Shown: positions 1 through 45,063 of the stretch, piece after piece
How positions within the stretch are numbered: position 1 is the stretch's first letter
Layout of the letters: each line of letters opens with the position of its first letter
Program-made: the position numbers and the translations under genes
Notes under the pieces: generated by a model
Seen by the model: only the letters and a program-made list of their open reading frames with translations
Databases searched by the model: none
Told to the model about the DNA's origin: nothing
Assembly (NCBI GenBank): GCA_015489465.1
Contig: WFZS01000200.1
Location: forward strand, 1 to 45,063
Direction: 5' to 3'
DNA length: 45,063 nucleotides
DNA from: Bacteroidales bacterium
Lineage (GTDB): Bacteria > Bacteroidota > Bacteroidia > Bacteroidales > F082

Positions 1-140
1 CATTGTTTGTTAGTTTTAGAATGTTTGTAAACGCCATAAATCCAATACGTTATGACGGTTGCTTATTTTTATGTTTATTTTTTTGATTTAAATTTGTTAA
101 AAATAGTTAATAAGGTTTATTAAAAAATTTGAGGACAATA

Positions 141-173
141 AAAAAGCCCGCTTCAAATTGTGCGGGCTTTTTT
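141..173 (-). terminator. Intrinsic terminator after ilvE
   Basis: A perfect GC-rich hairpin: AAAAAGCCCGC (141-151) pairs with GCGGGCTTTTTT (162-173) around a 10-nt loop. A-tract and T-tract flank it, so it can work in either direction. It lies 23 bp past the stop of the minus-strand aminotransferase gene and probably ends that transcript. The 140 bp to its left show no gene. Confidence 0.85.
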
Positions 174-195
174 GGAAAAATGATATGAAAATTTT

Positions 196-1218
196 TTAAA
201 TACCTTCTATAACTGTAGTCCAGTTGTGTTTATCTTCAATTGTACCTTCCTGAATACCTCTTAAATTATGGTATAATTTTGTGGAAACTTCTCCGGCTTC
301 ATCACCGTAAAAATATTCTTTACCCATATCGTTGTCAACAATTTTTCTGATGGGTGTAATTATGGCAGCAGTGCCGCAAGCACCCGTTTCTTCAAATGTT
401 TCCAACTCTTCAACGGGAACTTTTCTTCTTTCCACGGTTAACCCCAAGTCTTTTGCAATTTGCTCTAAACTCATATTTGTTATGGAAGGAAGAATGCTTG
501 TTGACTTCGGTGTGATATAAGTATTGTTTTTTATGCCGAAAAAGTTAGCCGGACCTGCTTCGTCTATATATTTCTTTTCTCTGGCATCGAGGAACAGTAC
601 CGAAGCAAACCCTCTTTGGTGAGCACGTTCTGTAGCTCTCAATCCGGCGGCATAGTTGCCACCTACTTTTATATGACCTGTACCCAGAGGAGCGGCTCTG
701 TCCACATCACGTACAAGTTCAACGTCAACGGGTTTAAAGCCCGTTTTAAAATAGGGCCCAACCGGGGTTACGAAAACCATAAAAAGATATTCGTTGGCAG
801 GTTTTACACCTACTTGAGGTCCGCTCCCAATCAATAAAGGTCGAATGTATAACGTTGCTCCCGTTCCATAAGGAGGGATGTATTCGGCATTGAGCTTAAC
901 GGCTTTTACGATTGCATTGTAAAATAATTCATCGGGAACTTCTTTCATCAATATGCCGTGTGCCGAATTTCTTAGACGTTTGGCATTTTCTTCCCACCTG
1001 AACAGGCGTACTTTGCCGTCTTTTCCCCTGTAAGCTTTTAATCCTTCAAAAGCTTCTTGTCCGTAATGCAATGTTGTGGCAGCCATATGTACGGGGATAT
1101 ACTCCGAAGAGCTGATTTCGAGTTCTCCCCATTTGCCGTCACGGTAATAACATCTCACGTTATAATCGGTTTTGTAATAACCGAAGGGTAATTCACCCCA
1201 GTTTATATCTTTTGCCAT
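196..1218 (-). CDS. ilvE: Branched-chain amino acid aminotransferase
   Basis: PLP-dependent class IV aminotransferase that interconverts leucine, isoleucine and valine with their 2-keto acids, using glutamate/2-oxoglutarate; cytosolic. The 340-residue length fits the longer BCAT group also found in eukaryotes. The N-terminal block HYGQEAFEGLKAYRG (about 51-65) and the segment GTGHIKVGGNYA are family hallmarks; K184 in the latter should be the Schiff-base lysine. The downstream block with DEAGPANFFGI and the late GACGTAAIITPI motif bind cofactor phosphate in the family. The ATG at 1218 is the natural start, since the protein begins just before conserved sequence. It is a single-gene unit: it ends at a strong terminator and is divergent from the methyltransferase across a 135-bp gap. 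I found no clear -7 box for it. Confidence 0.95.
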   Translation of the reverse strand: MAKDINWGELPFGYYKTDYNVRCYYRDGKWGELEISSSEYIPVHMAATTLHYGQEAFEGLKAYRGKDGKVRLFRWEENAKRLRNSAHGILMKEVPDELFYNAIVKAVKLNAEYIPPYGTGATLYIRPLLIGSGPQVGVKPANEYLFMVFVTPVGPYFKTGFKPVDVELVRDVDRAAPLGTGHIKVGGNYAAGLRATERAHQRGFASVLFLDAREKKYIDEAGPANFFGIKNNTYITPKSTSILPSITNMSLEQIAKDLGLTVERRKVPVEELETFEETGACGTAAIITPIRKIVDNDMGKEYFYGDEAGEVSTKLYHNLRGIQEGTIEDKHNWTTVIEGI

Positions 1219-1353
1219 GATTTCTGTTTTTTTTGTTTGAGTTGCTAATTTACTAAATAAATCAAAGTCGGTTTGTTTTTTATCGGTAAGAGAAATACTT
1301 AATTTTTAAATAAATGGTTTATTTTGCAAAACAAATTTTAAAACCGAGGGATT

Positions 1354-2007
1354 ATGGGATTGTTGAATGATTATACGGATCGTCACAGGTTTATTTTCGA
1401 TGTGATAGCACCTGTTTATTCCGCTTTGGATAAATATGTAAAAAAAGGACATTCAAAACCTTTTGAAAATGTTATAAATGTCATTGATGTGAGAGGTAAA
1501 ACGGTTCTGGACATTGGAACCGGTGCTGCTGCATGGGCTGCTCTTTTTATGGAAAACGGCGCAAAAGTTCATGGTGTTGATTTTTCTAAAAGAATGGTTA
1601 AGCATGCTCAAAAACGCTATGGTGACAAAATAAAGTTTTCGGTGGGTAACGCTATGGATTTGAAAGATTTTGAGGACGAATCTTTTGACATTGTTACGGC
1701 GTCATACGTGCTTCACGGTTTTGTTTTTGAAAAAAGAAATTTGATATTGAAAGAGATGCACCGTATTACGAAAAATATAGTTATTGTCAATGATTATTAC
1801 GGTCATACACACCCTGTCGGGCAGTTTTTGGAATTTCTTGAAGGCAGTGACTATAAAAATTTTAAAAAGAATTTCATCAACGAATTAAAAGATCTTTTCC
1901 CGGAAATAATGGTTTGTGACGGGGCTAACGGACAGGCGATTTATTTTGCCGCAAAGAAAAAAGGAACTTTCAAAAGTAAAAGTTGTATTAAAAAAAGGAT
2001 TATTTAA
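1354..2007 (+). CDS. Class I SAM-dependent methyltransferase
   Basis: A 217-residue Rossmann-fold methyltransferase. Motif I reads VLDIGTGAAAWAALF (51-65), followed by an acidic strand end at GVDFSKRMVKHA and the motif IV-like region FDIVTASYVLHGF. This is the UbiE/Methyltransf_11 type of small-molecule enzyme, but the substrate cannot be read from the sequence. The N-terminus, with DRHRFIFDVIAPVYSALD, resembles UbiE/MenG-like proteins that begin with a Y/F-D-x-IAPVYD pattern, so a quinone or lipid substrate is possible; that is inference. The basic C-terminal tail runs 8 bp into the convergent acylphosphatase gene. No terminator is visible between the two. Confidence 0.8.
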   Translation: MGLLNDYTDRHRFIFDVIAPVYSALDKYVKKGHSKPFENVINVIDVRGKTVLDIGTGAAAWAALFMENGAKVHGVDFSKRMVKHAQKRYGDKIKFSVGNAMDLKDFEDESFDIVTASYVLHGFVFEKRNLILKEMHRITKNIVIVNDYYGHTHPVGQFLEFLEGSDYKNFKKNFINELKDLFPEIMVCDGANGQAIYFAAKKKGTFKSKSCIKKRII

Positions 2008-2269
2008 TTGTAAAATCGTCGTAACCGAAAACCGGCGTTTTTTGCACCTGAACATTCGTGACTCTTGCCCAAGCGGGTCCTTCGTTGCACCATAAAATGA
2101 ACTTATCCAAGTCTTCTTCTTCACCCTCGGCTTCTATATAGACACTTCCGTCGGGTTTGTTCTGAACAAAGCCTTTAATACCCAATTCAATGGCTTTTTT
2201 TTGAGTGTAGTATCTGAACCCCACACCTTGAACTCTTCCGTAAACCTTTATTATTGCTCCTTTTTTCAT
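2000..2269 (-). CDS. acyP: Acylphosphatase
   Basis: Small cytosolic enzyme that hydrolyses carboxyl-phosphate bonds such as acetyl-phosphate and other acylphosphates. The 89-residue length is typical. The signature GRVQGVGFR supplies the phosphate-cradle arginine (R19), and the second motif GFVQNKPDGSV supplies the catalytic asparagine (N37). It is the last gene of a minus-strand run: butyrate kinase, secreted 799-residue protein, acylphosphatase, with only 17 bp between the secreted protein gene and this one. Sitting in the same run as a kinase that makes acyl-phosphates is suggestive, but acylphosphatases are found in many contexts. Its 3' end overlaps the convergent methyltransferase gene by 8 bp. 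Confidence 0.93.
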   Translation of the reverse strand: MKKGAIIKVYGRVQGVGFRYYTQKKAIELGIKGFVQNKPDGSVYIEAEGEEEDLDKFILWCNEGPAWARVTNVQVQKTPVFGYDDFTIK

Positions 2270-2286
2270 TTCTTAAAATACACTTT

Positions 2287-4686
2287 TTATTCGATAATTC
2301 TGATGATTTTCGATTCGCCGTTGTCAATGTCAAACCAAAATACAATATGTTTGCCGGAACGTTTCATTGAAGGCTTTAACCCGTTAACGGTAACATGTTT
2401 CGCTTTAACGGAAAAAGCCAAGTCTTTAACAGGCTCATTATTTATATTTGTGATTTTAATACGGCCATCAGGTAAAACGGTATAAGAAATGTTGTTTATC
2501 TTGATGCCGTAATCCATAAATTCTCCCACGGTGGTAACGTTGAGCAACTTCTCTTTTTTTAAATCCGACATTTTCTTTAATGTTTCATTAAAACCGTGTT
2601 GAGCTACTATTACGCTGTCTTTTCCGTATTCCCAAAAACCTTTTGACGGTGATGTCCATGCAGGATAACAGTGGTTTATTTCAACACTCCAGTTGTTAAC
2701 AAAGTCGGCAAGCCTTTTATTCGAAAAATAAAATCCCCACATATTTTTGTCGATATATGTAACCGCCGGAGTTATCCAAAGGTATAAATCGCCAGTTATC
2801 GTTTCGTGTTTGAAAAAATCGGGTCGCGGAAAACTGTTACCGAATCCCGTATAAATTTTTTCAATGGAGTTATCGAATTCCCATCCGGAAAAGTTTCTGA
2901 AATCTTCCATGTACGGATTCCAGAAATATTTTAAATCGTACTTTTCCCAAGCTTTTTTCACATAATCCGTAAATGCCCCGTCACACACAATATCTTCCCT
3001 GTTGTTAACGGGTAAGTTGTTGTATCCGTGGTCTATCCACGATTTTGAACCGAACCTTTTTTTCATGAATTTCAGTGCATCATTCAATATTTCGGGATTT
3101 GTTGTGTAGTGGTCGGGAGTATGGAGGCAAATTTCCGAACCTTTAGCCGCTATCTGCCCAAGAAAATCCAAGAAATCGGTACTTTTTTTAATTGATAATT
3201 CTTTGCTTTTAAAAAGTCCACCGGAAGCATCATTGTTATTTATGCTGTCGGGATTTGTGTAAAAAACGCTTTTGGTAACGGGTATGCCGTATTTAACAAA
3301 ACCGCCTGTTGCACCAGCGGTATCGGTAATGTTTTCTGTTCCGAAATAAGTTGCGCGGTGTGTCCTTATATCGGTCCAGTCAGCATGTTCGGTCCATATG
3401 TAAGTGGCAAGAAAACCACCGGGATTTTTCATAAATGAAGGCAAAATTTTGTTTTTTACACCCGCAAAAATCCGGAAACTTCTTTTAAATGAATATTTTT
3501 TTAAGAAAATACTCTTTGACAAATCTTTTTTGAAATTAAACGTATCGGGCAAAAGCGGAAATCTTAAAAAATTATGATCGTTTTCGTAATCCAGATTTAA
3601 TATCAGCAAACTGTCTTTAACATCAAGCTGTGTAGATGAAAGGTCCGTATTATGGTATATTGCCAATGAGCCTGCGCTGTCGCCGCAAACCAAACCTTCG
3701 GTACCTAACCAATATTCGTTTTCGAAATTTGAAGTGTCAATTTTTCTGTTGTATTTGTTTACGGAAATCAGAGGCTTGAAATATTTGCCCGTAAAAGCCA
3801 GCCTGTGTAATCTTATTCTTTTTTTGAATTTGCATTCAACTGTAAATTCAATCTCCGGGCTGTTCACGTTACATTTTATTTTTACTTCCGTGTTAACCGT
3901 ATCATTTTTAAATTTTAGATTTATCAAAGAACCGTTTTCCGAATTTTTGACCTTATATGATTTAAAATTCTGTTTTATTAAATATTTTCCGGTGTCAATT
4001 ATTACCTTTTGGATAGCTAAAAAAGGTAAACCTGAGGTGTCGGTGATAATAATAACGGGTTCCGGCGATAATCCCAATTTATAAAAATTATTTTCGAATA
4101 TGAAATTTACGGTATCGGGCAAAGCCTTTACGGTTTTATTCAGATTATCCAAAAAAGACGGTAATTTCAAAGGGCTCATGGAAAATTCCAGGTCGTCAAG
4201 ATTAATTTTCTTCTTGCCCGGATTCCATAAATAGGTTTTCAAAATTGTATTTCGGGTATAATTACTTGGTATTTTTAATGTGTCGGTAAAAGAGAACCAT
4301 TTGTTTGTGCCGGTAATTACTTTGTCAAGTTTGATTCCGTGCCAAAAAACCTCCCTGTTTTTATCTTTTAAGGTTATTACGTAAATGGCATTTGGATTCG
4401 TTATTTGCGATTTTACTTTGCCTTGTGATACCAATAATATGCTTTTACCTTTTAAATCTTCGGGAAATTCCGTTGCAATACCTAGCCCGTAAATATGTAG
4501 CGAGTCGCAATAGGCGCTGTATTTGCCTGAAAATGAATTTAATGAATCAAGAAATTCCGTTCCGGACCATTTTATTGTTGTATCGGATACGTTTTCCAGG
4601 TCGTTAAAAAAAACTTGTGCCCCGGCATTAAGGTATGTCAGGGCAGCAAAAATTATCAATACTTTTTTAACGGTTTTAAATATCAT
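2287..4686 (-). CDS. Large secreted protein with a NodB-like (polysaccharide deacetylase-like) region
   Basis: A 799-residue exported protein of unclear function. Residues 1-24 form a signal peptide (lysines, a hydrophobic stretch, then AGAQ). The first roughly 400 residues look beta-rich, as in carbohydrate-binding or adhesin modules. From about residue 415 comes a region that resembles a divergent NodB/CE4 fold: TEHADWTDIRTHRATYFG could hold the paired acidic residues, HTPDHYTT (H522, H526) fits the HxxxH metal motif, and WIDHGYNN (around D552/H553) follows. The C-terminal 80 residues look like a beta-sandwich, with TVLPDGRIKITN. The start codon is 1 nt past the butyrate kinase stop, so the two are probably co-translated. 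A role in periplasmic or surface glycan modification is inference. Confidence 0.6.
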   Translation of the reverse strand: MIFKTVKKVLIIFAALTYLNAGAQVFFNDLENVSDTTIKWSGTEFLDSLNSFSGKYSAYCDSLHIYGLGIATEFPEDLKGKSILLVSQGKVKSQITNPNAIYVITLKDKNREVFWHGIKLDKVITGTNKWFSFTDTLKIPSNYTRNTILKTYLWNPGKKKINLDDLEFSMSPLKLPSFLDNLNKTVKALPDTVNFIFENNFYKLGLSPEPVIIITDTSGLPFLAIQKVIIDTGKYLIKQNFKSYKVKNSENGSLINLKFKNDTVNTEVKIKCNVNSPEIEFTVECKFKKRIRLHRLAFTGKYFKPLISVNKYNRKIDTSNFENEYWLGTEGLVCGDSAGSLAIYHNTDLSSTQLDVKDSLLILNLDYENDHNFLRFPLLPDTFNFKKDLSKSIFLKKYSFKRSFRIFAGVKNKILPSFMKNPGGFLATYIWTEHADWTDIRTHRATYFGTENITDTAGATGGFVKYGIPVTKSVFYTNPDSINNNDASGGLFKSKELSIKKSTDFLDFLGQIAAKGSEICLHTPDHYTTNPEILNDALKFMKKRFGSKSWIDHGYNNLPVNNREDIVCDGAFTDYVKKAWEKYDLKYFWNPYMEDFRNFSGWEFDNSIEKIYTGFGNSFPRPDFFKHETITGDLYLWITPAVTYIDKNMWGFYFSNKRLADFVNNWSVEINHCYPAWTSPSKGFWEYGKDSVIVAQHGFNETLKKMSDLKKEKLLNVTTVGEFMDYGIKINNISYTVLPDGRIKITNINNEPVKDLAFSVKAKHVTVNGLKPSMKRSGKHIVFWFDIDNGESKIIRIIE

Positions 4687-4687
4687 T

Positions 4688-5764
4688 TTATTTGTATTCC
4701 AAAACAGGAACTTCTTTTCTCAATACACGCATTGCAAAAGTATCCAAAGCTTCAAAATCGTTAACGGAAGGATAGAGAGCAATTGGAGCCATTTTCCCAA
4801 TCCTTTTTTTGACATTTTCCAAAAATCTTTCGCTGTCAAAAATCATCCCGGTTAAAATAATTGCGTCAATATCACCTTCCAGTGTAGCATAATGAGAAGC
4901 GATTTCTTTGGCAACCTGATACGAAAGGGCGTAAGAGATAAACCGTGCTTTTTCGTCACCTTCTTTAATACGCTTGTTGATTTCGGATAAATTATCGGTT
5001 CCCAAATAAGCTTTATAACCGCCTTCTTCCCTTATCATTTTGAGTATCTCCTCTTTTGTTTTACCGGAATCGAAACAATATTCCACAATTTGACCCATTG
5101 GTAATGTTCCCGTTCTTGTTATTGAAAAAGGACCGCCCCCGTCAAATGCCTGGTTTACATCCACAACCCTGCCTTTTTGATGTGCGCCTATTGATATGCC
5201 TCCGCTTCCTATGTGGCAGACAATCAAATTCAAATCCTCATATTTTTTGTTTAACGATTTTGCATATTTACAAGCAACATGTTTGTGGTTTAATGCATGG
5301 AAAATGGATTTTCGTTCAAAGTCGGGGTGACCCGTTACCCTGGCAACATCTGAAAGTTCATCAACAACTACCGGATTTACCATATAGGCATTTTTACCTA
5401 TCATTTTAGCAATTTGATATGCCAAAATACCTCCCAGGTTTGTGGCATGAACTCCCATAACACCTTTTTCAAGGTCGTTCACCATCTTTTCGTTAATCAG
5501 ATAAACACCTTGTTGGACAGGTTTTACAAGTCCGCTTCTCCCCATAACCATTTCTATTTCCGAAAGGTCTATGCCGTTGCGTTTAAGTTCGTCTAAAACA
5601 CTTTTTAACCTGTATTCTTTTTGGTCTATGACGTTTTTAAATTTTTCCAATTCCTCTTGAGGATGTTTTATGGTTTTCAGAAATACAGGTTCGTTGCCTC
5701 TGTAAACAGCAATTTTAGTATCGTGAACTTCGGGATAAATGATAAGGATTTTTTTCGTAATCAT
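4688..5764 (-). CDS. buk: Butyrate kinase family protein with degenerate phosphate loops
   Basis: A 358-residue ASKHA-superfamily acyl kinase. Butyrate kinase converts butyryl-phosphate and ADP to butyrate and ATP. Family blocks are clear: EHASNLGG-like VHATNLGGILAYQIAK, NPVVVDELSDVARVTGHPDFERKS (in part), HALNHKHVACKYAK, KYEDLNLIVCHIGSGG and VDVNQAFDGGGPFS. However, the first phosphate loop, normally NPGSTSTKIA, reads YPEVHDTKIA here, and the adenosine-site TGG is TGM (ILTGMIFDSERF). These changes cast doubt on normal kinase activity. No phosphate butyryltransferase gene is nearby, although ptb is the usual partner. It heads a minus-strand run with the secreted NodB-like protein (1-nt gap). 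The gene symbol reflects family membership, not proven activity. Confidence 0.8.
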   Translation of the reverse strand: MITKKILIIYPEVHDTKIAVYRGNEPVFLKTIKHPQEELEKFKNVIDQKEYRLKSVLDELKRNGIDLSEIEMVMGRSGLVKPVQQGVYLINEKMVNDLEKGVMGVHATNLGGILAYQIAKMIGKNAYMVNPVVVDELSDVARVTGHPDFERKSIFHALNHKHVACKYAKSLNKKYEDLNLIVCHIGSGGISIGAHQKGRVVDVNQAFDGGGPFSITRTGTLPMGQIVEYCFDSGKTKEEILKMIREEGGYKAYLGTDNLSEINKRIKEGDEKARFISYALSYQVAKEIASHYATLEGDIDAIILTGMIFDSERFLENVKKRIGKMAPIALYPSVNDFEALDTFAMRVLRKEVPVLEYK

Positions 5765-5957
5765 GATAATTCAATTTGAGCTATAAAAATATAAAAACAT
5801 CCGAAACGATTCCCGGAATATAATTTTTCCGGAAATATTTTGCTGAAATTACTTGTTATTTAAGTAAAATTTTAAACATTTTTTATTAGTTAAAGATTGT
5901 TAAATGCCATTAATACCTCTTTACATTAATATTCAAATTTTTTTCTTTTGCACATCT

Positions 5958-5965
5958 TAGTTTTG
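5958..5965 (+). promoter_or_regulatory. -7 box upstream of gldA
   Basis: TAGTTTTG matches the Bacteroidota -7 consensus TAnnTTTG, 46 bp before the gldA ATG. I see no well-placed upstream TTG. The 247-bp divergent gap between buk and gldA holds nothing else I can name. Confidence 0.5.
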
Positions 5966-6011
5966 TGTTGTATAAATAGTTCTTGTTTTATTAACCCAAA
6001 ATTTTCGTGAT

Positions 6012-6944
6012 ATGGATATTGTAATAGAAGGTATGACGAAAACTTACGGTATTCAAAAAGCCGTTGACGATATCTCTTTTAAGGTGAAAACAGGGGAAGT
6101 TCTCGGTTTTTTGGGACCCAATGGTGCCGGAAAGACAACAACCATGAAAGCGATTACGTCATTCCTTATTCCCGATAAAGGGAAAATTTTCATCGGGAAT
6201 ATTCCCGTTCTGGAGAATCCTTTGGAGGCAAAAAAGCATATAGGTTACCTTCCGGAGAACAATCCGTTATATGAGGATATGCCTGTTATCGATTATTTGC
6301 GGTTTTGTGCGGAAATAGAAAATGTTCCGAAAGATAAAATCGATGACAAAATCAGGTCGGTTATAAAAACCTGCGGTATTACAAAAGAGAAGCACAAAAA
6401 AATAGGTGAACTTTCCAAAGGTTATAAACAGAGGGTTGGACTAGCCCAAGCACTTATCCACGACCCCGAAATACTTATCCTTGACGAACCTACAACGGGA
6501 CTGGACCCCAATCAGATTGTTGAAATACGTGAATTGATACGTAATGTGGGAAAGGAAAAAACGGTGATTTTGTCATCGCATATCCTTGCCGAAGTTGAGG
6601 CTACTTGCGACAGGATACTTATTATTAATAAAGGTAAGATTGTTGCAGACGGAACCGTAGAAGATTTGAGGAAACAGGCACAAGGTTCGGAAATTCTTAA
6701 AGTAACCGTGGAAGACGGTGATATAAATGATATTTTTACAGCTTTACAATCTTTAGACACTGTTGAAACAGTTGATTTTATTGATAAATCAACTCAAACA
6801 TTCGAAGTTAAAAGCAAAACGGGACAAAGTTCAAGAAAAGCCGTTTTTAAATTATGTGTTGAAAAAGGGTGGACTCTAACACAACTTTCATTCGTTGAAA
6901 CCAGATTGGAAGACGTATTCCGTGAATTAACAGTAAACAATTAA
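6012..6944 (+). CDS. gldA: ABC transporter ATPase, GldA
   Basis: ATP-binding subunit of the GldA-GldF-GldG ABC system, which in Flavobacterium is tied to gliding motility but also occurs in non-gliding Bacteroidota. The 310-residue protein has Walker A GPNGAGKTT (35-43), a signature LSKGYKQ (134-140), which is the usual variant in this subfamily, Walker B ILILDEP (154-160) and the switch histidine in SSHIL. The last 90 residues form the GldA-type C-terminal extension. It is the first gene of a plus-strand run with gldF, gldG and a DUF4340 gene. A 110-bp AT-rich gap with direct repeats separates it from gldF. Transcription probably starts from the TAGTTTTG box upstream. Confidence 0.92.
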   Translation: MDIVIEGMTKTYGIQKAVDDISFKVKTGEVLGFLGPNGAGKTTTMKAITSFLIPDKGKIFIGNIPVLENPLEAKKHIGYLPENNPLYEDMPVIDYLRFCAEIENVPKDKIDDKIRSVIKTCGITKEKHKKIGELSKGYKQRVGLAQALIHDPEILILDEPTTGLDPNQIVEIRELIRNVGKEKTVILSSHILAEVEATCDRILIINKGKIVADGTVEDLRKQAQGSEILKVTVEDGDINDIFTALQSLDTVETVDFIDKSTQTFEVKSKTGQSSRKAVFKLCVEKGWTLTQLSFVETRLEDVFRELTVNN

Positions 6945-6958
6945 TTAAAAAAATAATT

Positions 6959-7052
6959 AACGTTTAACGGTTAACAAATAACATTTAACGAATAACAATT
7001 AACAATTAACGTTTATAGATCAACTCTCAACGTTTAACCTTAACAAATAAAC
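6959..7052 (+). repeat. Imperfect direct repeats between gldA and gldF
   Basis: AACGTTTAACGG followed by TTAACAAATAA (6959-6981) recurs as AACGTTTAACC followed by TTAACAAATAA (7029-7050), 70 bp apart. A third AACGTTTA lies at 7008-7015. The sequence between consists of near-repeats of TAACAATT. The tract fills almost the whole gldA-gldF gap and encodes nothing. Confidence 0.75.
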
Positions 7053-7054
7053 CC

Positions 7055-7777
7055 ATGAAAGAGATTTTGACAATAGCCAAACGTGAACTCCGGGCATATT
7101 TCGATTCGCTGATGGCCTATATTCTTATAGTGCTTTTTCTAGGTTTCAGCGGATTTTTTACCTGGATATACGGAAGTGATATATTTTTCATTAAGCAAGC
7201 AAGTTTGGAAGTGTTTTTCAATATTGCTTTTTGGACTCTTTTCTTTTTTATTCCGGCTCTTACAATGAGGCTGCTTTCGGAAGAAAACAGAGCGGGAACA
7301 CTGGAATTACTTCTTACCAAACCTGTTACCGATTGGCAGGTTATCGCAGGAAAGTTTACGGCTGCACTGGCATTGATAACAATAACGCTGGCATTAACTT
7401 TTCCGTATTTTATTACGGTAAGTTCGTTGGGGAATATCGATACCGGTGCCGTTTTCAGCGGATATTTGGCTTTAATATTGATTAGTGCGATGTATATTTC
7501 AATAGGTATTTTTGCAAGCAGCATTACCAATAACCAGATAGTTGCATACCTTACGGCATTAACTATAGGAATATTTTTTCAGGTTATTTTTCAGATGTTG
7601 GCATCGGCTTTTCCCGGGACTTTAGGTAATATTTTCGATTACCTAAGTGTTTACAGTCACTACGACTCTATGATAAGGGGAGTTATCGACTCAAGGGACT
7701 TGGTATATTTCCTTTCGGTAACTTTTTTGGCATTGGTATCTGCCGAAACCATGTTATTGAAAAAAAGATATGTTTAA
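7055..7777 (+). CDS. gldF: ABC transporter permease, GldF
   Basis: Membrane permease of the Gld ABC system. The 240-residue protein has about six transmembrane segments, the first around residues 17-38 (LMAYILIVLFLGFSGFFTW). The family-typical segment LRLLSEENRAGTLELLLTKPV appears in slightly altered form (RLLSEENRAGTLELL); it marks ABC-2-type permeases of the GldF/NatB/DrrB kind. No signal peptide. It follows gldA by 110 bp and precedes gldG by 31 bp, so GldA is expected to energise a complex of GldF with GldG. The substrate exported is not known for any member. Confidence 0.92.
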   Translation: MKEILTIAKRELRAYFDSLMAYILIVLFLGFSGFFTWIYGSDIFFIKQASLEVFFNIAFWTLFFFIPALTMRLLSEENRAGTLELLLTKPVTDWQVIAGKFTAALALITITLALTFPYFITVSSLGNIDTGAVFSGYLALILISAMYISIGIFASSITNNQIVAYLTALTIGIFFQVIFQMLASAFPGTLGNIFDYLSVYSHYDSMIRGVIDSRDLVYFLSVTFLALVSAETMLLKKRYV

Positions 7778-7808
7778 ATGATGAGTAAATTTTGATAATG
7801 AGAGTGCT

Positions 7809-9311
7809 ATGAAGAAAAAAACATATATAGGAAATTTGTTGTTAATAACGGCAATTTTGGTTGTTATAAACATAATTTCGAGTTTGTGGTTTTTCAGGCT
7901 CGACCTAACCGAGAACAAACAATACTCGTTGAGTAAGGTTACAAAACAAATTTTGGATAATCTTGATGAAACCGTAACGGTAACGGCTTACTTTACAAAA
8001 GATTTACCCCCTAATCTTCAAAAGGTAAAACAGGATTTTAAAAATCTTTTGATAGAATACAACAAGCGTTCAAAGGGTAAAGTTGCTTATAAATTTGTAA
8101 ATCCCAACGAAAAGCCCGAGTACGAACGTGAAGCCGTACAATCGGGGATAAGACCCGTTTTGTTAAACGCAAGGGAAAAAGACCAGATTAAACAGCAAAA
8201 GATATATATGGGTGCCAAAGTTATGTTAGGTACCAAATCCGAGGTTATTCCTTTTATTTCCGGACGTGAGAGTATGGAATACATACTTACTTCGGCTATT
8301 AAAAAATTGTCGGTTAAACAAAAACCCGTTGTCGGCTTTATAAAGGGAAACGGTGAAACGACTTTAAATGAGATGCCTCAAGCCGTAAAACAATTGGAGG
8401 TTTTGTATAAAGTTGAAACCGTAAAAATTACCGACTCCGTTAACTTGTCAAAATATAAGGCCTTGGCATGGGTTGCTCCGAAAGATTCCATCAATACTGA
8501 GGTTCTTAATAAACTTGATGAATATCTTAACTCAGGGGGAAATATTTTTATTGCTATGAACCGTGTTGATGCCGACTTACAAAACATGCAGGGTAAAGCC
8601 GTAAATACCGGATTGGAAACGTGGCTAAAGAAGAAAGGTATAGATGTTCCTGCGGAATTTATTGTTGACAAACAGTGCGGAACAGTGGGAGTTACTCAAC
8701 GTCAAGGAGTTTTTAATATAACCACGCAAGTGCAATTTCCGTATCTTCCGGTAATAACACATTTTGCGGAACATCCTGTAACCAAAGGTATCGAAGAGGT
8801 TATTCTCGACTTTGCCAGTCCTATAAAATTTACCGGTGATACATCGGTAAATTACAAGCCTTTGGCATTCACATCCGAATATTCGGGAACCGTAAAGACA
8901 CCCATGTTTATTAACATTCAAAAACAGTGGACGCCTGCGGATTTCAACAAAAGCAATATACCTGTTGCAGCTCTGTTCAGCGGAATAGGTTCGGGAAGAA
9001 TAATTTTAATAACCGATGGTGATTTTGCACGAAACGGTAGCGGACGTAATATGCGTAAAATCAGTGAAAACAATGTTAATCTTTTTGTAAATAGTATAGA
9101 TTTTCTTGCCGATGATACCGGATTGATAGAATTAAGGACAAAAATCATCCAATCAAGACCGTTGAAACAGATAAGCGAAGGAAAAATTATGTTTCTTAAA
9201 TGGTTGAACTTTTTGTTACCTGTATTGCTGATAGTTTTATACGGAATTATAAGAGCTCAATACAGAAAAAATCAACGTATTAAAAGAATGGAGGAAGATT
9301 ATGTTAAGTAA
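7809..9311 (+). CDS. gldG: Gliding-motility ABC auxiliary protein, GldG
   Basis: A 500-residue protein of the GldG family (ABC-type uncharacterised transport domain). An N-terminal membrane anchor (about 9-30) is followed by the family signature RLDLTENKQYSLSKVTKQIL. A large extracytoplasmic region carries the segment GYIKGNGE-like VVGFIKGNGETTLNEM, and a second membrane helix lies near the C-terminus (about 464-483, FLKWLNFLLPVLLIVLYGII), followed by a basic tail. The two anchors place the bulk of the protein outside the cytoplasmic membrane, next to the GldF permease. The last 11 bp overlap the start of the DUF4340 gene, which implies translational coupling. Confidence 0.92.
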   Translation: MKKKTYIGNLLLITAILVVINIISSLWFFRLDLTENKQYSLSKVTKQILDNLDETVTVTAYFTKDLPPNLQKVKQDFKNLLIEYNKRSKGKVAYKFVNPNEKPEYEREAVQSGIRPVLLNAREKDQIKQQKIYMGAKVMLGTKSEVIPFISGRESMEYILTSAIKKLSVKQKPVVGFIKGNGETTLNEMPQAVKQLEVLYKVETVKITDSVNLSKYKALAWVAPKDSINTEVLNKLDEYLNSGGNIFIAMNRVDADLQNMQGKAVNTGLETWLKKKGIDVPAEFIVDKQCGTVGVTQRQGVFNITTQVQFPYLPVITHFAEHPVTKGIEEVILDFASPIKFTGDTSVNYKPLAFTSEYSGTVKTPMFINIQKQWTPADFNKSNIPVAALFSGIGSGRIILITDGDFARNGSGRNMRKISENNVNLFVNSIDFLADDTGLIELRTKIIQSRPLKQISEGKIMFLKWLNFLLPVLLIVLYGIIRAQYRKNQRIKRMEEDYVK

Positions 9312-10260
9312 ACTTAATACCAAAACATTGCTGATATTGTTGGTGGTGTTGATAGCATTGTTTGCCGTGCTTTACATGTCCGACAATACCGAAAGTTCAT
9401 ATAAAACGGAAATACTAAACTTAGATACGGCATCTGTTAACAGGATAAAAATAGAGGTGCCCGGAAAAGATACCATAAACCTTGTTAAAGAAAACGGTGT
9501 ATGGAAAGTTTCGGATAACGGAATTATGGCGGATGCCGATGTAAATAAAATAAAGGCTTTGTTGAACAGAATGAAGCCGCTAAAAACCTTACGATTGGCG
9601 TCTAATGATAAAAAACATTGGGAAAAATTCGGAGTGGGAGAAAAAGATAAAAGCACCGATTTTTACTTTTATAACGGCAATAAATTGCTTTCCGGATTAA
9701 GATTGGGAAAAGTTGATTATCAAGCTCCTGAAACGGGTAATGAAAATCCTTATATGAAGGGTAATCAGGGGATTATGATAGGTTATGCCAGGGTTTCGGA
9801 TGATGATAATGTATATGTAATTGACGGTTATTTGAAACTTACATTCGGCGGTAATGTTGACGGGTACAGGAAGAAAAACATCATTAAAACCGATCCCAAA
9901 GGTATAGAGGAGGTTACCTTTAAAAGCGGTGATGCCGGATTTAGCCTTAAAAAAGAGTCGGGTAAATGGTTTGTTGACGGAGTTGTGGCTGATTCCGCCA
10001 ACACTGCAAAATTTTTGAATAACATATCGCGTTTAAACGGTTATACATTTTATAAGAGTTCTAGAATTAAAGGATTAAAACCCGTTGGAACCGTCAAAGT
10101 AAAAACCGTAAAAGAGCTGATAACAGTTAATGCTTATGCCGTTGACAGTACGGATATGGCTTTGGTATCAACGCAAAACAAAAATAATGTTATAAAAGAC
10201 AAAAAACGTAAGTCGTTTGAGAGATTGTTTAAAGATAAGCAGTATTTTCTTGGAAAGTAG
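9301..10260 (+). CDS. DUF4340 domain protein linked to the Gld ABC system
   Basis: A 319-residue protein with one N-terminal membrane helix (about 8-26, TLLILLVVLIALFAVLYMS) and a beta-rich extracytoplasmic region. Repeated short units such as INLVKENGVWKVSDN and FSLKKESGKWFVDGV (each a strand, a KE-x-G-x-W core, then an acidic turn) are typical of DUF4340. Members often follow GldG-like genes in Bacteroidota, spirochaetes and myxobacteria and probably form part of the same envelope complex; the molecular role is unknown. The start overlaps the end of gldG by 11 bp. A short hairpin with a T-run follows the stop. Confidence 0.82.
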   Translation: MLSKLNTKTLLILLVVLIALFAVLYMSDNTESSYKTEILNLDTASVNRIKIEVPGKDTINLVKENGVWKVSDNGIMADADVNKIKALLNRMKPLKTLRLASNDKKHWEKFGVGEKDKSTDFYFYNGNKLLSGLRLGKVDYQAPETGNENPYMKGNQGIMIGYARVSDDDNVYVIDGYLKLTFGGNVDGYRKKNIIKTDPKGIEEVTFKSGDAGFSLKKESGKWFVDGVVADSANTAKFLNNISRLNGYTFYKSSRIKGLKPVGTVKVKTVKELITVNAYAVDSTDMALVSTQNKNNVIKDKKRKSFERLFKDKQYFLGK

Positions 10261-10272
10261 TTAAATTTAAAG

Positions 10273-10302
10273 CCCGGGAGTAAACACTTTCCGGGTTTTT
10301 TA
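10273..10302 (+). terminator. Terminator after the gld cluster
   Basis: CCCGG (10273-10277) pairs with CCGGG (10291-10295) and is followed by TTTTTT. The stem is only 5 bp, so termination may be partial, but the position just past the DUF4340 gene and before the rplU promoter fits. Confidence 0.6.
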
Positions 10303-10355
10303 ATAATATAAATGTAAAATTGTGTTTTTCACCATATTTTTAACGGTAAAACTTT

Positions 10356-10382
10356 TTTGCAAAGAAATTTTTTCTATTTTTG
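10356..10382 (+). promoter_or_regulatory. Promoter of rplU-rpmA
   Basis: TTTG (10356-10359) and a -7 box TATTTTTG (10375-10382) match the Bacteroidota pattern; the 15-nt spacer is a little shorter than usual. The transcript start would be some 35 nt before the rplU ATG. Confidence 0.6.
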
Positions 10383-10422
10383 CAGCTCCAAAAAAGTAAG
10401 CATTAAATAAAAAAACTTAATA

Positions 10423-10734
10423 ATGTACGCAATAGTTGAAATAGCAGGCCAACAATTCAAAGTGGAACAAGGACAGGAAGTTTTTGTTCACCGCCTGGAC
10501 AACGAAGAAGGCTCGGAAGTAGAGTTTGACAAAGTGTTTTTAGTTGACGACAACGGCTCCGTAAAAGTGGGTACTCCTTTAGTAGAGGGTGCTAAAGTTA
10601 ACGGAAAGGTTGTTGAACACCTTAGAGGCGATAAAGTTATTGTTTTCAAAAAGAAAAGAAGAAAAGGATATCAAAAACAAAACGGACATCGTCAGAATTT
10701 TAGCAAAGTTCGTATTGAAAAAATTACTGTTTAA
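10423..10734 (+). CDS. rplU: 50S ribosomal protein L21
   Basis: Large-subunit ribosomal protein, 103 residues, the usual length. It starts [18 protein letters not shown] and has the conserved C-terminal [15 protein letters not shown] block, which contacts 23S rRNA. It is followed 33 bp later by rpmA, the standard L21-L27 pair, and should be co-transcribed with it from the promoter just upstream. Confidence 0.98.
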
Positions 10735-10767
10735 TATATCCGTCAGCGGATTTAAAATCTAAGAAAA

Positions 10768-11043
10768 ATGGCTCATAAAAAAGGAATGGGTAGTTCGCAC
10801 AACGGTCGCGAATCAGAAAGTAAAAGATTAGGAGTAAAAATTTACGGCGGACAGTTTGCCAAAGCCGGTAATATTATAGTTCGTCAAAGAGGGACCTCTC
10901 ATCATCCCGGCTTAAACGTAGGCATGGGAAAAGATCATACTCTTTTTGCTCTTACCGACGGTATTGTAGAATTCCGTAAAAGAAAAAATAACAAATCCTA
11001 CGTTAGCGTAGTGCCTTTTGAAACAAAACCCGAAAACAACTAA
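10768..11043 (+). CDS. rpmA: 50S ribosomal protein L27
   Basis: Large-subunit protein whose N-terminus reaches the peptidyl-transferase centre. The 91-residue protein begins [16 protein letters not shown] with the residues following the initiator directly conserved, so there is no cleavable N-terminal extension of the Firmicutes type. The core [20 protein letters not shown] and the motif [20 protein letters not shown] are typical. Second gene of the L21-L27 unit, closed by a terminator shared with the convergent peptidase gene. Confidence 0.98.
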
Positions 11044-11074
11044 TATTTGTTGTTTCTTGATTTGTAAAGATATT

Positions 11075-11108
11075 AATCCCGGTGGTGAATAACACTTCCG
11101 GGATTTTT
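11075..11108. terminator. Bidirectional terminator between rpmA and the peptidase gene
   Basis: AATCCCGG (11075-11082) pairs perfectly with CCGGGATT (11098-11105) around a 15-nt loop and is followed by TTT. It sits between convergent genes and can serve both. Confidence 0.75.
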
Positions 11109-11112
11109 AGTT

Positions 11113-14100
11113 TTACCTCTCACCGAATACAATTTCAAACTTTTTCTTTTGTCCGTTTCTTAAAACCGTAAATACGGCTTTATCACCGGGTTTGTATGTT
11201 TTTAAAATTGCCGTGTATCCTTTGAGTCCGGTTACTTTTTTGTTATCAACCAAAATGATAATATCTCCTTTTTTCAAGCCGGCTTTCATTGCCGGTGAGT
11301 CGTCCAGTAATGAACCGACTCTTACGCCTTTACCGGTAAAAGCGAAATCGGGAACAGTACCTGTTGAAGCCCGTTTCCCATGTGAAGTATTACGCTCTGC
11401 AGGTTTAAGATGTCCGCCGCTTTTACCTGTAAAAGGCATAGGTTCTTTTCTGTCGGCCAAATAACCAACAACTTCTTTTGCCACAATCGCCACTTTAACC
11501 AAGCCTGTGCTGTCTATTTTTTCCCACGTGTCCGTAGGACGATGATAATTTTCGGTAGCACCTGTAAAAAGCTGTATGGCGGGAATACCTTTTTCAATGA
11601 AAGAAATTTGATCGCTTGCATCCAAATCTGTTGTCAATACCTCACTTTTAATACCCGTAGTATAATCTGTACCCATAAAGATAAATTTCCATTCACGGGC
11701 AGTGTTACCGTTTAATACCATTAGTTTTTTGTCGAAAAGCGAACCGTCGGTATCAATATTTACATCTGCCATAGGTTTGCCTTTAAAATATTCGTTAAGG
11801 TGATTTGCAAAATATCTTGAGCCTATCAGACCGGCTTCTTCACCGCTGAAAGCGGCAAAGACAATTGTTCTTTTCGGTTTTGATTTTGCCAGGTTTTTAG
11901 CCAATTCCAAAAGGATGGCTATGCCGCTTGCGTTGTCGTCTGCACCATGGTGTATTTTACCGCTGTCGCCTTTGTGCACATCGGGCCATCCCAATCCCAA
12001 ATGATCATAATGTGCCGAAACTATTACAGGTTCTTCTTTTAGAGAGGAATCGCTTCCCGGAATTATGGCTATAACATTTTTTAATATAACGTTTTTTTCT
12101 CCCGGTTTTCCTGGGAAGTAATGCTTAAATGATTGGTAATAACTTTTACCAAGGGGTTTTAATCCGTATTTTTTAAATTTACCGGCAATAAACTCGGCGG
12201 CAGAGTCAATTTCAGGAGTGCCCAGTCCTCGTCCTTTCAAATCATCCGATGATAAATATCTTATCGTATTCATCATGTTTTTTGATGAAAACACAGGCTT
12301 CATGGTAGCCAAAGCTTTGTGTTCACGGGCAACTTTAATGTCCGATGCTTTCTTATCGAAGGTTTTGATAAGCGGTGAATTGATAACGGGCCATTCGCCT
12401 TTTGCAATGTTGGTAGGTTCGCCGCCCGTAAATGCCAGGTAGCTGTATTTTCCGTAGTGAGGAAGTTTCCGAACCAACCCCGGTACCGCATCATTACTGC
12501 CGGGAGCTATAAAAATATAACTATGGTTTGCATCTCCGGGACGAAAAAATGTAAACACAAAGCTGTTACCATTGACCGGTAACACTTTGTTAAACAGGTA
12601 AACGGAATCGTTTTTTATTGATGAGCCGTAGCCGGAAAGAGAAAGTTTTACGGTATCAATGAATTTGTTTTCAAAACCTAAAATCCATGGCGTTTTGTCG
12701 GCCGGAAGGCAGGTAAGTTCATTATCGTAAACTATTTCAAAATCGTCATTATCCGATTCTTTCCATTTGTCAACAAAGGATAAATAAACCTCTTTTTCAA
12801 CTTTGTTAGCAGCCGAAGGAAGGATAAATACATTATTCTTACTTGCCCATATCTTTGACAAAGCCGGAGGAACTTCGGTAGGAGCAACTTTTCTGAAAAC
12901 ATCATAATTCGGGTCTATTGCAACTTTCAAAGGTTTTTCTTTCAAAAACAGCTGGTAACTTTCCCTTTTATTATTCATGTTGACGGTAAAATTTTTTAAA
13001 CCGGATTTTGTTGCAATTATTACCGGAACATCCACGTTAAAGGGATCTTCACTTTGTATTTGTTTTAAAGTAACATACACGCGGTATGAATTTCCGAATT
13101 TGTCAAAATAGATGGTATCGATAATTATTTCGGGTGCTCCCGTGCGGTTAATCCACTGATTGAAAAAAGGCTTTAAATCCTCTGCCGAAACTTTTTCCAT
13201 TGATTTTCTGATGTCATCAAAAGATGCTGTTTTGAATTTGAAATTACGGTAAAGTTCACGCCAGCCGTTAATGAAAGTGGTGTCTCCCAATTTCATTCGC
13301 AACATGTGCCAAACCATTAATGCTTTGCCGTATCCTATGGCTTCACTTGGGGCGTCATGTCTGGCAATAAACTTGCTTAGCGGAAAATCATTTTCATTAT
13401 TCACGAAATCGGTGAATTTTTTAAGAGTGGATCTTCTGTATTCAATACCTTTATTATGTTGCTCTTTTATCAAGTGGTCGGCTAAATAGGCCGTTATTCC
13501 TTCGCACCAGTTTCCTTTGTCAAAATCCACGTAAACACTGTTACCCCACCAATTATGCAAAAGTTCGTGAGGATAGGAGGAATGTAATATAAAAGGAAAT
13601 CTTATAATTTTTTCACCTAAAAGAGTGAAAGAGGGCATTCCGTATCCGGTTTCCCAAAAGTTTTCAACCAAAGCAAATTTTGAATATGGGTATTTTCCGA
13701 TAAGGTCACTGTACATTTCCATATACTGTTCGGTAACGTCAAGATATTTGTTAGCCAACGATTCGTCAGGGGTTCTTAAAAACGCCATCGCCTCAACGCC
13801 GTTGTTCATTGTGTATTGATATTTTGTAAAAGGTGCTGCTATCAAGAAAATTTCCTCTTGCGGATATTTGCAATACCATTTATAATTATTTACTCCATTC
13901 GGTTGAACATACTTTCCTTGTGAAACACTTTTCCAACCTTCAGGCAGTTGCGTTGACAGTTCAAACGATACAAAATTACTGTCGGTGGGTATCCAGTAGC
14001 TTGAGCCTGCAAGATAAACACCTTTACTACAAATTATTCCCGAAGTTTCACTGAAACCTCTCTGATAATTGGGTCCGCTTTTTTTAACTCCGGCATCAAT

Positions 14101-14454
14101 TTTTCCGGAGTAAGATAATTCTATAATGTTATTTTTCCCTTTGATACGGCATTTGTAGGTTGTTAATTTTAAAGAGTTGTCTTCCACATCGCGGTCCATT
14201 CCCAAATCACCGGCTTTTACATACTTTTTTACTACCCTGAGTTTGCAGTTTTTCGATGTATTTTCGATAACCAAATTACCGTTTAATGAAAAAACAAACT
14301 CTTTGGTTTTTTCCGGTAATGTTATCTTATCGTTAACTTTTATGTATGACGAGTCGGGTATTATTTTTACGTTAAGTTTGTGGAATATTGTGTTTTGTGA
14401 ATATGATAATAAACCTAAAACCGAGAATGTAAATATTATGAATAAACGTTTCAT
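11113..14454 (-). CDS. Secreted M1-like / M28 / PDZ fusion metallopeptidase
   Basis: A 1113-residue exported protein with three recognisable parts. After a signal peptide (1-19) comes an M1-like gluzincin region with HELLHNWWG (H296, E297, H300) and the third zinc ligand in WCEG (E318). Next, from about 720 to 1010, is an M28 zinc aminopeptidase: SAHYDHLG (H815, D817), GADDNASG, FSGEEAGLIGS, NIDTDG and the final ligand in NYHRPTDTW. The last 90 residues form a PDZ domain (VGSLLDDSPAMKAGLKKGDIIILVD). The M1 spacing is HExxH-17-E instead of the usual 18, and the GAMEN exopeptidase motif is absent. It probably acts in the periplasm or outside the cell on peptides. The gene stands alone and is divergent from the response regulator. 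Confidence 0.88.
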   Translation of the reverse strand: MKRLFIIFTFSVLGLLSYSQNTIFHKLNVKIIPDSSYIKVNDKITLPEKTKEFVFSLNGNLVIENTSKNCKLRVVKKYVKAGDLGMDRDVEDNSLKLTTYKCRIKGKNNIIELSYSGKIDAGVKKSGPNYQRGFSETSGIICSKGVYLAGSSYWIPTDSNFVSFELSTQLPEGWKSVSQGKYVQPNGVNNYKWYCKYPQEEIFLIAAPFTKYQYTMNNGVEAMAFLRTPDESLANKYLDVTEQYMEMYSDLIGKYPYSKFALVENFWETGYGMPSFTLLGEKIIRFPFILHSSYPHELLHNWWGNSVYVDFDKGNWCEGITAYLADHLIKEQHNKGIEYRRSTLKKFTDFVNNENDFPLSKFIARHDAPSEAIGYGKALMVWHMLRMKLGDTTFINGWRELYRNFKFKTASFDDIRKSMEKVSAEDLKPFFNQWINRTGAPEIIIDTIYFDKFGNSYRVYVTLKQIQSEDPFNVDVPVIIATKSGLKNFTVNMNNKRESYQLFLKEKPLKVAIDPNYDVFRKVAPTEVPPALSKIWASKNNVFILPSAANKVEKEVYLSFVDKWKESDNDDFEIVYDNELTCLPADKTPWILGFENKFIDTVKLSLSGYGSSIKNDSVYLFNKVLPVNGNSFVFTFFRPGDANHSYIFIAPGSNDAVPGLVRKLPHYGKYSYLAFTGGEPTNIAKGEWPVINSPLIKTFDKKASDIKVAREHKALATMKPVFSSKNMMNTIRYLSSDDLKGRGLGTPEIDSAAEFIAGKFKKYGLKPLGKSYYQSFKHYFPGKPGEKNVILKNVIAIIPGSDSSLKEEPVIVSAHYDHLGLGWPDVHKGDSGKIHHGADDNASGIAILLELAKNLAKSKPKRTIVFAAFSGEEAGLIGSRYFANHLNEYFKGKPMADVNIDTDGSLFDKKLMVLNGNTAREWKFIFMGTDYTTGIKSEVLTTDLDASDQISFIEKGIPAIQLFTGATENYHRPTDTWEKIDSTGLVKVAIVAKEVVGYLADRKEPMPFTGKSGGHLKPAERNTSHGKRASTGTVPDFAFTGKGVRVGSLLDDSPAMKAGLKKGDIIILVDNKKVTGLKGYTAILKTYKPGDKAVFTVLRNGQKKKFEIVFGER

Positions 14455-14477
14455 TTTTTATTGATTTTTATAAAAAT

Positions 14478-14485
14478 CAAAAGTA
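14478..14485 (-). promoter_or_regulatory. -7 box of the M1-like/M28 peptidase gene
   Basis: On the minus strand this reads TACTTTTG, a match to TAnnTTTG, 23 nt before the ATG at 14454. The upstream element is not convincing. Confidence 0.4.
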
Positions 14486-14534
14486 AATTTTTTATTTCAA
14501 CGATTTTTATAAATAAGAGGTTAAATAATATTAA

Positions 14535-14542
14535 TACATTTG
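14535..14542 (+). promoter_or_regulatory. -7 box of the two-component operon
   Basis: TACATTTG matches TAnnTTTG and ends 17 nt before the ATG at 14560. That position supports the internal ATG as the true start of the response regulator, since a TTG start at 14461 would lie upstream of the promoter. Confidence 0.5.
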
Positions 14543-14559
14543 AAAATAATTTTCAGAAA

Positions 14560-15249
14560 ATGGGAAAATCCAAATATCATATTCTTCTGGTTGATGACGA
14601 GCCTGATATTAGAGAATTTTTAACATATAATCTTGAAAGGGAAGGTTACAAGGTCTCAAAAGCAAAGAATGGTGTTGAAGCAGTGGCCAAGGTGAAAAAA
14701 TCAAAGCCGGATCTTATATTGATGGATATTATGATGCCTAAAATGGACGGGTTGACGGCAATTAAAAAGATACGCGAATTAAAAGGTGCTGATGATATAA
14801 TTGTGGTGTTTCTTACCGCCAGGTCGGAGGAATTGTCGCAAATAGCGGGCTTTGAAGCCGGTGCCGACGATTATGTTTCCAAACCCGTACAACCCAAAGT
14901 TTTGATGCACCGTATAAAAGCTTTACTGAGGAGGTTGAAAAAAGAAGAAACCAAAGAGGCGGTACGTAAAATGGGTAAATTAACCATTGATACATCAAAA
15001 TACATTGTTTCACTTGACGGTAAGGAAATTTTCTTTCCTCGTAAAGAGTTTGAACTTTTGAATATGCTATCGTCAAAGCCAGATAAAGTTTTCGGACGGG
15101 AAGAGATACTTTCAAAAGTTTGGGGAAAAGAGGTCGTGGTAGGAGACAGAACCATTGATGTTCATATAAGGAAGATTAGGGAAAAGCTTGGAAACGATAT
15201 AATAGTAACCATAAAAGGAGTAGGTTATAAATTTATTCAGCCAGGATAA
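14560..15249 (+). CDS. Response regulator, OmpR/PhoB family
   Basis: A 229-residue transcription regulator. The receiver domain (about 6-122) has the acidic pair D12/D13, the phospho-acceptor D56 in LILMDIMMPKMDG, a switch threonine in FLTARSEE and lysine in SKPVQP. The C-terminal winged helix (about 135-227) includes FPRKEFELLNMLSSKP and the recognition region VVGDRTIDVHIRKIREKLG, ending in the standard TIKGVGYKF. I chose the ATG at 14560 because it precedes conserved sequence directly and follows a -7 box; a longer reading from a TTG at 14461 adds an implausible 33 residues. The kinase gene starts 2 nt past the stop, so the two form an operon. Its targets cannot be deduced; phosphate control by a PhoB-like role is one possibility. 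Confidence 0.93.
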   Translation: MGKSKYHILLVDDEPDIREFLTYNLEREGYKVSKAKNGVEAVAKVKKSKPDLILMDIMMPKMDGLTAIKKIRELKGADDIIVVFLTARSEELSQIAGFEAGADDYVSKPVQPKVLMHRIKALLRRLKKEETKEAVRKMGKLTIDTSKYIVSLDGKEIFFPRKEFELLNMLSSKPDKVFGREEILSKVWGKEVVVGDRTIDVHIRKIREKLGNDIIVTIKGVGYKFIQPG

Positions 15250-15251
15250 AT

Positions 15252-16295
15252 ATGAAGTTTAAAAATTTAAATCCCGATAACCTTGCGATAATTGATTCTT
15301 TTTTAGTCTCTTTGGTATATGTTATTGCATATTTGACCGTTTCTTTCCTTTGGTTCGATTTTAGGTTTTTACCTTTATTGATAAGTGCCCCTGTCGTTTT
15401 TATTATTAACTATCTGATTATAGAGTATTCTTTCAGAACATTTATTTACAAAAGAATAAAGTTGATTTATAAGGTGATAGGAGAAAAGACAAAAGACGTA
15501 AGCGAACAGCATGATTCAAAGAATTTATTTGATGACGTTGAGGAAGTCGTGTTTAAATGGAGTGAAACAAAAAATAAAGAAATTGAAGAGTTGAAAAAGA
15601 TGGCTGCTTACAGACGTGAATTTCTAGGAAATGTTTCGCATGAACTAAAAACTCCTATCTTCAACATTCAAGGTTATGTTTCCACATTACTTGACGGGGG
15701 TTTGGAAGATGATAAGGTAAACAGAAAATTCCTGAAAAAAACAAACCGGAGTGTTGACAGACTGATACGTATAGTTACCGACCTTGAACAGATATCCAAA
15801 CTTGAATCGGGAGAACTTAAACTTAATTTGGAAACTTTTGATTTGTACAAACTTGTGGAAGAGGTTGCGGATTTTATGGAATTGAAGGCGGAAAAAGGGG
15901 GTGCAAAGATTTTGATAACTCCTGAAAATCGTTCGGAATTTTATGTGTATGCCGATAGGGAATCAATAAAAGAAGTGTTAATTAATCTTATTGATAATGC
16001 CGTAAAATACGGTGATAGACATAACAACAAGGTAACAATAGGTCTCTACGATATGGATGAAAAAGTTGTTGTGGAAGTTGCTGATAACGGACCGGGTATT
16101 CCGCAAGAGTATCTCCCAAGGGTTTTTGAACGGTTTTTCCGCACCGATAAAGCAAGGTCGCGTAAAAAAGGTGGTACCGGATTGGGATTAGCCATAGTGA
16201 AACATATAATAGAAGCACATAATCAAACGGTTACCGTAAAGAGTGATGTAGGTAAGGGAACAACATTTTCATTTACCATTGAAAAACGAAAATAG
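15252..16295 (+). CDS. Sensor histidine kinase, PhoR-like
   Basis: A 347-residue membrane kinase, partner of the response regulator encoded just upstream. Two membrane helices (about 14-34 and 40-60) are joined by only a few residues, so there is no periplasmic sensor domain; the signal must be sensed in the membrane or through a partner. The dimerisation helix has the phospho-acceptor H130 in NVSHELKTP. The ATP-binding domain shows the N box LINLIDNAVKYG, G1 VADNGPGIP, F box VFERFFR and G2 GGTGLGLAIVKHII. The architecture resembles the short PhoR kinases of Bacteroidota and Firmicutes. Confidence 0.93.
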   Translation: MKFKNLNPDNLAIIDSFLVSLVYVIAYLTVSFLWFDFRFLPLLISAPVVFIINYLIIEYSFRTFIYKRIKLIYKVIGEKTKDVSEQHDSKNLFDDVEEVVFKWSETKNKEIEELKKMAAYRREFLGNVSHELKTPIFNIQGYVSTLLDGGLEDDKVNRKFLKKTNRSVDRLIRIVTDLEQISKLESGELKLNLETFDLYKLVEEVADFMELKAEKGGAKILITPENRSEFYVYADRESIKEVLINLIDNAVKYGDRHNNKVTIGLYDMDEKVVVEVADNGPGIPQEYLPRVFERFFRTDKARSRKKGGTGLGLAIVKHIIEAHNQTVTVKSDVGKGTTFSFTIEKRK

Positions 16296-16357
16296 TACTG
16301 ACTGAATCGTTATTTATATGCGGCAGCATGCTGTATTTTAAAATTGTTACGAAAATC

Positions 16358-16383
16358 TTGCATTACTCTTTTAAGTATCTTTG
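16358..16383 (+). promoter_or_regulatory. Promoter of the dcp-rbfA-permease run
   Basis: TTG (16358-16360), 15-nt spacer, and TATCTTTG (16376-16383), an exact TAnnTTTG match, 23 nt before the ATG at 16407. Confidence 0.6.
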
Positions 16384-16406
16384 CAAACCTTTAAATTCCT
16401 TTTAAA

Positions 16407-18512
16407 ATGAATAAAACAATTTTATTAATTTTTGCGTTGGCAATTACATTTACGATAACCGGATGTAAAGAAACAAATAAGGTGGGAAAAATGAAAAATC
16501 CTTTTTTTACGGAATGGAACACTCCTTTCGGGGTACCTCCTTTCGATAAAATAAAAACTTCCGATTACAAACCGGCATTTGAAAAAGCACTTGCTGAACA
16601 TAAAAAAGAAATAGACAGCATTGCGGAAAATCCGGAACCACCTACTTTTGAGAATACAGTGGAAGCGTTGGCGTATTCGGGAAGATTGCTTGATAAGGTA
16701 AATGCTGTTTTTGAAGGACAGTTAGGTGTTAATTCAAATGACGAAATACAAAAAGTTTCTTTGGAGATTTCACCGAAACTTTCAAAGCACCAAGATGAAA
16801 TAATAATGAATGAAAAACTCTTTAAAAGAGTTGAAAAAGTTTATAAAAACAGGGATAAATTGAATCTGAATCCCGAGCAAAAATATCTTTTAAAAAACAC
16901 ATATGAAAATTTTGTAAGAAACGGTGCGAACCTAAACGAAAACGATAAAAAAAGGTTACAGGAAATAAACGGCAAACTTTCGGTTCTGACTTTAAAATTC
17001 GATCAAAACGTTTTGAAAGAAACCAATAATTACAAACTTGTAATAGATAAAAAAGAAGACCTTGAAGGATTGCCTCAAAACGTTATTGACGAAGCTGCAA
17101 AGACCGCCGAAGAAAACGGACTTAAAGGAAAATGGGTTTTTACCACTCAAAAACCCAGTATGATACCGTTTTTGCAATTCGACAAAAACAGGGATTTAAG
17201 AAAAGAACTATATACTGCATATCTAACAAGGGCAAATCATGACAATGAATATGACAATAAAAAAATATTAACGGAAATAGTTAATCTGCGGCTCGAAAAG
17301 GCAAAACTGCTTGGTTTCGATGAATATGCCGACTACCGTTTGCAAACAAGAATGGCTAAAAATGCTAAAAATGTTTACGGTTTGTTGGACAAAGTCTGGG
17401 ATGCTGCACTTCCCGTTGCAAAAAGGGAGAGGGACGAAATGCAAAAGATTATAAATGAAGAAGGCGGTAATTTTAAGCTGGCAAGTTGGGATTGGTGGTA
17501 TTATGCCGAGAAGATAAGAAAGCAAAAATACGACCTTAAAGAAAGTGAGCTTAAGCCCTATTTTAAACTGGAAAATGTTCGTGACGGAGCTTTTGAAGTT
17601 TTTAATAAACTTTACGGTGTTACATTTACTCCATTAAAAGATATACCAAAACCTCATCCTGATGCTCTGGCTTATGAAGTAAAAGAAGAAAACGGTAAAC
17701 ATATCGGTGTTTTATATATGGACTTTTTCCCCAGAGCGTCAAAACAAAGCGGTGCTTGGCAGGGTGAATACCGAAGCCATTTTAAATGTAAAAAGGGAGA
17801 GGTAACACCTGTTGTAACCGTTGTTTATAATTTTACCAAACCTGGTAAGGATACACCTTCTTTGCTCAACTTTGATGAAGTTGAAACATTGTTCCATGAA
17901 ATGGGTCATGCAATGGATGCCTTGTTTGCAAAAAATATGTATCCGGGAGAAACTATTCCGGCGGATTTTGTTGAATTGCCATCGCAGATGATGGAACATT
18001 GGGCTACCGAACCCGAAGTTTTGAAAATGTATGCTAAAAATTATAAAACCGGTAAACTCATCCCGAGTGAACTTGTTGAAAAAATTAAAAACAGTAAATT
18101 TTTCAATCAGGGATTTATGAATGTGGAATATCTTGCCGCATCTTATCTTGATATGGATTATCATACCATTACAAAACCGTTAACAATGGGCATTAACGAG
18201 TTTGAAAAACATTCAATGAATAAAATAGGACTGATTCCGGAAATAGAACCGCGCTACCGCAGCACATATTTTATGCACATTACGGGAGGTTATGATGCAG
18301 GATATAACAGTTATCTTTGGGCAGCGGTTCTTGATAATGATGCTTTTGAATATTTTAAAGAAACGGGTATCTTTAACAAAGAAACGGCAAAAAAATTCAG
18401 GAAAAATATTCTTGAAAAATCGGGAACCGAAGATCCTGCCAAATTATACAGGGATTTCAGGGGCAGGGATGCTGTTGTGGAACCCTTATTGAAAAACAGA
18501 GGGCTTAAATAA
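16407..18512 (+). CDS. dcp: Peptidyl-dipeptidase (M3 family) lipoprotein
   Basis: Zinc metallopeptidase that removes dipeptides from peptide C-termini. The 701-residue protein begins with a lipoprotein signal peptide whose lipobox ITGC puts the acylated cysteine at about residue 20, so it should be membrane-anchored in the periplasm. The catalytic motif FHEMGHAMD gives ligands H497 and H501 and base E498; the third ligand lies in FVELPSQMMEHW. The N-terminal NPFFTEWNTPFGVPPFDKI and the C-terminal YDAGYNSYLWAAVLDNDAFE are typical of Dcp rather than oligopeptidase A. rbfA follows after 14 bp. Confidence 0.93.
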   Translation: MNKTILLIFALAITFTITGCKETNKVGKMKNPFFTEWNTPFGVPPFDKIKTSDYKPAFEKALAEHKKEIDSIAENPEPPTFENTVEALAYSGRLLDKVNAVFEGQLGVNSNDEIQKVSLEISPKLSKHQDEIIMNEKLFKRVEKVYKNRDKLNLNPEQKYLLKNTYENFVRNGANLNENDKKRLQEINGKLSVLTLKFDQNVLKETNNYKLVIDKKEDLEGLPQNVIDEAAKTAEENGLKGKWVFTTQKPSMIPFLQFDKNRDLRKELYTAYLTRANHDNEYDNKKILTEIVNLRLEKAKLLGFDEYADYRLQTRMAKNAKNVYGLLDKVWDAALPVAKRERDEMQKIINEEGGNFKLASWDWWYYAEKIRKQKYDLKESELKPYFKLENVRDGAFEVFNKLYGVTFTPLKDIPKPHPDALAYEVKEENGKHIGVLYMDFFPRASKQSGAWQGEYRSHFKCKKGEVTPVVTVVYNFTKPGKDTPSLLNFDEVETLFHEMGHAMDALFAKNMYPGETIPADFVELPSQMMEHWATEPEVLKMYAKNYKTGKLIPSELVEKIKNSKFFNQGFMNVEYLAASYLDMDYHTITKPLTMGINEFEKHSMNKIGLIPEIEPRYRSTYFMHITGGYDAGYNSYLWAAVLDNDAFEYFKETGIFNKETAKKFRKNILEKSGTEDPAKLYRDFRGRDAVVEPLLKNRGLK

Positions 18513-18526
18513 AAAGAAAGAATGTT

Positions 18527-18871
18527 ATGGAAACAAAAAGACAACAGAAAATATCAAAATTAATATTAAGGGACCTCAGTGAGATTTTTCAGCGTGAAGT
18601 AACTCATCTTACTCCGGGTGTAATGGTTACGGTAACAAAAGTTAAAGTTACACCCGATTTGACCTTGGCTAAAGTTTATTTAAGTCTTTTCCCGGCTAAA
18701 GACAAGGTTGCATTGTTGGAAAAAATCAATAATGCAACCCGTGAGATAAGGGGGCTTTTGGGAAACAGAATCAGACATCAGGTTAGATTTATTCCCGAGT
18801 TGAGATTTTATCTTGACGATTCATTGGATTATATTGAAAGAATTGACGAATTACTTTCCGATAAAGATTAA
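18527..18871 (+). CDS. rbfA: 30S ribosome-binding factor A
   Basis: Small KH-fold factor that binds the immature 30S subunit near the 5' end of 16S rRNA and aids maturation. The 114-residue protein starts METKRQQKISKLILRDLSEI and has the family core VTVTKVKVTPDLTLAKVYLS and the terminal RFIPELRFYLDDSLDYIERI. It is squeezed between dcp (14 bp) and the permease gene (24 bp); rbfA followed by a LolC/E-type permease gene is a recurrent pair in Bacteroidota. Confidence 0.95.
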   Translation: METKRQQKISKLILRDLSEIFQREVTHLTPGVMVTVTKVKVTPDLTLAKVYLSLFPAKDKVALLEKINNATREIRGLLGNRIRHQVRFIPELRFYLDDSLDYIERIDELLSDKD

Positions 18872-18895
18872 TTTAATTACTAACATAATCCGATT

Positions 18896-20128
18896 ATGCG
18901 TTTACCGTTATTCATAGCCAAGCGTTATCTGGTTTCCAAAAAATCGCATAATCTTATAAATATCATATCAATTATTTCGGTTGTTGGTATTACAGTCGGA
19001 TCAATGGCGTTGATTTCCGTATTGTCGGTGTTCAACGGCTTTGAAGATGTTATTAATTCGATGCTTAACAGCGTGAATCCCGATATTTTGATAACGGCAA
19101 AAAAGGGTAAAACATTTGATATTGCTTCTTTCCCGCAAGAAAAAATAAAAAATTTGGAAGGGGTAAAAGATATTGTTCAAGTTGTTGAAGAAGATGCGTT
19201 ATTGAAATACGGTGATAAACAGTATATCGGAAGGATGAAAGGAGTTTCCGGTAATTACAAAAATGTTTCCGGTTTGGATACGCTTGTTGTTGAAGGTAAA
19301 TTTCAGCTTTCAAAAGGAAAATATAATTATACGGTTGTCGGTTCCGGGGTAGCTTGGTATCTTGATATTAATATTAAAGATACTCACAAATTTATTTCTG
19401 TGTATGTACCCAAACGTGGTAATCCGTCTTCTTTTTCATTGCAAAATGCTTTTAATACTAATATCATTAGACCCGTAGGAGTGTTTTCGGTACAGCAGGA
19501 TATAGATGACAAATATTTCTTTGTTCCGTTACGTTTTGCCGAATCATTACTTAATTATAAGGATGAGGTAACATCACTGGAAGTTTATTTTAAAAAAGGT
19601 GCGGATGGAAAAAAAATCAAAAAAGAGATAAAAAGTATTATCAAGGGTGGGTTTAATGTCTTGGATCGTAATGAACAAAATGAAACGATACTTAAAATCA
19701 TGAAATCCGAAAAACTCGCCGTTTTCATAATTCTGGTGTTTATCATGATTTTGGCTTCGTTTAACATGATAGGTTCGGTTTCCATATTGATAGTTGAGAA
19801 AAAGAAAGACATTGCAGTGCTTAAAAGTATGGGAGCAGATAAAAGGCTTGTGAGCAGAATATTTTTCAACGAAGGTTTTATGATTACCTTTTTAGGTTCG
19901 TTGACAGGCTTAATATTGGGATTTTTAATGTTGTATATTCAGCAGACTTTCGGTATTCTAAAGCTCGGTGGTGGTCAGGGAGCTTTTGTAATAAATGCTT
20001 ATCCCGTAAAAATGTATTGGCAGGATTTTGTTTATGTTTTTATCACCGTTCAACTTATTGGAATGGCAGCTGCTTGGTATCCGGTAAAATATCTGTTAAG
20101 GAATTTTGAAGAGATATCTTTGAAGTAA
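18896..20128 (+). CDS. LolC/LolE-like ABC transporter permease
   Basis: A 410-residue inner-membrane protein with the FtsX/LolC/MacB fold: one helix near the N-terminus (about 22-46, INIISIISVVGITVGSMALIS), a large periplasmic domain (about 50-270), then three helices (about 276-300, 322-350 and 377-398). The segment KSEKLAVFIILVFIMILASFNMIGSVSILIVEKKKDIAVLKSMGA (seen in parts) is characteristic. Such permeases release lipoproteins from the inner membrane, or act in other envelope transport, together with an ATPase that is not encoded here. Third gene of the dcp-rbfA run. Confidence 0.88.
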   Translation: MRLPLFIAKRYLVSKKSHNLINIISIISVVGITVGSMALISVLSVFNGFEDVINSMLNSVNPDILITAKKGKTFDIASFPQEKIKNLEGVKDIVQVVEEDALLKYGDKQYIGRMKGVSGNYKNVSGLDTLVVEGKFQLSKGKYNYTVVGSGVAWYLDINIKDTHKFISVYVPKRGNPSSFSLQNAFNTNIIRPVGVFSVQQDIDDKYFFVPLRFAESLLNYKDEVTSLEVYFKKGADGKKIKKEIKSIIKGGFNVLDRNEQNETILKIMKSEKLAVFIILVFIMILASFNMIGSVSILIVEKKKDIAVLKSMGADKRLVSRIFFNEGFMITFLGSLTGLILGFLMLYIQQTFGILKLGGGQGAFVINAYPVKMYWQDFVYVFITVQLIGMAAAWYPVKYLLRNFEEISLK

Positions 20129-20226
20129 AATTATAAAGTGTTGAAAGAGGGTTATATTAAAAAATAAGACAAACCCCCGTTAATTATTTTTAATAAATCT
20201 ATTTGATAAGGGCATTAAAAATTAAT

Positions 20227-20234
20227 TAATTTTG
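20227..20234 (+). promoter_or_regulatory. -7 box of gcvH
   Basis: TAATTTTG matches TAnnTTTG and ends 30 nt before the gcvH ATG. The rest of the 136-bp gap after the permease gene shows nothing definite. Confidence 0.5.
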
Positions 20235-20264
20235 GGCGCAGATAATAATTAAAAAATTAATAAA

Positions 20265-20645
20265 ATGAATATTCCCGAAAATTTAAAGTACAGCGAAGAT
20301 CACGAATGGATAAAAGTGGATGGTGATGTTGCATATGTCGGTATTACCGATTTTGCACAAAGCGAATTGGGTGATATTGTTTATGTTGAAGTTGAAACCG
20401 TAGGCGAAACCATAGAACAAGGTGAAGTATTCGGAACCGTTGAAGCGGTTAAAACTGTATCAGACCTTTTGATGCCCGTTACGGCTGAAATTGTTGAGTT
20501 TAACGAAGCTTTGGAAGACAAACCTGAATTAATTAATAAAGACCCTTACGGTGACGGATGGATTATTAAAGTTAAGGTGTCTGACGCTTCGCAGCTTGAC
20601 GACTTGATGGATGCTGCCGGATATAAAGCAATGATAGAAGCTTAA
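20265..20645 (+). CDS. gcvH: Glycine cleavage system H protein
   Basis: Lipoyl carrier that shuttles the aminomethyl group of glycine between the P, T and L proteins of the glycine cleavage complex in the cytosol. The 126-residue protein has the typical start [16 protein letters not shown] and the lipoylation site [16 protein letters not shown], with K63 as the modified lysine. The other gcv genes are not in the window. Its stop codon shares one base with the start of the VanZ-like gene (ATAATG-type overlap), so the two are coupled. Confidence 0.97.
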
Positions 20646-21046
20646 TGTTTTTAAAAAGGTTTTGGCCGGCTTTATCCTGGGCGGCGGTTATAATGCTGTT
20701 GATAGGTCTTCCGGGAGATGTTTTTCCCGAGATTGTGTCTTTTTGGGATTGGTTGGGACCTGATAAAATAGTTCATCTGATAATATTCGGAACATTATCT
20801 TTTTTGATAATGTTGGGTTTCAGGGAAACCATTTATAAAAAAGGTAAAATAAAATACGCTCTGATTTCGTTATTTATTACGGCTCTCTATGGTGTTATAA
20901 CGGAATTGTTGCAATATTACGTTTTTATAGGAAGAAGCGGTAATGTTTACGATGCATTAGCCGACATTTTTGGCGCGATTTTGGGAGTAATATTTTACGG
21001 ATGGGGAATAAGACTTTTAAAAAAAGTAAAATTGATTGGAGCGTAG
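20645..21046 (+). CDS. VanZ-like family membrane protein
   Basis: A 133-residue protein with four predicted membrane helices (about 7-22, 40-58, 72-92 and 105-124). Conserved VanZ-family features are the DKIVHLIIFGTLSFL block after the first loop and the ALYGVITELLQYYVFIGRSGNVYDALADIFGAILG block, with the E-x-x-Q and D-x-x-A-x-x-x-G patterns. Function is unknown; VanZ itself gives low-level teicoplanin resistance, but most members are not resistance genes. It overlaps gcvH by 1 bp and is followed by tonB after 56 bp. Confidence 0.85.
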   Translation: MFLKRFWPALSWAAVIMLLIGLPGDVFPEIVSFWDWLGPDKIVHLIIFGTLSFLIMLGFRETIYKKGKIKYALISLFITALYGVITELLQYYVFIGRSGNVYDALADIFGAILGVIFYGWGIRLLKKVKLIGA

Positions 21047-21102
21047 TTTGAATATTATTTTTAATTTAGCAGAAGTTTTTTAACGAGGAAAAATACAAAT
21101 CA

Positions 21103-21780
21103 ATGGAAATCAGAAAAAACCCTAAAGTAGATCTTGAAAGTAAGAAGACTCTTTTCTTCGAAATAGGTCTTATTATTTCTCTACTTCTCGTATTAGGTGC
21201 ATTTTCTATAAAAAGTTATGATAAGCGCACCGTTGATATAATGACGGTTCAAGCTGACGATGCACCTGAAGAAATTATACCGATCACCGAGCAGAAGGTA
21301 AAACCGCCTCCGCCACCACCTCCAAAGCAAGTGACTCAAATTAAGATTGTTGATGATGATGTGGAGGTTGATGATGATCTTGATATCGACGTTAATGCTA
21401 ATGATGATACCGAGTTTGAAGAATATGTTCCACCTGAAGAGGAAGAAGAAGAAGTTGAAGAACAACCTATTTTTACAGTTGTAGAGTCGATGCCCGAATT
21501 TCCCGGAGGAAGAGCGGCTTTGATGAAATATCTTGCCGAACATATCAAATATCCTCCTTATGCAAAAGAGGCCGGAATTCAAGGGCGTGTATTTATTAAT
21601 TTCGTTGTTGAAAAAGATGGCTCTATCACAAATGTAAAAGTGCTTCGTGGAATAGGAGGAGGATGTGACGAAGAAGCAGTAAGGGTTGTGAAAAATATGC
21701 CCAAATGGAAACCGGGTATGCAGAGGGGGAAACCTGTTCGTGTATCATTTAACTTGCCCGTTAAATTTACACTTCAATAA
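21103..21780 (+). CDS. tonB: TonB energy transducer
   Basis: Links the proton-driven ExbBD motor to outer-membrane TonB-dependent receptors. The 225-residue protein has a cytoplasmic start, one membrane helix (about 19-37, LFFEIGLIISLLLVLGAFS), a short polyproline stretch KPPPPPPPKQ (67-76), an acidic linker with EEEEEEVEE, and a C-terminal TonB domain with the Bacteroidota hallmark MPEFPGGRAALMKYLAEHIKYP (in part), GRVFINFVVEKDGSI and MPKWKPGMQRGKPVRVSF. It is last in the gcvH-vanZ run, before a strong terminator. No exbB or exbD is nearby. Confidence 0.94.
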   Translation: MEIRKNPKVDLESKKTLFFEIGLIISLLLVLGAFSIKSYDKRTVDIMTVQADDAPEEIIPITEQKVKPPPPPPPKQVTQIKIVDDDVEVDDDLDIDVNANDDTEFEEYVPPEEEEEEVEEQPIFTVVESMPEFPGGRAALMKYLAEHIKYPPYAKEAGIQGRVFINFVVEKDGSITNVKVLRGIGGGCDEEAVRVVKNMPKWKPGMQRGKPVRVSFNLPVKFTLQ

Positions 21781-21790
21781 TAAAAAAATT

Positions 21791-21818
21791 AAAAAGCTGC
21801 CATACGGCAGCTTTTTTT
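21791..21818 (+). terminator. Terminator after tonB
   Basis: AAAAAGCTGCC (21791-21801) pairs with GGCAGCTTTTT (21806-21816) around an ATAC loop, with more T after it. A perfect 11-bp stem. Confidence 0.9.
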
Positions 21819-21856
21819 GTTTAAATAATCCCGGTTTTTTTTTATTATAGTTTTAT

Positions 21857-21864
21857 TAACTTTG
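21857..21864 (+). promoter_or_regulatory. -7 box 5 nt from the TPR gene ATG
   Basis: TAACTTTG matches TAnnTTTG. Only GGGCC separates it from the ATG at 21870, so transcription should start at or next to the start codon, giving a leaderless or near-leaderless mRNA. Confidence 0.5.
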
Positions 21865-21869
21865 GGGCC

Positions 21870-23273
21870 ATGATAAAAAAAATATTACTTTTTACACTTT
21901 ACTTTATTTCCGTATCGATATTAGCCGAAAGTTATTACACCCTGGACAGTCTTTCCAATAAATTAAAGTCTCTTAAGGGCAAAGATAAAGTGTTGTTACT
22001 TATTGATATTTCCGAGAAATACAGAAATTCATCATTTGAAGATTGTTTTAAATATGCTAATGAGGCAATTAATTTGTCTGACAAAATAGGTGACTTAAAG
22101 CTTAAGGCAAAAGCAATAAAATCATTGGGTGTTAGCTTTTATCTTTATGGCGATTATAATAAAGCTTTGGATTATTTTAAAAAATCCGCCAATTTGTTTA
22201 AAAAAGTTAACGATACATTGGAGCAAGCTAACTGTTTGAGTAATATAGGTTTGGTTTACGAGGAGTGGTCGGATTATTACAAAGCGGAAAAGTATTATAA
22301 GAAAGCCCTCAAATTAAAGGAGTTAACAGGAGATAAGGAAAGTATAGCCAAAACACTTATTAACTTGGGGAATATAAATTATTACCGGTTGAATTATAAA
22401 GCTGCACTGGATTATTATTACAGGGCTAAGATTTTGTTTTCAAAAAATAACGATTTAAATGGGGTAGGACAATGTCTGAACAATATTGCAGTTATTTATA
22501 TTCAATGGAATAAACCTTCAAAAGCTCTGGATAACTTAAAACAAGCCGTAGAACTATATAAAAAATCGGGAAATGATTACGAATTGTCAAAAGTTTATAC
22601 CAACATTGCCGAGTTATACAATAAAACTTACGGTGATTATGATAATGCCGAACTGTACTATAAAAAATCATTGGAATTAAAAGAAAAATTAAACGACAGG
22701 CAAGGAATGGCGATGGTTTATAATGATTTGGGAGCGCTTTACGGTAAAATAGGTAAATACAAAAAATCAGAAGAGTATATAAATAAAAGTTTAAAGTTGT
22801 ATAACGATCTGGATTCCAAAATGGGAAAAGTAATGGTGGAATTTAATAAAGGTGCATTATATTTCAATTTAAACAAACTTAAAAAGGCTGAAGAACATTT
22901 TTTAAACAGTCTGAAAGAAGCTAAAGATATCGGTTTTACGGAATACATATCAAACAGCCAGGAACAGTTGATGAATGTGTATGCAAAACGAGGTGATTAT
23001 GATAATTTTAAAAAGTATTATTCGTCTTTTATTTTGTCTAAAGACTCAATAGTTGAAAAAATTAACAAGGCAAAAATTGATGAGATAGAGGCAAGATACA
23101 AGGCTGAAGAAAATTTTAATAAAGCCGAAAAACTCAAAAAAGAAAAAGAGTTGGTCTTGCATCAACTCGATAAATATAAAAAACTGATGACAGGAGCCGC
23201 AGGTACTTTGGTTGTCATATTTTTAATAACGGCTCTGATATTGTGGCGAAAGAAAGATAAAGAGATTTTTTAA
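21870..23273 (+). CDS. TPR-repeat protein with a C-terminal membrane helix
   Basis: A 467-residue exported protein. A signal peptide (1-19) is followed by about eight tetratricopeptide repeats (about 50-370), for instance AKSLGVSFYLYGDYNKALDY, ANCLSNIGLVYEEWSDYYKA and AMVYNDLGALYGKIGKYKKS. Then come a coiled-coil segment (about 390-435, rich in K and E) and a membrane helix (about 440-460, LMTGAAGTLVVIFLITALILW). In Bacteroidota this layout usually continues into a LuxR-type HTH or histidine-kinase domain in the cytoplasm. Here it stops 8 residues after the helix (RKKDKEIF), so the output domain is absent. It could be a scaffold or a truncated sensor. Confidence 0.8.
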   Translation: MIKKILLFTLYFISVSILAESYYTLDSLSNKLKSLKGKDKVLLLIDISEKYRNSSFEDCFKYANEAINLSDKIGDLKLKAKAIKSLGVSFYLYGDYNKALDYFKKSANLFKKVNDTLEQANCLSNIGLVYEEWSDYYKAEKYYKKALKLKELTGDKESIAKTLINLGNINYYRLNYKAALDYYYRAKILFSKNNDLNGVGQCLNNIAVIYIQWNKPSKALDNLKQAVELYKKSGNDYELSKVYTNIAELYNKTYGDYDNAELYYKKSLELKEKLNDRQGMAMVYNDLGALYGKIGKYKKSEEYINKSLKLYNDLDSKMGKVMVEFNKGALYFNLNKLKKAEEHFLNSLKEAKDIGFTEYISNSQEQLMNVYAKRGDYDNFKKYYSSFILSKDSIVEKINKAKIDEIEARYKAEENFNKAEKLKKEKELVLHQLDKYKKLMTGAAGTLVVIFLITALILWRKKDKEIF

Positions 23274-23333
23274 CCCGTATATTTTATAATTTTTTACCTT
23301 AACACTCCGAATTAAATTGTAAAATTTTCCGGC

Positions 23334-24407
23334 TTGGAGATAAAAAAACCATATCATCTTTTTACCTATCCAAAAGATTTTTACGATGTTATGATTAGTG
23401 ACATTCTAAAAGCCGAGAAGTATGTTTACCTTGAGACTTTTAGAATGACGGGTGACGATTTGGGAAAAAAATTTCTAAATGCTTTTATTGACAGGGTTAA
23501 AAACGGCGTTGAAGTAAAATTACTCATAGATTATTGGGGAGCCAGATCTTTACGGCATGATTTTTTTAAACCTTTAACTGAAATCGGCGGGGAAGTAAGA
23601 TTTTTTGAGAAAATAAAATACAATACCAATTTGTTTACACAAAGCCATAAAAGGAACCATCGTAAACTTTTGGTTATAGATGACAAATTAACCTATATAG
23701 GTTCTTCAAATATAACTGGATATAATCTGGAATGGCGGGAGTCGGTTTTACGTATGGAAGATAAAATAGCACAAGATTTCGGAAAAATATTTCTTGACGA
23801 TTTTGCCAATTACAGAAAATATCTTATAAACGTTGTAACTTCCACAAAAAAAATAGTCCGTGATAATTTTGAAATAATATTGGACGTACCTAACATTGCC
23901 GTAAAAAAGATTAATACACGGATAATAAAGCTGATAAATAATGCCAAAAAACGAGTTGTACTGGAAACACCATATTTTTTACCCGGGTTCCTTGTTAGAA
24001 AAGCTATGATAAATGCCGTTAAAAGAGGTGTTGAAGTACAAGTAATTATGCCCGGACAGTCGGATGTTAATATAGTTGATATTCTTAGAAATAAATATTT
24101 GGGACCTCTTTACAGATCCGGTATTCATTTTATGTTCTATAAAGGGTCCAATTTACATGCTAAATTGATATTGGCAGATAATGAAGTATTTGCTATCGGT
24201 TCGCCTAATATTGATTTCAGAAGTTTCAGATATATGTTTGAGATAATGTTGGTTGGCAAAGAGTCGTCAATTTCGGAACAAATTAGAGAACATATTCTGG
24301 AAACAATAGCAGGTTCCGAACCGTTTAATTATAAAAAATGGATGGAACGCCCCTATATTAACCGTCTTTTTGAATGGCTGATACTTCCCTTTCGGCATTA
24401 TCTGTAA
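23334..24407 (+). CDS. Phospholipase D-like / cardiolipin synthase-like protein
   Basis: A 357-residue member of the PLD superfamily with both HKD motifs: HRKLLVID (H109, K111, D116) followed by GSSNI, and HAKLILAD (H275, K277, D282) followed by GSPNID. This spacing matches cardiolipin synthases, which join two phosphatidylglycerols or PG with PE; but the N-terminal membrane helices of the classic enzymes are absent, so it resembles the ClsB type. The start is a TTG at 23334; the next in-frame ATG, 19 codons on, would cut into conserved sequence. It lies between the TPR gene (60 bp) and rocD (119 bp) without obvious coupling. Confidence 0.85.
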   Translation: MEIKKPYHLFTYPKDFYDVMISDILKAEKYVYLETFRMTGDDLGKKFLNAFIDRVKNGVEVKLLIDYWGARSLRHDFFKPLTEIGGEVRFFEKIKYNTNLFTQSHKRNHRKLLVIDDKLTYIGSSNITGYNLEWRESVLRMEDKIAQDFGKIFLDDFANYRKYLINVVTSTKKIVRDNFEIILDVPNIAVKKINTRIIKLINNAKKRVVLETPYFLPGFLVRKAMINAVKRGVEVQVIMPGQSDVNIVDILRNKYLGPLYRSGIHFMFYKGSNLHAKLILADNEVFAIGSPNIDFRSFRYMFEIMLVGKESSISEQIREHILETIAGSEPFNYKKWMERPYINRLFEWLILPFRHYL

Positions 24408-24464
24408 TGTTGTTTGATAATTTTAAAAATGTTTCGGCTTACTTTTTCGTGAAGTAAAACAACT

Positions 24465-24472
24465 TATATTTG
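24465..24472 (+). promoter_or_regulatory. -7 box of rocD
   Basis: TATATTTG matches TAnnTTTG, 54 bp before the rocD ATG. No clear upstream TTG. Confidence 0.5.
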
Positions 24473-24526
24473 CTACCGGTTTTTAGATAATTCGAAAAAT
24501 TTGGTAAAATTTTAAAATATTAAGAA

Positions 24527-25750
24527 ATGACAGAAAAAATCTCATCACAAAAAGCAATAGAGCTTGAAGAAAAATACGGTGCACATAATTACCATCCGTT
24601 ACCGGTGGTAATTGCAAAAGGAAAAGGCCCTAAAGTTTGGGATGCCGAAGGAAAAGAATATTTTGACTTTTTATCGGCTTATTCGGCCGTAAATCAAGGT
24701 CATTGTCATCCTAAAATTGTTGAAGCACTCATAGATCAGGCACAAACACTTACTTTAACATCACGTGCTTTTTACAATAACGTGCTGGGGCTTTTTGAAA
24801 AGTATGTTACCGAAATGTTCGGATACGACAAGGTTTTGCCCATGAACTCGGGAGCCGAAGGTGATGAAACCGCTTTGAAACTTGCAAGGAAATGGGCATA
24901 TGAGAAAAAAGGGATTCCCGAAAATGAAGCTAAAATTATCGCTTGTGAAAATAACTTTCACGGCAGAACAATAACTATTATTTCAATGTCAACGGATCCG
25001 ACGGCCAAAAAAGGTTTCGGTCCTTATACACCCGGTTTTAAAATAATACCTTATAACAATTTGGAGGCTTTGGAAAAAGCTCTTGAAGATCCTAACGTTG
25101 CAGCATTTCTTGTTGAGCCTATCCAAGGAGAAGCCGGCGTTTTCGTTCCCGACGAAGGATATTTGAGCAAGGCTTACGATTTGTGTAAAAAGAATAATGT
25201 TCTTTTTATTGCCGATGAAGTACAAACGGGTATTGCCAGAACCGGTAAACTTTTGGCATGTGATCATGAAAATGTTCGTCCCGATATTTTAATACTCGGT
25301 AAAGCCCTTTCGGGAGGAGCATACCCGGTTTCTGCGGTGTTGGCCGACGACGATATTATGCTGACCATAAAACCCGGTGAACACGGCTCTACATTCGGAG
25401 GTAACCCGTTGGCAGCAAGAGTTGCTATGGCTGCACTTCAGGTGGTAAAAGATGAAAATCTCGCCGAACGTGCCGATAAACTGGGAAAGATTTTCAGAGA
25501 GGAGATGAGAAAAATAAATTCGGATATGATAGGTCAAGTCAGGGGAAAAGGACTTCTTAATGCCGTTGTTATTAAACCTAAAGGTGATAAAACGGCTTGG
25601 GACGTTTGTGTAAAACTTATGGAAAACGGATTGTTGGCAAAACCTACTCATAACGACATTATAAGATTTGCACCTCCGCTTGTTATCTCCGAAGAGGAAT
25701 TGATGCAGGCTATAGAAATTATCAAAAAAACAATCGAATCTTTCGATTGA
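24527..25750 (+). CDS. rocD: Ornithine aminotransferase
   Basis: PLP-dependent class III aminotransferase that converts ornithine and 2-oxoglutarate to glutamate semialdehyde and glutamate, linking arginine and proline metabolism; cytosolic. The 407-residue protein has the OAT-typical start [16 protein letters not shown], the glycine-rich cofactor block [18 protein letters not shown], the acidic [17 protein letters not shown]-type motif, and the PLP lysine K259 in [16 protein letters not shown]. The H-x-P-L-P pattern near the N-terminus favours ornithine over acetylornithine as substrate. A strong terminator 27 bp past the stop separates it from the next genes. Confidence 0.95.
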
Positions 25751-25776
25751 TTATTTATTCATTAGCACTTGATTTT

Positions 25777-25818
25777 AAGGTCTCCGCTTCTTTTTTGGAA
25801 AAGGAGACCTTATTTTTT
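25777..25818 (+). terminator. Terminator after rocD
   Basis: AAGGTCTCC (25777-25785) pairs perfectly with GGAGACCTT (25803-25811) around a 17-nt loop; ATTTTTTG follows. Its presence argues against any coding start upstream of 25846 for the next gene. Confidence 0.85.
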
Positions 25819-25832
25819 GTGGCTATATTTAT

Positions 25833-25840
25833 TACCTTTG
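25833..25840 (+). promoter_or_regulatory. -7 box 5 nt from the deacetylase-like gene ATG
   Basis: TACCTTTG matches TAnnTTTG. Only GCGTT lies between it and the ATG at 25846, the same spacing as at the TPR gene, so the mRNA is probably leaderless. Confidence 0.5.
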
Positions 25841-25845
25841 GCGTT

Positions 25846-27162
25846 ATGGATAAATTACTGATTTACGTCCCAAAATTAACATCGAGGATAAGATATACAT
25901 TCAAACTTGTATTTAGTGACATACTTTTGATGGAGTATGAACTTACAGACGATCTTGATTTTTATCTTTCTTCCGACAGACCGAGGATGCAGTATGCTCC
26001 CAAACCTTATTCGGATGATCTTTTTTTTATGTCACACGGATTATTGCTGAAAAGAGGTACCGAAGTTATAGATGTTGATGTTGTAGAATACGAAGGAATA
26101 AATGCTATTTTCCCGGTTGAAGATTCGTCATCGGCAATGCCTTTTGATGTTTTTTCGGCAATATTTTATCTTGTTTCCAGATATGAAGAATATCTTCCGT
26201 TTGTCAGGGATAAACATGGGAGATTCACCGCTGAAAAAAGCCTCGCATTTCAATTGGGTTTTTTAAGAAAACCCGTAGTTAATATTTGGGCGCTCAAAAT
26301 AAGGTCCATTCTTCTTGATAAATATCCCGACTTGAAGTATTCAATACGGAACTACAAATTTATTCCGACCTACGATATTGATTCGGCTTGGGCTTATAAA
26401 GAAAAAGGTTTGGTTAGGACAATAGGAGGCTATTTGTTGGCTTTGAAAAATATGGATTGGTATGATATTAAAGAAAGAACGCTGGTATTACTAAACATGA
26501 AAAAAGATCCGTTTGATACTTATGATTTACAACTTTCATATCAAAAAAAATACGGACTAAAGCCGGTTTATTTTTTCCTTTTTGCACGTTATTCCAATTA
26601 TGATAAAAACATAAATACACGAAATAAAAGGTTCCGCCATCTTATCATACGAATAATGGATTACGCAAAAATAGGTATTCATCCTTCGTATTATTCTGTT
26701 GAGCATCCGGAGCTTGTTAAAAAAGAACTTGAAGAACTTGAAAAAGTTGTAAATAAGGATATTAATAGGAGCCGTCAACATTTTTTAAGATTAATATTGC
26801 CCCACACATACAGGAATATAATAGAAAACGACATCATAGACGATTATACCATGGGCTATGCTTCGCAACCCGGTTTCAGAGCCGGCATTTGTACTCCTTT
26901 TTATTTTTACGACCTGGATATTGAACGGGAAACAAATTTGAGATTAAATCCGTTTGCCGTTATGGATGGTACTTTAAACGACTATATGCATCTTACAACA
27001 TTGGATGCTTTGGATATTATTAAAGAATTAATAGACGAAGTTAAAAAAGTTAACGGTACTTTTATTTCATTATGGCATAATGAATCTTTAAGTGACGAAC
27101 TGCGTTGGAAAGGGTGGCGTAAATTGTATGAACAAATGTTGGAACTTGCCGTTGAAAATTAA
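25846..27162 (+). CDS. Polysaccharide deacetylase-like protein (DUF7033 type)
   Basis: A 438-residue cytosolic protein of a family common in Bacteroidota, with an N-terminal DUF7033-like region and a C-terminal NodB-like fold. Visible pieces: PFDVFSAIFYLVSRYEEYLP, the acidic TYDIDSAW motif that matches the D-x-D metal site, GIHPSYYS, GYASQPGFRAGICTPFYFYD and FISLWHNESLS. No signal peptide. I start it at the ATG at 25846: a reading from 25747 would run through the rocD terminator and a -7 box. The FemAB-like gene follows after 9 bp. The family is annotated as deacetylase by fold only; a role in surface polysaccharide or lipid modification is inference. Confidence 0.8.
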   Translation: MDKLLIYVPKLTSRIRYTFKLVFSDILLMEYELTDDLDFYLSSDRPRMQYAPKPYSDDLFFMSHGLLLKRGTEVIDVDVVEYEGINAIFPVEDSSSAMPFDVFSAIFYLVSRYEEYLPFVRDKHGRFTAEKSLAFQLGFLRKPVVNIWALKIRSILLDKYPDLKYSIRNYKFIPTYDIDSAWAYKEKGLVRTIGGYLLALKNMDWYDIKERTLVLLNMKKDPFDTYDLQLSYQKKYGLKPVYFFLFARYSNYDKNINTRNKRFRHLIIRIMDYAKIGIHPSYYSVEHPELVKKELEELEKVVNKDINRSRQHFLRLILPHTYRNIIENDIIDDYTMGYASQPGFRAGICTPFYFYDLDIERETNLRLNPFAVMDGTLNDYMHLTTLDALDIIKELIDEVKKVNGTFISLWHNESLSDELRWKGWRKLYEQMLELAVEN

Positions 27163-27171
27163 ATTTATGTA

Positions 27172-28104
27172 ATGATTAAATACGTAAAACATAAAAATAT
27201 TGACAAGGAAAAATGGGACGACCTTATCGGAAAAGCGTTTAATGGAAATATTTACGCTTATTCATGGTATCTGGATATTGTTCATCCGTATTGGGATGCA
27301 TTGATAGAAGATGATTACGAAAGAGTTATGCCGATGCCCGTGTCAAGAAAGTTCGGGATTAAATACATGCTACAACCTTTTTTTGCACAACAGCTTGGGG
27401 TTTTTTCATCATCTATTTTGACACCCGACAATGTAGCTGCTTTTTTAAATGCTATTCCGCGCAATATTAAACTGGTTGAAATAAATCTAAACAGTTATAA
27501 CAGAATTGTTGACGAAAGGTTTGATATAAGATTTCGTAAAAATTATCTGTTGGATCTTATAAATCCTTATGAAATTACAAGGAAAAACTACTCGACAAAT
27601 CATAAAAGAAAACTGAAGAAAGCGGAAAAACTTCAGCTTGGAATTTTAAAAAATATACGACCCGACGATATTGTTACTCTTTTTAGAGCTAATAAAGGAA
27701 AAAAAATCAAAAAGTGGACGGATCATCATTATTTGAGGTTGCAGCATTTAATGTATATGGCAATTCACAAAGGCAAAGGAGTTACTTACGGTGTTTTTTC
27801 GGGGAATAACGAACTTCTTGCCGGGGCATGTTTTTTTAAGAGCCATTCAAAACTTGTATTTATATTCTCGGGACAAAGCGAAGAGGGCATGAAAAATAAC
27901 AGTCTGGCTTATTTAATTGATAATGTGATACAACAATATTCACCCGGAAACTATATTTTGGATTTTGAAGGCTCGGACGACCCGGGGATGGCCCGTTTTT
28001 ACAAAGGTTTCGGAGCAAAAGAGACTTTATATTACCAATTTCGAAGAAACAATCTTATTTTGCCTCTGTCGGTTGCTTATAAACTGAAAAAGAAAGTCGG
28101 TTAG
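27172..28104 (+). CDS. FemAB/GNAT-like acyltransferase
   Basis: A 310-residue protein with the GNAT-like double fold of the FemAB / Acetyltransf_6 group. Features: an N-terminal WDDLIGKAFNGNIYAYSWYLDI, a basic helix NYSTNHKRKLKKAEK in the middle, then GACFFKSHSKLVFIFSGQSEEGMKNN and a C-terminal LDFEGSDDPGMARFYKGFGA block, which resembles the end of GNAT domains. FemAB proteins add amino acids from aminoacyl-tRNA to peptidoglycan precursors, and others acylate sugars; the substrate here is unknown. The 9-bp gap to the deacetylase-like gene indicates one operon, and the pair recurs in Bacteroidota. No terminator is visible after it. Confidence 0.7.
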   Translation: MIKYVKHKNIDKEKWDDLIGKAFNGNIYAYSWYLDIVHPYWDALIEDDYERVMPMPVSRKFGIKYMLQPFFAQQLGVFSSSILTPDNVAAFLNAIPRNIKLVEINLNSYNRIVDERFDIRFRKNYLLDLINPYEITRKNYSTNHKRKLKKAEKLQLGILKNIRPDDIVTLFRANKGKKIKKWTDHHYLRLQHLMYMAIHKGKGVTYGVFSGNNELLAGACFFKSHSKLVFIFSGQSEEGMKNNSLAYLIDNVIQQYSPGNYILDFEGSDDPGMARFYKGFGAKETLYYQFRRNNLILPLSVAYKLKKKVG

Positions 28105-28176
28105 AATATATGTTTATTTTACCGTAAGATTATAAATATCCGCCTGTTGACATTCAAATATTTATATGCTAAATAC

Positions 28177-28206
28177 TTGACAAACCCGAAAAAATTAGTA
28201 TTTTTG
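28177..28206 (+). promoter_or_regulatory. Promoter of the rimP-nusA-infB operon
   Basis: TTG (28177-28179), a 19-nt spacer and TATTTTTG (28199-28206). This is the best match to the Bacteroidota -33/-7 promoter in the window. The transcript would carry a leader of about 60 nt before rimP. Confidence 0.75.
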
Positions 28207-28221
28207 CAGGCGTTTTTAAAC

Positions 28222-28269
28222 ATGAGGAAAGATTTTTGTGAGGGGACAACAAGTCCCCTCTTTTTATAG
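28222..28269 (+). other. Possible 15-codon leader ORF before rimP
   Basis: An ATG at 28222 opens a frame of 15 codons that ends with TAG at 28267-28269, 3 nt before the rimP ATG. It runs straight through the hairpin at 28240-28260. The encoded peptide, MRKDFCEGTTSPLFL, is not recognisable. Whether it is translated cannot be judged from one sequence. Confidence 0.3.
28240..28265 (+). promoter_or_regulatory. Terminator-like hairpin in the rimP leader (putative attenuator)
   Basis: GAGGGGAC (28240-28247) pairs perfectly with GTCCCCTC (28253-28260) around AACAA, followed by TTTTT. It has all the marks of an intrinsic terminator but lies between the operon promoter and the rimP ATG (28273), so it should act as an attenuator or affect initiation at rimP. 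The downstream genes include nusA, whose product acts on such hairpins; E. coli nusA autoregulates its own operon. Confidence 0.65.
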
Positions 28270-28272
28270 ATT

Positions 28273-28734
28273 ATGATAGATAAAAGAAAAATAGAAAAGT
28301 TAGTTGCGGAAAATTTGGAAGGTACGGACCGTTTTGTTGTGGATATTAAAGTGAGTCCTGAAAACCTTATTCAGGTTTTTATTGACTCCGATTCAGCCGT
28401 GACTATCAAAAACTGTGTGGATTTGAGCAGGCATATAGAGGGGAATTTGGACAGGGATGAAGAGGATTTTGAATTACGTGTAATGTCGTCGGGAGCGGAC
28501 CGTCCGTTTCAAATGTTGCGACAATATAAAAAGAATGTCGGGAGAAAAGTTAATGTAACGTTAAAGGACGGTACCGAATTGAGGGGCGAATTATTGGAGG
28601 CTGATGATCAAGGAATTAAAATTCAAGAGGAAAAACTTGTAAAAAGAGGTAGAAAAAAAGATTATAAAGCGGGTGAAATTAAATATTTGCCCATGAGTGA
28701 TATAAATCAAACTAAGGTTATAATTACATTTTAG
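28273..28734 (+). CDS. rimP: Ribosome maturation factor RimP
   Basis: Cytosolic factor for 30S subunit maturation. The 153-residue length is normal. The N-terminal domain has the family motif VDIKVSPENLIQVFIDSD and DLSRHIEGNLD, with the conserved ELRVMSSGADRPF (classically V-SSPG-DRPL) where the domains meet; the C-terminal SH3-like domain includes GRKVNVTLKDGTELRGELLEA. First gene of the standard rimP-nusA-infB operon; nusA follows after 29 bp. A promoter and attenuator-like hairpin lie just upstream. Confidence 0.94.
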   Translation: MIDKRKIEKLVAENLEGTDRFVVDIKVSPENLIQVFIDSDSAVTIKNCVDLSRHIEGNLDRDEEDFELRVMSSGADRPFQMLRQYKKNVGRKVNVTLKDGTELRGELLEADDQGIKIQEEKLVKRGRKKDYKAGEIKYLPMSDINQTKVIITF

Positions 28735-28763
28735 TTATAAACAGTACAAAAAGACTTAATAAA

Positions 28764-30011
28764 ATGGATAAAATAAATCTGGTAGAGACCTTTTCCGAAT
28801 TTAACGAGCTGAAAAATATCGACAGGGAATCTTTAATGAGTATTCTTGTCAGTGTTTTCAAAAATATGCTGAAAAAGAAATACGGCGAAAACGCTAACTT
28901 TGATATTATTGTTAACGTTGACAAAGGTGACCTTGAAATATGGAGAACAAGAACTATTGTTGAAGATGACGAATTGGAAGATCCCAGCAAGGAAATAGCT
29001 CTTTCGAAAGCCATTGAAATAGAGCCCGATTTTGAAGTGGGTGAAGATGTGGTAGAGCAAATTACGTTAAACGATTTTAACAGGAGGGAAATTTTGGCTA
29101 TACGCCAGAATCTTGTTACCATGGTAATGAAAAGAGAGAAAGAGGCGAGTTTTAACAAGTATCGTGAAAAGTTGGGTGAAATAGTAACAGGCGAAGTTTA
29201 CCAGGTTTGGAAAAACAGAATTATGGTTTTGGATGATGAGGAGATAGAGCTTATCCTTCCCAAAGATCAGCAAATCCCGTCGGATTATTTCCGTAAAGGA
29301 GATACTGTGCGGGCTGTGGTTTCGAAAGTTAACTTTGATGAAAACTCAAATAAGCTCGAGATTATTCTGAGTCGTACTTCACCGGTATTTCTCGAAAGAT
29401 TGTTTGAACAGGAAGTTCCCGAAATCTACGACGGACTTATCACCATTAAAAAGATTGTAAGGGTGCCCGGGGAAAGAGCTAAAGTTGCGGTGGAGTCGTA
29501 TGACGACAGAATTGACCCTGTGGGTGCTTGCGTTGGTATGAAAGGTTCAAGAATTCACGGTATCGTTCGTGAACTTCGTAATGAAAATATTGACGTTATA
29601 AATTACACCACAAATACTTCTTTATACATTCAAAGAGCTTTGTCGCCTGCACAGATTACTAAAATAGTTATTGACGAAGACAAAAAGCACGCTATGGTTT
29701 ATATGAAACCGGACCAGGTTTCTTTAGCTATCGGAAAAGGCGGGCATAATATAAAACTAGCGGGAAAACTTACAGGTTACGAAATTGATATTTATAGAGA
29801 TCCGGAGTATGATGCCAACGACGACGTAAGTTTGGAAGAATTTGAGGACGAGATTGAAAAATGGATTCTTGACGAATTCAGAGCAATAGGTCTTGATACC
29901 GCAAAAAGTGTTTTAAGTCTTGATATTGACGAACTCGTTAAAAGAACCGACCTTGAAGAGGAAACTATCAAAGAGGTGGTTAAAATACTTAAAGAAGAGT
30001 TCGACTATTAA
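28764..30011 (+). CDS. nusA: Transcription termination/antitermination factor NusA
   Basis: RNA polymerase-binding factor that affects pausing, termination and antitermination. The 415-residue protein has the N-terminal polymerase-binding domain (about 1-130, with LVETFSEFNELKNIDRESLM), an S1 domain (about 135-200, ITGEVYQVWKNRIMVLDDEE-like), and two KH domains (about 225-345) with GACVGMKGSRIHGIVRELRNENID and SLAIGKGGHNIKLAGKLTGYEIDI. A helix-hairpin-helix-like segment follows (about 365-412). The repeated acidic domains of the E. coli protein are absent, as is usual outside Proteobacteria. infB follows after 109 bp. Confidence 0.96.
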   Translation: MDKINLVETFSEFNELKNIDRESLMSILVSVFKNMLKKKYGENANFDIIVNVDKGDLEIWRTRTIVEDDELEDPSKEIALSKAIEIEPDFEVGEDVVEQITLNDFNRREILAIRQNLVTMVMKREKEASFNKYREKLGEIVTGEVYQVWKNRIMVLDDEEIELILPKDQQIPSDYFRKGDTVRAVVSKVNFDENSNKLEIILSRTSPVFLERLFEQEVPEIYDGLITIKKIVRVPGERAKVAVESYDDRIDPVGACVGMKGSRIHGIVRELRNENIDVINYTTNTSLYIQRALSPAQITKIVIDEDKKHAMVYMKPDQVSLAIGKGGHNIKLAGKLTGYEIDIYRDPEYDANDDVSLEEFEDEIEKWILDEFRAIGLDTAKSVLSLDIDELVKRTDLEEETIKEVVKILKEEFDY

Positions 30012-30120
30012 AAGAGGTATTTTGTAATTTTAAACATATTTTAATTAATTTTATATTAAAATATTTAGTTAACGGAAAAGCCGTTGAGAAACGGGAAAAG
30101 TAGAAAACAAACAGAAATAT

Positions 30121-33114
30121 ATGAGTTCAGTGAAACCGATTAGATTAAACAAGGCTGCAAGAGATTTTAATCTTAGTACAGGCACAGTTGTGGAATTCCT
30201 CGAAAGCAAAGGGTTTAAGATTGAAAATCCTAACCCTAACACCAAACTTAGTGTTGAGATGGTTGAAGCTTTGGAAAAGGAGTTTCATTACGATAAAATA
30301 TTAAAACAGGAAATTTCTCAAAAAAATAAAGATTCAAAAAAGCACCTTGAATCGGTTACTATTGAAGACATAAAAAAAGAGGAGAAAGTAGAGGAGGAAG
30401 AATTATTTGATGTAGATGTTTTTGATGAAAAGAAAGAAGAAAGAAAAGTTAAAGAGGAGAGTGTGGAAGAAACGGTGGAAGAAAAAGTAGAGAAAGAAGA
30501 AGAAAAGGAAGAAATTGAAAAAAAGGAGGAACAAAAAGAAGAGGAAAAAGAAACAGTTGTTGTTGAAAAAGAAGTTGAGAAAGTTGTTGAAACGGAGGAA
30601 TCTCCGGTAGCGGCAAATGAGGAGGAAATAGATCAAAAGGAAAAGAAAGAACCGGCTGCTGAAGAACAAGAGGAAACTGTTGAACAAGTTGAAGGAGTTA
30701 AAGTTGTAGGAAAAATTGATATTGACAGTTTAAATCAAAAAACACGTCCTGCTAAAAAAACAAAGGCTCAAAAGCGTAAAGAAGCCGAAGAAAAGAAAAA
30801 AGCAGGGCAAAAGAAAAAAGAAAAAGAAAAAACAGCAATTGAAGCGCAAAATAAAAAAGCTCAAGAAGAGAAAATAGCTGAAGAGATTGAAGCAGAGAAA
30901 GTTAGGCAAGAGAAAATTGCGGAAGTTAAAGCCCGGGAAGAAAAAGATAATTTTATTGAAACGAAATACGAAAAGCTGGACGGACCTACCGTTGTAGGTA
31001 AGATTGACCTTCCTTCTAATAAATCGAAACAAAAGAAAAAAGGAGGTAGTAACAAGCCTGTAGCTTCTTCAAGTGAAGCTCCTGCGGATATCTCCAAAAG
31101 AAAAAATAAAAGACCCAGGATAGAAAAACAAGGTAAAGGTAAACAGGGAGCTAAAAATGCCGATGCAGGCGCTGGCAAGGGAAGAAAAAAAGGACACAAA
31201 CATACGCCTAAACCGGAGCTTTCGGAGGAAGATATCCAAAAACAACTTAAAGAAACATTGGCACGACTGCAGAAACAGGGTTCCAAATCGAAAGCATCTA
31301 AACACCGTAGAGAAAAAAGAGCGAATATTGCCGAGATAGCAAGAAAAGCTCATGAAAGTGATGATGACAAAGTTATTAAAGTTACGGAGTTTCTGACGGC
31401 CGGTGAACTTGCTGCTTTAATGGATGTAAATGTTATTGAAGTAATTAACAAATGTATGGCACTCGGAGTGGTTGTTTCGATAAATCAACGACTTGATGCC
31501 GAAACAATATCCATTGTAGCCGAAGAATTCGGCTATACGGCAAAATTTGTTGATATTGATGAAGAGGATGTTGCCGGTACAAAAGAAGAAGAACAGGATA
31601 ATCCGGAAGATTTGGTTACCAGAAACCCGATAGTAACCGTTATGGGACATGTGGACCATGGAAAAACCAAACTTCTCGACTATATACGTCATTCAAATGT
31701 TGTTGCCGGTGAGGCCGGAGGTATCACGCAGCATATCGGTGCTTACGAAGTTGAATTACCCGACGGAAGAAAAATCACTTTTCTCGATACTCCGGGTCAT
31801 GAAGCGTTTACCGCTATGCGTGCCAGAGGCGCTAAAGTTACGGATATTGCAATTATAGTTATTGCTGCCGACGATGCGGTAATGCCCCAAACAAAAGAAG
31901 CTATTACCCATGCTCAAGCCGCAGGTGTCCCCATAGTTTTTGCTTTTAACAAAATGGATAAACCCGGAGCCAATGCCGACAGAATTCGTGAACAGTTGGC
32001 AAACATGAATATTCTTGTTGAAGAATGGGGAGGTAAATACCAATCTCAAGAAATTTCAGCCGTAACGGGTATGGGTGTTAATGAATTGCTGGAAAAAGTT
32101 TTGCTTGAAGCCGAACTTCTTGAACTTAAAGCCAATCCTAAAAAACCTGCTGCCGGAACGGTGCTTGAAGCTTCGCTGGATAAGGGTAGGGGATATGTTG
32201 CAAATATTTTGGTTCAAGACGGAACTTTAAGAAAAGGTGATGTTCTTGTTGCGGGACCCGTTTACGGCAGGGTAAAAGCTTTATATAATGAAAGAAATAA
32301 ATTGATTCAGGAAGCAGGACCGGCCACCCCGGCTCTTTTGTTGGGTCTCACCGGAGCTCCGCAAGCGGGAGATTTATTTAAAGTATATAAAGATGAGAAA
32401 GAAGCCAGACAAGTGGCAAACAAACGCCAGCAACTGTTGCGCGAGCAGACTCTCAGAACCAAGAAACACATCACTCTTGATGAGATTGGTAGAAGAATCG
32501 CAATAGGAGACTTTAAAGAACTTAACCTTATTATCAAAGGTGATGTTGACGGCTCCGTTGAAGCTCTGTCCGATGAATTGTTGAAATTGTCAACGGAAGA
32601 GGTTCAGGTTAATATTATTCATAAAGCCGTTGGTGCTATTACCGAAACGGATGTAATGTTGGCTTCCGCTTCGGATGCAATTATTATCGGTTTTATGGTA
32701 CGTCCGGTACCTTCGGCACGTAGATTGGCCGAAAGGGAACAAGTGGATATCAAAACATACTCTATTATTTATCAAGCTAAAGAGGAAATTGAAGATGCCA
32801 TTAAAGGTATGTTAACCAGGAAGACTGAAGAAAAGATTGTTTGTAACCTCGAAGTTCGACAAGTATTTAAAGTTTCAAAAGTAGGCACTGTTGCGGGTTG
32901 TTATGTGCTTGACGGTAAAATAACACGTAACACCAAAATACGTTTGATACGTGACGGTATCGTTGTTTATACAGGTAATTTGGGGTCGCTCAAACGTTTT
33001 AAAGATGATGTTAAAGAGGTGTCGGCAGGATACGAGTGCGGTCTTAATATTGAAAATTTTAACGATATTAAAGTAGGTGACATCATTGAAGGATATGAAA
33101 TTGTTGAGATTTAG
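30121..33114 (+). CDS. infB: Translation initiation factor IF-2
   Basis: GTPase that places fMet-tRNA in the P site and promotes subunit joining. At 997 residues it is long because of a highly charged, low-complexity N-terminal linker (about 60-410, rich in E and K). A small IF2_N domain sits at 1-55 ([26 protein letters not shown]). The second IF2_N-like block is [19 protein letters not shown]. The G domain begins at P-loop GHVDHGKT (509-516), followed by G2 [12 protein letters not shown]3 DTPGHEAF and G4 NKMD. Beta-barrel and C-terminal fMet-tRNA-binding domains complete it. Last gene of the operon, closed by a strong terminator. Confidence 0.97.
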
Positions 33115-33140
33115 GCAAGCTTTATAAATACGGTAATAAA

Positions 33141-33172
33141 AAAAGGAGATTGTTAATGCAATCTCCTTTTTT
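33141..33172. terminator. Terminator after infB
   Basis: AAAAGGAGATTG (33141-33152) pairs perfectly with CAATCTCCTTTT (33159-33170) around TTAATG. It ends the rimP-nusA-infB transcript and, being symmetric, also lies 14 bp past the 3' end of the convergent tRNA gene. Confidence 0.92.
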
Positions 33173-33185
33173 ATTTAAGACTTCG

Positions 33186-33260
33186 GGTGGTAGATGGGAC
33201 TCGAACCCACGACCCCTGGAACCACAATCCAGTGCTCTAACCAACTGAGCTACAACCACC
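33186..33260 (-). tRNA. tRNA-His (GTG)
   Basis: The minus strand folds into a complete cloverleaf. The D arm is GCTC/GAGC, the anticodon stem CTGGA/TCCAG with loop TTGTGGT (anticodon GTG at 33223-33225), and the T arm has loop TTCGAGT. The extra G at position -1, typical of tRNA-His, is encoded (33260) and faces discriminator C73 (33186). CCA is not encoded. The acceptor stem has one mismatch, U6 against U67. Confidence 0.95.
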
Positions 33261-33273
33261 GTTTTTGGAGGTG

Positions 33274-33301
33274 CAAATATACAATTTTTTTGCATTTCAA
33301 A
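33274..33301 (-). promoter_or_regulatory. Promoter of tRNA-His
   Basis: On the minus strand, TTTG (33298-33301), a 16-nt spacer and TATATTTG (33274-33281) match the Bacteroidota promoter, 13 nt before the tRNA 5' end. Confidence 0.6.
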
Positions 33302-33348
33302 TTATTTTTTAAGTAAAAAATAATTAGCCGTTTCAAGATATATTATTC

Positions 33349-33356
33349 TAATTTTG
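33349..33356 (+). promoter_or_regulatory. -7 box of nadE
   Basis: TAATTTTG matches TAnnTTTG and ends 16 nt before the GTG start of nadE. No clear upstream TTG. Confidence 0.5.
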
Positions 33357-33372
33357 CAAAAAAAATTAAACA

Positions 33373-35007
33373 GTGAAAATAGCAATAGCACAGATTAATT
33401 ATCATATCGGAAACTTTGAAAGTAATGTTGATAAGATAATATCGAGTATTAAAAAAGCGGAGAAAAACGGCGCTGAAATTGTCATCTTTTCAGAGCTTGC
33501 AATTCCCGGTTATCCTCCCAGAGATTTTCTTGAATTCCGTGATTTTGTGAACAAATGTTATGATAGTGTCGAAACCGTTGCCGGATACTGTACAAATATT
33601 GCGGCAATAGTGGGCACACCGGTTTTTAATGAAAATCCCAAAGGGAAACCTTTATACAATGCTGCCGCTGTGTTGTACGACGGAAAGGTGCAGAAATATA
33701 TACGTAAAACATTGCTGCCCAACTATGATATTTTTGATGAATACCGTTACTTTGAACCGAACAGAGAGTTTGAAATTGTTGAATACAAAGGCAAAAAACT
33801 TGCTGTAACGGTTTGTGAAGATCTTTGGAACGTAACCGATAGTCCGTTATACGTTACAAATCCCATGGATGAACTTATTAAATTCAATCCTGACTTTATA
33901 ATAAATATTGCAGCTTCTCCATTTGATTATAAACAGGAAAAACTGCGTAAGGAAGTATTAAAACGTAATGCCGTTGAGTATAATTTACCGCTATTTTACG
34001 TTAATCATGTGGGCGCTCAAACCGAACTTTTGTTTGACGGGGGGTCGTTGGTAATGAACAGGAAGGGAGAAATTGTTAACGAATTGAAATATTTTGAAGA
34101 AGATTTTTCAATAACGGATTCGGAAGAAGTTGATGAACTTACTCCCGTAAAACCTCACAATCCTCCCGAAATTTCACTTATACACGATGCTTTGGTAATG
34201 GGAGTGAAGAATTATTTTGAAAAGTTGGGATTTAAAAAAGCGATTATCGGACTTTCCGGTGGTATAGATTCAGCTGTTACGGCTGTTATCGCTGCCCGTG
34301 CATTGGGAAACGAAAACGTTTATAATGTTATGCTACCTTCAAGATATTCTTCCGAACACTCTGTTAATGATGCCGTTAAATTGGCCGAAAATGTTAAAAT
34401 GCCTTATGATATCATAAGTATTGAAAAAACATTCAGCGCCTTGGAGGAAACCCTGAAACCTTATTTTAAAGGTCTTCCCTTCAATATTGCCGAAGAAAAT
34501 TTGCAGGCAAGGGCGCGGGGAGTTATATTGATGGGGCTATCTAACAAGTTCGGGTATATTCTTTTAAACACGAGTAATAAAAGTGAAACGGCTGTGGGTT
34601 ACGGAACGTTATACGGGGATATGAACGGCGGTTTGTCGGTTTTGGGAGATGTTTATAAAACAAGAGTATTTGAGCTTGCAAGATATATTAACAAAGATGA
34701 AGAAATAATTCCAGAAAATATTATAACAAAACCGCCTTCTGCGGAATTGCGCCCGGACCAAAAAGATTCCGATTCGTTACCGGATTATAAAATACTCGAT
34801 AAAATATTATACCTTTATATAGAGGAACGTAAAGGTCCAAAAGAGATAGTTAATGAAGGTTTTGAACCCGGATTGGTTAAAAGGGTTCTTAAAATGGTAA
34901 ATACAAACGAATATAAACGGTACCAAACTCCTCCGATTTTGAGGGTGACACCAAAGGCGTTCGGTATGGGAAGAAGAATGCCTATAGTAGCCAAATATTT
35001 ATTGTAA
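33373..35007 (+). CDS. nadE: Glutamine-dependent NAD+ synthetase
   Basis: Last step of NAD biosynthesis: amidates deamido-NAD+ with ammonia taken from glutamine, using ATP. The 544-residue protein has an N-terminal nitrilase-like glutaminase domain (about 1-250) with FSELAIPGYPPRDFL (catalytic E), the lysine in RKTLLPNYDIFDEYRYF and the nucleophilic cysteine in VTVCEDLWN. The C-terminal synthetase domain carries the PP-loop SGGIDS (295-300), the TSNKSETAVGYGTLYGDM block and KPPSAELRPDQKD. The start is a GTG at 33373, directly before MKIAIAQINYHIGNF; no better start exists. The AddB-like gene follows after 12 bp. Confidence 0.95.
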   Translation: MKIAIAQINYHIGNFESNVDKIISSIKKAEKNGAEIVIFSELAIPGYPPRDFLEFRDFVNKCYDSVETVAGYCTNIAAIVGTPVFNENPKGKPLYNAAAVLYDGKVQKYIRKTLLPNYDIFDEYRYFEPNREFEIVEYKGKKLAVTVCEDLWNVTDSPLYVTNPMDELIKFNPDFIINIAASPFDYKQEKLRKEVLKRNAVEYNLPLFYVNHVGAQTELLFDGGSLVMNRKGEIVNELKYFEEDFSITDSEEVDELTPVKPHNPPEISLIHDALVMGVKNYFEKLGFKKAIIGLSGGIDSAVTAVIAARALGNENVYNVMLPSRYSSEHSVNDAVKLAENVKMPYDIISIEKTFSALEETLKPYFKGLPFNIAEENLQARARGVILMGLSNKFGYILLNTSNKSETAVGYGTLYGDMNGGLSVLGDVYKTRVFELARYINKDEEIIPENIITKPPSAELRPDQKDSDSLPDYKILDKILYLYIEERKGPKEIVNEGFEPGLVKRVLKMVNTNEYKRYQTPPILRVTPKAFGMGRRMPIVAKYLL

Positions 35008-35019
35008 ATAGATAAGATA

Positions 35020-37857
35020 ATGGAAAATAAAGACGGTTTTTTAAAAAATGTTGCCCGGCAATTATTGAAATTCGGTAATGACGGGCTTTTTGAAACCGTC
35101 GTGGTGTTCCCCAATATAAGACCCAAAATATTTCTTAAAAAGCATATGACCGAGCTTGCCGGAAAGACAATATGGATGCCCGAAATGTTGTCTGTTGACG
35201 AGTTTCTTTCCTATTTGTCGGAATACAGCGTGCAGGATACCTTTTTAACTTGGATAGAACTTTATTCGATTCACAAGGAACTGGAAAAAGAGAATAAAAG
35301 GGAGTTGGCGGACTTTTTGAAATGGGCACCGATAATGCTTAACGATTTTAACGAAGCCGATGAAGCGCTGGTTGATATCGAAAAGCTATTTTCATATTTG
35401 TATGATGTTAAAAAAATAGAACAATGGCAACCTGACAAAGGAGAACCCTCGGAATTTATAAATAATTATCTCAGGTTTTATTCGAGTTTATCGGAATACC
35501 ATAAAAGATTAAAACACAATTTGCAAAAAAAAGGTCTTTTAACAAGAGGTATGCAATATCGTTATGTGGCGGAAACCATATCAGGTAACAAAAATTTAAA
35601 GTGGAAAAATATAATTTTTGCAGGGTTTAATGCTTTGACACCTGCGGAAAAGAAAATTATCGGGGAGCTTTATAAACAAGGTAACACACGTATTTTTTGG
35701 GATATTGACGAATATTATTTTAATCCGGAAAAATACGGCTTGTCATTTCAGGAAGCAGGCAAATTTTTAAGAAAAAATATAAAAGACCTTAAAATATCAA
35801 ATCCGCAATGGATAATAGAAAAGTTGGCTACTGATAAAAAAGATATTACAATAATCGCCGCTCCAAAAAAAACGGCACAAATAAAAGTTGCCGCACAAAT
35901 TGTTAGCGGAGTGAAAGAAAACGATATTCGGACCCCCGAAAAAACCGCAATTGTACTTGCCGACGAGTCTTTGCTTTTGCCGTTATTGATATCGTTGCCC
36001 GATGATATTGCCTATAACGTAACAATGGGATATCCTTTGGCAAAAAGTCACCTTGCAAATGCCGTTGAGCAATGGCTTGAAATTTCTATACTTTCCAATA
36101 AAAGTAATGGGTCCGGAATTAATACTTCCGAAGTAATTTCATTATTACGGAACCCTTTGATAAGAATGCTTTTTCCTGAAAGCGTAAACTTTTTAAAATC
36201 GGTTAAAAATACCGGTTCCGCTTTTGTTTCGGAGGGTTATATTAAAGAGTTGATTGTCAAAGAAAAAGCTGAAGGTTTAGGGTTATTGTTTCGTGAACTT
36301 CATGATACTAAAACATTTCTTGAAAGTTTTCTTTTGTTTGTTAAACTGTTGAAAAATAAGGTCTCGGAGTTAGAAGACAACTTGGGAGAAGAAAAGTTTT
36401 CAAGTCGGTATCCATTATTGAAACAACAGATAGCTGCCATGCTTACTGTCGTTAAAAAGCTGCATATTGTTGTTGAAGAAAGCAGTGAAAAAATTGACTT
36501 GGAAACACTGGAAAAAATACTGACTAAATTAATATCCTCAACGGAAGTAAGCCTAAAAGGAGAACCTTTAAACGGAATTCAGGTGATGGGTTTGCTCGAA
36601 ACAAGATTGCTCGATTTTGACAATATCATTATGCTTGGCGTTAATGAAGGAAATATTCCGAAAACCGGATTTAACGACACTTTTATACCTCTCGACATAC
36701 GCCGTGAGTTCGGAATAAAATTGCCATACGATAAAACGGCAATATTTGCGTATTATTTTTTCAGGTTATTGCAAAGAGCTGAAAATGCAAAGTTTATTTA
36801 CGATTCTGAACCCGGTTCGGTAGGAGGGGGAGAAAAAAGCAGGTTTTTATATCAACTGGAAATGGAATTGGCTGAGGTAAATAAAAATATCAACATTAAA
36901 GAATTGTTTTTTAAAAACGAAAATATTGAAGTTCCCGAGGTAAATAATATTGTAATTGAAAAAGATGAACCTGTTATAAAAAAACTTTCCGCGTTGGTTT
37001 TATCCGGAGAAAAAGGTCTGTCGGCTTCATCGATAAACACGTTTGTAGAATGTCCGGTCAAGTTTTATTTTTTAAAAATTGCAGGTCTTAAACAGCCCGA
37101 CGAGCTAAAAACATCAATAGAATCGGATTTGTTCGGTACTTTGGTACATTACATATTGGAAAAGATTTACAAACCTTTTACCGGTAAAAATATTGATCCC
37201 GGAATTTTAAAGAAAGAACTTGATAACATAGAAATTTATCTGAAAGAAGCCTTGGAAGAAAATCTCACCGGACAACAAGTAAACACCGGAAAAAACCTTC
37301 TGATTTTAGGAGTCATCAAAAAGTTTGTTAAAAGGTTTATAGAGCATGATATTAACCAACTTAAAAGGGAACCCAAAGAACTGGTAAGTGTCGAGTTGGA
37401 GTTGAATACCACGGTTCATGTGGATAAAATCGGTGATGTTACAATTACGGGTAAAATAGACAGGGTTGATAAAATACCTGGAAGTGAAAATATCAGCATT
37501 ATAGATTATAAAACGGGAAAGGTTGAAAAAAAAGATGTTAAAATAAAGGATTGGGCTGATTTTAAAACCGACAGGAAATTGGCAAAAGCTTTTCAAACCT
37601 TGCTTTACGGCTGGATGTTCAGGAATGAGGTTGATAATTTTAACGACATTACGGTAGGTTTATACAGTTTGCGAAAAATAAGTGAAGGCTTTATTGAACC
37701 GGAGTTTCCTGATAACGGTGACAATCCTTTTATTGAATTTGAAAAGGTGCTTAAAGAAATAATATTGGAAATGTTCGATACCGGAAAACCTTTTGAATGT
37801 ACCGACGACACTGATGTTTGTCAATATTGTGAATTCAAAAACATTTGCGGCAGATAA
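35020..37857 (+). CDS. AddB-like PD-(D/E)XK nuclease with Fe-S cluster motif
   Basis: A 945-residue protein of the AddB/RecB-nuclease group that processes double-strand breaks with an AddA-like helicase. The N-terminus (VVVFPNIRPKIFLKKHM) takes the place of the AddB P-loop, so no Walker A is visible and the helicase-like part is likely structural. The C-terminal nuclease domain has GKIDRVD and IIDYKTGK (D829, K831) and the AFQTLLYGWMF block. Four cysteines, C678 in VECPVKFYF and C934, C937, C943 in CQYCEFKNIC, match the AddB iron-sulphur staple. It sits 12 bp after nadE; no addA/uvrD-like gene is adjacent. A hairpin follows the stop. Confidence 0.85.
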   Translation: MENKDGFLKNVARQLLKFGNDGLFETVVVFPNIRPKIFLKKHMTELAGKTIWMPEMLSVDEFLSYLSEYSVQDTFLTWIELYSIHKELEKENKRELADFLKWAPIMLNDFNEADEALVDIEKLFSYLYDVKKIEQWQPDKGEPSEFINNYLRFYSSLSEYHKRLKHNLQKKGLLTRGMQYRYVAETISGNKNLKWKNIIFAGFNALTPAEKKIIGELYKQGNTRIFWDIDEYYFNPEKYGLSFQEAGKFLRKNIKDLKISNPQWIIEKLATDKKDITIIAAPKKTAQIKVAAQIVSGVKENDIRTPEKTAIVLADESLLLPLLISLPDDIAYNVTMGYPLAKSHLANAVEQWLEISILSNKSNGSGINTSEVISLLRNPLIRMLFPESVNFLKSVKNTGSAFVSEGYIKELIVKEKAEGLGLLFRELHDTKTFLESFLLFVKLLKNKVSELEDNLGEEKFSSRYPLLKQQIAAMLTVVKKLHIVVEESSEKIDLETLEKILTKLISSTEVSLKGEPLNGIQVMGLLETRLLDFDNIIMLGVNEGNIPKTGFNDTFIPLDIRREFGIKLPYDKTAIFAYYFFRLLQRAENAKFIYDSEPGSVGGGEKSRFLYQLEMELAEVNKNINIKELFFKNENIEVPEVNNIVIEKDEPVIKKLSALVLSGEKGLSASSINTFVECPVKFYFLKIAGLKQPDELKTSIESDLFGTLVHYILEKIYKPFTGKNIDPGILKKELDNIEIYLKEALEENLTGQQVNTGKNLLILGVIKKFVKRFIEHDINQLKREPKELVSVELELNTTVHVDKIGDVTITGKIDRVDKIPGSENISIIDYKTGKVEKKDVKIKDWADFKTDRKLAKAFQTLLYGWMFRNEVDNFNDITVGLYSLRKISEGFIEPEFPDNGDNPFIEFEKVLKEIILEMFDTGKPFECTDDTDVCQYCEFKNICGR

Positions 37858-37871
37858 AAAAAGCAAATAAA

Positions 37872-37914
37872 AAACCGGACTGCCGTTTTAATAAAACAAC
37901 AATCCGGTTTAAAA
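37872..37914. terminator. Hairpin between addB-like gene and mdh
   Basis: AAACCGGA (37872-37879) pairs with TCCGGTTT (37903-37910); a second small stem GTTTT/AAAAC lies in the loop. Situated between convergent genes and able to serve both. Confidence 0.65.
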
Positions 37915-37928
37915 ACGCTTTAAATATT

Positions 37929-38867
37929 CTAGAAAAGCTTCATGTCATCATAAACTTTCATGACATCTTTAACGTGGTTTGCTGAAGCGCGTAAAAGTTC
38001 CATTTCTTCATCGTTAAGATCGATTTCAATTATTTCTTCAACACCACCGCGACCTAATTTAACAGGAGCTCCCATGTAAACGTCTTTTTCGCCCCATTGA
38101 CCGTCAAGACGAACACAACAAGGCATAATCCTGTGTTGATTTAGCACAACGGATTCAACCATTAGTGCAGCAGAAGCACCCGGTGCATACCAAGCGGAGG
38201 TTCCCAATAAATTAACTATTTCGCCGCCACCTTTCTTTGTTCTTTCTATAATGGCATCTAATCTGTCTTTCGGAATAAGTTCCGTAACGGGAATTCCCGA
38301 AACCGTTGTGTAACGCGGTAACGGAACCATAGTATCTCCGTGACCACCCATCAAGAGAGCTTGAATATCACGGGGTGAAACGTTAAGTTCGGAAGCTATA
38401 AAAGCACGGTAACGTGCAGTGTCAAGAACTCCGGCCTGTCCGAAAACTTTGCTTGCCGGATGACCCGATGCCATATGTGCGGCATACGTCATTACATCCA
38501 ACGGGTTTGAAACCACTATGATAATAGCTTCGGGTGAATGTTTCATAACATTGTCGGTAACCGACTTAACAATTTTGGCATTTGTTGAAATAAGGTCATC
38601 GCGTGACATACCCGGTTTACGGGGTAAACCTGAAGTAATAACCACAACTTCAGAACCTTCCGTGGCCGAATAGTCGTTTGTAACACCTGTTACTCGTGTG
38701 TCAAAACCGTTAACCGGTGCGGTTTCCCAAATGTCAAGAGCTTTACCTTCTGCAAGCCCTTCTTTAATATCTACCAATACAACCTCATCGAGGAAATTCT
38801 TTTGAGCAAGTACATCGGCACATGTTGCTCCTACATTTCCTGCTCCGATTACTGAAACTTTTTTCAT
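37929..38867 (-). CDS. mdh: Malate dehydrogenase (LDH-like type)
   Basis: NAD-dependent interconversion of malate and oxaloacetate in the cytosol. The 312-residue length and the sequence place it in the LDH-like group. The NAD-binding motif is VIGAGNVGATCA (6-17) and the acidic D33 in VVLVDIKEG favours NAD. R83 in SGLPRKPGMSRDDL is the residue that selects dicarboxylic acids; R89, R152, D149 and the catalytic H176 in GGHGDTMVPL complete the site. A single-gene unit with a hairpin after it. Confidence 0.97.
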   Translation of the reverse strand: MKKVSVIGAGNVGATCADVLAQKNFLDEVVLVDIKEGLAEGKALDIWETAPVNGFDTRVTGVTNDYSATEGSEVVVITSGLPRKPGMSRDDLISTNAKIVKSVTDNVMKHSPEAIIIVVSNPLDVMTYAAHMASGHPASKVFGQAGVLDTARYRAFIASELNVSPRDIQALLMGGHGDTMVPLPRYTTVSGIPVTELIPKDRLDAIIERTKKGGGEIVNLLGTSAWYAPGASAALMVESVVLNQHRIMPCCVRLDGQWGEKDVYMGAPVKLGRGGVEEIIEIDLNDEEMELLRASANHVKDVMKVYDDMKLF

Positions 38868-38910
38868 CGTTTTATTTTTTTATAATTTAACGTAAATTTT
38901 TTTAGTGTCT

Positions 38911-38918
38911 CAAAATTA
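38911..38918 (-). promoter_or_regulatory. -7 box of mdh
   Basis: The minus strand reads TAATTTTG, a match to TAnnTTTG, 43 bp before the mdh ATG. The remaining 222-bp divergent gap is AT-rich without other clear signals. Confidence 0.5.
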
Positions 38919-39068
38919 CAACTTAATTTAGTATTTAATTAATTTATATATATTCAATGCAATAAACGTATAATAATTTAAACAGTATCTAAATAATATT
39001 GTTTAAAGAAAGATTTTCAGAGGTAAGTTTATTTGCAATATTTTTAAAAAAAATTTCCGTTAATTTGA

Positions 39069-41231
<2,163 letters not shown>

Positions 41232-41253
41232 AAACATTTAAATAACAGGATTT

Positions 41254-44200
41254 ATGAAACGGAACAATGTATTGCGTTATATCCTTATGATCATTTTGCT
41301 TTTCACATTTTTACCGGGAATTGCTGGTAGAAAAGATAAAAAAGAAAAAACAAATACCACTTTAATAAAAAACTCTCTTTTTTCGGGGTTAAAATTCAGA
41401 AGTATAGGTCCGGCTTTTAAATCGGGCAGGATTGCCGATATAGCCATTCATCCTAAAAATCCTGATATTTGGTATGTTGCGGCAGGTTCGGGAGGTGTTT
41501 GGAAAACAGTTAATTCGGGGATTACTTGGCGGCCTGTTTTTGATAATCAAAAAGTTTTTTCCATAGGTTGTATAACTGTAGATTCCTCCAATCCGCATAT
41601 TGTTTGGGTTGGAACGGGAGAAAATGTAGGAGGAAGACACGTGGGTTGGGGTGACGGTATATATAAAAGCACCGATGACGGAAAGACCTGGAAAAATATG
41701 GGTTTAAAGCACTCCGAACATATTTCTAAAATTATTGTTCATCCCGGAAATTCCGATATCGTTTGGGTTGCAGCCCAAGGTCCGTTATGGAGTGAGGGAG
41801 GTGACCGTGGACTTTACAAAACAACCGATGGTGGTAAAACCTGGAAACAGGTATTAAAAGGTGATAACGGATGGACAGGCGTTACCGATATCGCCTTGAA
41901 CCCTGAAAATCCGGACATCATCTATGCAGCTGCCTGGCAAAGAGGAAGAACTGTTGCTGCTTATATGGGAGGCGGTCCCGGTTCGGCTATTTACCGTTCG
42001 GATGACGGCGGTGAAACTTGGAAAAAACTTACAAAAGGGTTGCCTTCTCAATACATGGGTAAAATAGGGTTGGCGGTATCGCCTCAAAACCCCGATGTTG
42101 TTTATGCCGCCATAGAGCTTGAACGCCGAAAAGGTGCCGTATATCGTTCGGATGACCGGGGAGAAACATGGAAGAAGATGTCAAACACGGTGTCGGGTGC
42201 TACGGGACCTCATTACTATCAGGAGCTATATGCTTCTCCTCACAAATTCGACAGAATATATCTTGCCGACGTAAGAATGAGAATTTCCGATGACGGAGGA
42301 AAGACTTTCCGGACAATGTCAGAAAAATTCAAACATTCCGATAATCATGCTTTGGCATTTCGAAAAGATAAACCCGGTTATATTCTGACCGGAACCGACG
42401 GAGGTTTATATGAAAGTTTTGACTTTGGTAAAAACTGGCGGTTTGTTAACAATCTGCCTTTAACTCAATTTTATTTTATCGCAGTTGACGATTCCAAACC
42501 GTTTTACAATATTTACGGAGGAACACAAGATAACAATACCGAAGCGGGCCCCTCAAGAACGGATAACAGTGCCGGTATTTCAAATTGCGATTGGAAAGTA
42601 ATATTGAATGCCGACGGATCACAGCCTGCGGTGGAACCGGATAATCCCGATATAGTTTATGCTCAATCACAGGAAGGTTACCTTTACAGAGTTGACATGA
42701 AGACAGGTGAACGGACATTTATCCAACCTCAGCCGGGTGAAGGTGAAGATTTTGAAAGGTTCAATTGGAATGCTCCTGTCCTGATCAGCCCCCATTCTCC
42801 TACACGGTTATATTTCGGCTCGCAAAGGTTGTGGCGGTCGGATGACAGAGGAGACACTTGGAGGCCTGTTTCCGGCGACCTTACCAATCATACAGAGCGT
42901 CTTAAACTCCCGGTAATGGGAAAAACGTGGAGTTGGGATGCACCATGGGATGTGTATGCAATGTCAACTTATAATACAATAACGGCAATTTCCGAATCAC
43001 CTGTTAAAGAAGGGTTGATATATGTGGGAACGGATGACGGGAGAATGCAGAAAACCTCTGATGGAGGGAAACACTGGCAGGAAATTCCTGTTAATACTTT
43101 ACCCGGAGTTCCTGCCTCGGCTTATGTAAACGATATTAAAACCGATCTTTTTGATGAAAATACCGTTTACGTTGCTCTCGATAATCATAAAACCGGTGAT
43201 TTGAAACCTTATGTTTATAAAAGCAAGGATGGCGGAAAAAGTTGGGTTTCACTTAAAAACAATCTCCCGGATACGACAATTGTTTGGAGGATAGTGCAAG
43301 ATTATAAAGAACCACGTTTATTATTTTTGGCAACTGAATTCGGGATGTATTTTTCACTTGATGCAGGGGAAAAGTGGGTGAAATTCACATCCGGATTGCC
43401 GACAATATCATTCAGGGATGCTGTATTACAAAAAGATAAAGACGACCTTGTTTGTGCATCTTTCGGTAGAGGTATTTATATACTTGACGATTATTCCTGT
43501 TTGAGAAACGTTAAAGAGGACAGTTTGAAAAAAGAAGCTTTGCTTTTCAAACCCCGTAATGGTTATTGGTATATACCTAAACTTAATTCTCATGCAAGTA
43601 GCGGAGCTTCGTTTTTTACCGCACCTAATCCGTGTTTCGGGGTAACCTTTACTTATTATCTTAAAGATAGTTATAAAACTTTGAAAGATAAGCGCCTGGA
43701 AAAAGAGAGAAAATTAAAAAAGGAAAATAAACCGGTAACTTTTCCGGGATGGGATGAAGTTGAAAAGGAAAAATTTCAACAAAAACCCGAAGTTTTTTTA
43801 ACGGTGGTAAATAGTGACGGAGATATTGTAAAACGTGTTAACGGTAGTACGGCTAAAGGAATCCACCGTTTGTGTTGGGATTTACGTTGGTCGGTTCCCA
43901 AGGTTTTGGTTGAAAATGAGAAAAACAAAGATTTTTCTGTTGGAACGGGTATTTTGGCTGCTCCCGGAAAATACAAAGCTTATCTCGCCAAAAAGATAGA
44001 CGGTGTGGTAACCCGCTTGACCGAACCTGTTGAGTTTGAGGTTGTGCCGTTAAGAGAAGGAACCCTGAAAAAAATGCCTCCCGACTCAGTTGAGAAATTT
44101 TGGAAAGAAATTAACAAAACCATAAAATACGCTAATCTTGTGGCTTTTGATTTTGATAATATTTTTTCAAAGGTAAACAGTCTTCAAAAGGTAATAAAGT

Positions 44201-44526
44201 CTTCACCTGAAAAGACCGATGAGTTGGTGGCTGAAATTTACAATTTGCGTTCGGATCTCCTTAAAATTAAGGTAAAATTATACGGTAGAAAAGCACCCGA
44301 AGAAATAGGAGAGAAACAAAAGCCCGCTATTTTTTCAAGAATAGGTGTTTTGTATCAAGGACTTAACGGTTCAACTTACGGACCTGTGCAAACAATCACG
44401 TCAACAATGAAAATCATAAATGACGAAACTGAAAAAGTTTCTTCCGAAATAAAAGAAATTAAAGAAAACAGATTGCCCGGCATACTGCAAAAAGTAAAAG
44501 AAGCCGGAATTGATATTGTTGAATGA
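41254..44526 (+). CDS. Sortilin/VPS10-like BNR beta-propeller protein
   Basis: A 1090-residue exported protein with a signal peptide (about 1-25). Most of it (about 45-760) is built from WD40/YVTN-like beta-propeller blades with Asp-box (BNR) motifs: STDDGKTW, TTDGGKTW, SDDGGETW, SDDRGETW, SDDGGKTF, SDDRGDTW, TSDGGKHW, SKDGGKSW and SLDAGEKW, enough for two propellers in tandem. The stretch after it (about 760-1090) includes beta-sandwich-like and helical parts. The family is widespread in Bacteroidota and often annotated as glycosyl hydrolase, but no catalytic residues can be assigned; binding of peptides or glycans is more likely. The 22-bp gap to the GH97 gene suggests co-transcription. Confidence 0.85.
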   Translation: MKRNNVLRYILMIILLFTFLPGIAGRKDKKEKTNTTLIKNSLFSGLKFRSIGPAFKSGRIADIAIHPKNPDIWYVAAGSGGVWKTVNSGITWRPVFDNQKVFSIGCITVDSSNPHIVWVGTGENVGGRHVGWGDGIYKSTDDGKTWKNMGLKHSEHISKIIVHPGNSDIVWVAAQGPLWSEGGDRGLYKTTDGGKTWKQVLKGDNGWTGVTDIALNPENPDIIYAAAWQRGRTVAAYMGGGPGSAIYRSDDGGETWKKLTKGLPSQYMGKIGLAVSPQNPDVVYAAIELERRKGAVYRSDDRGETWKKMSNTVSGATGPHYYQELYASPHKFDRIYLADVRMRISDDGGKTFRTMSEKFKHSDNHALAFRKDKPGYILTGTDGGLYESFDFGKNWRFVNNLPLTQFYFIAVDDSKPFYNIYGGTQDNNTEAGPSRTDNSAGISNCDWKVILNADGSQPAVEPDNPDIVYAQSQEGYLYRVDMKTGERTFIQPQPGEGEDFERFNWNAPVLISPHSPTRLYFGSQRLWRSDDRGDTWRPVSGDLTNHTERLKLPVMGKTWSWDAPWDVYAMSTYNTITAISESPVKEGLIYVGTDDGRMQKTSDGGKHWQEIPVNTLPGVPASAYVNDIKTDLFDENTVYVALDNHKTGDLKPYVYKSKDGGKSWVSLKNNLPDTTIVWRIVQDYKEPRLLFLATEFGMYFSLDAGEKWVKFTSGLPTISFRDAVLQKDKDDLVCASFGRGIYILDDYSCLRNVKEDSLKKEALLFKPRNGYWYIPKLNSHASSGASFFTAPNPCFGVTFTYYLKDSYKTLKDKRLEKERKLKKENKPVTFPGWDEVEKEKFQQKPEVFLTVVNSDGDIVKRVNGSTAKGIHRLCWDLRWSVPKVLVENEKNKDFSVGTGILAAPGKYKAYLAKKIDGVVTRLTEPVEFEVVPLREGTLKKMPPDSVEKFWKEINKTIKYANLVAFDFDNIFSKVNSLQKVIKSSPEKTDELVAEIYNLRSDLLKIKVKLYGRKAPEEIGEKQKPAIFSRIGVLYQGLNGSTYGPVQTITSTMKIINDETEKVSSEIKEIKENRLPGILQKVKEAGIDIVE

Positions 44527-45063
44527 GGTGGGGAAGGTTGGAAAGTCAAAAAGCAGAAGGACTGAAGGTCTGAAAATGCTTAAATGTCCTTATGTGACAG
44601 ATTTAATAAGTTAATAGTTAATCGGGCAGAATTAAAAGTTGAGGGGTTGTTTATAGAGGTTCCGGAATAGGTATTACCGAGAAAGAAGAAATAATTTTCA
44701 ACAATTGGAAAATGACGTTGTATCAGGGAGGGAGAGGCAGTCATGGTGAGGGGGAATAAAGTTTTTTCAACAATCATTAAATGACGTTTTTCAAGTATTT
44801 TGTGCAGGTGTCACTATGAGCTTGTCGAATAGTGGCGGGGAAGCCTCCGCACGCACGGTTCGACAAGCCTGCCCGTCCGGCAGGCGGGCTCACCGTGACA
44901 ATCCTACCACGCTTATTATAGTTTGATTTACAAGTATTTAAAAAGACGTCATTGGCAGGGGGAAGAAAATAAATTTTCAACAATCAGTAAATGACGTATA
45001 GCGGTACATTAGGAAGGTGTCACCCTGAGCACGGTCGAAGGGTGGCGGGGAAGGCCTCCGCAC
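44527..45063. repeat. Non-coding repeat-rich region at the right end
   Basis: No credible gene lies in these 537 bp. A 24-nt unit, TTTTCAACAAT plus four variable bases plus AAATGACGT, occurs three times in the same direction (44695-44718, 44764-44787, 44974-44997). A second unit with GTGTCAC, TGAGC, GTCGAA and GGCGGGGAAG follows copies two and three (44807-44852; 45016-45063, cut by the window end). Short open frames on the minus strand here have no family resemblance. Confidence 0.75.
44810..44899. repeat. Large palindrome with a GC-rich inner hairpin
   Basis: GTCACTATGAGC and TTGTCGAA on the left are mirrored by TTCGACAA and GCTCACCGTGAC on the right, so the element can fold on itself. The right arm is interrupted by a perfect hairpin, GCCTGCC (44867-44873) against GGCAGGC (44879-44885), between the two half-motifs. 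It looks like a REP/BIME-type element. Confidence 0.65.

Follow-up and report, generated by a model that had tools for sequence, protein, structure and literature searches.

A conserved hairpin upstream of rimP-nusA-infB in Bacteroidota, a probable transcription attenuator of the rimP-leader kind

Results

Organisation of the rimP leader

The window, that is the whole stretch of 45,063 nucleotides of Bacteroidales DNA analysed here, carries rimP, nusA and infB on its forward strand, behind a short leader. The features of interest are the following.

28177..28182, + strand: TTGACA, probable promoter element of the -33 type, read from the sequence
28199..28206, + strand: -7 box TATTTTTG (TAnnTTTG), read from the sequence, 19 nt after TTG
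28222..28269, + strand: 15-codon ATG frame over the hairpin, judged fortuitous, the frame not being conserved
28240..28260, + strand: putative attenuator hairpin GAGGGGAC-AACAA-GUCCCCUC, from sequence, conservation, covariation and specificity
28261..28265, + strand: U-tract (T5) of the predicted intrinsic terminator, read from the sequence
28273..28734, + strand: rimP (NCBIfam NF002531)
28764..30011, + strand: nusA (NCBIfam TIGR01953), proposed feedback regulator
30121..33114, + strand: infB, encoding IF-2 (NCBIfam TIGR00487)

An earlier note, made on the sequence of the window, had placed a promoter before the hairpin. TTGACA and a box fitting the consensus TAnnTTTG, as quoted in PMC9723704, are indeed present, and the box is conserved upstream of rimP across loci (see below). 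The perfect 8-bp stem of that note, with its 5′ arm GAGGGGAC (28240-28247), loop AACAA (28248-28252) and 3′ arm GTCCCCTC (28253-28260), and the T-run behind it were both read directly in the sequence. The distance of 12 nt to the rimP start codon, an ATG at 28273, holds for the end of the stem and not for that of the T-run, which lies 7 nt before the ATG. The 15-codon frame starting at 28222 and running through the hairpin exists as well, and its TAG leaves 3 nt before rimP.

Taken alone, the sequence of the window gave a modest signal. A scan of 1.6 kb detected 2 terminator-like sites, against 0.7 +/− 0.9 in shuffled sequences, and the z-score of the leader fold was −2.75. The consensus promoter scan of the region, TTGACA included, gave no excess over chance: 8 sigma-70-type promoter-like sites were found against 5.9 +/− 2.4 in shuffles, so that the scan says nothing in favour of a promoter. 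Comparison across loci was decisive.

The surroundings of the leader were also inspected. A second terminator-like hairpin is found inside rimP, at 28357-28375 (approximately +85 to +103 of the gene). Upstream of the leader and on the same strand lies an ORF of 310 aa (27172-28104) with no NCBIfam match; in the interval from this ORF to the rimP promoter, the scan detected no terminator-like site. Further upstream, the ORF at 25747-27162 has a match below cut-off to the deacetylase VimE (183 bits, for a cut-off of 440).

Conservation of the hairpin and of the promoter box

The comparison drew on RimP loci from 57 of 61 genomes, including that of the window, and from 55 named contigs. Three loci with an upstream sequence identical to that of another locus (L026, L060, L063) and one for which no start was found (L097) were left out, giving 108 loci. 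With a strict rule (7 bp or more of stem, 4 or more G-C pairs, 5 or more T in 8), applied to the 107 loci having at least 150 nt upstream, a hairpin was detected upstream of rimP in 93 cases. Among controls on the same 107 loci, ten dinucleotide shuffles gave 0 to 2 hairpins each, the antisense strand gave 14, and the inside of rimP gave 1, this last control covering +100 to +256 of the gene. Self-complementarity of the stem is perhaps partly responsible for the antisense passes. The attenuator-like hairpin of the earlier note is conserved in relatives, contrary to one outcome that the note had named as refuting it, and its outer pairs covary, as detailed below. The named loci include Bacteroidales, Prevotella, Chryseobacterium and Crocinitomicaceae.

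A laxer rule (6 bp, 3 G-C pairs, 200 nt upstream) was satisfied in 97 of the 108 loci, one of these matches (L095) being AT-rich, weak and doubtful. The 11 misses were of several kinds. Three loci (L003-L005) have the same stem followed by a weak U-tract, one contig (L029) begins inside the hairpin, three loci (L042, L049, L112) have a different hairpin with a mismatch, and in the last four (L075, L082, L106, L108) the hairpin is there with a poor tail.

Of the 108 loci, 105 have a TAnnTTTG box in the 200 nt preceding rimP; ten shuffles gave 12 to 23, and the antisense strand 13. In the window the box precedes the hairpin, as it does in 79 of 80 hairpin loci outside the tRNA group (see below); among 100 hairpin loci, only L052 has it between hairpin and ATG. 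As the box is found before the hairpin and almost never after it, transcription of rimP must cross the hairpin, barring a non-consensus promoter.

Covariation of the stem and nature of the tail

For the alignment, 72 rows were chosen by the motif GGGGRC...GUYCCC, so that the inner columns are invariant partly by selection, and the two outer pairs lie outside the motif. Column pair 13-35 was GC in 41 rows, UA in 14, CG in 6, GU in 5, AU in 2 and another combination in 4; column pair 14-34 was AU in 64, UA in 3, GU in 2, CG in 1 and other in 2. Two-sided changes amounted to 32 cells against 9.6 in shuffles, a count that takes in a further outermost position, unpaired in 40 of the 72 rows. Most of the covariation signal was lost when the partner column was slid. 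The number of pairs with a two-sided change, 3, is not unusual, being reached in 131 of 500 shuffles.

Stems that are rewritten and still pair were found outside the motif: GAGAGAGGUC...ACCUCUCU in L070, L072 and L074, the GAGAGAGGUC... type also in L100, and GAGGGGCUU...AAGCUCCUC in L090 and L092. The rewritten stems of L070, L072, L074 and L100, together with the unrelated terminators of L042, L049, L079 and L112, indicate that not every locus can depend on a single protein strictly recognising GGGG.

Most loci had first been chosen with a T-rich tail, which biases any count of tails, and the tail was therefore recounted on loci picked by the stem only, tail ignored. At least 5 T in the 8 nt following the stem were present in 69 of 74 such loci, the exceptions being L003-L005, L075 and L082. 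The U-tract of L075 and L082 is weak (ATTTCGTA). In L003-L005, which belong to the same genus as the window, the stem is kept and the U-tract is weak (TTTGCGTA or TTTGCATA), unlike in the window. The gap between stem and ATG ranged from 6 to 143 nt over the 100 hairpin loci, with a median of 17 nt.

Specificity for rimP

R1, a covariance model of the Bacteroidota hairpin, matched 50 of the 61 genomes at E 0.01 or better. After merging three opposite-strand duplicates, 54 distinct places were counted, 49 of them at rimP and five without a recognisable rimP alongside (G054, G027, G021, G059, and contig C86 of the window's genome). Since many of these loci went into building R1, matches at rimP are expected, and it is the scarcity of matches elsewhere that is informative. 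In a scan of the phylum (21 candidates per genome scored), at least 40 of 296 genomes were matched, the window's included. Of the 40 places outside the window 27 were inspected, and 17 were upstream of rimP and 10 were not. All 17 had E 1.3e-4 or better, and nine of the other 10 had E above this value, the tenth (L169) reaching 3.4e-5.

Rfam model RF01770, which does match E. coli, found nothing in this region of the window even with E allowed to reach 10, and scored above its cut-off in none of 60 genomes of the window's order. Reciprocally, R1 gave no convincing match on the E. coli leader (7.8 bits, E 4.6). No Rfam family was above threshold for the leader of the window; the best match below it, STnc290, reached 28 bits where the gathering score is 60. 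Its alignment falls mostly on the hairpin and T-run, and it was rejected.

As a control for stem conservation, terminators of tmRNA genes were searched for, and 9 of 29 tmRNA loci had one. The 5′ arms had an identical 6-mer in common in 11% of tmRNA-terminator pairs, compared to 69% for 50 rimP hairpins. This control supports reading the conserved stem sequence as proof of specific recognition, an argument that is weakened by the small size of the control, by the rewritten rimP stems, and by the fact that T1, a terminator found after tRNA-Gln (next section), is also conserved among its own loci.

Leaders with a tRNA-Gln gene

In 35 of the 108 loci, a tRNA-Gln(UUG) gene lies upstream of rimP on the same strand. 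One of these (L064), with the tRNA 591 nt away across a run of N, was set aside, and in the 34 loci kept the tRNA is within 230 nt of rimP. Its absence elsewhere is a weaker statement, as 900 nt of upstream sequence were available in only 70 of the 108 loci, and 350 nt in 101. The window has no tRNA in front of rimP, and a 93% identical tRNA-Gln is found on another contig of the same genome.

Three layouts were distinguished, in which H is the rimP hairpin, P the TAnnTTTG box and T1 a different terminator.

tRNA-H-rimP, 20 of 34 loci, no TAnnTTTG box between: L006, L008, L010, L011, L013-L015, L019-L021, L024, L025, L027, L031, L034, L037, L039, L044, L059, L061
tRNA-T1-rimP, 4 of 34 loci: L042, L049, L079, L112
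tRNA-T1-P-H-rimP, 10 of 34 loci: 9 found by script, and L038, in which box and hairpin are present and T1 was not detected

No TAnnTTTG box was found between tRNA and rimP in the 24 loci of the first two layouts. In all 20 loci examined for it, a box sits 10 to 15 nt ahead of the tRNA, and the other four (L039, L042, L112, L049) also have one upstream of the tRNA. Judging from these positions, transcription from the tRNA promoter may continue into rimP in the 24 loci, unless a non-consensus promoter serves it. In every one of the 34 tRNA-Gln loci, the stretch from the nearest promoter box to rimP contains a terminator-like hairpin.

The terminator of tRNA-Gln is of the type CCTGCTAC...GTAACAGG, often with one mismatch, in L007, L009, L012, L016-L018, L023, L032 and L035, and a similar hairpin is present in place of the rimP attenuator in L042, L049 and L112. 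The contig of L059, titled ‘Chlorobiota bacterium’, a label that may be wrong, encodes a RimP 54% identical to that of the window, behind the same tRNA-Gln-hairpin-rimP layout. No paper on tRNA-Gln and rimP in Bacteroidetes was found in a single, limited literature search.

Search for other elements in the leader

Fold analysis was carried out on 99 valid rows of 100 (L005 being out), and the antiterminator was judged by energy only. In the 76 leaders having only the promoter, the hairpin was part of the minimum-energy fold in 75. When the hairpin was forbidden, the best remaining structure had a median energy of 0.0 kcal/mol, the value being −0.2 when the upstream sequence was shuffled; it fell below the shuffled mean in 17 of the 76. 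By this energy comparison, no antiterminator was found in these leaders. No sensing domain was found in the leader, and the search for a conserved upstream protein-binding element yielded nothing beyond a slight preference for purines between −15 and −11 (52 loci).

Discussion

A probable attenuator of rimP-nusA-infB

The hairpin of the window follows a promoter box, is conserved, covaries, is followed by a U-tract, and is accompanied by no other strongly conserved element. We propose, with a probability of roughly 0.72, that it is an intrinsic terminator acting as a transcription attenuator of rimP-nusA-infB, with the terminated fraction most likely set by a trans-acting factor, NusA being the first choice. 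RNA polymerase would start near 28210 and soon make the GAGGGGAC/GUCCCCUC hairpin and its U-tract, where a fraction of the polymerases would terminate, releasing an RNA of about 55 nt. The rimP-nusA-infB messenger would then come from read-through only. The lack of both a sensing domain and an antiterminator is what points to a factor acting in trans: high NusA would cause more termination, and hence less NusA. Precedents in B. subtilis and E. coli make such a feedback plausible. Termination in vivo would be partial and its extent set by NusA, perhaps together with NusG. With the account of NusG-dependent terminators outlined in PMC8060035, the UUUUUAU and UUUUAUU tails met here are compatible, and no more. 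Counted against an attenuator are the weak U-tracts of L003-L005, L075 and L082, the poor tails of L106 and L108, the AT-rich hairpin of L095, the antisense passes and the rewritten stems.

Other explanations for the hairpin were weighed. It might act on translation or on mRNA stability, as an operator or a 5′ stabiliser, rather than on transcription. It lies 6 to 23 nt before the ATG in about three quarters of the 100 hairpin loci, and the stem persists in L003-L005 despite the weak U-tract, both of which would suit such a role. However, a gap that extends up to 143 nt fits poorly with a fixed operator over the start codon, a T-rich tail right after the stem is present in nearly all stem-picked loci (69 of 74), and in four tRNA-linked loci unrelated terminators stand in for the hairpin, which makes this explanation unlikely. 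We give somewhat less credit still to the view that the hairpin merely ends an upstream transcript, that of the gene at 27172-28104 in the window or of tRNA-Gln elsewhere, and leaves rimP unregulated. This view would account for the 24 of 108 loci in which the hairpin directly follows tRNA-Gln with no box between, as well as for the upstream gene of the window, to which the scan assigned no terminator-like site. It does not account for the box, which precedes the hairpin in the window and in all but one of the 80 non-tRNA hairpin loci, and follows it only in L052.

The earlier note had also suggested that translation of the 15-codon ORF decides between hairpin formation, hence termination, and read-through. 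The ORF is present in the window and traverses the stem, and its start, ATG AGG AAA GAT, is common to the four loci of the genus that were examined. However, neither frame nor stop is conserved, even within the genus: the frame of L003 opens into rimP, and those of L004 and L005 stop after 17 codons, with the stop overlapping the rimP start. An ATG frame crosses the hairpin in only 32 of 91 loci, where frames and ends differ and some start inside the tRNA-Gln gene. Moreover, the peptide of the window (MRKDFCEGTTSPLFL) contains no run of one codon, and there is no sign of an alternative RNA structure. Attenuation by a leader peptide, largely refuted by this comparison, thus appears very improbable, and we judge the frame fortuitous and foreign to the mechanism, for which a terminator governed in trans is preferred.

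Read-through from tRNA-Gln and wider meaning

The layouts with tRNA-Gln lead to a more tentative proposal, which we hold to be somewhat less probable than not. In part of the Bacteroidota, rimP-nusA-infB would have lost its own promoter and be expressed only as read-through of tRNA-Gln, one NusA-sensitive terminator both ending the tRNA and metering NusA and IF-2. The three layouts resemble the products of different deletions in a tRNA-T1-P-attenuator-rimP arrangement, with one terminator always left after the last promoter and ahead of rimP. If they are natural deletions, they predict the need for a terminator between promoter and rimP.

A published class of attenuators is extended, on comparative evidence, to many Bacteroidota, and a covariance model is now given where the Rfam rimP family does not reach. 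This points to a very wide distribution of NusA homeostasis by premature termination.

Comparison with known systems

The rimP-leader was described by Naville and Gautheret in 2010 (PMC2965389) as the most ubiquitous attenuator, a GGGc(...)gCCC stem followed by a T-stretch, with NusA proposed as the best candidate factor. The hairpin reported here shares with it, as there described, the position upstream of rimP-nusA-infB, the short stem with G-rich 5′ arm, C-rich 3′ arm and T-stretch, the conserved stem sequence, and the general form without visible antiterminator, as in our 76 leaders. The published distance to the gene is 4 to 130 nt, and is here 12 nt in the window and 6 to 143 nt over 100 loci; the published motif is specific to rimP among terminators, and 49 of our 54 R1 places are likewise at rimP. 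In contrast to the published GGGc(...)gCCC, most stems here read GGGG-R-C...G-U-CCCC, in which one more pair, A-U or G-U, comes ahead of the closing C-G. GGGG-R-C...G-U-CCC(C) may be read as the published pattern plus one inserted pair, in 74 loci picked by that very motif; GGGGC...GCCCC without the inserted pair is found in L073, L106 and L108, for example. Neither Bacteroidetes nor Bacteroides is named in the main text of PMC2965389.

The gammaproteobacterial RF01770 concerns the same gene, and the second E. coli hairpin, GGGC...GCCC with a U-tract, is likewise close before rimP; RF01770 differs by its tandem hairpins in a 102-nt model. In E. coli, according to PMC6511841, NusA regulates its own operon, and terminators t1 and t2 precede rimP. 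On the basis of that text and of the annotation, the metY-rimP-nusA-infB leader (P-1, P0, P2, t1, t2) resembles tRNA-Gln-T1-P-H-rimP, in that a tRNA gene comes first, another promoter lies at its 3′ side, and terminators precede rimP. It differs in that its tRNA is the initiator tRNA-Met instead of tRNA-Gln and that it undergoes RNase III processing, and the window itself has no tRNA; under the read-through proposal, the deletion-like tRNA-Gln layouts would be convergent with it. For B. subtilis, the review PMC12288461 reports autoregulation of NusA through NusA-stimulated termination in its leader.

Within the Bacteroidota, the main texts on the published B. thetaiotaomicron maps (Theta-Base) do not mention rimP or nusA. 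PMC9723704 reports that rimP of Flavobacterium psychrophilum is preceded by a structured 5′ element, which further Flavobacteriaceae genera conserve and which has no Rfam match. Compared by this description only, it agrees with ours in phylum and position, and is probably the same Bacteroidota hairpin. On our best reading, the hairpin of the window is a Bacteroidota version of the rimP-leader published in 2010, unmatched by Rfam's gammaproteobacterial model. The putative attenuator is of a known kind, and the tRNA-Gln architecture is mildly novel.
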